DNA from: Comamonadaceae bacterium
GTDB taxonomy: Bacteria > Pseudomonadota > Gammaproteobacteria > Burkholderiales > Burkholderiaceae_C
Length of the DNA stretch: 64,000 bases
NCBI GenBank assembly: GCA_947450675.1
Contig: CANFWI010000005.1
Location: 1 to 64,000, forward strand
Reading direction: 5' to 3'
The translations under genes and the position numbers were made by a program. Shown here in pieces: positions 1 to 64,000 of the stretch (positions within the stretch are counted from its first letter, which is position 1; every line of letters begins with the position of its first letter). The notes beneath the pieces are model-generated. The model made no database searches. It had not been told where the DNA came from and was given only the letters and a program-made list of their open reading frames with translations.

Positions 1-1744
1 CGCCCAAGCGGCCACGCGCGGGATTGGCCCCGCCCTCGACGTCGCCTTTCGCGGCGGTGCCATCACCGGCATGCTGGTGGTCGGACTCGGGCTGCTGGGT
101 GTCACCGGTTTTTACTGGTTTTTGGTCGGCAACGGCAACTACACACCGACCGCGAATCTGGCCAACCTGCTGAACCCGCTGATCGGTTTTGCTTTCGGCT
201 CGTCGCTGATCTCGATCTTTGCGCGACTCGGCGGCGGCATCTTCACCAAGGGCGCTGATGTCGGCGCAGACTTGGTCGGCAAGGTTGAAGCCGGTATCCC
301 TGAAGACGACCCGCGCAACCCGGCCGTGATTGCTGACAACGTCGGTGACAACGTCGGCGACTGCGCCGGCATGGCCGCTGATTTGTTTGAAACCTACGCC
401 GTGACACTGATCGCCACCATGGTGCTGGGCGCCCTGATGGTCACGGGCGCGGGCACCGCCGCCGTGGTGTATCCGTTGGCGCTGGGTGCGGTGTCCATCA
501 TCGCGTCCATCATCGGCTGCTTCTTCGTCAAAGCCACACCCGGCATGACCAACGTCATGCCCGCGCTGTACAAAGGCTTGGCCGTCGCCGGCGGTTTGTC
601 GCTGATCGCCTTTTACTTCGTCACCACCTGGCTGATGCCTGACAGCGCCATCAAAGCGGTTGGCAGCCAAATGGCCTTGTTCGGTGCCTGCACGGTCGGC
701 TTGGTGTTGACCGGTGCGCTGGTCTGGATCACCGAGTACTACACCGGCACCCAGTACCCGCCGGTCAAGCACATTGCCCAGTCGTCGACCACGGGCCACG
801 GCACCAACATCATTGCTGGCCTTGGCGTGTCCATGCGCTCAACCGCCTGGCCGGTGGTGTGTGTCTGCATCGCGATCTGGGTGTCCTACCAATTGGCCGG
901 GCTGTATGGCATTGCGATTGCCGCGACCTCCATGCTGAGCATGGCCGGCATTGTGGTGGCACTTGACGCTTACGGCCCAATCACCGACAACGCCGGCGGC
1001 ATCGCTGAAATGGCCGATATGCCGGCCAGTGTGCGCGCCGTGACCGATCCGCTGGACGCTGTCGGCAACACCACCAAAGCCGTGACCAAAGGCTACGCCA
1101 TCGGCTCGGCCGGCTTGGCCGCGCTGGTGCTGTTTGCTGACTACACGCACAAACTCGAAGCCTACGGCAAAGCCATCAGCTTTGACTTGAGCAACCCGAT
1201 GGTCATCATCGGTCTCTTCATTGGCGGCCTGATTCCCTACTTGTTCGGGGCCATGGCGATGGAAGCCGTGGGCCGCGCAGCCGGTGCGGTGGTGGTCGAA
1301 GTGCGACGTCAGTTCCGCGATATCAAAGGCATCATGGAAGGCACCGGCAAGCCCGAGTACGACACCTGCGTCGACATGCTGACCAAAGCCGCGATCAAAG
1401 AAATGATGATCCCTTCGCTGCTGCCCGTCGTCGTGCCGATTTTGGTCGGTCTGCTGCTCGGCCCCGCCGCTTTGGGCGGCTTGCTGATGGGCACCATCGT
1501 CACCGGTCTTTTTCTGGCCATCTCAATGTGCACCGGCGGCGGTGCCTGGGACAACGCCAAGAAATACATTGAAGACGGCCACCACGGCGGCAAAGGCTCC
1601 GAGACGCACAAAGCCGCCGTCACCGGCGACACCGTGGGCGACCCCTACAAAGACACTGCGGGCCCCGCCATCAATCCGTTGATCAAGATCATCAACATCG
1701 TGGCTCTCTTGATCGTGCCGTTGATGATGAAGTTACACAGCTGA
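1..1744 (+). CDS. hppA: Membrane-bound proton-translocating pyrophosphatase (5' end outside window)
   Basis: Hydrolyses pyrophosphate and pumps protons out of the cytoplasm. The reading frame is open from base 2, and residues before the first internal ATG at 71 already match the family (a [10 protein letters not shown] stretch), so the true start lies left of the window. About 580 residues are visible of a usual 670-700. The catalytic segment with [11 protein letters not shown] and the paired DNVGDNVGD aspartates is intact, and there are many hydrophobic membrane segments. The [10 protein letters not shown] loop carries Lys and Thr at the two positions that distinguish potassium-independent from potassium-dependent enzymes, which points to the potassium-independent H+ type. 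The gene ends in a strong hairpin shared with a convergent marR gene. Confidence 0.95.
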
Positions 1745-1761
1745 TATTCAGCGCTCATTGA

Positions 1762-1800
1762 GACGTTAAAAAGCCCGCTTGATGCGGGCTTTTTAACGTC
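1762..1800. terminator. Bidirectional rho-independent terminator between hppA and marR
   Basis: A perfect 17-bp inverted repeat (arms 1762-1778 and 1784-1800, loop TTGAT) has A/T-rich outer halves, giving a T run on either strand. It sits 17 bp after the hppA stop and 6 bp before the stop of the convergent marR gene, so it can end both transcripts. Confidence 0.93.
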
Positions 1801-1806
1801 TGTAAA

Positions 1807-2286
1807 TCAAGTGACTTTGAGCACTTGCAACGGCGCTCGACTGAGTTCGTTGTTGAGGTGAACGAATTTTTTAAGCAGCCGGCTGAACTCGATGTTTTCT
1901 TCTGGTGACAACTTGGCCAGCATCTTGTCGCGCAGTTCCACTACCGACGGCGCCATGCTCGCCAAGGCGTCTGAGCCGTCTGGCGTCAGCGTCAAACAAC
2001 GCCGACCACGTGGCAAGACCTCGCGCTGGACCCAGCCCTTGGCCTCTAGCCGGACCGCGATGTCGGCCGTGGTCGACTTGTCGAGTGCCACCAAACCCGC
2101 CAAAGTCAGCTGGTCAATGCCGGGAACCACTTGCAACATCCTCAGCACAGCGTATTGCGTTGGCGTGATGTCCAGTTGAATCGTTTCACGAAACATGGAC
2201 ACCGAGATTTGCTGCGCCCGCCGGACCAGATGGCCGAGCTCATCATGGAGATCCAAGCCTAAAGCGTCGTTCATGGCATTTGACAC
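1807..2286 (-). CDS. MarR-family transcriptional regulator
   Basis: A winged-helix DNA-binding regulator of 159 residues, the usual MarR length. The core TPTQYAVLRML, followed by LTLAGLVALDKSTTADIAVRLEAKGWV and a basic wing (REVLPRGRRCLTL), is typical. It starts with GTG at 2286, 13 bp after the vanB stop; an ATG at 2274 is an equally possible start and neither has a good ribosome-binding site. Being last in the vanA-vanB-marR run, it may respond to vanillate or a related aromatic acid, as many MarR proteins bind phenolic ligands. The ligand is inference; it could instead control genes elsewhere. Confidence 0.85.
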   Translation of the reverse strand: MSNAMNDALGLDLHDELGHLVRRAQQISVSMFRETIQLDITPTQYAVLRMLQVVPGIDQLTLAGLVALDKSTTADIAVRLEAKGWVQREVLPRGRRCLTLTPDGSDALASMAPSVVELRDKMLAKLSPEENIEFSRLLKKFVHLNNELSRAPLQVLKVT

Positions 2287-2299
2287 AACAGCCGAAAAA

Positions 2300-3265
2300 C
2301 TAAATGTCCAAGACCAAACGCGCAGACTTTGAACGCGAGCAGCAGGGTAAAAATTGATCGTTGGCAGCCTGCTCCTCAGGCGTCAAGTACATGTCACGGT
2401 GGTCAGGCACACCCTCGATCACGCGCGTCAGGCAGGTTCCGCACACGCCCTGCTCGCAGGAGCTGAAGACCTGGACGCCCGCCGCCGACAGCGCCTGCAA
2501 AATCGTTTGGTCGCTGTCGACGGTGACGATCAGACCTGAGCTTGCCACCTGAACTTCAAAGCTTTCATCTGTCGCGATGGGTGAAACATCTGCACCAAAA
2601 AACTCAGCGTGCAGTTGTGCATCGCTCCAACCGTTGCTGCGCGCCGTGTCCAAAACAGCGTTCATAAAGCCTGTGGGGCCGCAGACATACAAGTGAACAC
2701 CCGCCTCCGGACGCACCAACAACGCGGCCATGTCCAGCTTTTGCGCGGGACCGGCATCGTCAAAGTGAAACGCGACTTTGCCCGCTAGACCAGACTCAGC
2801 CATGCGCTCTCGAAAGGCAGTGCGATCGGCAGAACGCGTGCAGTAATGCATCTCAAAATCAGCGCCCATGCTGGACAGCCGCTCCGCCATGCACAAAAGA
2901 GGCGTCACGCCAATACCGCCCGCCAGCAGCAGATGCCGCTGAGCGTCATGCGCCAGCATGAAGTGATTTTTAGGCGCACTGATTTGCAATTCGTCACCCA
3001 CCTTGACCTGCTCGTGCATGGCTTTGGAGCCGCCGCGCGAATGGGCGTCTTTCAGCACCGCAATTCGGTAGCGGTGGTTTTCACCCGGGTTGTTGAACAG
3101 CGAATACTGCCGAACCAGACCACCAGGCAAGTGCACATCCACATGCGATCCGGCAGAAAAAACCGGCAGCGACTCGCCGTCGGCGGCGACCAAATCGAAG
3201 CTGTCAATGTCCAAGGCTTCGGTGTTTTTTTGAGCGACCCGAACGGTCAAAGTGGCATTCAGCAT
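2300..3265 (-). CDS. vanB: Vanillate O-demethylase reductase subunit
   Basis: Passes electrons from NAD(P)H through flavin and a [2Fe-2S] cluster to the VanA oxygenase. The roughly 321 residues run in the phthalate-dioxygenase-reductase order. An FMN/FAD domain holds the RQYSLFN motif, the nucleotide domain holds GGIGVTPLLCM and CGPTGFM, and a C-terminal plant-type ferredoxin holds CEQGVCGTC plus a later Cys near FLPCC. I chose ATG 3265 because AAGGAG lies just upstream and the frame above it overlaps vanA with no family resemblance. The start is 10 bp after the vanA stop, so the two are co-transcribed. Confidence 0.93.
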   Translation of the reverse strand: MLNATLTVRVAQKNTEALDIDSFDLVAADGESLPVFSAGSHVDVHLPGGLVRQYSLFNNPGENHRYRIAVLKDAHSRGGSKAMHEQVKVGDELQISAPKNHFMLAHDAQRHLLLAGGIGVTPLLCMAERLSSMGADFEMHYCTRSADRTAFRERMAESGLAGKVAFHFDDAGPAQKLDMAALLVRPEAGVHLYVCGPTGFMNAVLDTARSNGWSDAQLHAEFFGADVSPIATDESFEVQVASSGLIVTVDSDQTILQALSAAGVQVFSSCEQGVCGTCLTRVIEGVPDHRDMYLTPEEQAANDQFLPCCSRSKSARLVLDI

Positions 3266-3275
3266 GAGGAGCTCC

Positions 3276-4322
3276 TTAAGCGTTCGAGTCCGGGGTTTGA
3301 CCTTCTGCCACCAGCAAACGGTCAATCACCTTGCGGGATTGAATGCCGCCCGTGTCAATGTTCAGCTTGAGCAGTTTGCGCTGCGGCCACAGGGTCAAGT
3401 TTTTTTGCTGACGCTCTAACATGTCCAAGTCCTCACTGAAGATTTTTCCTTGACCTTCACGAATCGCAGCAGTCAATGCCTCGTCATCCGGCTTGAACTT
3501 GCGCGCCATGCCCCAAAAATACCAAATCGATGTTTCAGTTTCGGGGGTGATGAAGTCGGTGACGACGCTGTAGACCTTGTGTTCAGCCGGTGCGTTGTAG
3601 CCGTCATGCCCCAAGTGCGCTACGCCCACCTCGATCATCACGTTGCTGGGCGGGCTAAAACGGCAGACCTGCCAGCGATCGACCAAGACATCGTCAGCCA
3701 GGTGATTGCCGCGCAAGGCGAGCTTCCAAAACGGTGGCGGCTCCACGGAATTCATGAAGCGACTCGTCACCACCGTGTCGCCGTCAACCGTGGTTTTGCA
3801 AGGTGTCTCGTCGATTTCCCGCTGGCCAATGCTGTTGGCATGCACGTAGGTCTCATGCGTCAGGTCCATCAGGTTGTCGACCATCAGCCGGTAATCACAA
3901 TTGATGTGGTACAGACCTCCACCAAAAGCCCATTCCGGGTTGCCATACCAGTCTTGCACCGGAATCGTCTGGGCGTCCGCCAGACCGGCCTCGCCCGGCC
4001 AGACCCAGATAAAACCGTAACGCTCTTCGACGGGGTAACTGCGAATCGCCGGAAAGCCCTGCACGCGCTGCCCGGGCATCCCCAAGGTCTTGCCCTCGCA
4101 ACCCATTTCCAAGCCGTGGTAGCCGCAGACCAATCGGCCCTCTTTGACAAAACCCAGCGACAGCGGCGCACCCCGATGCGGACAAAAGTCTTCCAGGGCC
4201 GCGACACGATTTTCTTGGCCGCGGTAAAACACAATGCGCTCGCCGCAAATCATGCGGCTCAAGGGTTTGGCCTCCAACTCCTCAGCCGTGGCGGCCACAT
4301 ACCAAGTATTTTTAGGGAACAT
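3276..4322 (-). CDS. vanA: Vanillate O-demethylase oxygenase subunit
   Basis: Rieske non-haem iron monooxygenase that converts vanillate to protocatechuate and formaldehyde, taking electrons from VanB. The N-terminal Rieske centre is CPH followed 16 residues later by CGYH. The mononuclear iron site is in DNLMDLTHETYVH. The sequence from MFPKNTWYVA onward follows Pseudomonas VanA closely by eye, including DYRLM and the SIWYFWGMAR segment. ATG 4322 is preferred to an in-frame TTG four codons earlier because family members begin MFPKN. It is followed at once by vanB. Its product protocatechuate is a plausible substrate for the ligAB pair at 36-37 kb. Confidence 0.95.
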   Translation of the reverse strand: MFPKNTWYVAATAEELEAKPLSRMICGERIVFYRGQENRVAALEDFCPHRGAPLSLGFVKEGRLVCGYHGLEMGCEGKTLGMPGQRVQGFPAIRSYPVEERYGFIWVWPGEAGLADAQTIPVQDWYGNPEWAFGGGLYHINCDYRLMVDNLMDLTHETYVHANSIGQREIDETPCKTTVDGDTVVTSRFMNSVEPPPFWKLALRGNHLADDVLVDRWQVCRFSPPSNVMIEVGVAHLGHDGYNAPAEHKVYSVVTDFITPETETSIWYFWGMARKFKPDDEALTAAIREGQGKIFSEDLDMLERQQKNLTLWPQRKLLKLNIDTGGIQSRKVIDRLLVAEGQTPDSNA

Positions 4323-4361
4323 AAAAACTTTCAATTAAATGAAATGAGCGGAAATGAGCAC

Positions 4362-4377
4362 ACCGTGAATTGACGGT
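4362..4377. promoter_or_regulatory. Imperfect palindrome upstream of vanA (candidate operator)
   Basis: ACCGTGAATTGACGGT is a 16-bp sequence with 5-bp arms ACCGT/ACGGT around AATT, palindromic except for one base pair. It lies 40 bp upstream of the vanA start in the only gap between the GntR gene and vanA. It could bind either neighbouring regulator. Its shape is the only evidence. Confidence 0.3.
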
Positions 4378-4414
4378 AAGTGTACTGAATCTATGCATTC
4401 CATTCCAAGAAAGA

Positions 4415-5119
4415 TCAAGAAATCCAATCCGGAAAGCGCTTTTTCATGTCCTTGACAAAAGACAGCGTACCGGCGAGGTGCCGCCGCAAAGCGGCTTCAG
4501 CGGCGGCCGCATCTCGCTGCTCCAGCGCTGCGAGAATGTCCCTGTGGTCTTGTACGATCGCCTGCGCCTTGCCCTTGGCAGGCAGGTTCAGGTGGCGCAA
4601 GCGATCAACGTGACCGCTTTGCTTGCGCACCAAACTCCACAAAGAACTGACCTGCGCAGCGTCGTACATCTCTTTGTGAAATGCCACATCAGCTGCGGCC
4701 AACCGAGGCACGTCGAGTGGCGTCAATGCAGACTCTTGCACGCCCATGTGGAACTTCAAACGCTGCATCAGGGCGCTGTGGTCAGGGGCTGGCAATTCAC
4801 ACAGCGTTTTGAGGATTTCAATCTCAATGGCGCGACGCAAAAAATGCGCCTCCAAGGCGGCCGACAGATCAATCCGGCTGACGACGGTCGCATGTTGCGG
4901 AAATATATCGACCAATTGCTCTTCGCCCAAACGAATCAAGGCATCGCGAATGGGCGTCTGGCTGATGCCGAAGTGTTCGGCCAATTCAGCCCGCTGCAAC
5001 ACCGTACCGGGCTCCAGCTGAACGGAAACGATGGACTCGCGCAGCGCTTCAAAAACCTGCGGCGCTGACTGCCGGGTCCGGTCTAGCTTCAGCGGCGGTA
5101 ATTTGTCCAACCCATTCAT
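4415..5119 (-). CDS. GntR-family regulator, FCD subfamily (VanR-like)
   Basis: 234 residues. The N-terminal winged helix has LRESIVSVQLEPGTVLQRAELAEHFGISQTPIRDALIRL. The C-terminal helical FCD ligand domain shows the metal-binding Asp/His pattern (ADVAFHKEMY, the RLRHL region, EAALRRHL). AAGGAAG stands just before ATG 5119. It lies directly upstream of vanAB on the same strand and is divergent from the TctC/Ldh2/IlvD operon, so it may control either or both. In Pseudomonas and Acinetobacter, VanR repressors of vanAB are GntR proteins of this subfamily, which supports the idea. The palindrome at 5187-5204 is its likely operator. The effector is not known from sequence. Confidence 0.88.
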   Translation of the reverse strand: MNGLDKLPPLKLDRTRQSAPQVFEALRESIVSVQLEPGTVLQRAELAEHFGISQTPIRDALIRLGEEQLVDIFPQHATVVSRIDLSAALEAHFLRRAIEIEILKTLCELPAPDHSALMQRLKFHMGVQESALTPLDVPRLAAADVAFHKEMYDAAQVSSLWSLVRKQSGHVDRLRHLNLPAKGKAQAIVQDHRDILAALEQRDAAAAEAALRRHLAGTLSFVKDMKKRFPDWIS

Positions 5120-5181
5120 AGCTTCCTTGAAACACCTTTTGATGCGTGCGGTGATAGCGCAAAACTTCCAAAATCATAGCA

Positions 5182-5210
5182 TTGACGCACTAATATATTA
5201 GTGCTTTAAT
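5182..5210 (+). promoter_or_regulatory. Promoter of the sugar-acid operon with a palindromic operator filling the spacer
   Basis: TTGACG (5182-5187) and TTTAAT (5205-5210) form a sigma-70 promoter with a 17-bp spacer. The spacer plus the last -35 base is the perfect 18-bp palindrome GCACTAATATATTAGTGC (5187-5204). A protein bound there would block RNA polymerase. The site lies between the divergent GntR gene (start 5119) and the first TctC gene (start 5300), so GntR is the obvious binder. The GntR link is inference. Confidence 0.75.
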
Positions 5211-5299
5211 TCGAGATGCGCCAGCCACAAAAACAAAAAAAATCAGCCTTGAGGTGGTTCGAGATTCAGACATTCAATGCTTTCAACAGGAGACAAACC

Positions 5300-6301
5300 A
5301 TGTTCAAAACCCAGCAGTTCAACCCGCGCAAGCGGTTGATTCTTCAAGCCTTGCCCTGGTTGTTCATCGGTGCAAGCGCGCTCAACGCGCATGCCCAAAC
5401 AGCTTGGCCAAGCAAGCCCGTGACCGTCGTCGTCCCCTTTGCCGCAGGCGGAGGAACCGACATCGGTGCGCGCATTTTGGCGCAGCGTCTGTCCATCTTG
5501 TGGGGCCAACCCGTATTGATTGACAACAAAGGTGGCGCCGGCGGTAACGTCGGCTTGGACGCCGTCGCACGCGCCAAGCCTGACGGCTACACCCTGCTGA
5601 CGGGCAACGTCGGCACGCAGTCGATCAACCCAACGCTTTACAAAAAACTCAGCTACAACCCAGACACCGCATTTGTACCGCTGGGTCAGTTTGCAGAGCT
5701 GCCTTTCGTGCTGGCCGTCACAGCCACTTTGCCGGTCAAAAACGTCAAGGAATTGGTCGACATGGCCAAGGCCCAGCCGGACAAACTGACCTACGCCAGC
5801 TCGGGCAGCGGCGGCTCGCCGCACCTCTCGGCCGAGACCTTCAAGATCGCCACCAACACGAAAATTCTGCACATTCCCTACAAAGGCGGCGGCGCGGCCA
5901 TGACCGACTTGATGTCGGGCAATGTCGACATGATTTTTGCGTCGGTGCTGGAAACCTCGGGTTTCATCAAGGCCGGCAAACTCAAGGCGCTGGCCATCAC
6001 CAGCAAGAACCGTGTGTCGGCCATGCCTGACGTTCCCACCTTGCAAGAGAGTGGCGTCACGGGAGCCGAGTCGGGTTCATGGATTGGCTTGTTAGCGCCA
6101 GCCGGCACGCCCAAAGAGATCGTCGACAAGATCTCGCAAAGCCTGCAACAGGCCGTGGCGATGCCAGACATTCAGCAGCAATTGCTGGCTCAGGGTGCCA
6201 TCGCCAAAGGCGGCACAGCCGCCGATTTTGCACAACTCATCGCGACCGACCGCAAGCGCTACGCACGCATCATCATTGACAACAAATTGACCGCCGACTG
6301 A
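5300..6301 (+). CDS. Bug/TctC-family periplasmic solute-binding protein 1
   Basis: 333 residues. A cleavable signal peptide ending near NAHA is followed by the family start AWPSKPVTVVVPFAAGGGTDIGARILAQ. The later GGAGGNVGLDAVARAKPDGYTLL and YKGGGAAMTDLMSGNVDMIF segments line the ligand cleft. Family members bind carboxylates in the periplasm for tripartite tricarboxylate transporters. No membrane subunits (TctA, TctB) lie in the window. ATG 5300 follows AGGAGA; the frame further upstream lacks family resemblance. It is the first gene of the operon behind the palindrome-bearing promoter. By context the ligand is likely a sugar acid or hydroxy acid. Confidence 0.92.
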   Translation: MFKTQQFNPRKRLILQALPWLFIGASALNAHAQTAWPSKPVTVVVPFAAGGGTDIGARILAQRLSILWGQPVLIDNKGGAGGNVGLDAVARAKPDGYTLLTGNVGTQSINPTLYKKLSYNPDTAFVPLGQFAELPFVLAVTATLPVKNVKELVDMAKAQPDKLTYASSGSGGSPHLSAETFKIATNTKILHIPYKGGGAAMTDLMSGNVDMIFASVLETSGFIKAGKLKALAITSKNRVSAMPDVPTLQESGVTGAESGSWIGLLAPAGTPKEIVDKISQSLQQAVAMPDIQQQLLAQGAIAKGGTAADFAQLIATDRKRYARIIIDNKLTAD

Positions 6302-6311
6302 GAAACCCATC

Positions 6312-7286
6312 ATGAACATTCGCCGCTTATTCCTGACTTCTTCCGCCCTGATCGCCTTATCAGCACTCGGCATCCAAGCTCACGCCGCCAGCTGGCCGAC
6401 CCAGCCATTGCGCATCGTCGTACCGTTTGCTGCGGGTGGAACCTCCGACGTCATTGCGCGCCTGATGAGCAAGCCTTTGAGCGACGCGCTGGGTGTGCCG
6501 GTGTTGATCGACAACCGAACCGGTGCTGCTGGCAACATTGGCGCCGCTTACGTGGCGAATGCCACCGACAACCACACCGTGCTGCTGACCGACCTCGGCT
6601 CGCTGGCGATCAGTCCGCTGGTGACCAAAGACCTGCCGTTCAAACCGAGTGACTTGCAAGGCGTGGCCATGCTGGCCTATTCACCGCACTTGCTGGTGGC
6701 GCACCCGGGTGTTGCCGCCAACAACCTGAAGGAACTGGTGGCGCTGTCACAAACCACCAAGATCAATGTCGCCTCTTCTGGCACGGGCACACCCAATCAC
6801 CTCGGCATCGTTGAGATCGCGCTGGAGACCGGCATGAAGTGGCAGCATGTGCCCTACCGCGGCGGTGCGCAATCATTGAATGACACGGCAGCCGGCACCA
6901 CGCAGATTGTTCTGAATGGCATGCTGGCGACGATGCCGCTGGTACAAGGCGGCAGGCTCAAGGTCATCGGTATTTCAAGGGCGACGCGTATGCCACTGGT
7001 CAGCCACATTCCGACCATCGCCGAGCAAGGTGTGAAGAACTTCGAGTCCGGCACTTATCAAGGGGTCACCGCATCATCAAAAATGTCGCGTCAGGCGATT
7101 GAGCGGCTGAACACAGAGATGATCCGCATCATCCGTTCGCCTGAGATGCGCGCCCGATTGCTGCAAGCCGGTGCGGAGGTCATGACCTCAACGCCCATCG
7201 AGACCACCAACTTCATCGCCAAGGACCGGTTGCGCTGGGCCAACGTGATCCAGCGGGCGGGCGCCGAGCTTGAAGGCACCCAATGA
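6312..7286 (+). CDS. Bug/TctC-family periplasmic solute-binding protein 2
   Basis: 324 residues, starting 10 bp after the first receptor gene. The signal peptide ends near QAHA; then ASWPTQPLRIVVPFAAGGTSDVIARLM and NRTGAAGNIGAAYVA show the family. The usual DGYTLL turn reads DNHTVLLTDLG, so the lid of the ligand pocket differs from the first receptor. Two adjacent receptors with different pockets suggest a pair of related ligands rather than a recent tandem copy. No cognate membrane subunits are nearby. The next gene begins one base after its stop. Confidence 0.9.
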   Translation: MNIRRLFLTSSALIALSALGIQAHAASWPTQPLRIVVPFAAGGTSDVIARLMSKPLSDALGVPVLIDNRTGAAGNIGAAYVANATDNHTVLLTDLGSLAISPLVTKDLPFKPSDLQGVAMLAYSPHLLVAHPGVAANNLKELVALSQTTKINVASSGTGTPNHLGIVEIALETGMKWQHVPYRGGAQSLNDTAAGTTQIVLNGMLATMPLVQGGRLKVIGISRATRMPLVSHIPTIAEQGVKNFESGTYQGVTASSKMSRQAIERLNTEMIRIIRSPEMRARLLQAGAEVMTSTPIETTNFIAKDRLRWANVIQRAGAELEGTQ

Positions 7287-7287
7287 A

Positions 7288-8379
7288 ATGCACAACTCAC
7301 CGATGAGCGACGCCACATTGAGCAAGACCACTTTTCACAGCACGGCCGCGCTGGAGCAGTTTGCCGCAGCCCTGTTCACCCAAGTCGGCATGGACAAAGA
7401 CAAGGCGCAAACGCTGGGCCGGTTTTTGGTTTTAACGGATGCGATGGGTCGCCGAACCCATGGCTTGGCCATGGCCGGCCTGTATTTGGCAGACATTGAA
7501 AAAGGCGGCATGACGCTCCGCGGTGAGCCAGAAGTCATCAAGGACAACGGCATCAGCGTGGTCTGGGACGGCGGCTACTTGCCCGGCCTGTGGCTGGTCA
7601 ACAAGGCCATTGAAGAAGCGATTGTGCGCGCCCAAAAGCACGGTATCGCCGCCTACGCCATCCGCAAAAGCCACCACATCGGTTGCTTGGCTGCGCTGGT
7701 GAAGCAAGCCGCAGACCGCGGTTTTATCGCGCAAATATCCAATTCAGATCCGGCCGGTGCGCGCGTCGCGCCCTACGGCGGATGCGAGGCTTTGTTCACG
7801 CCGAATCCGATGGCGATGGGCTATCCCGGCGCGCACAACCCGGTGCTGATTGACATCTGCGCCTCCATCACCACCACCTCCATGACGCGGCAGACCTTTG
7901 CGGCCGGTCAGCAGTTCGAGCACCCTTGGTTGCTGGACGCACAGGGCACGCCCACGCGTGACCCGGCGGTGCTGGAAAACACACAAGCGCGGGGGTCCCT
8001 GCAACTATTGGGCGGTCAAGAATACGGCCACAAGGGCTTCGGTCTGGCGCTCGGCATCGAAGCGCTGTCGCAAGGTCTGTCAGGCCATGGCCGCAAAGAC
8101 GCACCCAAGCGCTGGGGCGGCAATGTGTTTTTGCAAGTCATTGACCCAGAGCTGTTCGCCGGCCGTGACGCTTTCACCGAACAGATGGACTACCTGTCCG
8201 AGCGCTGCCGCACGAACAAACCGATTCACGCTGACAGGCCTGTGCGCTTGCCCGGCGACCAAGCGGCTGTCGGCGTCGAAAAAGCCCAACGCCAAGGTCT
8301 GAGCTATGACAGCCAGACATGGCAAGGTCTGGCTGAATGGGCCGACAAACTCAAAGTGGCGCTGCCTGTTTCAGTCTGA
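7288..8379 (+). CDS. Ldh2-family NAD(P)-dependent malate/lactate-type dehydrogenase 1
   Basis: 363 residues of the Ldh2/YiaK/ComC oxidoreductase fold, which is unrelated to classical Rossmann dehydrogenases. Recognisable parts are DAMGRRTHGLAM near the N-terminus, KSHHIGCLA with the catalytic-region His pair, NSDPAGARVAPYGG, the FTPNPMAMGYP loop and the GHKGFGLALGIEALSQGLSG helix. Family substrates include malate, L-lactate, sulfolactate, 2,3-diketogulonate and cyclic imino acids. Here a hydroxy or keto sugar acid is likely because it precedes an IlvD/Edd dehydratase. ATG 7288 starts one base after the previous stop; ATG 7303 is an alternative. Confidence 0.88.
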   Translation: MHNSPMSDATLSKTTFHSTAALEQFAAALFTQVGMDKDKAQTLGRFLVLTDAMGRRTHGLAMAGLYLADIEKGGMTLRGEPEVIKDNGISVVWDGGYLPGLWLVNKAIEEAIVRAQKHGIAAYAIRKSHHIGCLAALVKQAADRGFIAQISNSDPAGARVAPYGGCEALFTPNPMAMGYPGAHNPVLIDICASITTTSMTRQTFAAGQQFEHPWLLDAQGTPTRDPAVLENTQARGSLQLLGGQEYGHKGFGLALGIEALSQGLSGHGRKDAPKRWGGNVFLQVIDPELFAGRDAFTEQMDYLSERCRTNKPIHADRPVRLPGDQAAVGVEKAQRQGLSYDSQTWQGLAEWADKLKVALPVSV

Positions 8380-8404
8380 AAACCCACAACCAAAAACAAC
8401 TCCC

Positions 8405-10144
8405 ATGACCCAAAAAACCTACGAAGAACTGCGCAGCGCGCGCTGGATGGCACCTGACGATGTGCGCTCTTTTGGCCACCGTTCACGCGTGATGCAACTG
8501 GGTTACGGCCCAGAAGACTGGGTTGGCAAACCCATGATCGCGATCATCAACACCTGGAGCGACATCGGCACGTGCCACGGTCACTTCAAGCAACGCGTTG
8601 AAGACGTCAAACGCGGCATCTTGCAAGCCGGTGGATTCCCGATCGAGCTGCCGGCGATTTCGCTGTCCGAGGCCATCGTCAAGCCGACCACCATGTTTTA
8701 CCGCAACTTGCTGGCGATCGAAACCGAAGAGTTGCTGCGCAGCCACCCGATCGACGGCGCGGTGCTGATGGGCGGCTGTGACAAGACCACGCCGGGCCTG
8801 ATCATGGGAGCGCTCAGCGCCGGTTACCCCTTTATTTACATGCCGGCCGGCCCGATGCAAAGTGGCAACTGGAAAGGGCAAGTGCTGGGCTCCGGTTCAG
8901 ACACCTGGAAATACTGGGACGAAAGACGTGCCGGCAAAATCACAGCCAAACAATGGATTGAAGTCGAAGGCGGCATCGCCCGCAGCCACGGCCACTGCAT
9001 GACGATGGGCACCGCCAGCACCATGACCGGCATTGCCGAGGCGTGTGGCTTGACGCTGCCGGGCGCCTCGTCGATTCCGGCGACCGACTCCAACCACGTG
9101 CGCATGGCAGCCGATTGCGGCCGGCGCATAGTGGACATGGTTTGGGAAGACCTGACACCGGCCAAATTGCTCAGCCGTTCGTCGTTTGAAAACGCCATCA
9201 CCGTGGCCATGGCCATGGGCTGCTCGACCAACGCCATCATCCACTTGGTGGCGATGTCGCGCCGCGCCGGTGAGCACTGCGCCGTGGGCTTAGAAGACTT
9301 TGACGCGGCCAGTCGCAAGGTGCCGGTGATCGCCAACATCCGGCCGAGTGGCGACACCTACTTGATGGCCGACTTCTATTTTGCGGGCGGCATGCGCGCC
9401 ATGATGAACGTGCTCAGAGACCATTTGCAGCTTGACGCCATGACCGTCACCGGCCAAACCGTCGGCACCAACCTAGAAGGTGCCGAGGTCTACAACGACG
9501 ACGTCATAAGGCCGCTGTCGAACCCGATTTATGCCGAAGGTGCGCTGGCTGTGCTCAAGGGCAACCTGGCACCCGATGGCTGCGTCATCAAGCCCAGCGC
9601 CTGCGCGCCACACCTCTTCAAACACACCGGCCCGGCGCTGGTGTTTGACGACTACCCAAGCATGAAAAAAGCCATTGACGACCCAGACCTCGACGTCACG
9701 GCAGACCACATCATGATCTTGCGCAACGCCGGACCGCAAGGCGGCCCAGGCATGCCTGAATGGGGCATGCTGCCGATCCCGACCAAGCTGGTCAAGCAAG
9801 GCGTGAAAGACATGCTGCGCATCTCGGACGCCCGCATGAGCGGCACCAGCTACGGCGCTTGCATCTTGCATGTGTCGCCAGAGGCCTACATCGGCGGCAC
9901 GCTGGCCCTCGTCAAAACGGGCGACCTGATCAGCGTCGATGTAGCGGCCCGCAGCATTCACCTTAACGTCAGCGACGCAGAACTGGCCGCGCGCAAAGCA
10001 GCGTGGGTGCAACCGCCCAAACGCTTCGCGCGGGGTTACGGCTGGATGTTCAGCCAACACATCATGCAGGCCGACCAAGGCTGTGACTTTGACTACCTTG
10101 AAACCTCGTTTGGCGCACCTGTCGGCGAGCCTGAAATTTACTGA
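8405..10144 (+). CDS. IlvD/Edd-family sugar-acid dehydratase 1 (L-arabinonate dehydratase-like)
   Basis: 579 residues. It removes water from a 2,3-dihydroxy acid to give a 2-keto-3-deoxy acid, using a [2Fe-2S] cluster and Mg2+. The three cluster cysteines of the family are present near residues 57 (SDIGTCHGH), 125 (GGCDKT) and 198 (SHGHCMTMGTASTM). The serine proposed as catalytic base lies in SDARMSGTSYG. The opening ELRSARWMAPDD plus SFGHRSR is characteristic of L-arabinonate/pentonate dehydratases rather than biosynthetic IlvD. ATG 8405 was chosen because the upstream frame runs into the preceding dehydrogenase gene. Exact substrate unknown. Confidence 0.9.
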   Translation: MTQKTYEELRSARWMAPDDVRSFGHRSRVMQLGYGPEDWVGKPMIAIINTWSDIGTCHGHFKQRVEDVKRGILQAGGFPIELPAISLSEAIVKPTTMFYRNLLAIETEELLRSHPIDGAVLMGGCDKTTPGLIMGALSAGYPFIYMPAGPMQSGNWKGQVLGSGSDTWKYWDERRAGKITAKQWIEVEGGIARSHGHCMTMGTASTMTGIAEACGLTLPGASSIPATDSNHVRMAADCGRRIVDMVWEDLTPAKLLSRSSFENAITVAMAMGCSTNAIIHLVAMSRRAGEHCAVGLEDFDAASRKVPVIANIRPSGDTYLMADFYFAGGMRAMMNVLRDHLQLDAMTVTGQTVGTNLEGAEVYNDDVIRPLSNPIYAEGALAVLKGNLAPDGCVIKPSACAPHLFKHTGPALVFDDYPSMKKAIDDPDLDVTADHIMILRNAGPQGGPGMPEWGMLPIPTKLVKQGVKDMLRISDARMSGTSYGACILHVSPEAYIGGTLALVKTGDLISVDVAARSIHLNVSDAELAARKAAWVQPPKRFARGYGWMFSQHIMQADQGCDFDYLETSFGAPVGEPEIY

Positions 10145-10182
10145 ACCACACTTTAAAACCAACACACCCACAGGAACTCACC

Positions 10183-10899
10183 ATGGCTCTCAGCAACAGC
10201 ACCCGCGACAAACTCAAAACCGTCAGCACCGCCACTTTGTGCAGCGCACTCTTCAAGCGCGGACTGCGCAACCAGTTCATTCAGAACGTGCACCCGCTCA
10301 ACGCCAACCTGCCGAACATGGTCGGCGAGGCTTTCACGCTGCGCTACATTCCGGCCCGTGAAGACCTGAACCCGATGACCGTGTTCCAAAATCCCAACCA
10401 TCCGCAACGTGTGGCGATCGAGCAATGTCCGGCCGGCGCGGTGATGGTCTTTGACAGCCGCAAAGACGCGCGGGCCGCGTCAGCGGGTTCGATCCTGATC
10501 GCGCGTTTGATGGTGCGCGGCGTCGCGGGTGCGGTGACTGACGGCGGTTTTCGCGACTCGCCCGACATCGCCGCCCTGCCCTTTCCGACCTACCACCAGC
10601 GGCCGTCGGCACCCACCAATCTGACACTGCACCAAGCGCTGGACATCAACGTGCCGATTGGCTGCGGTGACGTGGCCGTGTTCCCCGGTGACGTGATGGT
10701 CGGCGACAAAGAAGGTGTCTTCGTGATCCCCGCACACTTGGCCGATGAAGTGGCCGACGAAGCGGTCGAGATGACCGCGTTTGAAGACTTTGTGACCGAA
10801 GAAGTCCTCAAGGGCCGGGCGACGATTGGCCTGTACCCGCCGACCGAGCAACAGTCGAAAGACGACTTTGCGGTGTGGCGCCAAGTCAAAGGCCGTTAA
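10183..10899 (+). CDS. RraA-like family protein, probable keto-acid aldolase
   Basis: 238 residues of the RraA/HMG-aldolase (COG0684) family. The core GAVTDGGFRDSPDIAALPFP matches the region where class II pyruvate aldolases such as 4-hydroxy-4-methyl-2-oxoglutarate aldolase hold their Arg-Asp pair. GCGDVAVFPGDVMVGDKEGVFVIP is the second signature. It ends the TctC-TctC-Ldh2-IlvD operon, so a likely role is cleavage or processing of the keto acid made by the dehydratase. Some family members instead regulate RNase E or have no known activity. HMG aldolase of the protocatechuate 4,5-cleavage pathway belongs to the same family, but the context favours sugar-acid metabolism. Confidence 0.82.
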   Translation: MALSNSTRDKLKTVSTATLCSALFKRGLRNQFIQNVHPLNANLPNMVGEAFTLRYIPAREDLNPMTVFQNPNHPQRVAIEQCPAGAVMVFDSRKDARAASAGSILIARLMVRGVAGAVTDGGFRDSPDIAALPFPTYHQRPSAPTNLTLHQALDINVPIGCGDVAVFPGDVMVGDKEGVFVIPAHLADEVADEAVEMTAFEDFVTEEVLKGRATIGLYPPTEQQSKDDFAVWRQVKGR

Positions 10900-10902
10900 C
10901 CC

Positions 10903-10922
10903 AGATCAGATCAGATCAGATC
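10903..10922. repeat. Four tandem copies of AGATC at a convergent gene junction
   Basis: Four perfect 5-bp repeats lie between the stop of the rraA-like gene (10899) and the stop of the convergent Ldh2-family gene. The last copy contributes the TGA stop of the latter. Probably a polymerase-slippage product. No hairpin is formed. Confidence 0.8.
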
Positions 10923-11988
10923 ACAGCGCTTGCGGCAAGGCCAGCCCGGCCGCCAGTGCCGCTGGCCGCAACGCATCCATCACCCCAGCAGTCAAAGAAA
11001 CGCCGTCGGCCACAGCTTGCCGCTGGCGCACCATCGCATGCTCACCCGGCAAGCGCACAGGGGGGCGGCCCGGCAAGGGCTTATTGGCATGGCAGGCGTC
11101 CACCAACCATTGCGATTGACGCGTGAAAGCATCCAGCCCGGCAAACGCAGCGGGGTCGGTCACCTGCAAATAAATATTGACGGTTGTGCCCTGCGGTTGG
11201 TCTACGCGGCCCTGCCCTGACAGACCCTGCGTCAGTGCCTCGGCTAGCAGGGCCATGCCATACCCCTTGTGGCCGTGGTCAAAACCACCGACCGGCAGCA
11301 GCGAACCACCACCGCTGACGACCGCGTTCGGGTCATCGCTGGGTTGGCCGTCAGCGTCCATCGCCCACTTCGCCGGAAAGCGTTCGCCGCGCGCGACCAA
11401 TTGGCGGGCGCTGTTGAGCGTGGTGATGGAGGAGCTGACGTCCAGCAAGATGGGATCGCCATGGGTGGGAATACCGGCCGCAATCGGATTCGGTGAGAAC
11501 AATGGCTCGGTGCCTCCAAACGGCGCCACGCCGCGTGCAGCCGGTGACGAGCAGACCAGCTGCACCAACAAGCCGCGTTCCGTCAGGCGCGGCAGGTAGA
11601 CCGCGAGAGCACCCGTGTGATGGCTGTTGGCAATCGCCACGGTCACCACGCCGTGTTGATCAATGCGCTCCAAAGCTGTGTCAATGGCACGCGAGATCAA
11701 CCAAGACCCGGGCAGACGCAGCCCATCCCAAGTGATGCAAGCCCCGCGGTCATTGACCACGCGCATGTCGCCATTGATCGCCATGACGCCGCTTTTCACG
11801 GCCTCCAGATACCAGGCGGCCAAGGCCAGACCGTGGGTGCTGTGGCCCATGCTGTCGGCGGTGATCAAGGAATCGGCAATCGCCTCGGCCTTGTTGTCGT
11901 CCATGCCCGTGGCCCGGAACAAAGCAGTGATGAAGCGTGTGAGTTCGGGCAGCGCGTAACGCGGGGAAATATCTGTGTTGCTTGTCAT
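10921..11988 (-). CDS. Ldh2-family NAD(P)-dependent dehydrogenase 2
   Basis: About 355 residues of the Ldh2/YiaK fold: DSMGHSTHGLALAAWYLE, NSHHTGALAVYLPRL, CSSPAARGVAPFGG, FSPNPIAAGIPTHG and GHKGYGMALLAEALTQGLSG. It is clearly homologous to the dehydrogenase at 7288-8379 but far from identical, so the duplication is old. It converges on that operon with only 21 bp between stops and stands alone on its strand. ATG 11988 starts the family-like part; ATG 12000 is possible and neither has a convincing ribosome-binding site. The substrate is unknown, with a 2-hydroxy acid or cyclic imino acid likely. Confidence 0.85.
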   Translation of the reverse strand: MTSNTDISPRYALPELTRFITALFRATGMDDNKAEAIADSLITADSMGHSTHGLALAAWYLEAVKSGVMAINGDMRVVNDRGACITWDGLRLPGSWLISRAIDTALERIDQHGVVTVAIANSHHTGALAVYLPRLTERGLLVQLVCSSPAARGVAPFGGTEPLFSPNPIAAGIPTHGDPILLDVSSSITTLNSARQLVARGERFPAKWAMDADGQPSDDPNAVVSGGGSLLPVGGFDHGHKGYGMALLAEALTQGLSGQGRVDQPQGTTVNIYLQVTDPAAFAGLDAFTRQSQWLVDACHANKPLPGRPPVRLPGEHAMVRQRQAVADGVSLTAGVMDALRPAALAAGLALPQAL

Positions 11989-12232
11989 GTGATAGAGCAT
12001 CGCTGGGTTGATAGCCAATGGATCGAAAGTCGCCAGCGGCGACTGACATGGGGTCTGAGGCACTGACGAGATCGTAACCCGAGGACGCCTTTCAAGAGCA
12101 CAAATGATGACCGTGCCGACGGTATTCAATCTGACCGTGTGTCATGCCAGCGACACGCCTGCCAACAAGGGTTTTGTCCGCGATTTCTGTCTCGGACCCC
12201 AGCGATGATGTAAATTCAAGGACAAGTCTCAT

Positions 12233-13354
12233 ATGTCAGAAAAAATTATCCCCATCGCGGACATCCGCTACGCCAGCCGTGTGCCTCACGTGCCGGCCCA
12301 CATCTCAACGCCCACCGGTCTGCTGGCGGACACCTTGGGCCGACCCTTGCGCGACTTGCGTATCAGCGTGACAGACCGCTGCAACTTTCGGTGCAGCTAT
12401 TGCATGCCGCGCGAGGTCTTTGACAAGGATTACGCCTTTCTGCCGCAATCCTCGCTGCTGAGCTTTGAGGAAATTGCCCGTCTGGCGCGGATTTTTGTGG
12501 CCAACGGTGTCGAAAAAATTCGGCTGACCGGTGGCGAGCCGCTGCTGCGCAAAAACCTCGAAGTGCTGGTCGAGATGCTGGCCAAGATCCAAACGCCCAG
12601 CGGTCAACCGCTGGACATCACGCTGACCACCAATGCATCGCTGCTGGCGAAAAAAGCCCAAAGCCTGAAAGACGCCGGACTGCAGCGCGTGACCGTCAGC
12701 TTGGACGGGCTGGACGACGCGATTTTCAGGCGCATGAACGACGTCGATTTTCCGGTCGCCGATGTACTCAAGGGCATCGAAGCGGCGCAGCGGGTTGGCT
12801 TGGCGCCGATCAAGGTCAACATGGTCGTCAAGCGCGGCACCAATGACGCCGAAATCTTGCCCATGGCGCGCCACTTTCGCAATTCTGGGGTTGTTCTTCG
12901 CTTCATTGAATACATGGACGTCGGTGCCACCAACGGCTGGCGCATGGACGAAGTGCTGCCGTCCGCTCAAGTGATTGAACGACTGAAAACCGAATTCCCC
13001 CTGCTAGCCGTGAAGGCCAACTACGCCGGCGAAACCGCCGAGCGCTGGCGCTACGCGGATGGCGGCGGCGAAGTCGGCGTCATCAGCAGCGTGACGCACG
13101 CTTTTTGCGGCGACTGCAACCGGGCCCGACTGTCGACCGAAGGCAAACTCTTTTTGTGCCTGTTCGCCAGCCAAGGGCAAGACTTGCGTGCCTTGTTGCG
13201 CGGCGACTTTTCGGACGACCAAATCGGCGGCGCAGTCGGCCATATCTGGCAGTCGCGCACCGACCGGTATTCAGAGATGCGTGCAGCGCTGCCCGCAGAC
13301 GCCTCGCCACCGGACACCGGACGGCGGGTTGAGATGAGTTATATCGGCGGCTAA
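12233..13354 (+). CDS. moaA: GTP 3',8-cyclase MoaA (molybdenum cofactor step 1)
   Basis: Radical-SAM enzyme that rearranges GTP to 3',8-cyclo-H2GTP, the first step of molybdopterin synthesis. 373 residues. The SAM-binding [4Fe-4S] cysteines are C50, C54 and C57 in [11 protein letters not shown], with [11 protein letters not shown] after them. The second, substrate-binding cluster is formed by CGDCNRARL and a third Cys 14 residues later (LFLC). The chain ends in the Gly-Gly tail needed for activity. AAGGACAAG precedes ATG 12233. mobA starts 12 bp downstream and moeA follows, forming a cofactor operon. The 240 bp upstream show no riboswitch that I can recognise. Confidence 0.96.
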
Positions 13355-13366
13355 CCAATTTAAAAC

Positions 13367-13984
13367 ATGATTGATATTTCAGAAATTACCGGGCTCATCT
13401 TGGCTGGTGGGCGCGGTTCGCGCATGGGCGGGGTTGACAAGGGCTTGCAGAATTTCAACGACGTGCCGCTGGCTTTGCACACACAGTTGCGACTGAGCCC
13501 GCAGGTCGGTGATCTCCTCATCAATGCGAATCGGAATCTGGCGGCGTACGAATCGTTTGGTGTGCCGGTCTGGCCAGATGCTGCCAGCTTGGGTGACTTC
13601 GCCGGACCGCTGGCGGGCTTTTTAACGGGCCTAGAGCGCTGCGAAACCGCCTTCATGATGACCGTGCCCTGCGACACACCGCTGTTCCCGCACGACCTCG
13701 TGGCGCGTCTCGCAGCAGCACTCGAAGCCGAAGGCGCTGACATCGCCATGGCGGCGGCGCGAGAAGAAGATGGGCAGCTGCGCGCTCAACCGGTGTTTTG
13801 CCTGATGCACTCCGAACTGCTCGAAAGCCTGGTGAGCTTCACGCACGGCGGCGGCCGCAAAATCGACGCATGGACCGCCCTGCACAAAACCGTGCTGGTG
13901 CCGTTTGACCAGCCCAACGACGACCCAAAAGCATTCATCAACGCCAACACGCTGGCTGAACTGCATCAGCTCGAAAGCCGCTGA
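13367..13984 (+). CDS. mobA: Molybdenum cofactor guanylyltransferase MobA
   Basis: Transfers GMP to molybdopterin-Mo to make the guanine dinucleotide cofactor. 205 residues with the nucleotidyltransferase N-terminus [18 protein letters not shown], the PCDTPLFP Asp motif for the metal, and a C-terminal [16 protein letters not shown] segment usual in MobA. It lies between moaA and moeA on the same strand. The cofactor form implies DMSO-reductase-family enzymes elsewhere in the genome; none is in this window. Confidence 0.95.
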
Positions 13985-14029
13985 ACCGCTGAACCGACAA
14001 GATGTTGCAACCCTCTTGATGCCAAGACC

Positions 14030-15358
14030 ATGAAAACAATTGCGCAGATTGCCGCCGAGCTGCAAGGTTACGACCCTCAAGCGTTGCCCGCCAAGGCGGT
14101 GCTCGACTTTTTGCAGCGGCTGGTGACACCCGTCACCGAAAGCACTGAGCTGCCGCTGTTTGACTCGCTGGGCAAGGTGCTGTCTGCCGATGTCATTTCA
14201 CCGATGGACGTGCCGCCGCACGACAACTCGGCGATGGACGGTTATGCCTTTGACGGCCGCCAATTGCAAGCCAACACCCCGCTCCAACTGAGAGTCGTTG
14301 GCACTGCGCTGGCCGGCAAAGCCTGGATCGGTGAAGCCGGTCTGGGCGACTGCGTGAAGATCATGACCGGGGCCATCATGCCGGTTGGTTTAGACACAGT
14401 GGTGCCCCAAGAAATGGTCACGCAGCTCGAACCCTTGAACGGCGAAACTACCTTTGTGCTCATCCCACCGGGTCTGCTCAAGCCCGGTGACAACCGGCGG
14501 CTGCGCGGTGAAGACTTGGCGCAAGGCCGCCCGGCACTCCTCAAAGGCCAAGTCATCACGCCAGCCCGACTCGGCTTGGCCGCCTCGCTGGGTTTGCCCT
14601 GTCTGCCTTGCTGGCGGCCCTTGCGTGTGGCTTATTTTTCAACTGGCGACGAAATCCTGTCGCTGGGTGAACCGCCGCGTGAAGGCGCCGTCTATGACAG
14701 CAACCGTTACACCACCTTTGGCCTGTTGAAGCGACTCGGCTGCGAGGTGATTGACATGGGCGTGGTCAAAGACGATCCCGCCTTGCTGGAAGCTGCCTTC
14801 CGATCTGCAGCGGCGCAAGCTGACGCGATCATCTCCAGTGGCGGCGTCAGCGTCGGTGAGGCCGACTACACCAAGGCTATGATGAAAAAACTTGGTGACG
14901 TGGCCTTCTGGCGCATCGCCATGCGACCTGGCAGACCGATGGCTGTCGGCCGGATTGCCGCAGAAACCAGCGACAGCGCTGGGACACCGGGCAGTCAAAA
15001 ACCAGGCGCCGTGTTGTTCGGCCTGCCCGGCAATCCGGTCGCCGTGATGGTGACTTTTTTGGCCTTTGTCCGGCCAGCTTTGCTGCAGATGATGGGCTGC
15101 ACCGACAGCGCAGCGCCCCTGCTCAAAGCCCACAGTCAAGAGCCGATGCGCAAAAAAGCGGGGCGCACCGAATACCAGCGCGGCTGGGTCTCAACGTCTG
15201 CCGATGGGTCGCTGCAAGTGCGCACCACAGGCAACCAAGGCTCGGGCGTGTTGAGTTCGATGGCTGAAGCCAATGGGCTCATCATGCTGCATCATGAGCA
15301 AGGCAACGTCGCTGTCGGCGACCTGCTGGACGTGATGATGTTTGACGGCGCGATTTAA
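14030..15358 (+). CDS. moeA: Molybdopterin molybdenumtransferase MoeA
   Basis: Inserts molybdate into adenylylated molybdopterin. 442 residues with the MoeA domain order. The N-terminal domain has PPHDNSAMDGYAF. Next are VKIMTGAIMPVGLDTVVPQE, the MoCF-like domain with STGDE, YDSNRY, SSGGVSVGEADYTK and GLPGNPVAVMVTF, and a C-terminal beta domain. It is the last gene of the moaA-mobA-moeA run, 45 bp after mobA. Its stop is 15 bp from the stop of the convergent RND pump gene. Confidence 0.95.
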   Translation: MKTIAQIAAELQGYDPQALPAKAVLDFLQRLVTPVTESTELPLFDSLGKVLSADVISPMDVPPHDNSAMDGYAFDGRQLQANTPLQLRVVGTALAGKAWIGEAGLGDCVKIMTGAIMPVGLDTVVPQEMVTQLEPLNGETTFVLIPPGLLKPGDNRRLRGEDLAQGRPALLKGQVITPARLGLAASLGLPCLPCWRPLRVAYFSTGDEILSLGEPPREGAVYDSNRYTTFGLLKRLGCEVIDMGVVKDDPALLEAAFRSAAAQADAIISSGGVSVGEADYTKAMMKKLGDVAFWRIAMRPGRPMAVGRIAAETSDSAGTPGSQKPGAVLFGLPGNPVAVMVTFLAFVRPALLQMMGCTDSAAPLLKAHSQEPMRKKAGRTEYQRGWVSTSADGSLQVRTTGNQGSGVLSSMAEANGLIMLHHEQGNVAVGDLLDVMMFDGAI

Positions 15359-15373
15359 AGCTGCTGCCAGAGC

Positions 15374-18300
15374 TCAGTGGCCGACAGCGGCCGGTGTTTC
15401 ATGCGCCACTTGCGTGTTCGCACCCGGAACCGCCTTGCGGGCAAACAGTGTGTACATGGTCGGCACCACGAAAATCGTCAGCAGTGTCCCCAAAGACATA
15501 CCGCCCACAATGACCCAGCCAATTTGCATCCGGCTTTCAGCCCCTGCGCCGGTGGCCATCGCCAACGGCAAAGCGCCCAAGACCATCGCACCGGTGGTCA
15601 TCAGGATCGGCCGCAGACGCTGCGCCGAGGCTTTGACCACCGCGTCGATCATGTCCATGCCCTGACCCCGCAACTGATTGGTGAACTCGACGATCAGAAT
15701 GCCGTGCTTGGTGATGAGTCCGACCAAGGTGATCAGACCAATCTGTGAGTACACATTGAGTGAACCGCCGCTCCATTTCAGCGCCAGCAAGGCGCCAATC
15801 ATCGACAGCGGAACCGACAGCATGATGACCAGCGGATCGACAAAGCTCTCGAATTGCGCCGCCAACACCAGGAAAATAAATACCAAGGCCAGCACAAAGA
15901 CAATCACCAGCGCACCTTGCGAATTGCGGAACTCACGGGAGGTGCCGTTGAGTTCAGTGCTGTAGCCAGTGGTGAGAATTTTTGCCGAGGTCTGATCCAT
16001 GAAGCGCAAGGCTTCGCCCAGCGAGTAGTCGCTGGACAAATTGGCCGTGATGGTGACCGAGCGGCGCTGGCCGAAGTGGTTCAGTTCACGCGGCGAAACG
16101 CTTTCGCGCACCTTCACCAAAGCCGACAGCGGGATGATGGCGTCGTTGCGGCCACGCACGTAAATTTGGTCAATGTCTTCCGGCGTGTTGCGGCCATTGG
16201 CCTGCGTTTGCACGATCACGTCGTACTGCTCGGCATCGCGTTTGTAGCGCGTCACATTGCGCCCGCCCAGCAGCGTTTCAATCGCCTTGGCGACCACTTC
16301 GACACTCACGCCAAGATCTGCAGCTTTCTCGCGATCGACGTTGATGCGCAGCTCTGGTTTGTTCAGGCGCAAGTCGACGTCGGGCGAGACGATGCCCGGA
16401 TTTTTGGCGATTTCGTCGAGCATTTTGCGCACCATGCCATTCAGATTTTGGTAACTTTCAGAGGTCTGAATAACAAAGTTGAGCGGTCGCTCCCGAAAGC
16501 CTTGGCCGAGTGAAGGCGGTGTGATCGGGAAGGCTGTGACACCCGACAAACTGGCGAACTTGGGTCCGAGCTCGCGCGCCATGTCCATGGTGGTGCGCTT
16601 GCGCTCGTCCCAGTCGACGGTGCGGTAAATCACGCTGGCTTGCGCCACGGTCGGGTTGCCCAAGCTGACATAAATGCGGTCAAACTCTTTGAAGGGTTGG
16701 CCCATTTTTTCCAATGCTCTGGCGTAACGGTCGGTGTAGTCCAGCGTTGCGCCATCGGGCGCATTGACGTTGGCCAGAATCACGCCACGGTCTTCCATCG
16801 GTGACAGTTCTTGCTTCATGGTCGGGAACACCAAGGCAATCGCCGCCGCGCTGATCAGCATCACCAGCAGCACCAACCAGCGCGCCTGCAACAACCAAGC
16901 CTTGAGCATGCCGCCCAGCCCGGCATGGGCCGCTGGCAGTTGACGCTTGGTCACCAGCCAGCGCAAGAAATCGCCGTAACTATCGGACAAACCCGTCAGC
17001 AAGCGCTCCATGCCACGGTCAAAGCGGTTCGGGTTCGGGTTGTGCTTCAGCAACTGCGTGCACATCATGGGCGTCAGCGTCAACGCCACAAAACCAGACA
17101 CCACCACCGCACCGGCCAGTGCCAGAGCGAACTCGACAAACAACCGACCCGTGCGGCCCGGGGTGAAAGCCAGCGGCGCGTACACCGCCACCAGCGTGGC
17201 TGTCATGGTGATGATGGCGAAGCCGATTTCTTTGGCGCCTTTGATGCCCGCTGAAAACGGATCCATGCCTTCTTCAATATGCCGGTAAATGTTCTCCAAC
17301 ATGACGATGGCGTCATCGACCACCAGACCAATCGCCAGCACCAACGCCAGCAAGGTCAATGTGTTGATCGAAAAACCAGCGAGCGCCATCAGCGCGAAAG
17401 TGCCAATCAGACTCACAGGAATCGTGATGATGGGAATGATGGAGGCGCGCAAGGTGCGCAAGAACACAAAAATAACCAACGCCACCAAGAACACGGCTTC
17501 GACGATGGTGTGATAAACATTTTTGACGGAGCGGTCGATGAAGACTGAGTTGTCATTTGCCACGTCGATCACCATGCCGGCGGGCAAATCAGCTTGGAGC
17601 TTGGGCAAGGCCGCCCGCACGCCTTGTGAAAGATCGAGCGGATTGGCGGTGGCCTGCCGGATCACGCCAACGGCCACGGCGGCACGGCCATTTAAACGAA
17701 CAGCCGTACGCTCATCAGCCGCGCCCTCTTCGACCCGCGCCACATCGCGCACCCGAACTGAAAATCCGTTGACGGTTTTCACCACAATCTCGCCAAACTG
17801 CGCCGGCCGGACCAGGTTGGTCTGTGACGTGACACTGAACTCACGCTGCTGCGACTCAATCCGACCCGCCGGCAATTCCATGTTGCTGCGCCGAATGGCG
17901 TCTTCGACGTCTTGGCTGGTCAAGCGAAACGCGGCCATTTTGTTGCTGTCGAGCCAAACCCGCATGGCGTATTTTCGTTCGCCATAAATGCGCACATCGG
18001 CCACGCCGGTGACGGTCTGAAAGCGCGGCTTGACCACGCGGTTGACCAAGTCATTGATTTCCAACTGGGTCAGTGAGTCGCTGGAAAAAGCGATCTGAAT
18101 CACGGGAAACGCATCGGCTTCGACTTTGGCAATCACCGGCTCTTCAATCGCTTGCGGCAAACGGTTGCGCACGCGGGAGGTTCTGTCGCGGACCTCGGCG
18201 GCGGCTGAGTCGGCGTCTTTTTCAAGTCGGAAACGAACACTGATCTGGCCTTGATCGGCACGGCTGATCGAGGTGATGACGTCAACGCCGTCAATACCCG

Positions 18301-18514
18301 CGATGGAGTCTTCCAGCGGCTTGGTCACCTGCGACTCGATGACCTCTGCCGAGGCGCCCGGATAGCGCACGCTGACGGTCACCACGGGTTCGTCAATTTT
18401 CGGGTACTCACGCACTGTGAGGCGGTTGAAACTGACCGCGCCAATCAGCACAATCAGCAGCGACAGCACGGTGGCAAAGACCGGCCGGCGGATGGAAACT
18501 TCAGCGATTTGCAT
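15374..18514 (-). CDS. RND efflux pump inner-membrane transporter (HAE1 family)
   Basis: 1046 residues, the usual RND length. It begins MQIAEVSIRRPVFATVLSLL, the conserved first transmembrane segment, and has two large periplasmic loops. The proton-relay Asp pair is in GLVVDDAIVMLENIYRHIEEG near residue 400, which marks a drug/hydrophobe pump rather than a metal pump. The second transmembrane block contains ALVIVFVLALVFIFLVLAAQFESF. It is 66 bp downstream of its adaptor gene on the same strand. No outer-membrane channel is present, so it probably borrows a TolC-like protein. Substrates cannot be told from sequence. Confidence 0.93.
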   Translation of the reverse strand: MQIAEVSIRRPVFATVLSLLIVLIGAVSFNRLTVREYPKIDEPVVTVSVRYPGASAEVIESQVTKPLEDSIAGIDGVDVITSISRADQGQISVRFRLEKDADSAAAEVRDRTSRVRNRLPQAIEEPVIAKVEADAFPVIQIAFSSDSLTQLEINDLVNRVVKPRFQTVTGVADVRIYGERKYAMRVWLDSNKMAAFRLTSQDVEDAIRRSNMELPAGRIESQQREFSVTSQTNLVRPAQFGEIVVKTVNGFSVRVRDVARVEEGAADERTAVRLNGRAAVAVGVIRQATANPLDLSQGVRAALPKLQADLPAGMVIDVANDNSVFIDRSVKNVYHTIVEAVFLVALVIFVFLRTLRASIIPIITIPVSLIGTFALMALAGFSINTLTLLALVLAIGLVVDDAIVMLENIYRHIEEGMDPFSAGIKGAKEIGFAIITMTATLVAVYAPLAFTPGRTGRLFVEFALALAGAVVVSGFVALTLTPMMCTQLLKHNPNPNRFDRGMERLLTGLSDSYGDFLRWLVTKRQLPAAHAGLGGMLKAWLLQARWLVLLVMLISAAAIALVFPTMKQELSPMEDRGVILANVNAPDGATLDYTDRYARALEKMGQPFKEFDRIYVSLGNPTVAQASVIYRTVDWDERKRTTMDMARELGPKFASLSGVTAFPITPPSLGQGFRERPLNFVIQTSESYQNLNGMVRKMLDEIAKNPGIVSPDVDLRLNKPELRINVDREKAADLGVSVEVVAKAIETLLGGRNVTRYKRDAEQYDVIVQTQANGRNTPEDIDQIYVRGRNDAIIPLSALVKVRESVSPRELNHFGQRRSVTITANLSSDYSLGEALRFMDQTSAKILTTGYSTELNGTSREFRNSQGALVIVFVLALVFIFLVLAAQFESFVDPLVIMLSVPLSMIGALLALKWSGGSLNVYSQIGLITLVGLITKHGILIVEFTNQLRGQGMDMIDAVVKASAQRLRPILMTTGAMVLGALPLAMATGAGAESRMQIGWVIVGGMSLGTLLTIFVVPTMYTLFARKAVPGANTQVAHETPAAVGH

Positions 18515-18580
18515 GATCAGGGGTTCCGGCTATCGGTCTGGAAAATTCAGGCTGGTGTCAAGCTTGTCTAAAGCTGGTGA

Positions 18581-19846
18581 TTAGGCAGGTTTGCGCGAGG
18601 GCTTGGCCGATGGGCCAGCAGCGTCTGCCATGCCAGCGCGGCACGGGTCCGCTCCGGTGAGCGGCGCCAGCGCATTGGCGGTAGGCTTCGCAGGTGTGGC
18701 TGCAGCGCTTGCGGCAGGCGCAACCGGCTTTGCAGCCATCTCCAGCACCCGCACAACGGTCCCGTCGCGCTGAACGCGCTGCTGACCCGCAATGACGACG
18801 GTATCGCCAACAGCCAGACCGTCCACAATTTCGACCTTGCCAGGCATGCGCTGCCCCACCTTGACTTCGACCCGCTGTGTCACGAAGCCTTGAGCGTCAG
18901 GTGCGGGCAGCAGCTTGATGACGAATTGCTTGCCGGCCTGCGGCACGATGGCTTCTTCAGGGATGACTCGAGCGTCTTCACGCTGGCCAAAAACTGTGTT
19001 GACACGCGCAAACATGCCGGGGCGCAGTTGCAAGCGGCGGTTGTCAATACAAGCGCGTACGCCCACCGAACGACCATTGGCATCAATCAACGGATCAATG
19101 GCTTGCAAAACAGCGGCGAACTTACGGCCCGGCAAGGCATCCAGCTCCACCGCAGCAGTCTGCCCACGGCGAACTTTGGCCTGAAAGCGCTCGGGCAGAC
19201 GGTAGTCCACAAAAATCGCTTCAATGTCTTCGATATTGACAATGTCAGCGCCATCTTTGAGGTAATCCCCGACGTTGACCAAGCGGATGCCCGCCATACC
19301 GTCAAACGGTGCAATGATCTTCAAACGCGCAGCGGTCGCGTGGGCCAACGCCAGTTTGGCTTCGGCTACCTGCAGGGCGGCAGCACTTTCGTCCACGGTA
19401 CGGCGGCTGATGAAATTTTGCGCGACCAAGTCTTGGTTGCGCTTGTGGTTGGCCACAGCGATGCTCAGCTCAGCCTGCGCCTGCTGAACCTGGGCCATCG
19501 GCAAGCGGTCGTCGAGTTGGACCAACAACTGGCCGGCTTTGACACGGTCGCCGTCGCGAAAGTTAAGTTGCGTGATGCGGCCACTGATCTCGGGCCGCAA
19601 CATCACGCCCTGACGCGAACGCAAGGAGCCAACCGCCTGCGCGTCATCCACCAACTTCATGACTTCAACGCGGGCAACTTCGACCGAGGGCTTGCCTGCA
19701 CCGCCGGGGGGGGGCTGCGCAGTGGTCGATGTCGACGACGTATCGTTCGGTCGATTGGCGGGCTGCTTCTGATACCACCAAGCCGCAGTGCCGAGTGTGG
19801 CGATACCGACTGCCGCCACCACAGGATAAATTACTTTAAATGCCAT
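18581..19846 (-). CDS. RND periplasmic adaptor (membrane fusion protein)
   Basis: 421 residues. An N-terminal membrane anchor is followed by a lipoyl half-motif (LRSRQGVMLRPEISGRITQLNFRDGDRVKAGQLLVQLDD), a helical hairpin rich in Ala/Gln, a second lipoyl half (IIAPFDGMAGIRLVNVGDYL) and a beta-barrel domain. It links the inner-membrane pump to an outer-membrane channel. The last 50 or so residues are a low-complexity Ala/Pro tail not needed by the fold. It is upstream of the RND transporter on the same strand. Confidence 0.92.
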   Translation of the reverse strand: MAFKVIYPVVAAVGIATLGTAAWWYQKQPANRPNDTSSTSTTAQPPPGGAGKPSVEVARVEVMKLVDDAQAVGSLRSRQGVMLRPEISGRITQLNFRDGDRVKAGQLLVQLDDRLPMAQVQQAQAELSIAVANHKRNQDLVAQNFISRRTVDESAAALQVAEAKLALAHATAARLKIIAPFDGMAGIRLVNVGDYLKDGADIVNIEDIEAIFVDYRLPERFQAKVRRGQTAAVELDALPGRKFAAVLQAIDPLIDANGRSVGVRACIDNRRLQLRPGMFARVNTVFGQREDARVIPEEAIVPQAGKQFVIKLLPAPDAQGFVTQRVEVKVGQRMPGKVEIVDGLAVGDTVVIAGQQRVQRDGTVVRVLEMAAKPVAPAASAAATPAKPTANALAPLTGADPCRAGMADAAGPSAKPSRKPA

Positions 19847-19939
19847 GAGCCTAGCGTCCGCTTTGTGTAAGAGTTGTTAGGATTATCAACGCAATAGTGG
19901 GTCGCAAAAGAGCCTTCATTCATCGCCCCTTTGAACCGC

Positions 19940-20428
19940 TCACAGCCGCACGACAGACCGATTCGCAGCCAAGGCCATGTCGACACCTTTATTGGCCAAG
20001 GTATCGGCACGTTCATTGCCGGGGTCACCGGCATGACCCTTGACCCAGCGCCAGTCAATTTGATGACCACCCGACGCAACCAAGGCATCTAAGCGCTGCC
20101 AGAGGTCAACGTTTTTCACTGGCGCTTTGGCCGCCGTGCGCCAGCCACGGGCTTTCCAGCCGTGAATCCACTCCGTGATGCCTTTGCGGACATATTCGCT
20201 GTCAAGAAAAAGCGTGACTTGGCAGGGACGTTTGAGCGCAGACAAGGCCTCAATGACCGCCATGATTTCCATCCGGTTGTTGGTGGTGCCGAGCTCGCCG
20301 CCGAACAGTTCCTTGACGGTGCCGCCGGAGGTCAGCATCGCGCCCCAGCCGCCAGGGCCAGGATTGCCTTTACAGGCGCCATCGGTATAAATCACCACCG
20401 GCGCTGCCGGGGTCTGAAGGTCTGTCAT
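19940..20428 (-). CDS. rnhA: Ribonuclease HI
   Basis: Cleaves the RNA strand of RNA-DNA hybrids. 162 residues with the four catalytic acidic positions visible: Asp in [18 protein letters not shown], Glu in [13 protein letters not shown], Asp in [12 protein letters not shown] and Asp in [13 protein letters not shown], plus the KGHAG loop His. Its ATG overlaps the stop of the upstream methyltransferase by 4 bp (ATGA), so the two are translationally coupled. Confidence 0.96.
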
Positions 20429-21282
20429 GAATTGGTTTTATCCGTTAAAGATGAGGATGAAGATGCGGTTGATCGGATTTGATGCCTGTTGGCCACCACG
20501 GCTGGGGCCGGCACCCGGGCGGTACGGTCTTTCCAAGCGGGCTCCAGCAGCCGCATGCCGCGCACGCGCTTGGTCGCCACCAAGAAATACACCGCTCCAA
20601 AAATTGGCCACCAGCGCGCACCGGCAGCATCCATCCATGCAAAACGCCCTAACCAGCGAGCATTGTTGATGGCCGGCCGGTAGCAGCCAAAGTGGGCTGA
20701 CTCTACCTCAAAGCTGAGCAGTCGCAACCAGTCGCGCAAGCGCCAGTGACCAATGAACTCACCCGATTCAGGCAAAAACAACTCGCCGAAACCCAGCCGC
20801 TGACACAGGTGGGCGCGCTGTTGCCGCAGACCCCACAAACTGGCCGGATTGAAACCACTGATGACCACGCGCCCTTCTGGCACCAGCACACGCTCGACTT
20901 CACGCAGCGTCGCGTGCGGATCATGGCTGAGCTCGAGCGTGTGCGGCAGAACCACCAAATCCAAACTGTTCGCCGGAAAAGGCAAGGCCGCCGAATGCGT
21001 CAGCAGTGCAACGCGCCGGGAACTCTGGGGCTGCACACTGCTCAGATTTGAAATACCAGCAGGAGCGTTGACAGTCGTTTTTTGAGTTGAATCCGACGCC
21101 AACCACTGATGGGGTATTCGGTTGCTGCGCAACGTGTCTATCTCTTGCAGACCCAGCTGCAAGGCATGAAAGCCAAAGATATCGCTCACCGCTTGGTCGA
21201 AACGCTCGCGCTCCCACGCCAGCAAGTATTCACCGGGGGGTGTTTTCAACCAGTCGGTCAAACCTATAATTTCAGAGCTCAT
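20425..21282 (-). CDS. Class I methyltransferase, YafS-like
   Basis: About 285 residues. The methyltransferase-11 core runs through [50 protein letters not shown], equivalent to motifs II-IV. The glycine-rich SAM loop normally found before it is not obvious. ATG 21282 (MSSEIIGL) is preferred to a TTG nine codons earlier. Position next to rnhA and divergent from mltD resembles the E. coli mltD-gloB-yafS-rnhA neighbourhood, though gloB is absent. The substrate of YafS is not established. The C-terminal tail is basic and Ser-rich. Confidence 0.8.
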
Positions 21283-21410
21283 CCCAACCACTGCATGTGT
21301 TTTTCTCAATTGCTTCTGTGTCTTCCCCGAACCTCAGCCTCCGCAAAGACCAGGCACTTCTAATCAGTGGCTGATTCTAGTCAAGCCATCAACTTGAGCG
21401 TGATTTCCTG

Positions 21411-23048
21411 ATGATCTCGCCCTTCGACAATTCACTCAGCCGTCCAAAGGCGCTGACAACGACTCAACCTATGACATTCAATCAGTCCGCCGCAGTGTCT
21501 TTTTTCTGGCGTATCGCCAGCAACCGCCACTCGCATTTTCAATCCATCTTTTCAGCCGCTCTGTTGACGGGCGCGTTGGCGGGCTTGTCAGGTTGTGCAG
21601 CACCATCGAACTCCCAGCCACTGGACGCAGTCGCCGCGCTGAGCAGCTCGAACAGCACGCCGCCGCCGCACTCAGTGCTTGCCCGGAAAAACAGCCCCTC
21701 GGCAGCCACTGGCGTGGCTCCGAGCACGCTCATCCAATCCATCGTCCCGTCGGGAGAATCCACGCAGTCAGTGGCCGCGCTGGAAGCACCCGTCGAGTTG
21801 TGGGATCGAATTCGCCGGGGCTTTCGCATGACCGACTTGCAAAACGATCTGGTGATAGACCGGGAGCAGTGGTACAGCAGCCGGCCTGACTACATCCAAC
21901 GCATGACTCAGCGCTCAAGCAAGTATCTTTTTCACATCGTTGAAGAGTTGGAGCGTCGCAATATGCCGACCGAGTTGGCGCTGCTGCCCTTCATCGAGAG
22001 CGCCTTCAATCCGCAAGCGGTCTCCAGTGCCAAGGCTGCCGGCATGTGGCAATTCATGCCGGCAACCGGCACCTATTTCGACCTCAAACAAAACATGTTC
22101 CGAGATGACCGGCGCGACGTACTGGCATCAACCCGTGCAGCGCTGGATTACCTGCAAAAACTGCACACCATGTTTGGCGACTGGCATTTGGCACTGGCCG
22201 CTTACAACTGGGGCGAAGGCAACGTGGGACGCGCCATCGCTCGCAACAAGAAAGCCGGCCTTGGCACCCGCTACGAAGACCTGAACATGCCGGCGGAAAC
22301 GCGTTTGTACGTGCCCAAGCTACAAGCCGTGGAAAATATTGTTGCCCATCCAGAAGCCTTCAATACCGAGCTTCCACTGATTGAAAATCATCCTTATTTT
22401 CAAGAGGTACAAATCTCCCGCGACATCGATGTGGTCTTGGCCGCCAAACTCGCGGATGTCAAGCTTGAAGACTTCAAAGCCCTGAACCCATCCATCCACC
22501 AGCCGGTCATTTTGGTGGCGGGTATGCCGCAAATCTTGCTGCCCTGGGACAGCGCCAAAGTGTTTCAGCGCAACTTCGAGGCCTACACGCGCGGCCAGTA
22601 CGCCAGTTGGACCACTTGGACGGTGCCTCGCACCATGGCGCCCAGCGAAGCCGCCCGCCGCACCGGCATGAGTGAGAGCGACATGCGCTCCATCAACAGC
22701 ATTCCACCCCGCATGCTGATCAAGATGGGCTCAACCCTGTTGGTGCCGCGTTCAGCCACTGTCTTGAACGATGTGACCAGCCATGTCGCAGAGAACGGCC
22801 AATTGTCTTTGGCACCCGAGGTGGTCACACGGCGCATCAACGTCAAGGCCCGCAAAGGTGAAACCGTCGCGACCCTGGCACGGCGTTACCGCGTCAGCAC
22901 ACTCGAAGTGGCGGACTGGAATCAGGTCACTGCTCACAGCGCGTTCAAGTTAGGGCAGTCGGTGGTGCTATTTTTGCCGATCAAAGCCATCACGACCGGT
23001 AAGCACACCGTCAAGGTCAAGGCCAGTAAAAAGGCAGCGCGGAAGTAA
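21411..23048 (+). CDS. mltD: Membrane-bound lytic murein transglycosylase D
   Basis: Cleaves peptidoglycan glycan strands from the outer membrane. 545 residues. The N-terminal signal has a lipobox (GLSGC), so the mature protein is a lipoprotein. The SLT domain holds the catalytic Glu in LLPFIESAFNPQA (about residue 195), followed by SAKAAGMWQFMPATG and LAAYNWGEGNV. A LysM domain near the C-terminus (about residues 476-525) binds glycan, and a weaker LysM-like stretch lies before it. The C-terminus is Lys-rich. The start may be ATG 21411 or 21471; neither has a clear ribosome-binding site. Confidence 0.93.
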   Translation: MISPFDNSLSRPKALTTTQPMTFNQSAAVSFFWRIASNRHSHFQSIFSAALLTGALAGLSGCAAPSNSQPLDAVAALSSSNSTPPPHSVLARKNSPSAATGVAPSTLIQSIVPSGESTQSVAALEAPVELWDRIRRGFRMTDLQNDLVIDREQWYSSRPDYIQRMTQRSSKYLFHIVEELERRNMPTELALLPFIESAFNPQAVSSAKAAGMWQFMPATGTYFDLKQNMFRDDRRDVLASTRAALDYLQKLHTMFGDWHLALAAYNWGEGNVGRAIARNKKAGLGTRYEDLNMPAETRLYVPKLQAVENIVAHPEAFNTELPLIENHPYFQEVQISRDIDVVLAAKLADVKLEDFKALNPSIHQPVILVAGMPQILLPWDSAKVFQRNFEAYTRGQYASWTTWTVPRTMAPSEAARRTGMSESDMRSINSIPPRMLIKMGSTLLVPRSATVLNDVTSHVAENGQLSLAPEVVTRRINVKARKGETVATLARRYRVSTLEVADWNQVTAHSAFKLGQSVVLFLPIKAITTGKHTVKVKASKKAARK

Positions 23049-23072
23049 ACACAAGCGCAACGATCTGAGTCG

Positions 23073-24128
23073 TCACGCGTTGAAACGTTCCTTGGCCCGA
23101 CGCGCAAACGTATTCGTGAAGGTTTTAGATAGATCGATCTTGTCGACCTTGATGTCAGGATTGAAATTGGCGAGTGTTCGCAAGGCGGTGCGCGGGCCAT
23201 TCTCAGGCATCAGACCATCCAGCGAAATCGATTCGCGCAGCTGCTCAAAAGACGCCAGGTACAAGGCTCGGTCACCGAGCAAGTACGCATCTGGCAGGGT
23301 CTTGATGATGTCGCCAGGCCCGGCGGTTTGCAGCCATTTCAAAGCATGTACGAGGGCATTCGCCAAAGCTTGGCAAGTGCTCGGATTTTTACCAATGAAT
23401 TCGCCTGAGCTGTAAAGACAGGCCGACGGCATCGGGCCACCAAACACATCGATCGTGCCTTTCAGTGTGCGGGTATCGGCGATGATTTTGACATCGCCCT
23501 TTTGCTCCAGCATCGTCATCACCGGATCGCTGTGGCTGATAGCGTCAATCAGCCCTGAGCGCAATGCGCTCACAGCGTTTGCCGTCGAGCCGACTTCCAC
23601 AAACGTCACGTCACTGGGCTTCATGTCAAAGCGCGCGAGCAACAGGCTGGCCGTCAAATGACTCGGCGTATCCAGCGCCTCGACGCCGATCTTCCTGCCC
23701 TTCAGATCGAGCACGGCTTTGTAATGGGGCATGTTGCGCACCGACACGCCCAAGGCGGCCTGCGGCGTCCGCGCCTGCATGACGAAGGCCTGAAACAACT
23801 GGTTTTTGGTTTGCAGCTCAATAGTCCGGATAAAAGTGCCAGAGCAGACATCCGCCGCCCCGCTCACGACCGCTTGCGCGGCACGGGCACCCGTGCCCAA
23901 GTCATTGATTTCCAAGTCCAAACCTTCAGCCTTGAAGTAGCCGAGTTGCTCGGCAATCGTCAATGGCAAATAACTGATCGAAGTCTTCCCACCAACAGCC
24001 ATGACAATGCGTGCCCGCGCCAGCTTAGGCTTGGGCTGAGCCCACAACGCAGGCATGGCCAGCGAAGTCCCCAGCCAAAGACCTGCGCCACCCCATTGCC
24101 GGCGAGTCAAACCGTCTGCTCGCGTCAT
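23073..24128 (-). CDS. ABC transporter substrate-binding protein, NitT/TauT type (orphan)
   Basis: About 351 residues with an N-terminal RRQWGGAGLWLG stretch that resembles a twin-arginine export signal. It then has the SsuA/TauA/NMT1 fold: YLPLTIAEQLGYFKAEGLDLEI, AQAVVSGAADVCSG, and a DLKGRKIGVEALDTPSH hinge. The family binds nitrate, sulfonates, taurine or pyrimidine precursors. No ATPase or permease gene is adjacent, so the ligand cannot be inferred. ATG 24128 has AAGG nine bases upstream; an in-frame GTG at 24137 is less likely. Confidence 0.87.
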   Translation of the reverse strand: MTRADGLTRRQWGGAGLWLGTSLAMPALWAQPKPKLARARIVMAVGGKTSISYLPLTIAEQLGYFKAEGLDLEINDLGTGARAAQAVVSGAADVCSGTFIRTIELQTKNQLFQAFVMQARTPQAALGVSVRNMPHYKAVLDLKGRKIGVEALDTPSHLTASLLLARFDMKPSDVTFVEVGSTANAVSALRSGLIDAISHSDPVMTMLEQKGDVKIIADTRTLKGTIDVFGGPMPSACLYSSGEFIGKNPSTCQALANALVHALKWLQTAGPGDIIKTLPDAYLLGDRALYLASFEQLRESISLDGLMPENGPRTALRTLANFNPDIKVDKIDLSKTFTNTFARRAKERFNA

Positions 24129-24179
24129 GCCACACACCTTTTTGAATTCTTGGTCTTGGTGACAGCCTAACCAAACAAC

Positions 24180-24214
24180 AAAAAACCCGCATCAGGAAGT
24201 TCCCGTGCGGGTTT
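24180..24214 (-). terminator. Rho-independent terminator after the MAPEG gene
   Basis: Inverted repeat AAACCCGCA (24183-24191) and TGCGGGTTT (24206-24214). Reading the minus strand, the hairpin is followed by six T residues. It lies about 40 bp past the stop of the MAPEG gene and upstream of the next minus-strand gene, so it closes the dnaX-ybaB-recR-MAPEG run. Confidence 0.85.
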
Positions 24215-24255
24215 GTACTCAAGCCACTTGAAAATGGCGGCAACATTTACTCTGT

Positions 24256-24666
24256 TCAGCGAAATCCAGCGAACAACAGCGCGACATTCGCCAGCAAGGC
24301 CAGCATCCAAATCACGCTACGCAGATTGGCCTTGTTGCTCACATACGCGGCCACATAAGCCAGACGCAGCACGACAAAAGCCAGCGCCAGCGCATCGACG
24401 TACCACTGCGAAGCCTGCAACTGATGCGCGATGATGACCGCGGCAAAAAAGAAAGGCAGTGCTTCGAAGGTGTTGGCTTGGGCGTTGTTGGCCCGTGCTC
24501 GCCATTCGGTCTGGCGCTGCAGCCAATGGCGTGGGTCGGCGTTGTCGTAACCACCCTCGCTTGGCGGCGTGCGCATCTTGCCGGACTTGGCGATGCCAGC
24601 GCAGACCACGGGCAGCAAGGCCATCACCAGCACACACCCGTAAGCGATTGTGAAATTTGGAAGCAT
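24256..24666 (-). CDS. MAPEG-family membrane protein
   Basis: 136 residues with four hydrophobic segments (about residues 5-25, 65-85, 88-108, 115-135). Between the first two lies RARANNAQANTFEALPFFFAAVIIAHQ, the conserved MAPEG stretch. Eukaryotic relatives handle eicosanoids and glutathione; bacterial members are mostly uncharacterised. It lies 26 bp after recR on the same strand and has its own terminator. Link to recombination is probably only positional. Confidence 0.85.
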   Translation of the reverse strand: MLPNFTIAYGCVLVMALLPVVCAGIAKSGKMRTPPSEGGYDNADPRHWLQRQTEWRARANNAQANTFEALPFFFAAVIIAHQLQASQWYVDALALAFVVLRLAYVAAYVSNKANLRSVIWMLALLANVALLFAGFR

Positions 24667-24692
24667 GATTTTTCAACGCCTTTCAGGCCTGT

Positions 24693-25319
24693 TTAACGTC
24701 TATCAACAAGTGCATGGGCGATGGTGCCCAGATCAACATATTCGAGTTCGCTGCCCACCGGCACACCCCGCGCCAACCGCGTGACCTGCACACCGCGGCT
24801 TTTTAACGCTTGTGCAATCACGTGGGCGGTGGCTTCGCCTTCGGCCGTGAAATTGGTCGCCAAAATCACTTCTTGGACTTCGCGCTCAGCCGCTGGCAAG
24901 TGTTCACCCTGAGCGTCTCTGGGGACGACGCGGTCAAAGAGTTTTTTCAGCCCGATCTCATTCGGTCCAACGCCGTCGAGCGGGCTCAACTTGCCCATCA
25001 AGACAAAGTACAAGCCGCGGTAAGCCAGCGTGCGCTCAAGCGCCGCTTGATCAGCAGGCGTTTCAACCACACACAGCTGACTGCGGTCGCGCTGCGGGTT
25101 TTGGCACGTGATGCAAACCTCTTGCTCGGTCAGCGTGTTGCACAGCGCGCAATGCTTGACGCTGTGCACGGCATGCTCCAGCGCCTTGGCAATTTGCAGC
25201 GCACCGGGCTTGTCGTTTTGCAGCAAGTGAAAAGCCATGCGAGCGGCTGATTTGAGGCCAACGCCGGGCAAGCGGCGCAAGGCCTGCGTCAGGCCCTCCA
25301 ACGCATTTGAATCAGCCAT
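24693..25319 (-). CDS. recR: Recombination mediator RecR
   Basis: Works with RecF/RecO to load RecA on gapped DNA. 208 residues: helix-hairpin-helix [20 protein letters not shown], zinc finger CALC plus CITC, Toprim domain with [12 protein letters not shown] and [13 protein letters not shown], and a C-terminal [15 protein letters not shown] Walker-like motif. It follows ybaB by 27 bp in the usual dnaX-ybaB-recR order. Confidence 0.97.
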
Positions 25320-25346
25320 TGAAAACGACCGGCTCCAAACGCAGCA

Positions 25347-25682
25347 TCAGAACGGCATCTTCATGCCGCCGGGCAGCGCCGGCATGCCAGCGGTGATCTT
25401 GCCCATTTTTTCTTGGCTCAGGTCTTCTGCTTTGCGAACGGCTGCATTGAAGGCTGCCGCCACCAAGTCCTCCAGCATGTCTTTGTCGTCGGCCACCAGC
25501 AAGCTGGCATCGATCTCAACGCGTTTGACATCGTGTTTGCAGGTCATCGTGACCTTGACCAAGCCAGCACCCGCTTCAGCAGTGACTTCAATGAAGGCCA
25601 GCTCATCCTGCGCTTTTTTCAGGTTGTCCTGCATGGCTTGCGCCTGCTTCATGAGACCGGCGAGTTGTCCTTTGTTGAACAT
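25347..25682 (-). CDS. ybaB: YbaB/EbfC nucleoid-associated protein
   Basis: Small DNA-binding dimer of 111 residues. It begins [20 protein letters not shown], with a helix of Lys/Gln/Met character, a central beta pair ([17 protein letters not shown]) and a C-terminal Gly/Met-rich tail. AAGGAATC precedes ATG 25682. It sits between dnaX and recR, the position conserved across bacteria. Confidence 0.94.
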
Positions 25683-25747
25683 GTTTTGATTCCTTGATAA
25701 ATGTTTGGTCAGTGGGTCTTAAGACGGGTCTTAATTGCGTATCTTGA

Positions 25748-27589
25748 TCATATCGGCTTGGCCAATTCCGAAGTCGATGTCGAGGCCAACGGACGGATGC
25801 TGCCGGGCACCACACGGGCGCCCCATTGGCGCACCATGTCTTGCACAAAAGGGTCGTTTTCAATGACCTCTTCCGCTCGCCGTTGCCGCTCTGTCTGAGC
25901 GGCTGTGTTGCGGCGCGCAGGCGTGTCGGCCACAGGGCCAACTTCAACCATCAACCGCGTCATTACCGGCGCAACGTCTGCATCTGGCAAGGCATGCAAA
26001 CTTTGAATGGCTTGAAGCAACTTGTCGCAAGCACCGGCGTGGTTGAGCGACTGGCGCTCAACCCGCAAGGTCCAAACGCCATCGTCCTGCGACTGCAACT
26101 CAGACTGCAGCGCCAGCTCACGCACCAGCGCAGAGATCAGTTCTGCGGCAATCAGTGCTTGCACCAGCGCAGCCCAATGGTCGCCGAGCGGCGTGACCCG
26201 CAAAGGGATGACTGCGTCAACGCTGATGCTGGGTGCGCCGGGCGCCGGGGTCGAGACGGCCTTTGCCGGTTGGGTTGGCTCGGCCAGGGTGGTCACCGGC
26301 ACAACAGGTGAAGCAACAGGCGCGGGAACGGGCTCGCTTACAGCGCGCGCCACTGGCGGCGTGATCGGATTGGTCGGCGCTACAGCCGTCTTCGGCGAAG
26401 GCGACACAAGTGCCGCAGGACGCGGCTCAGGCTGCGGCTTTTTTGGGGGCTCGACGGCACCCCTCGACTCAGCGGCACCCGTCACGCGCTTGAAAGGCAG
26501 CAGTCGCAACAACACCATGGTCAGCGCCGCATATTCATCCGGGGCCAACCCCAGCTCGCCCCTGCCGTGCAAACACAGGCTGTAGAGCAACTGGGTTTCA
26601 TCAGCCGGCAGCAACTGCGCCAAACGCGCCGTTTCAGACACATCAGGATCGCTCGCATCGTCACCCGCACCGATGCCAGGCACCGCCTGCAACACCGCCA
26701 TGCGTTGCAACACGCTGGTCATTTCTTCCAGCGTAGAGGCGGCGCTCAAGCCATTCAGACGCAACACCTCGGACATCTCGACAATGCTTTTACCGTCGCC
26801 ACGCGCCAGCGCATCAAGCAGTTGATACACATAGCTGCGGTCAACGCTGCCGAGCATTTGCCGCACACCGGCTTCGACCAGCGCGCCAGAGCCAAAGGCA
26901 ATCGCCTGGTCGGTCAACGACAGCGCATCGCGCATGGAGCCGCGTGCGGCGCGGGCCAGCAAACGCAAGGCCTGCGGCTCAGCCGCGACGTCTTCGGCGG
27001 CCAGCACCTGAACCAAATGCTCCAGAATGGTTTCAGGCGCCATCGGCCTCAAATTGAATTGCAGACAGCGCGACAGCACCGTGGCGGGCACTTTTTGGGG
27101 ATCGGTCGTGGCCAGCACGAACTTCAGGTAAGCCGGTGGCTCTTCCAGCGTCTTCAACATGGCATTGAAAGCCGTGTTGGTGAGCATGTGAACCTCGTCA
27201 ATCATGAACACTTTAAAGCGGCCCACAACGGGCTTGTAAACCGCCTGCTCTAGCAGCTGGGCAATCTCGTCAACACCGCGATTCGAGGCGGCATCCAGCT
27301 CGGTGTAATCAACAAAACGGCCGCTGTCGATGTCGGTACACGCCTCGCAAACACCACAAGGTGTTGCCGTGATGTCGCCCGTGCCGTCCGGGCCGGTGCA
27401 GTTCAGCGACTTGGCCAAAATCCGCGACACCGTGGTCTTGCCCACACCGCGCGTTCCGGTGAACAGGTACGCATGGTGCAGTCGCTGCGTGCCCAAGGCA
27501 TTGCTCAAAGCCTGCACCACATGCGACTGCCCGACCATTTCCGAAAAATTCTTGGGGCGATATTTGCGAGCAAGGACGAGATAGGACAT
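25748..27589 (-). CDS. dnaX: DNA polymerase III subunit tau (and, by frameshift, gamma)
   Basis: Clamp-loader ATPase that also ties polymerase cores to the helicase. 613 residues. The N-terminus holds QSHVVQAL, Walker A GTRGVGKTT, four zinc-binding Cys (C in SLNCTG, then CGVCEAC), a DEVHM Walker B box and the SRCLQF arginine finger. Domain III ends near residue 375. A Pro/Ala-rich linker (about 380-470) leads to the tau-specific C-terminal part. At residues 383-384 (Lys-Lys) the codons form a slippery heptamer with a -1-frame stop just beyond, predicting a gamma product of about 387 residues (separate entry). First gene of the dnaX-ybaB-recR run and divergent from ffs. Confidence 0.96.
   Translation of the reverse strand: MSYLVLARKYRPKNFSEMVGQSHVVQALSNALGTQRLHHAYLFTGTRGVGKTTVSRILAKSLNCTGPDGTGDITATPCGVCEACTDIDSGRFVDYTELDAASNRGVDEIAQLLEQAVYKPVVGRFKVFMIDEVHMLTNTAFNAMLKTLEEPPAYLKFVLATTDPQKVPATVLSRCLQFNLRPMAPETILEHLVQVLAAEDVAAEPQALRLLARAARGSMRDALSLTDQAIAFGSGALVEAGVRQMLGSVDRSYVYQLLDALARGDGKSIVEMSEVLRLNGLSAASTLEEMTSVLQRMAVLQAVPGIGAGDDASDPDVSETARLAQLLPADETQLLYSLCLHGRGELGLAPDEYAALTMVLLRLLPFKRVTGAAESRGAVEPPKKPQPEPRPAALVSPSPKTAVAPTNPITPPVARAVSEPVPAPVASPVVPVTTLAEPTQPAKAVSTPAPGAPSISVDAVIPLRVTPLGDHWAALVQALIAAELISALVRELALQSELQSQDDGVWTLRVERQSLNHAGACDKLLQAIQSLHALPDADVAPVMTRLMVEVGPVADTPARRNTAAQTERQRRAEEVIENDPFVQDMVRQWGARVVPGSIRPLASTSTSELAKPI
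26412..26459 (-). promoter_or_regulatory. dnaX: Predicted programmed -1 ribosomal frameshift site in dnaX
   Basis: On the coding strand the codons CCA AAA AAG form the heptamer A AAA AAG (26444 to 26438) in the correct phase. In the -1 frame the next codons are GCC GCA GCC TGA, with the stop at 26429-26427. A 7-bp inverted repeat follows (arms GCCGCAG at 26438-26432 and CTGCGGC at 26418-26412); its 5' arm starts at the last base of the heptamer, and a shorter 5-bp alternative starts further on. An AGGGG Shine-Dalgarno-like stretch lies about 15 nt upstream. These are the same elements, with the same heptamer, as E. coli dnaX. The function is inferred from the pattern. Confidence 0.8.
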
Positions 27590-27640
27590 GCCGGCATTCT
27601 AAAGTGCCCGCAAAATCACCCCGAAAATCAGTAGCGCACC

Positions 27641-27669
27641 CTTCAAGCAAGGGGCAAGTCCATTACAAT
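27641..27669 (+). promoter_or_regulatory. Promoter of the 4.5S RNA gene
   Basis: A -10 box TACAAT (27664-27669) is placed so that transcription would start at about 27676-27677, exactly where the paired RNA stem begins. The -35 region is poor (CTTCAA at 27641-27646, 17-bp spacing). The -10 fit to the RNA start is the main evidence. Confidence 0.65.
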
Positions 27670-27676
27670 TCGCAGC

Positions 27677-27769
27677 GACGGGCCTCCCCGCATGGTGAAG
27701 CGGCCAACCGGGTCAGATGGGGAACCAAGCAGCCCTAACTGTGGAGCCAGTGCCGGGGTCGGGCTCGTC
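27677..27769 (+). ncRNA. ffs: Signal recognition particle RNA, small bacterial (4.5S) type
   Basis: About 93 nt. The universally conserved SRP domain IV appears as GGTCAG on one side and AGCAGCCCTAA on the other, around a GGAA tetraloop. The two ends pair (GACGGGCC with GGGCTCGTC, and CCCCG with CGGGG), giving the long hairpin of bacterial 4.5S RNA. A short T run (27773-27777) follows as part of the terminator. It binds Ffh and targets nascent membrane proteins. Placement divergent from dnaX supports the call. Confidence 0.95.
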
Positions 27770-27780
27770 ACCTTTTTCGA

Positions 27781-28043
27781 AGAATAGTGAATCACGACAA
27801 GGACTTACGTTCTGTCGGATCGGCGTTCACTGTTTTTGTAGCATGTACCTGTGGCATGTGTGTCACGTTGACAGACCAACGTGAGGCCAAAATGGCAGGA
27901 TTGACAGGGCTATTTCAATCCGACTTAGCTCGATGTGGATTGGCACTTCTCCTAAACGAGCCTGTGTCGTAGCGCGTTGTGCATCACCTTCGTCAGTGAT
28001 TGACCGCATTATTTGTCGACTGATTTAGGCAACTGCCATTTCT
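27781..28043. other. Non-coding, AT-richer spacer after ffs
   Basis: About 260 bp with no gene I can support. A 61-codon open frame (27787-27972) has no recognisable domain, an implausible Cys/Thr-rich start and no ribosome-binding site. Base composition is visibly richer in A/T than the flanking core genes and is continuous with the orphan gene that follows. No repeats, att-like duplication or tRNA was seen. Confidence 0.5.
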
Positions 28044-28613
28044 TCATTGCAGCACATGCTTTGGCTTCTCCAAAATAAAAACAGAGGACCGCGAGCGATG
28101 AGCCATGAAATCAATTTCGGCGGGGCCGAGTTGATAGTCTCTGCCTTCATCGTTTCCCGAAAAGTGCGAAGCGACTCTTTTTGAACCTCTGAATACATCC
28201 AGACCCACGCCATGACCTTGACCCGTTGCCACTGAAACATAGTAAGTGTGGTTGCCCTTCTTAAAGAAAACCACATCCATTCCAACCCTCGGAACCAGCT
28301 CTAAGCTGGCGATCTTGAATTGGGCACCTGGCGTTGCGACTGCTTCAAACTCGACTTGGCCCAAAAATCCATATCGGTAGGTAACTTTAGTGAATGGCTC
28401 TGTCTTTCTATTTGCGCACAAGGACAGAAATTTTCCATTTCTTGTGTTCCGCCATCCTCCGTTAGTCGCATCGACGTCACCCATCCAAGAATCAACAATG
28501 GCGTATTGATCAGCTGAGCAGTGTGAGGGAAAGGCGGCTATTGCGTTGCTAGAAATCGTCAGAAAAACAGCGAGGGCAGAACGAATAGATTGACAGGTCA
28601 GCACCAAAGTCAT
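28044..28613 (-). CDS. Orphan secreted protein of unknown function
   Basis: 189 residues. The N-terminus has one Arg and a hydrophobic stretch ending SSNAIAAF, a Sec signal with a likely cut after AIA, so the protein is probably periplasmic or outside the cell. The mature part has no motif I recognise. It is rich in Gly, Phe and Tyr, with alternating beta-like stretches (FTKVTYRYGFLGQVEFEA; MDVVFFKKGNHTYYVSV) and a pair of Cys near its start that could form a disulfide. ATG 28613 has AAGGG directly against it, too close; the GTG three codons later (28604) has better spacing. Codon use looks more A/T-rich than that of its neighbours, and no neighbour explains it. Probably a recent insertion. 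Confidence 0.6.
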   Translation of the reverse strand: MTLVLTCQSIRSALAVFLTISSNAIAAFPSHCSADQYAIVDSWMGDVDATNGGWRNTRNGKFLSLCANRKTEPFTKVTYRYGFLGQVEFEAVATPGAQFKIASLELVPRVGMDVVFFKKGNHTYYVSVATGQGHGVGLDVFRGSKRVASHFSGNDEGRDYQLGPAEIDFMAHRSRSSVFILEKPKHVLQ

Positions 28614-28761
28614 CCCTTTTAAAAATAAGCGGCATTGGACTCGCCCAAATCATTAGACCATCGAGGTCAACGTGATACTCACATTTAACCGCGATTTCTC
28701 ACCTCTTGATTTGACGCAGCTCCATGACTTGGAGGCCATTTTTAACCGTGCGCCAGACGAT

Positions 28762-29739
28762 TTATTCTGCCTTGATGCCCGCCGATTTAATCAGTTGGCC
28801 CCACTTTTCTATTTCCGACTTCTGAAAAGTAGCAAAGGCCTCTGGCGTGATGCCAGACGGTTGAACACCCATTTTCTCAAGACGTGACAGCGTGTCGGGC
28901 TGCTTCAAAATAGCGGCAATTTCGTTGTACAGCCTGGACACCACAGGCTTGGGCGTTCCGGCTGGCGCGTAAACCGCCTGCCATGCCGGCACCTCGTAGC
29001 CGGGCACGCCAGACTCGATCATGGTGGGGACATTGGGCAGACTGGCCAAGCGTTTGGCTGAGGTCACCGCCAATGCACGAACCGATCCGCTCTGAATATG
29101 CGAAAAAACGGTTGGGCCTTCAAACATCATCGGAACTTGCCCGGAGATCACGTCTTGCAAAGCCGGGCTGCGCGCGTAAGGCACGTGGATCATCTTGAGA
29201 TCGGCGATTTTCTGGAACAACTCACCGGACAAGTGCTGCGTCGTGCCAATGCCCGAAGAAGCATAAGCCAGCGTCCCCGGACTGGCCTTGGCCGCCGCGA
29301 TGATGTCCGCCACACTTTTATACGGACTGTTGGCCGGCACCACCAGCACATTGGCGTTCATGCCAATGATGGTGATCGGCTCGAAAGACTTGACCGCGTC
29401 GTACTGCACGTTCGATTGCAGGTTCGGGCTGATCGCATGGGAAGCAATGCTGGCGCCCAGAATGGTGTAGCCGTCGGCAGGCGCCTTGGCCACGTAGGCA
29501 GAGCCGACCATGCCGGTCGCGCCGGCCTTGTTGTCTACCAGGACCGGCACCTTCAAAGACTCCGACAATTTCTGCGCAATGATGCGCCCGAGTGTGTCTG
29601 TGTTGCTGCCTGCGGGAAAGGCCGCCACATAGGTGATGGGCCGGCTCGGCCAAGCGGTCTGCGCCGAGGTCTGGGCACAGATACCCGCAAGAGCCAAGAG
29701 AGCGATTGCCCGAGGCAGAATCTTGCTGAAGTGGGTCAT
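28762..29739 (-). CDS. Bug/TctC-family periplasmic solute-binding protein 3
   Basis: 325 residues. Signal peptide ending near SAQT, then AWPSRPITYVAAFPAGSNTDTLGRIIAQKL, the NKAGATGMVGSAYVAKAPADGYTIL pocket and the PYARSPALQDVISGQVPMMFEG segment. AGGAGA stands before ATG 29739. It is the third gene of a minus-strand run after a mandelate-racemase-family enzyme and a DapA-family lyase, so the ligand is probably the sugar acid that those enzymes degrade. Membrane subunits are absent. Confidence 0.9.
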   Translation of the reverse strand: MTHFSKILPRAIALLALAGICAQTSAQTAWPSRPITYVAAFPAGSNTDTLGRIIAQKLSESLKVPVLVDNKAGATGMVGSAYVAKAPADGYTILGASIASHAISPNLQSNVQYDAVKSFEPITIIGMNANVLVVPANSPYKSVADIIAAAKASPGTLAYASSGIGTTQHLSGELFQKIADLKMIHVPYARSPALQDVISGQVPMMFEGPTVFSHIQSGSVRALAVTSAKRLASLPNVPTMIESGVPGYEVPAWQAVYAPAGTPKPVVSRLYNEIAAILKQPDTLSRLEKMGVQPSGITPEAFATFQKSEIEKWGQLIKSAGIKAE

Positions 29740-29773
29740 GTTGTCTCCTGTTTATTTTTATAAAAACAAAGGT

Positions 29774-30691
29774 TCAGAGTCCAGGCATCTTGAAACCGAT
29801 CGCATCAAGGGACTCGAACAACGCCGCTTCTTGCTCCGAGCTCAGTTCAACCAGTGGCGGCCTGACGGTTCGCCACGCGCTGTGCTCGCCGTATCGGGCG
29901 ACGGCCGCCTTCATCGCCGGGATCATGGCGTACTTCTGAAATGCAGCGCGGGTCTCGTCGAGCGCGGCCTGTTGTGCGTCGGCACCTGCCGCTTGCCACG
30001 ACTTGTAGAGCGCCACCATCGGCGCTGGGTTGACGTTGCCGGTTGCGGTGATGCAGCCAGCCCCACCCGCCCGCAGCGTGCGCAGCAAAAACACCTCACT
30101 GCCGGCGAAGACGTCAAAGCCCTCGGGCTGGAACTGCTTGAGCATGGCCTCGGTATTGCTCCAATCACCCGAGCTGTCCTTGATACCGGCAATCGCCGTC
30201 GGGTAAGCCTTCAGCAAGCGCTCGATCAGCGCCAAGCTGATGGACACTTGGGCGACAGGCGGAATGTGATACAGATAAATGCGCAAGCGGCTGTCGCCCA
30301 CGCGCTGGATCACCTCGGAGAAATGGCGGAACAAACCTTCGTCAGAGACGCCTTTGTAATAGAACGGCGGCAGCATCAGCACACCACCGACACCGGCGCT
30401 CGTCGCATGCCGCGTCAGCTCGACGGTGTCCGTCAGCGAACAGCAACCGGTGCCAGGCATCAAGCGCGTAGCCGGCACACCAGCTTCGAGCAGGGCATCC
30501 AGCAGCTGTCGCCGCTCACCCACGGAGAGCGAGTTGGCTTCGGAGTTGGTGCCAAAAACCGCCAAGCCGACTTCGCTCTTGATGAGCCACTGGCAATGAC
30601 GCACGAAGGCAGCTGTATCGGGACTCAGATCAGTTTTGAAAGGGGTCAGGACGGGCGAAAAAATACCGCCGAGCTTGTGTTGAGTGGCCAT
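29774..30691 (-). CDS. DapA-family lyase/dehydratase (sugar-acid catabolism)
   Basis: 305 residues, a TIM barrel of the dihydrodipicolinate synthase/N-acetylneuraminate lyase superfamily. The Schiff-base Lys is about K171 in AGIKDSSGDW, and the helper Tyr is Y141 in YLYHIPPV. The carboxylate-binding GTNSE loop replaces the usual GTTGE. Family members with this kind of neighbour convert 2-keto-3-deoxy sugar acids, either by aldol cleavage or by decarboxylating dehydration as in 5-dehydro-4-deoxyglucarate dehydratase. It is not likely to be the lysine-pathway DapA, given its catabolic setting. It starts with AAGGAA before ATG 30691, 25 bp after the enolase-superfamily gene. Confidence 0.87.
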   Translation of the reverse strand: MATQHKLGGIFSPVLTPFKTDLSPDTAAFVRHCQWLIKSEVGLAVFGTNSEANSLSVGERRQLLDALLEAGVPATRLMPGTGCCSLTDTVELTRHATSAGVGGVLMLPPFYYKGVSDEGLFRHFSEVIQRVGDSRLRIYLYHIPPVAQVSISLALIERLLKAYPTAIAGIKDSSGDWSNTEAMLKQFQPEGFDVFAGSEVFLLRTLRAGGAGCITATGNVNPAPMVALYKSWQAAGADAQQAALDETRAAFQKYAMIPAMKAAVARYGEHSAWRTVRPPLVELSSEQEAALFESLDAIGFKMPGL

Positions 30692-30716
30692 GAAAATTCC
30701 TTGAAGTGATGTCGCC

Positions 30717-31880
30717 TCAAGCCCAAGGGCCTGATGCGTACTGGTTCAGCATGTCTTCACGCAGGCGAAAGCCAAGACCCGGCGTGGTCGGGACGACGAG
30801 CTCACCATTCCTGACTTCAAGCTGCGTATCCACCAAGCGGCGGAAATTTAGAACTTGGTCATCGGCGAAAAATTCGGCGTACTGTGCATTCGGCGTTGAC
30901 GCCACCAGATGCACGTGAAGATCATGAAACCAGTGCGGGCACATGGCGACACCAAAGCTGGCAGCGGTGGCGGCAATTTTTCGAAACTCAGTGATGCCGC
31001 CGCAGACCGCAGCGTCCGTCTGCAAAATAGCTGCAGCGCGCTTTTCAATCAATTCTTTGTGTCGCCAGCGGCCCGCTTCAATTTCACCGGTGGCCACCAT
31101 GACCCGCGTGCGCTTGGCCAATTCAGCGTGGTTCTCAATGTCGTCTGGGCCGAAGGGCTCTTCAATCCAGTACGGGTTACTGGGCTCGTAGCGCTTCATG
31201 TATTCCATGGCGGTAGAGACGTCTTGCCAAGCGTTGTTGGCATCTAGAGTCAAAACGATGTCGTCACCGATTGCTTCACGCACGGCGCGTATGCGCGCCT
31301 CTTCGCTTTTCAAGTCGCCACGGCCGACCTTCATCTTGACGGCCTTGAAACCCATCTTCACGTACGAGACCATTTCTTGGGCTAACTTGTCGGGCGTCTT
31401 GCCTTCCAAGTAATAACCGCCGCTGGCGTAAGCCGGGACCGACGTCTGACCGGTGCCGCCAAGGTACTGGCTCAGCGGCAAACCGGCCGCACGGGCGTTG
31501 CGATCCCACAGCGCGATGTCGACGATGGACAGTGCCCGCATGACCGACCCAGCGCGACCATGCAGCAAGGTGTCTTTGTACATCTCAGCCCAAAGTCCCT
31601 CGACGTTCAGCGCATTTTTGCCCACCAACAGCGGCGCCAATAAGATCTGCACCGCGCTGGCCACCAAGCTGCCGCCACGACTGCCGCCGTAGCAAAAGCC
31701 CTGCCCTTCATGACCGTCCTCGGTGCGAATCCGGACCACCACATAGTCGCGCGCAAAGACTTGACGCGTCGAAAAAGAGGTGGGCGTGTCAAGCGGAATG
31801 GTGACTGTCCGGGCTTCGACAGAGATGATTCTGGAGGCGGGATGACTGACTTTGCTGCTGCTGTTGTCGCTGGTGGCCAT
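30717..31880 (-). CDS. Mandelate racemase/muconate lactonizing enzyme-family protein, probable acid-sugar dehydratase
   Basis: 387 residues of the enolase superfamily. Catalytic residues: the K-x-K pair K182/K184 in VKMKVGR, metal ligands D213 (LTLDANNAW), E240 (WIEEP) and E266 (TGEIEAG), and His near residue 316 (CPHWFHD). The GRAGSVMRALSIVDIALWD segment is the usual helix before the barrel. This set fits acid-sugar dehydratases such as galactarate, glucarate or related enzymes; the exact substrate cannot be read. First gene of the run with the DapA-family lyase and TctC receptor 3, and divergent from the LysR gene. Confidence 0.88.
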   Translation of the reverse strand: MATSDNSSSKVSHPASRIISVEARTVTIPLDTPTSFSTRQVFARDYVVVRIRTEDGHEGQGFCYGGSRGGSLVASAVQILLAPLLVGKNALNVEGLWAEMYKDTLLHGRAGSVMRALSIVDIALWDRNARAAGLPLSQYLGGTGQTSVPAYASGGYYLEGKTPDKLAQEMVSYVKMGFKAVKMKVGRGDLKSEEARIRAVREAIGDDIVLTLDANNAWQDVSTAMEYMKRYEPSNPYWIEEPFGPDDIENHAELAKRTRVMVATGEIEAGRWRHKELIEKRAAAILQTDAAVCGGITEFRKIAATAASFGVAMCPHWFHDLHVHLVASTPNAQYAEFFADDQVLNFRRLVDTQLEVRNGELVVPTTPGLGFRLREDMLNQYASGPWA

Positions 31881-31982
31881 GAAATTGCTTTGTGTTGAGG
31901 TGGTTTATTTGAATTGCCGTGAACTACTCGGTGAAGTATTGACCTGCTGCAAAGATTAAAAAAGTCCCACTCTTCATCTTCA

Positions 31983-32003
31983 AAAGATAAGATGTTTATC
32001 TTT
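31983..32003. promoter_or_regulatory. Perfect inverted repeat between the dehydratase and lysR genes (site 1)
   Basis: Arms AAAGATAA (31983-31990) and TTATCTTT (31996-32003) are separated by 5 bp. The site lies 16 bp before the LysR start and about 100 bp before the divergent enolase-superfamily gene, the usual place for LysR-type self-regulation and activation. It does not have the standard T-N11-A spacing. A related site is at 35906-35926. Confidence 0.65.
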
Positions 32004-32018
32004 CGAGAAAGCCAACAC

Positions 32019-32912
32019 ATGGATATCCGTTATTTGCAAAGTTTTGTCACCGTGGTCGATCTCGGCTCCTTGGCACAAGCGGCCCGCCAACTTGACTTGA
32101 CGCCTGCAGCGGTGGCGGCCCGGATTCATGCGCTGGAAGAAGATCTGGGCTCGATACTCATCAAACGCGCCGGTCGAACGGTCAAACCGACAGCGGCGGG
32201 GATCAATATCTTGGAGCAGTCACGCTCAGTCTTGCGCGACGTGCGAGATCTGCGCGCCGTGGCCAGCGACGGCACCACGCTGGGCGAGTTTCGCCTCGGC
32301 GTGTTTGTCTCCGCCATGACGAGCATCTTGCCGCCGCTTTTGAAGCGCCTGTATGCCAACTTCCCCGAACTCAATGTCTTCGTAGCGCCAGGCGCATCCG
32401 TGGATTTATGCCGACAGGTCGGCAGCGGCGCGCTGGACGCCGCCATTGTGGTGGAGCCGCAATTTGCGATTGCCAAAGGCTGCGAGTGGCAGTCACTCGT
32501 GGAAGAGCCCTTGGTGGTGGTGGCACCCGCACACCTGCAACACCGGGATGCCCATGACCTGCTGCGCAACGAGCCCTTCATCCGTTACGACCGCTCGGTG
32601 TTAGGTGGCCAACTCGCCGACCGCTATCTGCGCGACCATGGCATCCGACCCAAGCAACGCTTAGAAATGGATGGCTTGCTACCGATTGCAGCGCTGGTCG
32701 AACAAGGGCTGGGCGTCGGCCTGATTCCGGACTGGCCATCTCTCTGGCAAAGCGGCCGGGCCATCTCCCGCATCCCCTTGCCCGCCAGAGCACCGGTACG
32801 ACATGTGGGCCTGATCTGGGGTGAGTACGGACCACGCGTCAAGCTCGCCCATGCTTTGCTGGAAGATGCCAAAGTTATCTTTGCAAAACCGACAGCGCCG
32901 CTGTCGGCGTGA
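32019..32912 (+). CDS. LysR-family transcriptional regulator
   Basis: About 297 residues. The N-terminal winged helix (MDIRYLQSFVTVVDLGSLAQAARQLDLTPAAVAARIHALEEDLGS) is clear. The C-terminal periplasmic-binding-like domain begins FRLGVFVSAMTSILPPLL. ATG 32019 gives the family-like start; an earlier ATG at 31992 lies within the palindrome. It is divergent from the dehydratase-lyase-TctC operon and converges on the IlvD-TctC operon. Matching inverted repeats before both suggest that it controls both. The effector is probably a pathway sugar acid, by inference. Confidence 0.9.
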   Translation: MDIRYLQSFVTVVDLGSLAQAARQLDLTPAAVAARIHALEEDLGSILIKRAGRTVKPTAAGINILEQSRSVLRDVRDLRAVASDGTTLGEFRLGVFVSAMTSILPPLLKRLYANFPELNVFVAPGASVDLCRQVGSGALDAAIVVEPQFAIAKGCEWQSLVEEPLVVVAPAHLQHRDAHDLLRNEPFIRYDRSVLGGQLADRYLRDHGIRPKQRLEMDGLLPIAALVEQGLGVGLIPDWPSLWQSGRAISRIPLPARAPVRHVGLIWGEYGPRVKLAHALLEDAKVIFAKPTAPLSA

Positions 32913-32936
32913 AGCAAGGACTCAACGGCTATGTCG

Positions 32937-34703
32937 CTATTTACGCGGCACCAAGCCCTTGGTTTCGGGTGAGCGCAAAAAGTCAAAGTCCACACCTTGA
33001 TCGGCTTGCGTCACCGTTTGCAAAAAGAGCTTGCGGTAACCACGGTCAGCCGACGGCGGCGTGATCGGGTTGGCCAGCGCGCGCTGCTGCAGTTCTCCCG
33101 CAGAGACCAGCAAACTGATCTCGCGGTTCTTCACACTCAAGCGAATCCGATCGCCATTTTTCACATGCGCCAGCGGGCCGCCAATCGCTGACTCCGGCGT
33201 CACGTGCAACACGATGGTGCCAAAAGCGGTGCCACTCATGCGACCATCTGAGATGCGAACCATGTCTTTGACACCAGCGCGCGCCAGCTTCAAGGGAATC
33301 GGCAGATAGCCGGCCTCGGGCATGCCCGGTGCGCCCTTGGGGCCGATGTTTTTGAGCACCAAAATATCGTCGGCGTTAACGTCCAAATCGTCCGCGTCAA
33401 TGCGCAAGGCCAAATCTTCGGCGTTCTCGAAGACCACGGCGCGGCCTTCGTGCTCCATCAGCTTGGCGTCGGCTGCCGACTGTTTGATGATGGCCCCGCC
33501 CGGCGCCAAGTTACCGTACAGCACGGCAATACCGCCTTGTGGATAAATCGGCTTGTCAAAGGATCGCACAACGTCCTGCGCATAACCAGGGCCAGCCAGC
33601 GCCATCTCTTCGCCCAGCGTGCGACCGGTGACGGTCAACGCATCCAGACGCAGCAGCGGCTTGAGCTCGCGCAGCAAGGTGGCCATGCCACCGGCTTTGT
33701 GAAAGTCTTCCATGTAGTGTTGGCCGGACGGTTTGAGGTCCAGCAAGACGGGGGTTTCACGCCCCATCTGGTCGAGTGCCTTGAGATCAATGTCCAAGCC
33801 AACGCGACCGGCAATCGCTGCCAGATGAACAATGCCATTGGTTGAACCGCCAATCGCCAGCAGCACACGCATGGCGTTTTCGAAGGCTTCGGGCGTCAGA
33901 ATTTTGTCGATCGTCAGCTTCTCGTGCGCCATGCCGACGGCGCGGGCGCCGGTTTCTTCGGCCACCCGAATGCGGTCGGCCGTCACCGCAGGCGGCGACG
34001 CGCCGCCGGGTACGGTCATGCCCAAGGCTTCGGCGATACACGCCATCGTGCTGGCGGTGCCCATCACCGAGCAAGTGCCAACGCTGGCGACCAGCTGGTT
34101 GTTGACCGCTGCTGTTTCTTCCGCATCAATTTCACCTGCGCGAAACTTGCCCCAATAGCGCCGGCAGTCGGTGCAAGCACCGACGCGTTCACCACGGTGG
34201 GAACCCGTCAACATCGACCCGGTGATGAGCTGAATGGCCGGAATACCGGCCGATGCAGCGCCCATCAATTGCGCCGGCACGGTCTTGTCGCAACCACCGA
34301 TCAACACCACGGCGTCCATCGGCTGCGCCCGAATCATTTCCTCGGTGTCCATCGACATGAGGTTGCGCAAATACATGCTGGTCGGCGCAGCGAAGCTCTC
34401 ATGCACAGAGATGGTCGGAAAATCCATGGGCAAGCCGCCCGCCAGCATGACGCCGCGCTTGACCGCTTCAATCAGCTGCGTGACATTGCCATGGCAGGGG
34501 TTGTAAGCACTGCCCGTGTTGGCAATACCGATGACAGGCCGATCCAGCGCTTTGTCTGTGTAGCCCGCACCTTTGATGAAGGCTTTTCGCAAGAACAGCG
34601 AAAAGCCAGCGTCACCGTAGCTGGTCAAACCTTTTTTCATGCCAGTCGGCTCTGGCGCGTCAGCGGTGTTGGATGAATCGGTTGAGGGCGGTTTACTTGT
34701 CAT
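32937..34703 (-). CDS. IlvD/Edd-family dehydratase 2 (sugar-acid type)
   Basis: 588 residues. Cluster cysteines at about C70 (AYNPCHGN), C138 (GGCDKTVPA) and C211 (SVGTCSVMGTASTM) with the active-site serine in SDGRMSGTAFG. An unusual CTDCRRYWGKFRAGEID segment follows the second Cys, as in pentonate/hexonate dehydratases. It differs strongly from the copy at 8405-10144 (for example SAYNPCHG against SDIGTCHG), so the two are ancient paralogues with different substrates. It follows its own TctC receptor gene by 64 bp. A Ser/Thr-rich, probably disordered, N-terminal 20 residues precede the family start. Confidence 0.9.
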   Translation of the reverse strand: MTSKPPSTDSSNTADAPEPTGMKKGLTSYGDAGFSLFLRKAFIKGAGYTDKALDRPVIGIANTGSAYNPCHGNVTQLIEAVKRGVMLAGGLPMDFPTISVHESFAAPTSMYLRNLMSMDTEEMIRAQPMDAVVLIGGCDKTVPAQLMGAASAGIPAIQLITGSMLTGSHRGERVGACTDCRRYWGKFRAGEIDAEETAAVNNQLVASVGTCSVMGTASTMACIAEALGMTVPGGASPPAVTADRIRVAEETGARAVGMAHEKLTIDKILTPEAFENAMRVLLAIGGSTNGIVHLAAIAGRVGLDIDLKALDQMGRETPVLLDLKPSGQHYMEDFHKAGGMATLLRELKPLLRLDALTVTGRTLGEEMALAGPGYAQDVVRSFDKPIYPQGGIAVLYGNLAPGGAIIKQSAADAKLMEHEGRAVVFENAEDLALRIDADDLDVNADDILVLKNIGPKGAPGMPEAGYLPIPLKLARAGVKDMVRISDGRMSGTAFGTIVLHVTPESAIGGPLAHVKNGDRIRLSVKNREISLLVSAGELQQRALANPITPPSADRGYRKLFLQTVTQADQGVDFDFLRSPETKGLVPRK

Positions 34704-34767
34704 GGGGACTCTTGGCTTTAGCCGTGGCGGTTACAACGAAACAGGATGGCGCGTGAAAGACGAGGGT

Positions 34768-35766
34768 TCACTCAGATTTAATGCCAGCCTTCTGGATCAA
34801 ATTCCCCCAGCGCGTGACCTCGGCAAGGATACGCTCAGCCGACTGAGTCGGCGAACTTGGGTTGGCCGCAAACACGCCCTGCTTGAGCAGCAATTCTTTG
34901 GATTCTGGCGACACCACCATCTTGGCCAAGGCAGCGTTCAATTGCGCCACGATCGCGGGCGGCGTGCCCGCAGGTGCCAAGACGCCGAACATGGAGCTGA
35001 TTTCAATCGCTGGCTGACCTGCTTCAGCAGTAGTGGGAATGTCGGCCAGCATGGAGATGCGTTCTGGCGTTGTCACGGCCAAGGCGCGGAGCTGCCCTGA
35101 TTTGATGAAGCTGAGCGCGGCAGGCACGGTCTCAACCATCATGTTGACCTGACCGCCGACCAAATCGACCATGGCTGGACCACTCCCTTTGTATGGGATG
35201 TGGACCATTTTGACGCCGGTGACGTCAATCATGATCTCAGACGCCAAACGCTGCGGCGCGCCTGGGCCAGAGGATGCAAAGTTCAGCTTGTTCGGATTGG
35301 CTTTGCCATAGGCCACCAACTCCTGCAAGGTCTTGACTGGCAGCGTGGGGTGCACCACGACCACCAGCGGAACCGAACCGACCACCATGACAGGGGCAAA
35401 GTCTTTGACCAAGTCGTAACGCAGCCGCCCCTTTTCAAGGGTGGCGATCGTGGCATGCGACGTCAAGGCGCCCATTAACAATGTGTAGCCGTCAGGGCTG
35501 GCTTTGGCCACCGCTTCGGCACCAATGTTGCCACCCGCGCCGCCGCGGTTGTCGACCACCACTTGCTGCCCCAGCGCCTCGCCCAGCTTGAGCGCCACGA
35601 TGCGTCCAATGATGTCGGTGGCACCGCCCGGTGGGTAAGGAATCACCATCCTGATCGGTTTGTCAGGGTAGGCTGCCATGGCCGTGGAAACGTACAAACC
35701 AAGTGCCAGCAGCAGACTGCTGCGCAGGGCCAAACGACGCGACGTGCGCGGTGCAGAAATACCCAT
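34768..35766 (-). CDS. Bug/TctC-family periplasmic solute-binding protein 4
   Basis: 332 residues. Basic N-terminus, signal peptide ending near STAMA, then AYPDKPIRMVIPYPPGGATDIIGRIVALKL and NRGGAGGNIGAEAVAKASPDGYTLL. AAGGAG stands before ATG 35766. It is co-directional with and upstream of the IlvD-type dehydratase, and downstream of ligA. A copy of the GATAA-N5-TTAT motif lies about 140 bp upstream. Confidence 0.91.
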   Translation of the reverse strand: MGISAPRTSRRLALRSSLLLALGLYVSTAMAAYPDKPIRMVIPYPPGGATDIIGRIVALKLGEALGQQVVVDNRGGAGGNIGAEAVAKASPDGYTLLMGALTSHATIATLEKGRLRYDLVKDFAPVMVVGSVPLVVVVHPTLPVKTLQELVAYGKANPNKLNFASSGPGAPQRLASEIMIDVTGVKMVHIPYKGSGPAMVDLVGGQVNMMVETVPAALSFIKSGQLRALAVTTPERISMLADIPTTAEAGQPAIEISSMFGVLAPAGTPPAIVAQLNAALAKMVVSPESKELLLKQGVFAANPSSPTQSAERILAEVTRWGNLIQKAGIKSE

Positions 35767-35905
35767 GTTGTTGTCTCCTTGAATCTGAAGTCGTTGCTAC
35801 GCCTACAAGTTGAAGTGGCCTGACTGCCGCCCCAAATGCGTTAACGAACTCAACGTCAAGTGTTGCAAACCAACATGAACAATAGAAGTATTTTTAAATG
35901 AAATG

Positions 35906-35926
35906 AAAGATAAAAAATTTATGGTT
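35906..35926. promoter_or_regulatory. Degenerate copy of the LysR-associated repeat (site 2)
   Basis: AAAGATAA (35906-35913), 5 bp, then TTATGGTT (35919-35926): identical first arm and 6 of 8 matches in the second arm compared with site 1 at 31983-32003, with the same spacing. It sits in the 159-bp gap between the ligA stop and the start of TctC receptor 4, an AT-rich region suited to a promoter. Confidence 0.5.
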
Positions 35927-36285
35927 CAACGCGCGTCCGGCACTTTCCGGGTCGCCAAGAACTCTTCAAAAGTCTCTCCACGCATCAGCGCATAGACCTG
36001 CATATTGCTGACCTTCATGACCCGTGCAAATTTTTCAAGAACAAAAAAATTGGCACCAATGCGAACCAAGCCAAGCCAGTCACAAGTTCGTATCAACTCT
36101 TTTTCAAGATCATTCAGGCCAGACTCCGTCATCACACCTTCTGGGTCTGCTACGAAGCGTGCACGCCAATCGGCAGCAATCATGTTCCAGAAAAACCGGT
36201 TCAAGCGCAAGGCCTTGTGGCTGGTCTCAATGTCAAAAACATAGGTGCCCGGTATGTCGCTCATACCAACGAGTTGCGGGTTCAT
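35926..36285 (-). CDS. ligA: Protocatechuate 4,5-dioxygenase alpha subunit (LigA-like)
   Basis: 119 residues, all-helical subunit that caps the active site of LigB. The sequence NPQLVGMSDIPGTYVFDIETSHKALRLNRFFWNMI and WLGLVRIGANFFVLEKFARVMKVSNMQVYALMRGE follows the LigA family. It lacks about 20 residues at the ends compared with Sphingobium LigA. Its ATG overlaps the ligB stop by 4 bp, so the subunits are made together. Gene order is beta then alpha. Confidence 0.9.
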   Translation of the reverse strand: MNPQLVGMSDIPGTYVFDIETSHKALRLNRFFWNMIAADWRARFVADPEGVMTESGLNDLEKELIRTCDWLGLVRIGANFFVLEKFARVMKVSNMQVYALMRGETFEEFLATRKVPDAR

Positions 36286-37139
36286 ACGCGGACCTCCGAC
36301 TCAAGGTCGTCTTCATAGAGAACGACGGTCATCGCTGTGGTTGTCGCCAAGTAGTAGTTCTGGTGGATTTTTCGGATCGGTCCGCCCAAAGCACCGCGCA
36401 TGGCCAGCCACATGATTTGTTCAACACTCTCCGCGCCGCCCAAACGCACAAAGTCGGTGTGCGTCATCTTGGTGAGCTGTTCCGGGTCGTTCTGCAGCAG
36501 CTCCAAGAACTTCATGTCCCATTCGGTGTTGTTGAAGCCAGTTCGCTCGCCGTGGATCTGGTGCGACAAGCCCCCGGTACCGACGACGACCACACGCAAA
36601 TCCTCCGGGTACGACTCAATCGCGCGCCGCACCGCCTGCCCCAAACGGTAACAACGGCGTGCGGTTGGCAGCGGGTACTGCAGCACATTGATGGCGATGG
36701 GTACCACCGTTCCGGGCCAGTCCGGTTGATGCGGCCACAGCAAGGGCAGCGGTGAGGCGACACCGTGGTCGATGGGTTTGTCTTGAAAGACAGTCAGGTC
36801 AAACTCATCGTTGACCAGACTTTGCGCAATGTGCGCTTGCAGCTTCACGTCACCACGAATCGGTGGCAAATTTCGCAGGCCGGCACCTTCGTCAGCCACG
36901 GGGAAATGCTCACCGACGCCGAGCGCGAAGGTGGGGTACATGTCGAAGAAAAAAGTCGTTCCGTGGTCGTTGTAAAAGAACACCAACACATCGGCCTTTT
37001 GTGCCTCTAACCAAGCCGCCACCGGCTTGTAGCCGTCAAACAGCGGCGCCCAAGCGGGTTCGTTCTGCCGCCCTTTGTCATACGCCACGCCAATGGTGGG
37101 CACATGCGAAGTCCCAATGCCGCCAATGATCTTTGCCAT
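36282..37139 (-). CDS. ligB: Protocatechuate 4,5-dioxygenase beta subunit (LigB-like extradiol dioxygenase)
   Basis: Catalytic subunit that opens protocatechuate between carbons 4 and 5 using Fe(II). 285 residues. Iron ligands by family position: H12 (GTSHVP), H59 (YNDHGTTFF) and E240 (GAESVEQIMW), with the acid-base His at about 193 (GGLSHQIHG). By eye it is close to PmdB of Comamonas. Gallate or 3-O-methylgallate dioxygenase is a possible alternative. The rest of the pathway (semialdehyde dehydrogenase, lactonase, hydratase) is not in the window. Product of vanAB, protocatechuate, is its likely substrate. Confidence 0.9.
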   Translation of the reverse strand: MAKIIGGIGTSHVPTIGVAYDKGRQNEPAWAPLFDGYKPVAAWLEAQKADVLVFFYNDHGTTFFFDMYPTFALGVGEHFPVADEGAGLRNLPPIRGDVKLQAHIAQSLVNDEFDLTVFQDKPIDHGVASPLPLLWPHQPDWPGTVVPIAINVLQYPLPTARRCYRLGQAVRRAIESYPEDLRVVVVGTGGLSHQIHGERTGFNNTEWDMKFLELLQNDPEQLTKMTHTDFVRLGGAESVEQIMWLAMRGALGGPIRKIHQNYYLATTTAMTVVLYEDDLESEVRV

Positions 37140-37166
37140 TGCTTATCCCGTTTTGATGTGAAAAAT

Positions 37167-37457
37167 TTACAAAGGTTGACGCAACAACTCTTCAATCGCC
37201 GCCGTCGAGTTCTCAGCGTGTTCGGCAATTTGCGCAGACATGAGAGCCAGCGAGGCCAACGGGTAGGTGCCGCTGATGACGTTTTTGTAAGCGATCTCGG
37301 CGCCCATCGCATCTTGACCGAGACCGTCCACTGCCGCAGCGATACATTCTTCAATGCTCGACAGACCGGCGTCGGCGTACAGGTCTTCACCCTCGTGCGT
37401 GACGCGGTAGTCGAAGCTGCCTTTTTCAAACTGGTCAATGTGAAAGCGAACAATCAT
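37167..37457 (-). CDS. Uncharacterised 96-residue protein coupled to the flavoprotein and ligBA
   Basis: I do not recognise this family. It starts MIVRFHIDQFEKGSFDYRV, reading like a beta-hairpin, followed by acidic helices (SSIEECIAAAVDGLG; SAQIAEHAENSTAAIEELL). It has no signal peptide, no membrane segment and a single Cys. The net charge is acidic. Its ATG overlaps the stop of the upstream flavoprotein gene by 4 bp, and ligB begins 27 bp after its stop. It is a real gene by coupling, composition and position. It may be a small partner of the dioxygenase or the flavoprotein; that is a guess from context. Confidence 0.75.
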   Translation of the reverse strand: MIVRFHIDQFEKGSFDYRVTHEGEDLYADAGLSSIEECIAAAVDGLGQDAMGAEIAYKNVISGTYPLASLALMSAQIAEHAENSTAAIEELLRQPL

Positions 37458-38800
37458 GGTGTGATTCCGAAGTGTCTTAATACGCCCTGCCCGGCCGCAC
37501 GGCCACTGGCAAAGCAGGCGGTCATCAAGTAGCCACCGGTGGGGGCTTCCCAGTCGAGCATTTCACCGGCACAAAAAATGGCACTGCCAGCTGGCTGACT
37601 GGCTTTGATTTTCAGATCTGCGTCCACGGCGTCAAAAGACACACCGCCCGCGCTGCTGATGGCTTCGTCGATGGGCCGTGTCCGGACCACCATGATCGGC
37701 AGCGCCTTGATGGCAGCGGCCAATTTGGCCGGGTCGGCCATGGCAGCTTTGTCCAGCAGCTCATGCAGAATCGCGGCCTTGATGCCGTCCAAGCCCAGAC
37801 GGCTTTTCAGGTGGCTGGACAGCGAACGCGAACCGCGCGGATGGCGAGTCTCCGTCAGCACCTGCTGGGCCGACTTGTCGGGCAGCAGGTCCAGCGTGAA
37901 AGTGGCGCTGCCTGCGCGCTCAATGTCGTCACGCAGATAGCTCGATGCGGCGTAAACCAAACTGCCTTCAACACCGGTGGCCGTGGCGACAAATTCACCG
38001 CGTCGGTTGAACTCTCGGCCCAGCGAATCAGTGAGATTGATCGCCACCGACTTGAACGGCTGTCCGGCAAAACGGCTGGCGAAATACGCCGACCAACCTG
38101 CGCTAAAAGTCTCATTTTCAGCAGACCCAGCCAACCCGACCGGCCGCGCTGCCACATCAAAACCGCAGTTGGATGGCCGCAAGGGCAGCACGTCAATACC
38201 GCGCTGCGCCAACAAGGGCACCCAGGCACCGTCCGAACCCAAACGGGACCAGCTGCCACCGCCAAGGGCCAAGACAACAGCATCAACCTGCACCAATTGC
38301 TCGCCTGATGGCGTTGAAAAACGCAGCGCGCCGTTGTCGGCCCAGCCGAGCCAGCGATGCCGCATAGAGAACTGAACGCCCGACGCCCGCAAACGATGCA
38401 GCCAGCTGCGCAGCAAAGGCGCCGCTTTCATGTCTTTGGGAAATACCCGGCCCGAACTGCCAACAAAAGTGTCTACGCCCAAGCCCTCAGCCCATTGGCG
38501 CATCTCAGCGCCGCCAAGCTCGGCCAGCAAGGGTTCGAGCGCGGCGGCACGGTCGCCGTAACGCGCGTTGAACGTGACAGGTGGCTCGGAATGCGTGAGG
38601 TTCAGGCCGCCTTTGCCCGCCAGCAAAAACTTGCGGCCGACCGATGGCATGGCGTCAAACACTTGCACCGACAGCGCAGGGCCAGCGCTCGACAAAATTT
38701 CAGCCGCCATCAGGCCCGCAGGGCCGCCACCAATGACAGCCACGCGGCGGACAGCGGTACCGGTTGACAAGGAAGGTGTGTTGCTCAAGAAAAAATCCAT
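37454..38800 (-). CDS. BaiN/RdsA (YhiN, HI0933)-family NAD(P)/FAD-dependent oxidoreductase
   Basis: 448 residues. The N-terminal FAD-binding motif is VAVIGGGPAGLMAAEIL; next is GRKFLLAGKGGLNLTHSE, the hallmark of this family, and the C-terminus has GEMLDWEAPTGGYLMTACFASGRAAGQ. ATG 38800 is preferred to a TTG three codons earlier. Substrates are mostly unknown for this family; some gut homologues reduce bile-acid intermediates. Its stop overlaps the start of the 96-aa gene, so it is the first cistron of the flavoprotein-96aa-ligB-ligA unit. addA ends 84 bp upstream on the same strand. Confidence 0.88.
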   Translation of the reverse strand: MDFFLSNTPSLSTGTAVRRVAVIGGGPAGLMAAEILSSAGPALSVQVFDAMPSVGRKFLLAGKGGLNLTHSEPPVTFNARYGDRAAALEPLLAELGGAEMRQWAEGLGVDTFVGSSGRVFPKDMKAAPLLRSWLHRLRASGVQFSMRHRWLGWADNGALRFSTPSGEQLVQVDAVVLALGGGSWSRLGSDGAWVPLLAQRGIDVLPLRPSNCGFDVAARPVGLAGSAENETFSAGWSAYFASRFAGQPFKSVAINLTDSLGREFNRRGEFVATATGVEGSLVYAASSYLRDDIERAGSATFTLDLLPDKSAQQVLTETRHPRGSRSLSSHLKSRLGLDGIKAAILHELLDKAAMADPAKLAAAIKALPIMVVRTRPIDEAISSAGGVSFDAVDADLKIKASQPAGSAIFCAGEMLDWEAPTGGYLMTACFASGRAAGQGVLRHFGITP

Positions 38801-38884
38801 TCGCGCCAAGCAGCTATCGGGTCAGCATCAGGCAGCCAACGACCAGACAGCTTTCGGCAAACTTCAATTATTACAGTTCCACAT

Positions 38885-41800
38885 CTAGCGTTCCAGATTC
38901 ACTTCAAGCAGCTTCCCCTGCGCCGTCAAAAAGGCCGCCTTGACGGTTTGCCCGGGGTAAACCGCCTGCACCGCAGCGCAATAGGTCTGCATTTGCACGC
39001 GCAGCTCTGGCAGGTCTTGCGGGGCAGCGTTTGACTTGTAGTCCAGCACCCACCAATGGCCCTCGTGCCCAGCGTCTTTTCGTTGCACCAAGCGGTCTAA
39101 GCGGAGGCTTTGCCCCTGGTAAGCGAGTTCAACCTCGTTGCCCTGCCAGCTGACGACTGCTGGCATCCAGGCCCACGCACCCGCGCCAGCCAAAACCGCT
39201 TTGGCTCCGGCCAAGGCCGCGTGGGCTTGCGCCACATCCAGCCGAAACTCACGCGTGATGGCCCGCACATGTTGTTCAGACAGAGCCCCCCATTCGAGCA
39301 AGCGGTGCATGGCCTGACCGGTTCGCGAGGCGGCTGAATCAGTCGCCGGTTTGGCAATGGCCAACGGCAGCAAAGGCGCAGGCGGCAGTTCAGGGAAGTC
39401 AATCACGAACACAGCCGCGAGCTCGGTCACGACAGCCTTCAGGGCCGGTTGCGGCCACTCTGCCGCCAGCGCATGCAGCCGAAGCCACCAGCTGCCAGGG
39501 GCAGCGCGGTGCGGCTCAATCGACGACATCGCCAGCGTTGTTTTGGCCCGCGTCAGGGCAACGTACAAGGCGTTGAGTTCTTCGCGATGACGCTCGTCTT
39601 TTTCGGCTTGCAAGGCATCGGCACAGCAAGCCGGCGGACGGCTTTCGCTGACCAGAAAAACAAAGCGATGCGGCACGGCAGATTCGCCCGGCCAGTCGAC
39701 CAGCACGCCCATGCTGTCGGCGCTGCGCGGCGGCGTGTCGGTGTCCAGCAGCAGCACGGCTTCGGCCTCCAGCCCCTTGGCGCCGTGGATGGTCAAGAGC
39801 CGCACCGCCTCTTGGCTGACGGTTGCTGGCGCCTGAATGCCGCCGGCTTTGAGCGCACGGACCAAGCCGTAAGGCGTGGTGTAGCGACCGCCATCGACTT
39901 GCAGAGTCACCGACAGCAAGGCGCGCAAATTGGCCAACACGGCCACGCGCTGCGCGTCAGGCGCGGCAGCGGCAAAGCGCGCCAACACATCACCGTCGTC
40001 ATAGATGGATTGCAGCGCGTCGTGCGGCGGCTGTGTGTCCAGCCAACTCTTCCAGCGCGCCAATTGCAGCGCGACACCGGCCAAGCTTTGAGCCTCGGCG
40101 GTTTGCAGTTCTGCCAGCGGGCTGATGGCATCGCCCTGGAGCAGCTGGTACCACGGTTGGCTGAGTCGACGCTGGGCTAAAGCGAGCTGTACCAGCGCCG
40201 TGTCGTCGACGCCAAACAGCGGCGAGCGCAACGCCCGCGCCAACGACAAATCGTGTTGCGGCGAGACCAGTGCGTCCAGCAGCGCCACGATGTCTTGCAC
40301 TTCACAGCAGTCAATCAAGGCGGTTTTTTCGCCAATCTGCGCAGGAATGTTGAGCGCACGCAATTCGTTTTGCAAAGGCAACAAGCCTGCACGTTTGCGC
40401 GACAGCACCATGATGTTGGCGGGCTTGAGGGGTGCTGTCTCAAGTTGCAAGGCAATCCAAGCGGCGGCTTGGCGCGCTTCCAGCGTGCGCAGTGTTTCTT
40501 CAGGGACTTCGCGGGGCTGCGTCAGGCTGTCGCGCCAATCTGTGGGCTCCGAATCGTCAGACTTGGCTGTCTTGACACGCAAGATCGGCGGCAAGCGCCC
40601 GACCGCGCCCAACTGCGCGGAGTCCGTGCTGTGCGCGCGAAAGCCTTCGTAACCGTCCACCGCAGCGGCTTGCGCCATGGCCGCATTGACGGCGCTGATA
40701 ACGCCTTGCGCGTTGCGCCGGGTGTGGTCGCAGCTCAGCAAGTCACCGCCCAGACCGTTCTGCACAAAGGCTTGCGCGGCCCGAAACACCTGCGGCTCGG
40801 CACGTCGAAAGCGGTAAATACTTTGCTTCGGATCACCCACAATGAAAACGCTGGGCGCTTGCCCGGCGCCGGTGTAGCTGCCCAGCCAAGCCAGCAACGC
40901 CTGCCACTGCAGCGGATTGGTGTCTTGAAATTCGTCGATCAACAAATGGCGCACGCGGGCATCGAGTTTTTCTTGGACCCAGCCCGACAACACCGGATCA
41001 CCCAGCATGACCAGTGCAGCGCGTTCGACGTCGTTCATGTCGACCCAACCGCGCTCGCGTTTGAGGTCGGCGAACTCGGCAATCAGCAAGCGCGTCAAGC
41101 GCGCCATGCGCTGCTGGTAGGCCCAAGCATCGTGTTGATGCCGGGCTGCGGCCACGGCCAACACGAGTTCTTGCGCCTCGCGCACCGTGCTGATGCCGAT
41201 AATTTTTTCGCCAAACTTGCGGGGCTTACCTTCCGTCGTCAGCAAGGCCAAGTACACAGCGCTCGTGTCGCCGGCGGCCAAAGCGCGCTCCAACTCAACG
41301 CCTTTGGCCGAAAAAGTCACTGCTGACGCACGACCCAAAGCGATGGCGGCGTTGACCAACAACTGCTGTGACAAACCGTTGGCGAAAGCATCTTCGGGTT
41401 CGTTTAATGATGCGAACTCCGGGAATTGTTCTCTGAAAGACTTCACCGACTCATCGGTCACGCCGGCCGCATCGGCCAGCGCGAATTCAACCCGCTTGTC
41501 GAGCGCCGCTTGCAGGGCTTTCTCGGTTTGCGAGCGGCCATAAGCAAAGACGACGGCTTCAAAGTCTGCCTTCAACGCCGGGTTGCCAACCAGCGCTTGG
41601 TAATAACGCCGCCAGACCAGTGCCCGTGCTTGGCTGTCGTCTTCCAGCAAGTCGTAGTTGACCGGCAAGCCCAAGCTTTGCAAGACCGCGACCGGAGCGC
41701 TGCGCAACAAGGCCGCGAACCAGCCGTGAAAGGTGCGGATTTGCACCGACCGGCCGGTGGCCAACAGGCTTGCATACAAGCCTTGAAGCTGCGTTGCCAA

Positions 41801-42172
41801 GCGTGACGCTGTGGCCTCGTCGTGCAGGCCTGGCACACCGCGAATTTTCAATTCGTGCAGCAACTTGGCGCGGTCTGCATGGGCAAATTCAGTGAGCCAT
41901 TCATAGAGCCGTTCACGCATTTCGCCAGCCGCACGTTTGGTGAAGGTGATGGCCAGAATTTCCTGCGGCTGCAGTGCGTATTGGCCATCGGTAGCAGCTT
42001 TTTCTGCGCCTTCGAGCAAGGCGCGCACCATGCGCGAGACCAACATCCAAGTCTTGCCCGCACCCGCGCAAGCCTCGACTGCCACGCTGCGACGCGGATC
42101 GCAGGCAATGGCGTAAAAGGCGTCGGCCGAGACCAGCTCGCCGTTGCGTTCATAAGCGGCTGGCTGCGTCAT
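38885..42172 (-). CDS. addA: ATP-dependent helicase/nuclease, AddA-type
   Basis: Helicase-nuclease subunit for double-strand-break repair. 1095 residues of the UvrD/Rep class: Walker A ACAGAGKTWMLVSR near residue 40, LLIDEFQDTNPLQW (motif II), VGDPKQSIYRFRRA (motif III), LTIHGAKGLE (motif V) and VALTRAK (motif VI). A C-terminal RecB-like nuclease domain has WVLDYKSN and a QMQTYC segment. Its start overlaps the stop of addB by 4 bp. Architecture and pairing fit AddAB rather than RecBCD. Confidence 0.9.
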   Translation of the reverse strand: MTQPAAYERNGELVSADAFYAIACDPRRSVAVEACAGAGKTWMLVSRMVRALLEGAEKAATDGQYALQPQEILAITFTKRAAGEMRERLYEWLTEFAHADRAKLLHELKIRGVPGLHDEATASRLATQLQGLYASLLATGRSVQIRTFHGWFAALLRSAPVAVLQSLGLPVNYDLLEDDSQARALVWRRYYQALVGNPALKADFEAVVFAYGRSQTEKALQAALDKRVEFALADAAGVTDESVKSFREQFPEFASLNEPEDAFANGLSQQLLVNAAIALGRASAVTFSAKGVELERALAAGDTSAVYLALLTTEGKPRKFGEKIIGISTVREAQELVLAVAAARHQHDAWAYQQRMARLTRLLIAEFADLKRERGWVDMNDVERAALVMLGDPVLSGWVQEKLDARVRHLLIDEFQDTNPLQWQALLAWLGSYTGAGQAPSVFIVGDPKQSIYRFRRAEPQVFRAAQAFVQNGLGGDLLSCDHTRRNAQGVISAVNAAMAQAAAVDGYEGFRAHSTDSAQLGAVGRLPPILRVKTAKSDDSEPTDWRDSLTQPREVPEETLRTLEARQAAAWIALQLETAPLKPANIMVLSRKRAGLLPLQNELRALNIPAQIGEKTALIDCCEVQDIVALLDALVSPQHDLSLARALRSPLFGVDDTALVQLALAQRRLSQPWYQLLQGDAISPLAELQTAEAQSLAGVALQLARWKSWLDTQPPHDALQSIYDDGDVLARFAAAAPDAQRVAVLANLRALLSVTLQVDGGRYTTPYGLVRALKAGGIQAPATVSQEAVRLLTIHGAKGLEAEAVLLLDTDTPPRSADSMGVLVDWPGESAVPHRFVFLVSESRPPACCADALQAEKDERHREELNALYVALTRAKTTLAMSSIEPHRAAPGSWWLRLHALAAEWPQPALKAVVTELAAVFVIDFPELPPAPLLPLAIAKPATDSAASRTGQAMHRLLEWGALSEQHVRAITREFRLDVAQAHAALAGAKAVLAGAGAWAWMPAVVSWQGNEVELAYQGQSLRLDRLVQRKDAGHEGHWWVLDYKSNAAPQDLPELRVQMQTYCAAVQAVYPGQTVKAAFLTAQGKLLEVNLER

Positions 42173-44700
42173 GCTGCCACCCGAAAGTCACGCCGACACA
42201 GGCCGCGGGCATCGCAATAGTCGCAGGCCTTGCCTTCGCCGATCGCCGGCAAACGCGCACCGTCGGCGATGCGGCTCATGTCACTCAAAATATTGCCAAT
42301 CAACTCGTCTCGCAGGTCCACGATGTCCTCTTGGTCATAACTTTTGGTCGGCTCTTTTTCACCCAGATTCACATAGGCCGCACTCAAAGGATCGTCGCTC
42401 AGCAAAGCCGCATAAAACGGCAGCTGCGTGTCTTCCTGCGGGTCGTTGATGCGCTCTGCAGTGGTGCTGCGGGCCTCGGTTTTGTAATCCATCACCAGCG
42501 GCTGGCCATCTGGCAAGCGGTCAATCCGGTCGATCTTGCCGATCAGCGTGAGCGGGCCGATGGGCATTTCTTTCCATTGCTCGGCCTCGGCAAATTGCGC
42601 GCCTGTTGCCTCATGGCCCGCCAGCCACAGCAAGTAGCCCTCACGCACCCGCGGCCACGCGGCGGCAAAGGGCAAGAACTCGCTGTCGGCCAGCGCCATC
42701 TCCCGCGTGGCACGTTCAGCGGCCTGGTTCATCATCTGCACCCGACTAGGCACATCGGCGGTCGGGCTTTGTTTGAGCGCGACGTGAAAGTGGCTGAGCA
42801 GCGCGTGCAGCCAATTGCCAAAATCGCGCTTGCCCAACTCACCTTCGAGTTCCTCGACGGCTTGCAGCTTGAGTTGGCGCATCGCAAAAAATCGGTAAGG
42901 GCAGCGGCGTAAATCTTCATACGCGCTGGCCGACAAGCGCAGCACCGGCAGCGCTTGAGCTGTGGGCGCCGGCATCGTCGTCGGTTGCAGGGTCAGCGAC
43001 CGCTGCACGCGCACATCTGCCGCCAATTCAACCTCGGGCACGAGCAGCAAGGCCTGCACAAAACCGCTCGGCATGATGCGCTCGCCACCTTCACTGTTGC
43101 GCCACAGCAAGTCGACCGGATTGAACTGCAAGGCATACAACCACGCTGCACGAGCGGCTAGCGCCAAGGTCTCGCGCGAAGGCAAACCCAGCAACTCGCG
43201 CTGGGCTGGCGTCCACTGACCGGGCGGCTCGGGCGACACCGGCAAGCGGACTTCGTCAGCGCCCGGAAAAACCACCGCCTGCATCGGCCGACCGAGCAAT
43301 TGGCTCAGCGGCAAGATCACCACTTGCGCCTCGGGCGGATGCTCAGGCGTGAAACTGGCCGACTCCAGCACCTGATTGACCCAGGCGGTGAAGTCGCGCA
43401 GGCTCATGCGCGCACCGAAGGTTTCGAATTCGTTTTCCAGGCCTTCACGCAGCCGCAGCGCGTCCATCACGGCCTGCCCTGCCGTGTCACTGAGCAAGGT
43501 TTCCCATTGCTTGGAAGCCTGCAGCGCACCCCGAAGCGCACGCAGCCAAGCCATCAATGCTTTGCCGCCTTGCAGTGACGCCAGCAAGGGCGCAGCCAGA
43601 GCGGCCAACGAGACACTGGCGGTCAGCGAGGCGGTTTCAGCGTGGCTGACCGAACGCCATTCGCGCACACCGGTTTTTCGCAATTCGATTTCAGCCGCCG
43701 TGACGGCCGCTGCGTTGAAGACAGGCGCATTTTTCAGCCAGTCCAGCATGGCATCGGTCGAAGCGTCCCATGTCGCGGCCCTGAGCAGGCTCATGAGCGC
43801 TGCCGCAGACCGGGTGGTCGACAACTTCCAGCCGGTTTCGTCGCGCACCGCCACACCTTTATTAGCGAGCATGGCGCGGACGCGCCGGGTCAGCACGCGG
43901 TCTTGCGCCACCAACGCAACCGGCAGGCAGCCTTGGCCGAGTCGCGCCAAGACGCTGGCGGTGGCGCGCTGTGCCTCGTCTTCGGCATCTTGTGCCACCT
44001 GCAAGGCTGGGGCCGTTTCTTGACTCGGCAACTCGTCATCGAGCAAGCGCAAAGTCACCGCGCGGTCGCCCCACTTCGACTTCAAAGCGTCGGTCAGCGG
44101 ATCAGCCTGAAAACCTTCCAACACCAACAACAAGTCGCCCTTAGCAGCCGCGGCACTGAACAAGACATCGGTCGGATACGCCGAAGTCGACGCCCACGCC
44201 AGCGCAATTTGGCCCACCGCTGACTCCAGCGCCAGCAGCGGCGCATCCATGCCGGCCGCTAATAAGCCGCCTAGGCGCTGTCCCCATTCAGGGCGTTGTT
44301 CAGGTGGCAAAGCAGCAGCCAGGCGCGCCACTGACCAAGCCGACTCCACCAAACGAGCCGCCAACAAGTCTTTGTGCGCGCCCAAACCGGCGCGTTCCAG
44401 CAGCCCGGCGGCCGTCAGCAAGTCACAGGCCGCGTCCATCCGTATGTCGCTGGCAGCAGGCTCAAACGGCCCTTCCAGCGGCGCCTGCAAACTGTTGGCC
44501 CAGTTCATGGTGGTTTCGAAGCGCGGCACAAACGAAGCCGTGCCTTGAGCCGCCCAAGCAGTACGCGCCTGCTGCATCAGCTGCGCATAAGGCACCAGCA
44601 CGACGCAGGCCGCTGGGTGCAAACCGCGGCTATCAATGTGGTCGTGGATTTGCCGGGTCACGCGGGACCAGTTGGCATCAATGATGTGGGATGAAGTCAC
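42169..44700 (-). CDS. addB: AddB-type PD-(D/E)XK nuclease with Fe-S cluster cysteines
   Basis: 843 residues. The N-terminal two thirds are a divergent, mostly inactive helicase-like region without a clear Walker A. The C-terminal nuclease has VMDYKTEAR and a Gln-rich segment. Cysteines at LRRCPYRFF before the nuclease and in GKACDYCDARGLCRRDF at the end match the C...C-x2-C-x5-C iron-sulfur staple of AddB. It is first in the addB-addA pair and divergent from trxA. Confidence 0.88.
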   Translation of the reverse strand: MTSSHIIDANWSRVTRQIHDHIDSRGLHPAACVVLVPYAQLMQQARTAWAAQGTASFVPRFETTMNWANSLQAPLEGPFEPAASDIRMDAACDLLTAAGLLERAGLGAHKDLLAARLVESAWSVARLAAALPPEQRPEWGQRLGGLLAAGMDAPLLALESAVGQIALAWASTSAYPTDVLFSAAAAKGDLLLVLEGFQADPLTDALKSKWGDRAVTLRLLDDELPSQETAPALQVAQDAEDEAQRATASVLARLGQGCLPVALVAQDRVLTRRVRAMLANKGVAVRDETGWKLSTTRSAAALMSLLRAATWDASTDAMLDWLKNAPVFNAAAVTAAEIELRKTGVREWRSVSHAETASLTASVSLAALAAPLLASLQGGKALMAWLRALRGALQASKQWETLLSDTAGQAVMDALRLREGLENEFETFGARMSLRDFTAWVNQVLESASFTPEHPPEAQVVILPLSQLLGRPMQAVVFPGADEVRLPVSPEPPGQWTPAQRELLGLPSRETLALAARAAWLYALQFNPVDLLWRNSEGGERIMPSGFVQALLLVPEVELAADVRVQRSLTLQPTTMPAPTAQALPVLRLSASAYEDLRRCPYRFFAMRQLKLQAVEELEGELGKRDFGNWLHALLSHFHVALKQSPTADVPSRVQMMNQAAERATREMALADSEFLPFAAAWPRVREGYLLWLAGHEATGAQFAEAEQWKEMPIGPLTLIGKIDRIDRLPDGQPLVMDYKTEARSTTAERINDPQEDTQLPFYAALLSDDPLSAAYVNLGEKEPTKSYDQEDIVDLRDELIGNILSDMSRIADGARLPAIGEGKACDYCDARGLCRRDFRVAA

Positions 44701-44845
44701 AAATAGAGTTACAGGTGGAAGTTGGCGACTAGGCTATCGCGCTCATAGAAGGAAGGAAGGCTTCCCCGGCAACGAGGGTACTGGCTTTCTGACACAATAA
44801 CTACAACTTTTGCCGCAACTTGAACAACCTTTTGAAGGAGCCATC

Positions 44846-45178
44846 ATGGCCAACGAACTGATTAAACATACCACCGATGCCACCTTCGAAGCCGACGTGC
44901 TCAAGTCGACCCAACCCGTTTTGGTGGACTACTGGGCCGAGTGGTGCGGTCCTTGCAAGATGATTGCGCCTATTCTCGATGAAGTCGCCACCAGCTACGA
45001 AGGCAAACTGCAGATTGCCAAGATGAACGTCGATGAGAACCGCGACATCCCGGCCAAGTTCGGCATTCGCGGCATTCCGACGCTGATGTTGTTCAAAGGT
45101 GGCGAACTCGCCGCGACCAAAGTCGGTGCCCTGAGCAAGTCTCAATTGACTGCCTTCATCGACCAACAACTGGCCTGA
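44846..45178 (+). CDS. trxA: Thioredoxin 1
   Basis: Cytoplasmic disulfide reductant. About 110 residues with the active site WCGPC at W33-C37, the structural cis-Pro in [11 protein letters not shown], and [18 protein letters not shown] lies just before ATG 44846. It is monocistronic: a strong terminator follows within 11 bp. Confidence 0.97.
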
Positions 45179-45188
45179 AGCCAGCCCC

Positions 45189-45218
45189 AAAAAGAAGCTC
45201 TGAGGAGCTTCTTTTTTT
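45189..45218 (+). terminator. Rho-independent terminator of trxA
   Basis: A 12-bp hairpin (45189-45200 with 45205-45216, core GAAGCTC/GAGCTTC, loop TGAG) ends in a T run. Confidence 0.93.
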
Positions 45219-45257
45219 GATCTCGGCTCCCCCTAGTGCCTTAGCGCACTGCAGAGC

Positions 45258-45288
45258 CTGACAAAGCCTCATTTTTTCCTGTCATAAT
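45258..45288 (+). promoter_or_regulatory. Possible rho promoter in the 240-bp leader
   Basis: CTGACA (45258-45263) and CATAAT (45283-45288), spacing 19 bp, which is long. It would give a rho leader of about 160 nt. rho genes are often autoregulated through a long leader, but no structure is evident to me in 45290-45457. Confidence 0.35.
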
Positions 45289-45457
45289 TCGCGACATTCG
45301 CTGCTGTCTTCTAGACAGAGAGTGCGGATTCCAGCATTGACAGCCGGCTTCAGAAATCCCCCTCTGAACCGTCATCTCGCTGACTCGACTTATCCAACCT
45401 CCCCCCGTTTTTTCAGTTGAACTCGCCTCGAAGAGTTCTCATTACGCAGGTAACCCC

Positions 45458-46720
45458 ATGCACTTAAACGAACTCAAGGCACTGCACGTGTCTGAAGTCC
45501 TCAAGCAAGCCGAAGCCCTTGAGATCGAAAATGTTGGCCGGATGCGCAAGCAAGAGTTGATGTTTGCCATCATCAAGAAGCGCGCTAAAACGGGTGAAAC
45601 CATCGTCGCCGACGGCGTCTTGGAAGTCCTGCCCGATGGCTTCGGCTTTTTGCGTGCACCGGATTCGAGCTACACCGCCTCGACCGACGACATCTACATC
45701 AGCCCTAGCCAGATCCGCCGCTTCAACCTGCACACCGGCGACATGATCGAAGGTGAAGTCCGCACGCCAAAAGACGGCGAGCGTTACTTTGCCCTCAACA
45801 AGCTCGACAAAATCAACGACGGCGCACCTGAAGACAACAAGCACAAGGTGATGTTCGAGAATTTGACGCCGCTGTTCCCACGCGAGCAGTACAAATTAGA
45901 GCGCGACATCAAGGGCGAAGAGAACCTGACCAGCCGGATCATTGACATCATTGCGCCTATCGGCAAAGGCCAGCGCGCCTTGCTGGTCGCGCCGCCAAAA
46001 TCTGGCAAAACCGTGATGATGCAAAACATCGCTCACGCTATCACCGCCAACTACCCAGACTCCGTGATGATGGTCTTGCTGGTCGACGAACGCCCAGAAG
46101 AAGTGACCGAAATGCAGCGCAGCGTGCGCGGCGAAGTGATTTCATCGACCTTTGACGAGCCAGCGGCACGTCACGTTCACGTGGCCGAAATGGTCATCGA
46201 GCGCGCCAAACGTCTGGTTGAGCTGGGCAAAGATGTGGTGATTTTGCTGGACTCCATCACCCGTCTGGCCCGCGCTTACAACAACGTGCTGCCATCGTCT
46301 GGCAAAGTGCTGACCGGCGGTGTCGACGCAGCCGCCTTGCAGCGCCCCAAGCGCTTTTTTGGCGCTGCCCGCAAGATTGAAGAAGGCGGTAGCTTGACCA
46401 TCATCGGCACGGCACTGATCGACACCGGTAGCCGCATGGACGAAGTGATTTTTGAAGAATTCAAAGGAACGGGCAACTGCGAGATTCATCTGGATCGCCG
46501 CTTGTACGAAAAACGCGTGTTCCCGGCCATCAACCTGAACCGCAGCGGCACCCGCAAGGAAGAACTGCTGTTGGCCCCTGAGATCCTGCAAAAGTCACGG
46601 ATTCTGCGCCAGTTCATGTACAACATGGACGAGATCGAGTCGATGGAATTGATGCTCAAAAATATGAAGGCGACGAAGAACAACCACGAGTTCTTTGACA
46701 TGATGCGAAGGGGTGGTTGA
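45458..46720 (+). CDS. rho: Transcription termination factor Rho
   Basis: Hexameric RNA-dependent ATPase that ends transcription. 420 residues, close to E. coli Rho. An N-terminal RNA-binding fold ([32 protein letters not shown]) is followed by the ATPase with Walker [11 protein letters not shown] at about residue 180. [25 protein letters not shown] and the Q-loop/R-loop region ([19 protein letters not shown]) complete it. ATG 45458 has a weak AGGTAAC before it. Confidence 0.97.
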
Positions 46721-46752
46721 TTGAGCCCCCACGCTTTTCACTTTGTGTAAAA

Positions 46753-46810
46753 GCTGCCCCCGAGGGGGCGCTGCGCCTGCGGCCCGGCTAAGCCGGTTCC
46801 GCGGCCCCTG
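46753..46810. repeat. Palindromic intergenic element (REP-like)
   Basis: Two GC-rich hairpins in tandem: GCCCCC-GA-GGGGGC (46756-46769) and CCGGC-TAA-GCCGG (46784-46796), then a GCGGCCCC tail. It lies between rho and rpmE, where no gene is present. Elements of this style are, from memory, frequent between genes in Comamonadaceae. Only one copy is seen in this window. It may also act as a rho terminator. Confidence 0.6.
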
Positions 46811-46929
46811 CTGGTGGAAGACAATTACGGAAACCACCGCGACAGGCGCTTTTTAATGCCATAATGCGGGGCTTAGCGGAAAGTGTCCAAGACTGGCTTG
46901 GGTGGCTACCGCAACGAATAAGGAAGATC

Positions 46930-47187
46930 ATGAAAGACGGCATTCACCCTAATTACCGCGAAGTTTGCTTCGTGGACTTGTCAAACAACTTCAAGTTTGT
47001 CACGCGCTCATGCGTCAACACCAAAGAAATGGTGACGATGGATGATGGCCGCGAATTGCCTTTGTACAAGCTGGACACTTCCAGCGAGTCGCACCCGTTT
47101 TACACCGGCACGCAAAAATCCGTGGACAACATGGGTGGTCGTGTCGAGCGCTTCCGCAATCGCTTCGGCAAAACTGCCGCCAAGTAA
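46930..47187 (+). CDS. rpmE2: Ribosomal protein L31, type B
   Basis: 85 residues. MKDGIHPNYREVCFVD and the SSESHPFYTG segment with VERFRNRFG near the end mark type B L31. The CxxC zinc ligands of type A are missing, so this form does not need zinc. AAGGAAG precedes ATG 46930. A strong terminator follows. Confidence 0.95.
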   Translation: MKDGIHPNYREVCFVDLSNNFKFVTRSCVNTKEMVTMDDGRELPLYKLDTSSESHPFYTGTQKSVDNMGGRVERFRNRFGKTAAK

Positions 47188-47213
47188 ACTGCGAATCGTT
47201 TCAAGCCGATCCG

Positions 47214-47246
47214 AAAAGCAGCCTGAAATTCAGGCTGCTTTTTTTT
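47214..47246 (+). terminator. Rho-independent terminator of rpmE2
   Basis: An 11-bp hairpin (AGCAGCCTGAA at 47217-47227, TTCAGGCTGCT at 47229-47239) is followed by eight T residues. Confidence 0.93.
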
Positions 47247-47318
47247 CGCCCTGAAACTCTGGAATCCCCTCATGATTGAGGCCTTGCCGACACACCTCAT
47301 TCTTTAGCCGACCGTACC

Positions 47319-49055
47319 TTGAACCAGCCGTCCCCCGCCCTCATTGCCCAATCTGCTGTGCGCAGGCTGCCGCGCCTTGCACTGCTGCTTTTTTGCGTGG
47401 CTTATGTGCTGCCGGGCTTGGTCGGTCGTGGCCCGTGGAAGGACGCCGACATTTCTGCGTTTGGCGTCATGCAGCAAATGGTGGCCACGGGCAGTGACTG
47501 GCTGCAGCCCAACCTGATGGGCTTCACGGCCGACTTTGACGGCCTGCTGCCTTACTGGATAGGCGCACTGGCGATCAAGCTGATGCCCTTGTTGGACCCG
47601 GCTCTGGCCGCGCGTCTGCCTTATATTGCTTTTCTGGCCTTGACGCTGGCCGCCACTTGGTACTCGGTGTATTACCTGGCCCGCAGCCCGCAGGCGCAGC
47701 CGGTGGCCTTTGCCTTTGGCGGCGAGGCCAGCCCGGCAGACTATGCCCGGGCCATGGCCGATGCCGGCCTGCTGGCCTTGCTGGCGTGTTTGGGTCTGGC
47801 TCAGCTGTCCCACGAAACAACCCCCGCCATGGCCCAACTCGGCTTCATGACGTTGATGTTTTACAGCGTGGCCGCCAGTCCTTACCGTAGCCCGTGGCAG
47901 GTGTTGGGTCCTGGCTCAGCCTTTGTGGTCGGCATGGCCGGGCTGGCGTTGAGCGGCGCACCCACCGTCGCCGCCCTGCTCGGCTTCGGCAGCGTGATGG
48001 TCGAATGGGCACATCGCCGCTGGGGCGGAGAGTCCAACGAGCAACCTGACACGCGCGGCTGGATGCTGTTGATGTTGGGCGCCACCTTGGCGACTGCCGC
48101 GCTGGCCTATGCGCTCGGTCTCTGGGTTTGGCGCATTGACGTCGCCGCCCTGAGCCAATCTGAGGCCCACAAAGAGTGGGGCAGCATCATCCGCTTGCTG
48201 CTGTGGTTTCCGTGGCCGGCTTGGCCGCTGGCCTTGTGGACGCTGTTTCGCTGGCGCCGCCAGTTGACCAGCCGCCATGTCGCCCTGCCCCTGTGGTTTG
48301 CGGTTGTCGCCGTCGGCACCACACTGCTGACGGGCGCCTCAGACCGCAGCTTGCTGCTGAGCCTGCCGCCACTGGCCACGCTCGCCGCCTTTGCACTGCC
48401 GACCCTCAGGCGCAGCGTCGCCTCTTTGATCGATTGGTTCACGCTGCTGTTTTTCACCTCGTGCGCGATCATCATTTGGGTCATTTGGGTCGCCATGCAG
48501 ACCGGTGTGCCCCAACAACCTGCCGCCAACGTAGCCAAGCTGGCACCCGGCTTTGAGCCGAGCTTTTCAGCGCTGGCATTTGGCTTGGCCTTGTTGGCCA
48601 CCGTGGCTTGGGCCTGGCTGGTGAAATGGCGGGCGGGTCAGCAGCGCGCGGCCATCTGGAAGTCTCTGATCTTGCCGGCGGGTGGTACCACGCTGTGCTG
48701 GTTGCTGCTGATGACGCTCTGGCTACCCTTGCTAGACTTTGCCCGCAGCTACGAGTCCATGTCGCGGCAAGTCGCCCGACAAGTCAACCGGCAAGCGTGC
48801 GTCGAAGTACTGGGTCTGAACACCGCACAGATTGCCGCCCTTCGCTACCACCAGAAGCTGAACCTGCGCCCCACCGGGCCAGAGACCAACTGCCCTTACC
48901 TGCTGGTTGACACGAACTCGCTGTCCAGCATGTGGCAAGTTGTCAACCGCTCTGAATGGGAGCGAATGATCATGGTCCGGCGCCCGGCCGACCGCAATGA
49001 AAATGTGGTGGTCTACCGCCGCTTCAAGCCTTCGGCAGCCGCTGAACGTCCTTGA
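47319..49055 (+). CDS. ArnT-like glycosyltransferase, GT39/PMT-type membrane protein
   Basis: 578 residues with about 11-12 hydrophobic segments. The first periplasmic loop carries GRGPWKDADISAFGVMQQMVATGSDWLQPNLMG, equivalent to the acidic loop of ArnT/PMT enzymes that transfer sugar from polyprenyl phosphate. The C-terminal about 100 residues are soluble and probably periplasmic. The only reasonable start is TTG 47319, since the next Met lies well inside the acidic loop. Sugar and acceptor (lipid A, protein or other) are not known. The MATE gene starts 10 bp after its stop. Confidence 0.8.
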   Translation: MNQPSPALIAQSAVRRLPRLALLLFCVAYVLPGLVGRGPWKDADISAFGVMQQMVATGSDWLQPNLMGFTADFDGLLPYWIGALAIKLMPLLDPALAARLPYIAFLALTLAATWYSVYYLARSPQAQPVAFAFGGEASPADYARAMADAGLLALLACLGLAQLSHETTPAMAQLGFMTLMFYSVAASPYRSPWQVLGPGSAFVVGMAGLALSGAPTVAALLGFGSVMVEWAHRRWGGESNEQPDTRGWMLLMLGATLATAALAYALGLWVWRIDVAALSQSEAHKEWGSIIRLLLWFPWPAWPLALWTLFRWRRQLTSRHVALPLWFAVVAVGTTLLTGASDRSLLLSLPPLATLAAFALPTLRRSVASLIDWFTLLFFTSCAIIIWVIWVAMQTGVPQQPAANVAKLAPGFEPSFSALAFGLALLATVAWAWLVKWRAGQQRAAIWKSLILPAGGTTLCWLLLMTLWLPLLDFARSYESMSRQVARQVNRQACVEVLGLNTAQIAALRYHQKLNLRPTGPETNCPYLLVDTNSLSSMWQVVNRSEWERMIMVRRPADRNENVVVYRRFKPSAAAERP

Positions 49056-49065
49056 TTTTCAGTCC

Positions 49066-50451
49066 GTGAAAGAACTCAAAATCATTGGCAAGCACGCCAG
49101 CACCGTGCTGGTCGGGCAGCTCGCCATCATGGCTTTTGGCGTCGCCGACACCGTCATCGCCGGCCGCTACAGCGACACCGCACTGGCCGCCTTGTCGGTC
49201 GGGTCTGCCATCTACATCAGCGTTTACGTCGGCCTGATTGGCATCATTCAAGCGCTGCTGCCGATCTGGGCCGAAATGCGCGGCGCCCGCCATCACCTCG
49301 CGGTCGGCCAGTCGATTCGGCAAAGCCTGTATTTGTGCGGCCTCATCAGCTTGGCCGGTATTGGCGCGTTGCTGTTTCCGGGGCCACTGCTGCACTGGGC
49401 CAAAATTCCGGCCGCCATGCAAGGCGAGGTTCAGGCCTATCTGGCCGTCTTGGCGGTGGCATTTGTGCCGTCGCTGTTGTTCCGGCTGTTCAGCACACTG
49501 AACCAGGCGCTGGGCAAGCCGGTACTGATCACCTGGCTACAAATCGGCGCACTGGGGGTGAAAATTCCATTGTCGATCTGGTTCGTTGCCGGCGGTGCTG
49601 GACTGGAGCCGATGGGCGCGGTGGGCTGCGCTTGGGCCACGCTGGTGGTCAATTACCTGTTGCTGCTGCTTGCCGTGCTGCTGCTGCGCAGCCATGAGCT
49701 TTATCTGCCGTACCGCATCTGGGCCCGCATGGAAAAGCCCGATTGGCGGCAAATCCGGGCATTTGCGCGGCTTGGTTTACCGGCCGGGCTGTCCTACATG
49801 GTGGAAGTGACCTCTTTCACGCTGATGGCGCTGTTCATTGCCCGACTGGGCACGGTGGCGGCGGCCAGTCACCAGATTGCCGCCAGCATGGCGGCGGTGC
49901 TGTACATGGTGCCGCTGTCCTTGGCCATTGCTTGCAGTGCCCGCGTGTCGTTCTGGATGGGGGCTGGCCAGCCAGTCCAAGCGCGGCGCGTGGTCGGCTT
50001 GGCTTTGAGCCTGTCGGCGCTGAGCGCCTCGACATTGGCGTTGCTGCTGTGGCTGCTGAGCCTGCAGATTCCGGCCTGGTATTCGCGCAACCCGGAAGTC
50101 GTGCTCACCGCCTCGACGCTGTTGGCTTGGGTCGCGCTTTACCATTTAGCCGATTCACTTCAAGCTGTTTGCGCTTTTTTGCTGCGTTGCTACCGCATCA
50201 CCTTGATGCCGTTGCTGATTTACAGCGTGTTGCTGTGGGGCTTTGGCTTGGCGGGTGGTTATTTTCTGGCTTACGTCGGGACGGCTGTCGTGCCGGCGTC
50301 ACAGCTGCCCGCCAGCTTTTGGTCGGCGGCCACCCTGGCACTGGCTGCGGTGGCCTGCTGCTTTCTGACGCTGCTTTGGCGCGCTTCAAAACAAGCACTT
50401 TCAACACCATCAAGCGCTGATTTACAAGAAGTGACAGCCCGCGCGAGATAG
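49066..50451 (+). CDS. MATE-family efflux transporter
   Basis: About 461 residues with 12 membrane segments in two homologous halves (KHASTVLVGQLAIMAFGVADTVIAGRYSDTALAALSVGSAIY; LGLPAGLSYMVEVTSFTLMALFIARLGTVAAASHQIA). It exports cationic drugs or metabolites using Na+ or H+. GTG 49066 follows the previous stop by 10 bp and fits the family N-terminus; the open frame extends further up but overlaps the glycosyltransferase gene. The stop codon shares its last base with the inverted repeat of the pst regulatory region. Confidence 0.88.
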   Translation: MKELKIIGKHASTVLVGQLAIMAFGVADTVIAGRYSDTALAALSVGSAIYISVYVGLIGIIQALLPIWAEMRGARHHLAVGQSIRQSLYLCGLISLAGIGALLFPGPLLHWAKIPAAMQGEVQAYLAVLAVAFVPSLLFRLFSTLNQALGKPVLITWLQIGALGVKIPLSIWFVAGGAGLEPMGAVGCAWATLVVNYLLLLLAVLLLRSHELYLPYRIWARMEKPDWRQIRAFARLGLPAGLSYMVEVTSFTLMALFIARLGTVAAASHQIAASMAAVLYMVPLSLAIACSARVSFWMGAGQPVQARRVVGLALSLSALSASTLALLLWLLSLQIPAWYSRNPEVVLTASTLLAWVALYHLADSLQAVCAFLLRCYRITLMPLLIYSVLLWGFGLAGGYFLAYVGTAVVPASQLPASFWSAATLALAAVACCFLTLLWRASKQALSTPSSADLQEVTARAR

Positions 50452-50486
50452 TGTGACAACATTACGCTGTCACACTGTTGTCACAC
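50451..50486 (+). promoter_or_regulatory. Pho box and inverted repeat upstream of pstS
   Basis: CTGTCAC-ACTG-TTGTCAC (50467-50484) is a near-consensus PhoB site: two 7-bp repeats 11 bp apart. A -10-like CATAAA lies about 10 bp downstream (50494-50499), as expected where PhoB replaces the -35 box. In addition GTGTGACAAC (50451-50460) and GTTGTCACAC (50477-50486) form a perfect 10-bp inverted repeat that overlaps the second PhoB half-site. Confidence 0.88.
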
Positions 50487-50537
50487 AAGCGCCATAAAGT
50501 CCAGCCTGTGCTTCACACCTCAACCTCAAGGACACCA

Positions 50538-51569
50538 ATGAATACCAAACGCACGCTTCTCAAAACAGTCGCTGCTGCTGCTTTTGCCAGCCTAGCCATG
50601 AGCTCGGCCATGGCCGCTGACCTGACCGGCGCCGGCGCTACCTTTCCTTACCCGGTTTATGCCAAATGGGCTGAAGGCTACAAGGCCGTTTCAGGCATCG
50701 GCATGAACTACCAGTCGATCGGCTCCTCCGGTGGTCTGAAACAAATCCGCGCCAAAACCGTGACTTTTGGTGCCTCGGATGCCCCAGTCAGCGGCGATGA
50801 CTTGGACAAAGACGGCATGGTGCAGTTCCCAGCCATCATTGGCGGCACGGTTCCCGTGTTGAATTTGGACGGTTTCAAGCCTGGCGAATTGCGCATCACC
50901 GGCCCCGTGTTGGCCGATATTTACTTGGGCACCATCGTCAAATGGAACGATGCCAAACTGGCCGCGTTGAACCCCGGCAAAAAACTGCCTGACGAAAACA
51001 TCACTGTGGTGCACCGCGCTGACGGTTCGGGCACGACCTTCAACTTCACCGACTACTTGGCATCCATCAGCAAAGTCTGGGCTGACAAAGTTGGCAAGGG
51101 CGCAGCAGTCAAGTGGCCAGCGGCTTCTTCAGTCGGCGGCAAAGGCAATGAAGGCGTCGCTGCCAACGTCAACCGCATCAAAGGTGCAGTCGGCTACGTC
51201 GAATACGCTTACGTCAAGAAAAACGGCATGAACTTCATGCAACTGCAAAACGCCGACGGCAAGTACGTCAGCCCAGACGACAAAACCTTTGCCGCCGCAG
51301 CGGCCGGTGCTGACTGGTTCAGCGTGCCAGGCATGGGCGTGTCCATGGTCAACGCCAAGGGCGCAGCCAGCTGGCCTATCAGCACGGCGTCGTTCATCTT
51401 GATGTACAAGAATCCAGTCGACAAAGCCGCTTCCGCAGAAGCCCTGAAGTTCTTTGACTGGGCCTTCAAAAACGGCAAAAAAATGGCAGATGATATGGAC
51501 TACGTTTCGCTGCCAGACAGCCTGACGAATCAGATTCGCGCCAAAGTTTGGTCACAAATTCAGAAGTAA
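50538..51569 (+). CDS. pstS: Phosphate ABC transporter substrate-binding protein
   Basis: Periplasmic phosphate receptor, 343 residues. Signal peptide cut after AMA, then DLTGAGATFPYPVYAKWAEGYK; phosphate-binding segments include IGSSGGLKQIRAKTVTFGASDAPV and VHRADGSGTTFNFTDYL. ATG 50538 has AAGGA upstream. First gene of the Pho operon and followed by an attenuating hairpin that separates it from pstC. Confidence 0.96.
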   Translation: MNTKRTLLKTVAAAAFASLAMSSAMAADLTGAGATFPYPVYAKWAEGYKAVSGIGMNYQSIGSSGGLKQIRAKTVTFGASDAPVSGDDLDKDGMVQFPAIIGGTVPVLNLDGFKPGELRITGPVLADIYLGTIVKWNDAKLAALNPGKKLPDENITVVHRADGSGTTFNFTDYLASISKVWADKVGKGAAVKWPAASSVGGKGNEGVAANVNRIKGAVGYVEYAYVKKNGMNFMQLQNADGKYVSPDDKTFAAAAAGADWFSVPGMGVSMVNAKGAASWPISTASFILMYKNPVDKAASAEALKFFDWAFKNGKKMADDMDYVSLPDSLTNQIRAKVWSQIQK

Positions 51570-51586
51570 TTCTGGATTAACCCATA

Positions 51587-51623
51587 AACCCGTCGAACTG
51601 CGTCAAGCAGGTCGGCGGGTTTT
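51587..51623 (+). terminator. Intra-operon hairpin between pstS and pstC
   Basis: A 15-bp stem (51587-51601 with 51607-51621, loop GTCAA; one wobble, one mismatch) is followed by TTTTG. It probably ends most transcripts after pstS, so that the receptor is made in excess over the membrane parts. Confidence 0.8.
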
Positions 51624-51654
51624 GTTCCATATCTGACAACTCCAAGGTATTCAA

Positions 51655-52665
51655 ATGAGCGTGGAAGCCATCATGACTTTGCCATCAATCCCTTTTGATT
51701 CAACCAGCGAAACCGGCAGTCAAGGCATGATCGCCGTGGCCAAGCGCCAGCGCATCCAAGATTTCTTTTTTCATCGCATCACGCAGGGCTTTTCGTTGCT
51801 GGTGTTGATCGCACTGACCGGCATCATTGGCTCTTTGTTCATCAATGCTTGGCCGGCACTGCACAAGTTTGGCGTGCATTTTCTTTGGTACGTTGAGTGG
51901 GACATCATCAACGAAGAATTTGGGGCCGCGATTGCCATCGTCGGCACCTTGGCCAGCGCCGGTATTGCGATGTTGATCGCCGTCCCACTGGCCTTTGGCA
52001 TCGCGGTCTTTTTGACCGAAACTTGCCCGGTCTGGCTGCGTCGCCCACTCGGCACGTCGATCGAATTGTTGGCCGCCGTGCCATCGATCATTTACGGCAT
52101 GTTTGGCTTGTTTGTGTTCGCACCCTTGTTCGCCAACTACCTGCAAGTGCCTTTGCAAAAAGTTCTGGGCGGCATGCCGCTGGTCGGCTTTTTGTTCGGC
52201 GGCGCCACCAACGGCATGGGCATTTTGGCCGCCGGCATTGTGCTGGCATTCATGGTCTTGCCCTTCATCGCGGCCGTGATGCGCGACGTCTTTGAAGTCA
52301 CCCCACCCATCTTGCGTGAGTCCGCTTACGGCTTGGGCTGCACCACTTGGGAAGTGGTTCGCAAAGTGGTTTTGCCGTACACCCAAAAGGGTGTGATTGG
52401 CGGCATCATGCTCGGCTTGGGTCGCGCTTTAGGCGAGACCATGGCGGTGACCTTTGTCATCGGCAACGCCAACCGCATGCCAACGTCCTTGTTTTCACCG
52501 GGCACGTCAATCGCGTCAACCTTGGCCAACGAATTTGGCGAGGCCGATGCGTTTCACATCTCGGCTTTGTTTGCGCTCGCCTTCGTCTTGTTTGTGATCA
52601 CCTTCGTGGTGCTGGCGATGGCCAAAATTTTGGTCATGCGGGCTGATAAAGCCAAAGGAGCTTGA
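51655..52665 (+). CDS. pstC: Phosphate ABC transporter permease PstC
   Basis: 336 residues, six membrane segments. The N-terminal cytoplasmic stretch is followed by LLVLIALTGIIGSLFINAWPAL; the coupling loop is VTPPILRESAYGLGCTTWEVVRKVVLPYTQKGVIGGIMLGLGRALGETMAVTFVIGN. ATG 51655 has AAGG upstream; ATG 51673 is possible. pstA starts 1 bp after its stop. Confidence 0.96.
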   Translation: MSVEAIMTLPSIPFDSTSETGSQGMIAVAKRQRIQDFFFHRITQGFSLLVLIALTGIIGSLFINAWPALHKFGVHFLWYVEWDIINEEFGAAIAIVGTLASAGIAMLIAVPLAFGIAVFLTETCPVWLRRPLGTSIELLAAVPSIIYGMFGLFVFAPLFANYLQVPLQKVLGGMPLVGFLFGGATNGMGILAAGIVLAFMVLPFIAAVMRDVFEVTPPILRESAYGLGCTTWEVVRKVVLPYTQKGVIGGIMLGLGRALGETMAVTFVIGNANRMPTSLFSPGTSIASTLANEFGEADAFHISALFALAFVLFVITFVVLAMAKILVMRADKAKGA

Positions 52666-52666
52666 G

Positions 52667-53530
52667 ATGATGAGCAATAACTTCAACAAAAAACTGTACA
52701 ACAGTCGCCGCCGAGCCAACACACAAGGGCTGATTTTGTCGATGAGCGCCATGGCGCTGGGCTTGGCCGTGTTGCTCTGGATCTTGTTTGTCTTGTTTTC
52801 CAACGGGCTCGCCGCCGTCGACTGGAACATGTTCACCCAAGACACGCCAGCGCCCGGCTCAGAAGGTGGTGGCTTGCGAAACGCCATCATCGGCAGCTTG
52901 ATGATGGTCGGCTTGTCGGTCTTGGTGTCCACGCCGATTGGCATCTTGGCCGGCATTTACCTGACCGAATATGGTGACAGCAGCAAAACGGCAGAAGTCA
53001 CACGCTTCGTGACGGACATCATGCTGTCAGCACCGTCGATCGTGTTGGGTTTGTTTGTCTACTCCATCGCAGTGGCCACCGTCGGTAACTTTTCGGGTTA
53101 TGCCGGCAGTTTGGCCCTGTCCCTGATCGCCGTTCCGGTCGTCATGCGAACCACTGAAAACATGTTGCGACTGGTACCCGGCAACCTGCGCGAAGCCGCA
53201 TTTGCACTGGGTGCACCGCGCTGGAAAGTCTCGACCTTGGTGACGCTGCGAGCTGCCAAAAGCGGTGTCATCACCGGCTTGCTGCTGGCCATTGCCCGCA
53301 TCAGTGGTGAGACCGCTCCCCTGCTTTTCACGGCATTGAACAACCAGTTTTACAGCACCAACATGGGCGCACCGATGGCCAACCTGCCGGTCGTGATCTA
53401 TCAATTTGCCATGAGCCCTTACGACAACTGGATTCGGCTGGCGTGGGGTGGAGCGTTGCTCGTCACCATGGCCGTCTTGGTCTTCAACATTCTGGCGCGC
53501 GTTTTCTTTCGAGACAAAGTTCACGCCTGA
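52667..53530 (+). CDS. pstA: Phosphate ABC transporter permease PstA
   Basis: 287 residues, six membrane segments, with the EAA loop REAAFALGAPRWKVSTLVTLRAAKSGVITGLLLAIARISGETAPLLFTA. AAAGGAG lies inside the end of pstC. Partner of PstC in the channel. Confidence 0.96.
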   Translation: MMSNNFNKKLYNSRRRANTQGLILSMSAMALGLAVLLWILFVLFSNGLAAVDWNMFTQDTPAPGSEGGGLRNAIIGSLMMVGLSVLVSTPIGILAGIYLTEYGDSSKTAEVTRFVTDIMLSAPSIVLGLFVYSIAVATVGNFSGYAGSLALSLIAVPVVMRTTENMLRLVPGNLREAAFALGAPRWKVSTLVTLRAAKSGVITGLLLAIARISGETAPLLFTALNNQFYSTNMGAPMANLPVVIYQFAMSPYDNWIRLAWGGALLVTMAVLVFNILARVFFRDKVHA

Positions 53531-53582
53531 GCGGAACAGCCCAACATCACTCAAAATTCCTCCCTAAAACCGATTTAGAACC

Positions 53583-54371
53583 ATGGACCTGTCAATGGCT
53601 GAAACCACCACAGAACTGAAAAACGCCCTTGAGGTTCGCAACCTCAATTTTTATTACGGCAAATTTCGCGGTCTCAAAGATGTGACCATGAACATTGCCG
53701 AACGCAAGGTCACCGCTTTCATCGGCCCGTCGGGTTGCGGCAAGTCGACCCTGCTGCGCACACTGAACCGCATGTACAGCCTGTACCCCGGCCAGCGCGC
53801 TGAAGGCGAGATCAATTTTTACGGCAACAACATTCTGGACAAAAGCCAGGACTTGAATTTGCTGCGGGCCCGCATCGGCATGGTGTTCCAAAAGCCAACG
53901 CCGTTTCCGATGACGATTTACGACAACATCGCCTTCGGTGTTCGCCTCTATGACAACCTGAACAAAAGCGACATGGACGAGCGCGTCGAATGGGCTCTGA
54001 CCAAAGCCGCGCTGTGGAACGAAGTCAAAGACAAGCTTGGTCAAAACGGTCTGTCGCTGTCCGGCGGCCAGCAGCAGCGTCTGTGCATTGCCCGCAGCGT
54101 GGCGGTCAAACCCTCGGTCTTGCTACTCGACGAGCCGACCTCGGCACTTGACCCGATTTCGACCGGCAAGGTCGAGGAACTGGTGCACGAACTGAAGCAG
54201 GACTACACCATCGCCATCGTCACACACAACATGCAGCAGGCCGCGCGCTGCAGTGACTTTACCGCCTATATGTACTTGGGTGAATTGATCGAATTCGGCT
54301 CGACCGAGCAGATTTTCTTCAAGCCCAAGCGTACCGAGACCGAAGACTACATCACAGGAAGGTTTGGTTAA
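53583..54371 (+). CDS. pstB: Phosphate ABC transporter ATP-binding protein PstB
   Basis: 262 residues. Walker [10 protein letters not shown], signature [14 protein letters not shown], Walker [12 protein letters not shown] and the H-loop [10 protein letters not shown]. It powers phosphate import. It follows pstA by 52 bp and phoU starts 2 bp after its stop. Confidence 0.97.
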
Positions 54372-54373
54372 TC

Positions 54374-55075
54374 ATGAGTGAAAAACACATCTCCAGCCAG
54401 TTCGACACCGAGCTGAACTCCATCTCTACCAACGTGCTCGAAATGGGCGGTTTGGTTGAAGCCCAGCTAAACCAGGCGATTTACGCGCTGGTCAACATGG
54501 ACCTGGCGGCCGCAGTGCAGGTCATTGAAAATGAAACCAAAGTCAACCAGATGGAATTACGGATTGATCACGAGATCATCTCCACCATTGGCCGGCGCCA
54601 ACCCACAGCACGGGATCTGCGTTTCTTGATGGCCATTTCACGCACCACACAAAACTTGGAGCGTGCCGGCGATGAGATCGAGCGCATGGCCCGCATGGTC
54701 AAGTCCATCATTAAAAGCGGCTCGCCGCGCAACCTGCCCACCTCTGAGCTGCGCGTTGCCGCAGATTTGGCGGCCGCGATGCTGCGCAAAACACTCGATT
54801 CGTTCGCGCGTCTTGACACCACGATGGCGGTGACCATCATCAAAGAAGACGATCAAATCGACGATGAGTACAACGGTTTCTTGCGCAAGCTCATCACCTA
54901 CATGATGGAAGATCCACGCACTATTTCGCCGAGTCTGGACTTGCTGTTTTTGGCCAAGTCCATCGAACGCGTTGGTGACCATGCCAAAAACATCGCTGAA
55001 CAGATCATCTTCATCGTCAAGGGTGAAGACATTCGTCACACCTCATTGGACAAGGTTGCATCGGTCGTCAAATGA
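54374..55075 (+). CDS. phoU: Phosphate signalling regulator PhoU
   Basis: 233 residues, two three-helix bundles with repeated metal-binding ExxxD motifs. FDTELNSISTNVLEMGGLVEAQLNQA and RAGDEIERMARMV in the first repeat correspond to IERVGDHAKNIAEQI in the second. It signals phosphate sufficiency from PstSCAB to PhoR and limits uptake. phoB overlaps its stop by 4 bp. Confidence 0.96.
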   Translation: MSEKHISSQFDTELNSISTNVLEMGGLVEAQLNQAIYALVNMDLAAAVQVIENETKVNQMELRIDHEIISTIGRRQPTARDLRFLMAISRTTQNLERAGDEIERMARMVKSIIKSGSPRNLPTSELRVAADLAAAMLRKTLDSFARLDTTMAVTIIKEDDQIDDEYNGFLRKLITYMMEDPRTISPSLDLLFLAKSIERVGDHAKNIAEQIIFIVKGEDIRHTSLDKVASVVK

Positions 55076-55803
55076 GAAAATTACCCCGCGTCTTGGTGGT
55101 GGAAGACGAACCATCTATCGCTGAACTCATTGCAGTCAATCTACGGCACAACGGCTTTTCCCCCATCGTGGTGTTTGACGGTGCAGCGGCTCAGCGAGAA
55201 GTGGACGCCGTACTGCCGGACCTGATCTTGCTGGACTGGATGCTGCCCGGCGAGAGTGGAGCCACGTTGGCGCGGCAATGGCGCAAGAATGATCGCACGA
55301 AAACCGTGCCGATCATCATGCTCACCGCCCGCAGTGACGAGAGCGACAAAGTGCAAGGTCTGGACGCGGGTGCCGACGACTACATCACCAAACCGTTTTC
55401 AACCCAAGAATTGCTGGCACGTATCCGTGCGCTGCTGCGCCGTCGCACCCCTGAGATCGTCAAAGACTCAGTCCAATTGGGCGAACTGACACTCGATGCA
55501 GGTACTTACCGCGTCACTTTTCGCAGCAAAGAACTCAAGATTGGGCCGACCGAGTTCAAGCTGTTGCACTACCTCATGAAGCATGCCGAAAGGGTGCACA
55601 CCCGCAGCACCTTGCTCGACAAGGTCTGGGGTGACCATGTCTATATTGAAGAGCGGACTGTTGACGTCCACGTCAAGCGCTTGCGCGAGTCCTTGGGTGA
55701 AGCCGCCAGCATGATCGAAACCGTGCGCGGCGCCGGCTACCGTCTGACCGTTCAGAGCAGCGCCGGCAACACAGGACAAGGCCAGCCGATTTCCGCCACA
55801 TGA
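55072..55803 (+). CDS. phoB: Phosphate regulon response regulator PhoB
   Basis: 243 residues. Receiver domain with acidic pair in VVEDEPS, phosphoacceptor D55 (LLDWMLPG) and K107 (TKPFS); the OmpR-type winged helix includes GPTEFKLLHYLMKH and ERTVDVHVKRLRE. It binds Pho boxes such as that before pstS. The C-terminal about 15 residues (after YRLTVQSS) are extra. Overlaps phoU and phoR by 4 bp each. Confidence 0.96.
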   Translation: MRKLPRVLVVEDEPSIAELIAVNLRHNGFSPIVVFDGAAAQREVDAVLPDLILLDWMLPGESGATLARQWRKNDRTKTVPIIMLTARSDESDKVQGLDAGADDYITKPFSTQELLARIRALLRRRTPEIVKDSVQLGELTLDAGTYRVTFRSKELKIGPTEFKLLHYLMKHAERVHTRSTLLDKVWGDHVYIEERTVDVHVKRLRESLGEAASMIETVRGAGYRLTVQSSAGNTGQGQPISAT

Positions 55804-57158
55804 CACAACGTCTGATTGAACTGCTGCTGCTCGTTGTGCTGGCGTCAGCTTGGGGCTGGGTGCACGAATCAGCCGGCTGGGCCGTTGCCGGCGCAGTGCT
55901 GGGCGCTGTTCTGTGGAGTTTTCTCGACGCTGTTCGCGCACGTCGCCTGTTGAAATGGCTCAACACCGCCGACACCGCACAGACGCCCAAGCTGTCAGGC
56001 ATGTGGGTGGAGATTTTCGAGCGCAGCCGAAAAGTCATCAAAAAGCTTGAGAAAAAAACCCAAAGCAGCAACGCCCGCCTGGATAATTTTTTGGCTGCCA
56101 TTCAAGAATCACCTAACGGCGTGATTCTTCTCGATAGCGCGGGTCGCATCGAATGGGTCAACCTCACTGCAGCCCATCAGCTTGGCTTTGACCCGCAAAA
56201 AGACGTGGGCCAACACATCCAAAACTTGGTGCGCTCACCGGTCTTCAAAAGCTATCTGTTGGGCACCGATTTCAACGGGGAAATTCTGATCGGCGGTATC
56301 GGCGTTCGTCCTTCACTGCCCTCCAAAATTTCAGTCAAGGTTCATCCTTACGGTAAAAAGCGAAAGTTGATGCTGACGCGCGACGTGACCGCTGTCGAAC
56401 TCGCAGAAACCATGCGCCGCGACTTTGTGGCCAATGTCTCGCACGAAATCCGCACACCCTTGACCGTGCTCAGTGGTTTTGTGGAAACGCTGCAAAACAT
56501 TCCCGTCAACGAGACCGATCGGAATCTCTACCTGGGCATGATGAGCCAGCAAGCGAAACGCATGCAAATGCTGGTGAGCGACCTGCTCACGCTGTCGCGC
56601 CTTGAGGGCAGTCCGGCGCCCGGTCAAGGGGAATGGAACACAAGCGATGACCTGTTGGCGCCGGCCCTCCAAGAAACCCAAGCGCTGTCCGCCGTGATCG
56701 CCCATCCGCCGCACGAGATCACACAAGCGACCGCATCGACATTCATGGTCTCAGGCAGCAAGTCCGAACTGCACAGCGCCATGTCCAACCTGCTGAGCAA
56801 TGCCGTGCGCTACACGCCTGGCGGCGGCTCTATCCGCTCCGGCTGGCGTTTGCGCCCCGATGGCTGGGCTGAATTTTTTGTTGAAGACAGCGGGCCCGGC
56901 ATCGCCGCCGAGCACTTGCCACGCTTGACAGAACGCTTTTACCGCGTTGACCGCAGCCGCTCGCGTGAAACAGGCGGCACCGGCTTGGGCTTGGCGATTG
57001 TCAAACACGTGGCGCAGCGACATGGCGGGCAACTTGAAGTGACCAGCACGGTGGGCAAGGGATCGACCTTTTCAATCGCCCTGCCGCCATCACGCGTTCA
57101 GCAGATCAATCCAATAACGCCAGCGCTTCCAGCTTTGTCTGAAAATGCGCAAGGCTAG
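55800..57158 (+). CDS. phoR: Phosphate regulon sensor kinase PhoR
   Basis: 452 residues. Two hydrophobic N-terminal segments (about 5-45) with a short loop, a PAS domain (about 95-190), HisKA with phospho-accepting His near residue 214 (NVSHEIRTPL), and the ATPase domain with N box NLLSNAVRYTP and GGTGLGLAIVKHV. It phosphorylates PhoB under phosphate limitation. The last 53 bp overlap, in antiparallel orientation, the 3' end of the phosphonate operon. Confidence 0.95.
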   Translation: MTQRLIELLLLVVLASAWGWVHESAGWAVAGAVLGAVLWSFLDAVRARRLLKWLNTADTAQTPKLSGMWVEIFERSRKVIKKLEKKTQSSNARLDNFLAAIQESPNGVILLDSAGRIEWVNLTAAHQLGFDPQKDVGQHIQNLVRSPVFKSYLLGTDFNGEILIGGIGVRPSLPSKISVKVHPYGKKRKLMLTRDVTAVELAETMRRDFVANVSHEIRTPLTVLSGFVETLQNIPVNETDRNLYLGMMSQQAKRMQMLVSDLLTLSRLEGSPAPGQGEWNTSDDLLAPALQETQALSAVIAHPPHEITQATASTFMVSGSKSELHSAMSNLLSNAVRYTPGGGSIRSGWRLRPDGWAEFFVEDSGPGIAAEHLPRLTERFYRVDRSRSRETGGTGLGLAIVKHVAQRHGGQLEVTSTVGKGSTFSIALPPSRVQQINPITPALPALSENAQG

Positions 57159-57663
57159 GCGTTAGCGCTTTCGGTACCTTGGCGAAATCATCGTATCGGC
57201 GAAGTCGAACAGCTTCCTCGGCAAAAGGCTGCGCTAGGAAAACACCCAGCTCAGCCTCTGAGTAAGCGCCTCCTTGCAGCTCCAGACTTCGTTTGGAGGC
57301 TGGCGACAAACTCGCCCAGTAAGTCGGCTCAGCGCCACACAGGTAACGCTTGGCATCAACGTGCAAACGTATCGGCTCCAGCACTGCGTCTGGCAGCAAG
57401 CCCCGTAAAAAAGGAATGGCGATGTACTGGTGCAAGTCGTCACGCTGTTGCGTCTCGTCTGGACTCTCGTCTTTTTGGGCCGCAATGAGATGCCCTAAAT
57501 CGTGCAATAAAGCCGCCACCACGGTGGCATCAGTTTCTCCCGCCTGCTCTGCCAATTGCGCACACTGAAGCGCGTGCTCCAGTTGGCTCACCGCCTCACG
57601 GCCATACTGACGGGTCGCTCGGGTCTCGAAGAGATGAATAATTTCAGTGGTGGATAAAGTCAC
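57106..57663 (-). CDS. PhnZ-type HD-domain oxygenase (phosphonate degradation)
   Basis: About 185 residues. Mixed-valence diiron HD oxygenase related to PhnZ, which splits 2-amino-1-hydroxyethylphosphonate to glycine and phosphate. The order is YGREAVSQLEHALQCA, LLHDLGHL, HVDAKRYL, then LRRYDDFAKVP. It conserves equivalents of the PhnZ iron ligands (H30, H54-D55, later His and Asp) and of Tyr24 and Glu27. GTG 57663 is preferred because AAGGA lies 7 bases upstream; a TTG at 57678 would overlap phnE. It is the last gene of the phn operon. Its partner hydroxylase PhnY is not in the window. Substrate may differ from that of PhnZ. Confidence 0.85.
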   Translation of the reverse strand: MTLSTTEIIHLFETRATRQYGREAVSQLEHALQCAQLAEQAGETDATVVAALLHDLGHLIAAQKDESPDETQQRDDLHQYIAIPFLRGLLPDAVLEPIRLHVDAKRYLCGAEPTYWASLSPASKRSLELQGGAYSEAELGVFLAQPFAEEAVRLRRYDDFAKVPKALTPSLAHFQTKLEALALLD

Positions 57664-57674
57664 GGCCCAGTCCT

Positions 57675-58481
57675 TCAAATCAGAATTTTTCGAATGTGGG
57701 CAGAGACCAAGTCAATCGCCGTCACCGTCACAATGATGATGATCATCACGGCACAGGTTTCAGCGTACTGAAAGCCGCGAATGATCTCCCACAACACCAC
57801 ACCAATACCGCCCGCGCCGACCATGCCCACCACCGAAGCGGAACGTACATTGCTCTCCAATCGGTACAGCGTGAAAGATATCCACAAAGGCATCACCTGC
57901 GGAATCACGCCGTAAACAATCTCGTGCAACGCACTCGCTCCGGTTGAACGGATGCCTTCAACCGGCTGAGGGTCAATCGCCTCGACCGCTTCAGAAAACA
58001 GCTTGGCCAACACACCGGTGGTGTGAATCCAAAGTGCCAGCACGCCAGCAAATGGACCCAGACCGACGGCGACGACGAACAGCATGGCGAAGACCATCTC
58101 GTTGATGGCCCGCGTGGCGTCCATCAACCGGCGCGTCGGTTGGTAGATCCACCAAGGCACCAGATTGGCAGATGCCATCAAGGCCATGGGCACCGCCGTG
58201 ACGACAGCCAATGCGGTTCCCCACAAAGCGATTTGCAGGGTGATGACCATTTCAGCCACATACATGCGCCACTGGCTGAAGTTGGGCGGGAAAAACTCAG
58301 CGGCATACGTGGCCATATTGCCCGAGTCACGCAGCAAATCGAGGGGCCGCATGTCGGCCCCTTGCCAAGAACCAGCCAACAGCATTAAAACGAGTACCCA
58401 AAAGACATACCAAGTCAGGCTGCGTTTAGGGGCAGTCGACTCGGCCGTCACCCTTGGCGGGAGAGTCGCGGTGGGAGTCAT
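57675..58481 (-). CDS. phnE: Phosphonate ABC transporter permease PhnE
   Basis: 268 residues, six membrane segments. The N-terminal cytoplasmic stretch is followed by the FFPPNFSQW motif common in PhnE, and the coupling loop is [53 protein letters not shown]. Its ATG overlaps the phnD stop by 1 bp. Confidence 0.95.
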
Positions 58482-59434
58482 CAGTTCAACGCAGCCAACT
58501 GCTTGTCAATCACGGCCAGCTGCTCTTTTTTGGCTGCCTCAGTGATGACTGAATCTGACTCAAGTTTGTTGCGCTTGCTGAACAGATCGAGCTGGCGGAT
58601 GGGTAACAGTTGGCGGTTGTTCGATTCCTTGAAACCGGAGAGTTTGGAGATCTTCATCAGAACTTCTTTCTCACGTGCATCTGTTTTTCCGTAGCTGTAA
58701 AAGAACTTCTTGATCTTGGCCTTGCTGGCTTCAGGCATGTCTTTGCGCATCACCAACGGGTCCAGTGCAATCAGCGGTGAAGTCCAAACGATTTTGATGT
58801 TGTTGAACTTTTCCGGATAGCGGCTCTGGATCTTCTCTAGGTTTTCGCTGTTGTTGGTGGCAACATCCACCTGCTTGTTCGCAACCGCCAAAGCATTGGT
58901 CTCGTGGTTGGCGCTGCGTGTGACTTTGAATAAACTCTTGGCATCGATGTTGTTTTTAGAAAAAACATAAAACCCAGGCACCAAAAAACCAGAGGTTGAA
59001 TTGGGATCACCGTTGCCAAAGCTCAGGCTTTTACCGTTCTTGAGAATGTCATCCAAGGTGTTGTAAGGGCTGTCCTTGTGCACAATCAAATGCGAGTAAT
59101 AACCTTGCGAGCCATCGGCATTGACCATCTGGGCGAAGACCTCTCCGCTGGCCCGATCAACAGCTTCCATCGCTGACTTGTTACCCAACCAAGCCAGTTG
59201 CACTTTATTGAAACGCATGCCTTCAATGATGCCGGCGTAGTCTGGTGCGAAAAAGGCCGTGACTTTCATGCCGGTCTGTTTCTCCATGTCTTTGATCAAC
59301 GGCTCCCAATCCTGTTTCAGGTTTTGGGTTGCCTCCGTCGAGATAATGCCAAAGTTGATTTCCTGAGCCTGTGCGCCTAGCGATAAGCCCAGTGCAAAGG
59401 TCGCGGCCGTGATGGCCAATATTTTCTTAATCAT
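58481..59434 (-). CDS. phnD: Phosphonate ABC transporter substrate-binding protein PhnD
   Basis: 317 residues. Signal peptide ending near GAQAQ, then [30 protein letters not shown] and the ligand-binding [34 protein letters not shown] 59434 has AGGA nine bases upstream; the codon before is TTG. It binds phosphonates for PhnCE import. Confidence 0.95.
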
Positions 59435-59464
59435 CAAATAAGTCCTAATAAAACAGTCTAAAAA

Positions 59465-60331
59465 TCAGGCGGCCTGAGCCAGTCCAGCTTGCCACGCCGG
59501 AACAGCAGCCGACATCACCAGCGCGACCGGAGCCGCATGAAGGCGTGTGGAATCAGCGAGAATTTCATCCGCATGCACGCCATACAGCTCGCGCAGAAGT
59601 TGCGGAGTCAAGAGCTTTGAAGGACCATCAAAGACCACGCGGCCTTGGTGCAAAGCGACCACCCGCGGGCAATATTTCAGCGCCATGTCGACCTGATGCA
59701 AAGAGACGATCACGGTGCAGCCGTCCTCGCGGTTGATACGCGCCAAAATCTCCATCACATTGCGCGAAGACTCCGGGTCCAGCGAAGCAATCGGTTCGTC
59801 AGCCAATACCACCTTGGCACCTTGAACAAGTGCGCGGGCAATCGCAGCACGCTGCTGTTGGCCACCGGACAACGTCGATGCCCGCTGGGCGTGGCAATCG
59901 GCAATGCCGACGCGGGCCAGCGCGTCAAGGGCTTGCGCCCGCTCTTGCGCATTGAAAATACGAAACAGACTGCGCCACCAAGGCATGCGGTGCAACAAGC
60001 CGACAAGCACGTTCACCAATACCGGCAGTCGGTCCACCAGATTGAACTGCTGAAAGACAAAGCCGACTTGCGAGCGCACCCGCCGAATGTCATGGTGAAT
60101 GCGGCCGCCCTGCTGAACACGGCGCCCGTCAATTTCGATCAACGAGTCCGTCCGGCCATCGGCCGTGATCAAGCCAGACATGTGCCGCAGCAAGGTCGAC
60201 TTGCCGGAGCCAGAGGCACCGATCAGAGCCACCATCTCGCCTTTTTTAAACGACAGATTGATGTCGCACAGCGCTTGTTTGCCGGCGAAATACTTGTTGA
60301 GCTTGTGAATACGAAGTGCATCATTCACCAT
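59465..60331 (-). CDS. phnC: Phosphonate ABC transporter ATP-binding protein PhnC
   Basis: 288 residues. Walker [10 protein letters not shown], signature [14 protein letters not shown], Walker [14 protein letters not shown]-loop [21 protein letters not shown] precedes ATG 60331. The C-terminal about 25 residues are extra and Ala-rich. The 102-bp gap before it holds a likely PhoB-controlled promoter, so phnCDE and the oxygenase can be made apart from phnJKLM. Confidence 0.95.
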
Positions 60332-60377
60332 GAACTCCTTCTAAGTTGTATAGACATATGTAGTCTCATCGTTGGTC

Positions 60378-60417
60378 GTGACGGTTTCATGAACGTTAAA
60401 AGAAGCTTGTGTGACAA
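60378..60417 (-). promoter_or_regulatory. Candidate Pho box array upstream of phnC
   Basis: On the minus strand, units TTGTCAC (60417-60411), CGTTCAT (60395-60389) and CCGTCAC (60384-60378) fall in an 11-bp register, with one poor unit between the first two. The last pair, CGTTCAT-GAAA-CCGTCAC, resembles a two-unit PhoB site. It sits in the only sizeable gap of the phn run. Confidence 0.5.
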
Positions 60418-60433
60418 GGGCCGGTTCGCGACC

Positions 60434-61588
60434 TCACAGCACACGGCGGCCTTCCCGCCAGACCGCGCGTACCACCGCGTGGCGCTGCCCATTCGGCAGC
60501 TCAGCGATATGGACTTGGATCAAGTCCGCACGCAGACCGGCTTCGATCGCACCGCGGTCGCTCAAACCGGTGGCCAGTGCAGGTGTTGAGGTGACCGTCG
60601 CCACAGCTTGTGGCCACGTCATGACGCCTTGCTCGACCAAGCACATCACCGCCGACAGCAGGCTGCCCGGCACGTAGTCTGAAGAGAGGATGTCGAGCAG
60701 GCCAAGCCGGGCCAGTTCAACCGCCGCCACATTGCCGGAATGTGATCCACCGCGCACCACATTGGGGCCGCCCATGACATTGCGCAGACCGTGCTTATGG
60801 GCCTCGCGGGCTGCCGCCACAGTAGTCGGAAACTCCGACATGCTGGCGCCTTCGGCATGGGCTTGCTGCACATGGGCGGCCGTGGTGTCGTCGTGACTGG
60901 CCAGCGCAATGCCGTGGGTGCGGCTGTAGTCGACAAAATACTGCCGGTGCGGCTCCGAATATTCAGCCTGCAGCTGGCTCGCCAGCACCACCTGTTGCTC
61001 GAACTTCTGCTGGCTCCAGCCCTTCTTGCCGGTGTAGTAAATCCGCGCTTGTTCGATGTTTTCCCACTGCCGCTGACCGGGCGTGTGGTCCATCAACGAG
61101 ATCAGCGACAGCCGTGGATGGCCCTGAAACGGCTCAAACAAATCGATGGTGTTGGGCGCTGGCAATTCACAGCGCACATGCAAGTAGTGGTCGGCGCGCA
61201 GCAAGCCTTGTTGGGTGCAGTTGTCAATGGTCGCCAGCACGTCGTTCCAGGCCTTGCCGCGCAGGCTTTCAGGGTCGGCGTCGCCCACGCCCAATGCATC
61301 AAAAACAGTGGTGATACCGGCGGCAGCAATCTCGGCGTCATGTGCCAGCAAGGCGGGCAACTCAGCCCAATGCACCTTGGGCCGGGGCATCAGGTGGCGC
61401 TCAAAATTATCCGTGTGCATTTCCACCAGACCTGGCAGCAAATAATCGCCATCCAAGTCAACCGCAGACAGAGTCGATGTGTCGCCAGCGACAGCACTGA
61501 TACGGCCATTGTGTGCAAACAAACTGCCGTGCACCACTTCCCCTGGCAGCACCATCTTGGCGTTTTTAAAAATCACAGATGCGTTCAT
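60434..61588 (-). CDS. phnM: Ribosyl triphosphate phosphonate diphosphohydrolase PhnM
   Basis: 384 residues, amidohydrolase superfamily. It removes pyrophosphate from the ribose-triphosphate-phosphonate intermediate in the C-P lyase pathway. LLPGLVEMHTDNFERHLMPRPKVHW carries the first metal-binding His and is diagnostic; later HGIALASHDDTT and the SSDYVPGSLL metal-binding Asp appear. Its ATG overlaps the phnL stop by 4 bp. Confidence 0.95.
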   Translation of the reverse strand: MNASVIFKNAKMVLPGEVVHGSLFAHNGRISAVAGDTSTLSAVDLDGDYLLPGLVEMHTDNFERHLMPRPKVHWAELPALLAHDAEIAAAGITTVFDALGVGDADPESLRGKAWNDVLATIDNCTQQGLLRADHYLHVRCELPAPNTIDLFEPFQGHPRLSLISLMDHTPGQRQWENIEQARIYYTGKKGWSQQKFEQQVVLASQLQAEYSEPHRQYFVDYSRTHGIALASHDDTTAAHVQQAHAEGASMSEFPTTVAAAREAHKHGLRNVMGGPNVVRGGSHSGNVAAVELARLGLLDILSSDYVPGSLLSAVMCLVEQGVMTWPQAVATVTSTPALATGLSDRGAIEAGLRADLIQVHIAELPNGQRHAVVRAVWREGRRVL

Positions 61589-62319
61589 GCAATATCCTTC
61601 ACAGTCCCAACAGTTCTGAAGTCAGCCACATTGATGCGGCGAGTGGCGACGGCGTCACCCACATAGGCGTCGTGAAAAATTCCGACGATGGCGGCACCGC
61701 GTGCACTGGCTTCGCGGATCAGCTCAATGACGGTCTGCGCGTTCTCCGCATCCAGTGATGCGGTCGGCTCGTCCAGCAACAGCAACGGCCGCGGCTTGAT
61801 CATGTTGCGAGCGATGTTGATGCGCTGCTGCTCACCGCCTGAAAACGTCGCGGGCGGCAAATGCCACATGCGCTCAGGGATGCGCAGGCGCGTCAACCAG
61901 CGACTCGCCTCGGCACGCGCCACCGCCAGTGTTTCAGGGTTGTCACCCGCGTCGTCAAGCAAGGGTTCGGCCACCACATCCAGCGCTGGCACCCGTGGGA
62001 TGACGCGCAAAAACTGGCTGACATAACCCATCGAGTCTTTGCGCAAGCGCACCAGCTCATGCGGTGAGGCGGTGGTCACTTCGATCGGCAGCTGGCCTGG
62101 CAAATGGAGGCTGATGCTGCCCGCACTGGTTCGGTAGTTGGCATAAATCATTTTCAGCAAGGTGCTCTTGCCCATGCCGGACGGTCCGTCCAGCACGATG
62201 CACTCGCCGGGGTGAACGCTGAGGTTGGCTTCGCCAAGAACCGCCAGCTCGACGCCGTTTTGGTGGTGCAGGGTAAAGCGCTTGGCCACCCCTTGAATGT
62301 GGAGCAAAGGATGGGTCAT
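61585..62319 (-). CDS. phnL: C-P lyase complex protein PhnL (ABC-type ATPase)
   Basis: 244 residues. Walker A GPSGMGKSTLLK, signature FSGGEQQRINIARN, Walker B LLLLDEPTASLD. A homologue of transport ATPases that associates with the C-P lyase core. Overlaps phnK and phnM by 4 bp each. Confidence 0.94.
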   Translation of the reverse strand: MTHPLLHIQGVAKRFTLHHQNGVELAVLGEANLSVHPGECIVLDGPSGMGKSTLLKMIYANYRTSAGSISLHLPGQLPIEVTTASPHELVRLRKDSMGYVSQFLRVIPRVPALDVVAEPLLDDAGDNPETLAVARAEASRWLTRLRIPERMWHLPPATFSGGEQQRINIARNMIKPRPLLLLDEPTASLDAENAQTVIELIREASARGAAIVGIFHDAYVGDAVATRRINVADFRTVGTVKDIA

Positions 62320-63122
62320 GGTTGGAGTACCGAAGAAACGAGAAGTTGGGTGTAAGCGTGTTGCGGGTCGTCAAGCACTTGGTCGGTCAGGCCGACTTCA
62401 ACGATGCGGCCGCGCTGCATGACGATCATGCGGTGCGCCAGCAGACGGGCCACTGCGAGGTCGTGCGTGACCACGATGGCCGCCAGTTGCATCTTGCGGG
62501 TGAGTTGTCGCAGCATGTCCAAGAGCCGCGCTTGCACAGAGACATCCAGCCCCGAGGTCGGCTCGTCCATGAACACCAAGCGCGGCTGCGTCACCAAGTT
62601 GCGGGCGATTTGCAAGCGCTGCCGCATGCCGCCGGAAAAGGTGCGCGGTGCGTCGTCGATGCGCGCCACATCAATCTCCACGCGTTCCAGCCATTCAGCG
62701 GCAACACTGCGCAGACGGCCGTAGTGACGCTCACCCTGCCCCATCAAGCGCTCACCGACGTTGGCACCGGCCGAGACGTCCATGCGCAAACCATCGGCGG
62801 CGTTTTGATGCACAAAGCCCCAGTCTGTTCGCGCCAGCAAACGCTGCTGGGCTTCGGTCATGGCGAAGACGTCTTGCAGCCCTTCATGACGCGTCATGAA
62901 ATGCACACTGCCCGCATCGGGCTGGCTGCGCGCTGCGATGGCGTTGAGCAAGGTCGATTTTCCCGAGCCGGACTCACCCACCACCGCCAGCACTTCGCCC
63001 GGCCAGAGATCAAAGGAAACATCTTGCAGCGCCACGCGGTCGCCGTAGTTTTTGCTCAGTCCGCGAACCTGCAGCAAGGGTGCCGGCGACGCCGAAAAAT
63101 GCGGAGATAAATTCACAGTCAT
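62316..63122 (-). CDS. phnK: C-P lyase complex protein PhnK (ABC-type ATPase)
   Basis: About 268 residues. Walker [13 protein letters not shown], signature FSGGMRQRLQIARN, Walker B LVFMDEPTSGLD, H-loop VVTHDLAVARLL. It binds the PhnGHIJ core at PhnJ. ATG 63122 begins 1 base after the stop of the acetyltransferase gene; an in-frame TTG at 63134 is less likely. Confidence 0.94.
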   Translation of the reverse strand: MTVNLSPHFSASPAPLLQVRGLSKNYGDRVALQDVSFDLWPGEVLAVVGESGSGKSTLLNAIAARSQPDAGSVHFMTRHEGLQDVFAMTEAQQRLLARTDWGFVHQNAADGLRMDVSAGANVGERLMGQGERHYGRLRSVAAEWLERVEIDVARIDDAPRTFSGGMRQRLQIARNLVTQPRLVFMDEPTSGLDVSVQARLLDMLRQLTRKMQLAAIVVTHDLAVARLLAHRMIVMQRGRIVEVGLTDQVLDDPQHAYTQLLVSSVLQP

Positions 63123-63123
63123 A

Positions 63124-63567
63124 TCAAGGCTCAATCACAAAACTCAGGCCGTGCTGGTCAAACCCGAGAGATTCATAAAATGCATGCGCCGCTTTGCGTT
63201 GGCGATTGGACGAAAGCGCCAACTTGTAGCAACCGGCCGCGCGTGCTTGCTCTTTGGCATGCGCCATCAACTGGCGGCCGATGCCGCGCCCCTGCTGATC
63301 GCTGGCCACCACCACGTCCTCGACAACCGCCGACGGCGTGCCGCCATGCGCCAAGTTGTGCATGACCAGAAGTGCGTAGCTGCCCAGTACCACTGGCCCG
63401 TCTGTTGCCACAAACAGTCGGTAGCTTGGGTAGCGGGAAAACTCAGCGAAGATGTCTTGAGCCGCTTGTTCCGACAAAACGTTTCCGTTGTTGAAATCAA
63501 GCTGGGCGTACAGAGCCAACACCGCCGGCAGATCGGCCGCGTCAGCTTGCCGTATGTCAAGACTCAT
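63124..63567 (-). CDS. GNAT-family acetyltransferase inside the phn operon
   Basis: 147 residues with GNAT core VVEDVVVASDQQGRGIGRQLMAHAKEQA (acetyl-CoA loop QGRGIG) and a C-terminal AHAFYESLGF motif. ATG 63567 overlaps the phnJ stop by 4 bp. Its operon position suggests a role like PhnO, N-acetylation of aminoalkylphosphonates, but its sequence is generic and the order phnJ-GNAT-phnK differs from E. coli. Confidence 0.82.
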   Translation of the reverse strand: MSLDIRQADAADLPAVLALYAQLDFNNGNVLSEQAAQDIFAEFSRYPSYRLFVATDGPVVLGSYALLVMHNLAHGGTPSAVVEDVVVASDQQGRGIGRQLMAHAKEQARAAGCYKLALSSNRQRKAAHAFYESLGFDQHGLSFVIEP

Positions 63568-64000
63568 GACGCAGCCTGTCGCGACTGGCAATAGTCAGAA
63601 TCCGAGCACACATGCATGCGGCTACCGTTGTTGTCGGTGATGACCTCGTCTAAAAAGCTGTCGGTGGCACCGCACAAAGCGCAGGCCGCATCCCAGCGCT
63701 GGACTTCAAAGGGGTGGTCTTCAAAGCCCAAGCTTTCCACCGAGGTGTAAGGCGGCACGGCATAGATGCGTTTTTCACGACCGGCACCAAAGAGTTGCAA
63801 AGCCGGGTTCATATGCATCTTCGGGTTGTCAAACTTCGGGATCGGCGAAGGCGCCATGATGTAGCGGCCGTTGACCAACACCGGGTAGTCGTACGTAGTG
63901 GCGATGTGGCCGTACTTGGCAATGTCTTCGTACAGCTTGACATGCATCAGCCCGTATTCGGCCAGACCATGCAGGGTGCGGGTTTCGGTTTCACGCGGCT
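63564..64000 (-). CDS. phnJ: Carbon-phosphorus lyase PhnJ (N-terminal part outside window)
   Basis: Radical-SAM enzyme that cleaves the C-P bond of ribosylated phosphonates. About 145 C-terminal residues are seen; the frame is open to the window edge (TLHGLAEYGLMHVKLYEDIAKYG before and after the first Met shown). The four conserved cysteines are complete: CALC, then 21 residues, C, then 5 residues, C (the C-x2-C-x21-C-x5-C motif). phnG, phnH and phnI are expected just outside. Confidence 0.96.
   Translation of the reverse strand, partial: PRETETRTLHGLAEYGLMHVKLYEDIAKYGHIATTYDYPVLVNGRYIMAPSPIPKFDNPKMHMNPALQLFGAGREKRIYAVPPYTSVESLGFEDHPFEVQRWDAACALCGATDSFLDEVITDNNGSRMHVCSDSDYCQSRQAAS

Follow-up and report, generated by a model that had tools for sequence, protein, structure and literature searches.

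A candidate -1 frameshift cassette conserved in Polaromonas dnaX and its probable relation to an A9 run in other Comamonadaceae

Programmed -1 ribosomal frameshifting in dnaX is documented in E. coli and other enterics (PMC3711429, PMC3290774). The dnaX of Neisseria, another betaproteobacterium (in the old sense) with A AAA AAG, is cited as a -1 frameshift entry of Recode-2 (PMC3711429). In Thermus thermophilus, gamma is made by polymerase slippage on a run of nine A residues (A9) in dnaX (PMC1088944, PMC5009743). Caulobacter obtains this short subunit differently, by cleaving tau proteolytically (PMC5009743); this involves no decoding event and could operate in addition in the species studied here. 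In one view, gamma may be lacking in most non-enteric bacteria (PMC3290774). A search of 5.39 million papers found none combining Polaromonas, dnaX and frameshift. Among the papers listed by broader searches, none, judged by title and the first lines of its abstract, treats dnaX decoding in Comamonadaceae or names this family for A9 slippage in dnaX.

We analysed a 64,000-nt stretch of a Comamonadaceae genome (the window; contig CANFWI010000005.1), presumably from the GTDB genus Polaromonas. Its dnaX gene, which is followed in the window by ybaB and then recR, encodes a product matching the Pfam families DNA_pol3_delta2, DNAX_ATPase_lid, DNA_pol3_gamma3 and DNA_pol3_tau_5 and the gamma/tau family TIGR02397 of NCBIfam. 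Codons 383-384 are AAA AAG and the preceding codon is CCA, which places the heptamer A AAA AAG in frameshift phase. After a slip, the -1 frame would read Lys Lys Ala Ala Ala UGA. A first-pass annotation, made from the sequence, had proposed an in-phase heptamer, a -1 stop three codons further and a product of about 387 residues ending in Ala-Ala-Ala; all three agree with the conceptual translation (Table 1). It had also placed the cassette just past domain III, where gamma should end. This agrees with the PF12169 match to domain III, which reaches residue 365 and thus locates the site just behind this domain. Since the match to tau domain V starts only at residue 470, the predicted gamma would retain the clamp-loader part without the polymerase-binding part (domain role taken from the Pfam title).

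Table 1. Features of the dnaX locus, in coordinates of the window
Feature	Position	Strand	Basis
dnaX, full-length tau, 613 aa	25748..27589	minus	ORF, Pfam and TIGR02397
Predicted gamma coding stretch, 387 residues (frame 0 up to the slippery site, then Ala-Ala-Ala-UGA in the -1 frame)	26427..27589	minus	translation
Shine-Dalgarno-like AGGGG, 15 nt 5' of the heptamer	26460..26464	minus	sequence; SD rule; duplex energy
Conserved box with the consensus YGCCGYCGAGCC, 3' of the SD-like element and 5' of the heptamer	26448..26459	minus	GCCG conservation, codon fixation
Slippery heptamer A AAA AAG, in phase	26438..26444 (5' to 3' 26444-26438)	minus	sequence; 65/65 distinct genes
-1 frame stop UGA, three codons past the heptamer	26427..26429	minus	sequence; relatives with a near -1 stop
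Small hairpin GCCGCG-UCC-UGCGGC right after UGA, possible 3' stimulator (26426-26421 with 26417-26412)	26412..26426	minus	pairing in relatives
7-bp stem GCCGCAG/CUGCGGC of the first-pass annotation (26438-26432 with 26418-26412)	26412..26438	minus	unsupported by relatives

The motif AAAAAAG occurs 20 times in the window over both strands. Three of these copies are in phase in open stretches spanning 150 or more codons, and the dnaX heptamer is the only one of the three with a -1 stop within five codons. The other two in-phase copies, at 31958 (plus strand) and 47394 (minus strand), are followed by -1 stops 8 and 15 codons on. The longest A run at the cassette is A6. An Rfam scan with E values up to 5 returned no dnaX element at this site and a single chance-level match elsewhere.

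The locus resembles E. coli dnaX in carrying an in-phase A AAA AAG past the clamp-loader domains, a near -1 UGA and an upstream Shine-Dalgarno (SD)-like element. In the E. coli K-12 sequence, which we folded, the main stem starts right after the UGA, as does the window hairpin, and in both systems gamma is shorter than tau. The two also differ. The SD-like element is 15 nt from the heptamer in the window and 10 nt in E. coli, the -1 stop lies three codons on in 50 of the 60 distinct Polaromonas genes and one codon on in E. coli, and the hairpin, where it stands behind the stop, is 11 nt from the heptamer in Polaromonas instead of 5. The linker from domain III to the site is about 50 codons shorter in the window, and the fixed box further sets the Polaromonas cassettes apart.

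We consider it very probable, from these sequence features and those described below, that the cassette is a -1 programmed ribosomal frameshift site. Ribosomes would translate dnaX up to the codons AAA-AAG, where the SD-like element, paired to 16S rRNA upstream, would favour a slip, perhaps together with the small hairpin behind the -1 stop, and tRNA-Lys would re-pair one base back, on AAA AAA. Slipped ribosomes would add three alanines and stop at UGA, producing a gamma-like clamp-loader subunit of 387 residues with an estimated mass of about 41 kDa, while unslipped ribosomes would continue to tau (613). In Polaromonas and one other genus, this arrangement would have replaced an earlier A9 run in nearly this position, itself predicted to yield the same two products through RNA polymerase slippage. 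We infer the slipping itself, its efficiency, the role of each stimulator and the direction of the swap; what is observed is the sequence anatomy, its conservation, the frame-specific stops and the distribution on the gene tree.

The cassette was found in 52 of the 54 dnaX loci read from a Polaromonas genus sample of 61 genomes, seven of which fall outside this count. One of the two misses (L190, genome G003) carries a dnaX only 71% identical in a genome rated 6% contaminated and may be a stray contig; the other (L191, genome G007) is masked or broken. Two further genomes of the genus, outside the 54 loci, also carry the cassette, in one of them (G021) on a dnaX fragment judged by eye; the six remaining unread genomes gave no or only partial dnaX matches. 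Among 80 named loci, all 18 with a Polaromonas title have the cassette. Removal of duplicates reduced 90 cassette loci to 65 distinct genes, 60 from Polaromonas and 5 from a second genus (g30). The weak paralogue matches L002-L004 were dropped. The heptamer is invariant in these 65 genes, and a -1 stop occurs within five codons of it in all 60 Polaromonas genes, compared with 0.209 of control positions in the same linkers. The core claim of the first-pass annotation thus held under the comparison of relatives that it had itself proposed, both the heptamer and the -1 stop being kept at the nucleotide level across the genus.

A pattern scan of 399 family genomes gave 11 matches, ten of them in dnaX and one (L277) in a stretch without dnaX; it missed Polaromonas genome G382, whose dnaX has a cassette with a slightly different box. 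We rejected a mobile cassette, since a search for distant similarity among 72,556 plasmid records brought up six short matches, at E 0.6.

The upstream AGGGG reported by the first-pass annotation is present, just outside the interval 26412..26459 that it had assigned to the cassette. With a published rule that takes spacings of 6-17 nt (PMC4066793), an SD-like sequence was found at 15-16 nt in 53 of 59 genes and at 0.135 of control positions. This spacing is inside the range of the rule and slightly exceeds the 9-14 nt reported for -1 stimulation by an SD-like element (PMC5009743). The calculated duplex with the 3' end of 16S rRNA is -10.1 kcal/mol for the window and -7.4 kcal/mol for the fetched E. 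coli site, and all 65 distinct cassettes reach -6 kcal/mol or lower, as do 9% of controls. Between this element and the heptamer, the box YGCCGYCGAGCC is nearly as constant as the heptamer itself and common to both cassette genera, with GCCG at -14..-11 in 65/65 distinct cassettes. Its GCC codon is fixed in 59/59 genes (codon-fixation counts leave out one of the 60 Polaromonas genes, which has an incomplete N-terminus), whereas the dominant-codon share has a median of 0.64 over 25 conserved Ala columns elsewhere, only one of which is so fixed. In one g30 gene (L274), two A AAA AAG heptamers stand close together and only the second lies behind a box.

Downstream, the picture is less uniform. 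The 7-bp stem that the first-pass annotation had drawn from the heptamer can be formed in the window, yet relatives do not support it: in ten sequences only 77% of its cells are paired, a value reached by 473 of 500 shuffles. The small hairpin right after the UGA is better supported, with 95% of cells paired (13/500 shuffles as high) and changes on both sides at two of its six pairs (68/500 shuffles as high). The ten sequences are the window and nine relatives hand-picked after the hairpin had been noticed, so that the 95% figure leans in its favour; one of them (L104) shares just 93% identity with the window in the N-terminal part, and sliding the hairpin by three columns still leaves 75% pairing. 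With this hairpin the spacer becomes 11 nt, longer than the usual 5-8 nt, and not shorter as the first-pass annotation had stated for its stem.

Across the genus, no folding-energy signal was detected downstream of the heptamer (mean z of -0.14 to -0.21, control windows -0.16). Simple hairpins scoring at least 6 occur more often in cassettes (48%) than in control windows (18%) or shuffles (20%). This score is a rough guide, since the working E. coli stem, with its bulges, reaches only 5.0 (window, 5.5). The best hairpin begins directly behind the -1 stop in 13 of 60 genes, eight of which are the window and its close relatives; in the others it starts anywhere from 10 bases before to 15 after the stop, and its position shifts between subclades. 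The hairpin at 26426-26412 is likely, as far as pairing in relatives can indicate, to be a 3' stimulator in the window's own subclade, and with much less certainty in the whole genus.

These data bear on a variant of the preferred explanation, overlapping with it in confidence, in which the frameshift would be driven mainly by the SD-like element and the box YGCCGYCGAGCC, the hairpin being minor. Both upstream elements vary about as little as the heptamer does, across the two genera and at nearly fixed spacing, while downstream energy is ordinary and hairpins move about. Against it stand the excess of hairpins over controls and shuffles and the fact that YGCCGYCGAGCC may, from the comparison of sequences, derive in part from an Ala-Ala-Glu peptide found in front of A9 in many relatives. 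We hold this variant to be possible, with less than even confidence.

A second alternative is that transcriptional slippage at the A6 or A7 run makes the short product, as in Thermus. Relatives do have A9 at the same site, and five of the 65 cassettes have a run of 7 A. However, the runs are short, the other 60 having 6 A. Polymerase slippage both gains and loses bases and would favour stops in both frames, whereas only -1 stops are enriched in the cassettes: a +1 stop within five codons is present in 5/60 Polaromonas genes (0.175 of control positions), and stops in both shifted frames within eight codons in 12/60. In addition, the fixed G after the run and the upstream SD-like element would be without role. 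We judge slippage at the cassette itself very improbable. Compared with Thermus dnaX as described in the literature, Polaromonas would make the same two products without an A9 run and without enrichment of +1 stops.

The strongest sign of selection at the nucleotide level is the codon before AAA AAG, which specifies eight amino acids in the 60 Polaromonas genes (P24 G13 A10 E5 L4 V2 S1 T1) and always ends in A; elsewhere in these genes, third-position A is used in 3-12% of codons for those amino acids, and in 48% for Glu. The AAA and AAG codons of the heptamer are each fixed in 59/59 genes, and none of eight other conserved Lys columns is equally fixed. An inert cassette, with tau as sole product and the motif kept for the linker peptide, could appeal to the fair constancy of the peptide Ala-(Ala/Val)-Glu-Pro-x-Lys-Lys, but it is hardly credible in view of the fixed synonymous positions (GCC, AAA and AAG), the constant third base in front of Lys-Lys where the residue varies, and the -1 stop kept in every Polaromonas gene.

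The frameshift reading gains its interest from the rest of the family. In a family sample, for which 107 of 114 matched genomes were read, counting that of the window, the 106 loci besides that of the window comprise 59 with A9 or longer, one with A8, 44 with neither motif and two with the cassette, one from a further Polaromonas (L034) and one from g30 (L164). The first-pass annotation had correctly guessed Comamonadaceae and had regarded an E. coli-like cassette in a betaproteobacterium as notable; in itself this is not new, given the Neisseria entry cited in PMC3711429, and the surprise lies instead in the A9 run of 59/106 loci. In the named set, A9 was found in 16 of 17 records titled Rhodoferax, the cassette being present in one of the 17, in six Variovorax and three Hydrogenophaga, and in one each of Curvibacter, Ramlibacter, Caenimonas and Paracidovorax. 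In 97 of 111 distinct A9 genes, a stop lies within eight codons in the frame reached by gaining one A as well as in that reached by losing one; of 8623 control positions taken from these genes, a fraction of 0.044 show this. The A9 loci lie in the dnaX linker (L035-L063, L112-L187, L211-L271), with both-frame stops in most. These neighbouring genera thus share with Thermus, as described in the cited papers, the same gene, an A9 near the same place and both-frame stops, and A9 genes of other Comamonadaceae are predicted from sequence to make gamma by transcriptional slippage. From the 44 loci with neither motif, no conclusion follows on alternative routes to gamma, for instance proteolysis.

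Outside the family, an in-phase A AAA AAG occurs in 8 of the 108 genomes of the class that were read (112 matched), four of the eight inside runs of nine or ten A. Scattered dnaX copies with a near -1 stop, some within A9 or A10, were seen in distant families of the class (L304, L314, L324, L344, L356).

A FastTree built from 249 DnaX N-terminal parts recovers Polaromonas as a single clade with a support of 99, nested among A9 rows; many inner branches of this tree are weak (L189 and L191 were left out of the trees). This nested position suggests that slippage has probably been replaced by ribosomal frameshifting. The second genus, g30, has genomes of 2.1-2.6 Mb and carries the cassette in 5/5 (L164, L272, L274, L275, L276). 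FastTree places it apart from Polaromonas, and the cassette state then needs two changes. One origin and two are both compatible with the trees: a tree constrained to keep g30 and Polaromonas together scored 39.5 log units above the unconstrained quick search and is not rejected (p-AU 0.93), and a tree with three added protein parts does not separate the two arrangements. Transfer of a dnaX piece from Polaromonas to g30 was rejected, the N- and C-terminal parts of four g30 genes being no closer to Polaromonas than to A9 genera. On this evidence from gene sequences, the most economical reading puts A9 first, with the cassette replacing it once or twice; the swap would thus have run from A9 to cassette.

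The presence of two lysine tRNAs has been suggested as a possible reason why Thermus uses slippage and not frameshifting (PMC5009743). In the window genome (94% complete), exact patterns gave one match to tRNA-Lys(UUU), confirmed by ARAGORN, and no match to tRNA-Lys(CUU). Such patterns, applied to draft genomes, can miss genes, and the matches in the rest of the family are by pattern alone. Among good family genomes, a CUU-like match is present in 39 of the 41 that lack both motifs and in 39 of the 56 with A9; good Polaromonas genomes have it in 13 of 31 cases, the last proportion differing from that of the neither-motif and A9 genomes with Fisher p values of 6e-7 and 0.02, respectively, uncorrected for kinship. 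ARAGORN confirms 12 of the 13, and in the whole genus sample it calls a gene for 13 of 14 CUU-like matches (the exception is in G048). In g30, exact patterns gave no CUU match in any of the five genomes and a UUU match in all five.

Loss of tRNA-Lys(CUU) as a strict requirement was rejected, since thirteen Polaromonas cassette carriers, 12 of them among the 31 good genomes, have an ARAGORN-called gene for it. As a tendency, the link between the cassette and absence of this tRNA is suggestive only, kinship being uncorrected; the counts are consistent with an adverse effect of a second lysine tRNA on the frameshift, without proving it. In the carriers, this tRNA should lower slipping on AAG, and it counts against the frameshift reading together with the SD spacing outside 9-14 nt, the ordinary folding energy, the shifting hairpins and the negative Rfam scan at this site. 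We regard as rather unlikely the most inclusive reading, in which a slippage site was swapped for a frameshift site at nearly the same codons in connection with loss of tRNA-Lys(CUU), YGCCGYCGAGCC acting as a third, undescribed stimulator.

Some further observations concern these tRNAs. Two Polaromonas genomes (L402, L420) have a second UUU gene beside the first, where CUU carriers hold the CUU gene, and L373 has a match that resembles the CUU gene with a UUU anticodon, at which ARAGORN calls no gene; a conversion from CUU to UUU is possible in all three. Among good A9 genomes, the CUU match is lacking in 8 of 15 where the run is followed by G and in 9 of 41 where it is followed by C.

Taken together, the family context is of more interest than the window cassette itself. 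The cassettes suggest that gamma is worth keeping in Comamonadaceae, which can be compared with the opinion that gamma may be lacking in the majority of non-enteric bacteria (PMC3290774). The family also offers natural replicates for the two-lysine-tRNA idea put forward for Thermus slippage. Of the two decoding routes to gamma, one is known from E. coli and the other from the distant Thermus. Their joint prediction within related genera, close to a shared position in the gene, opens the replacement of one by the other to test. One bacterial family may thus, as far as its gene sequences suggest, have swapped one route to the same short protein for another.
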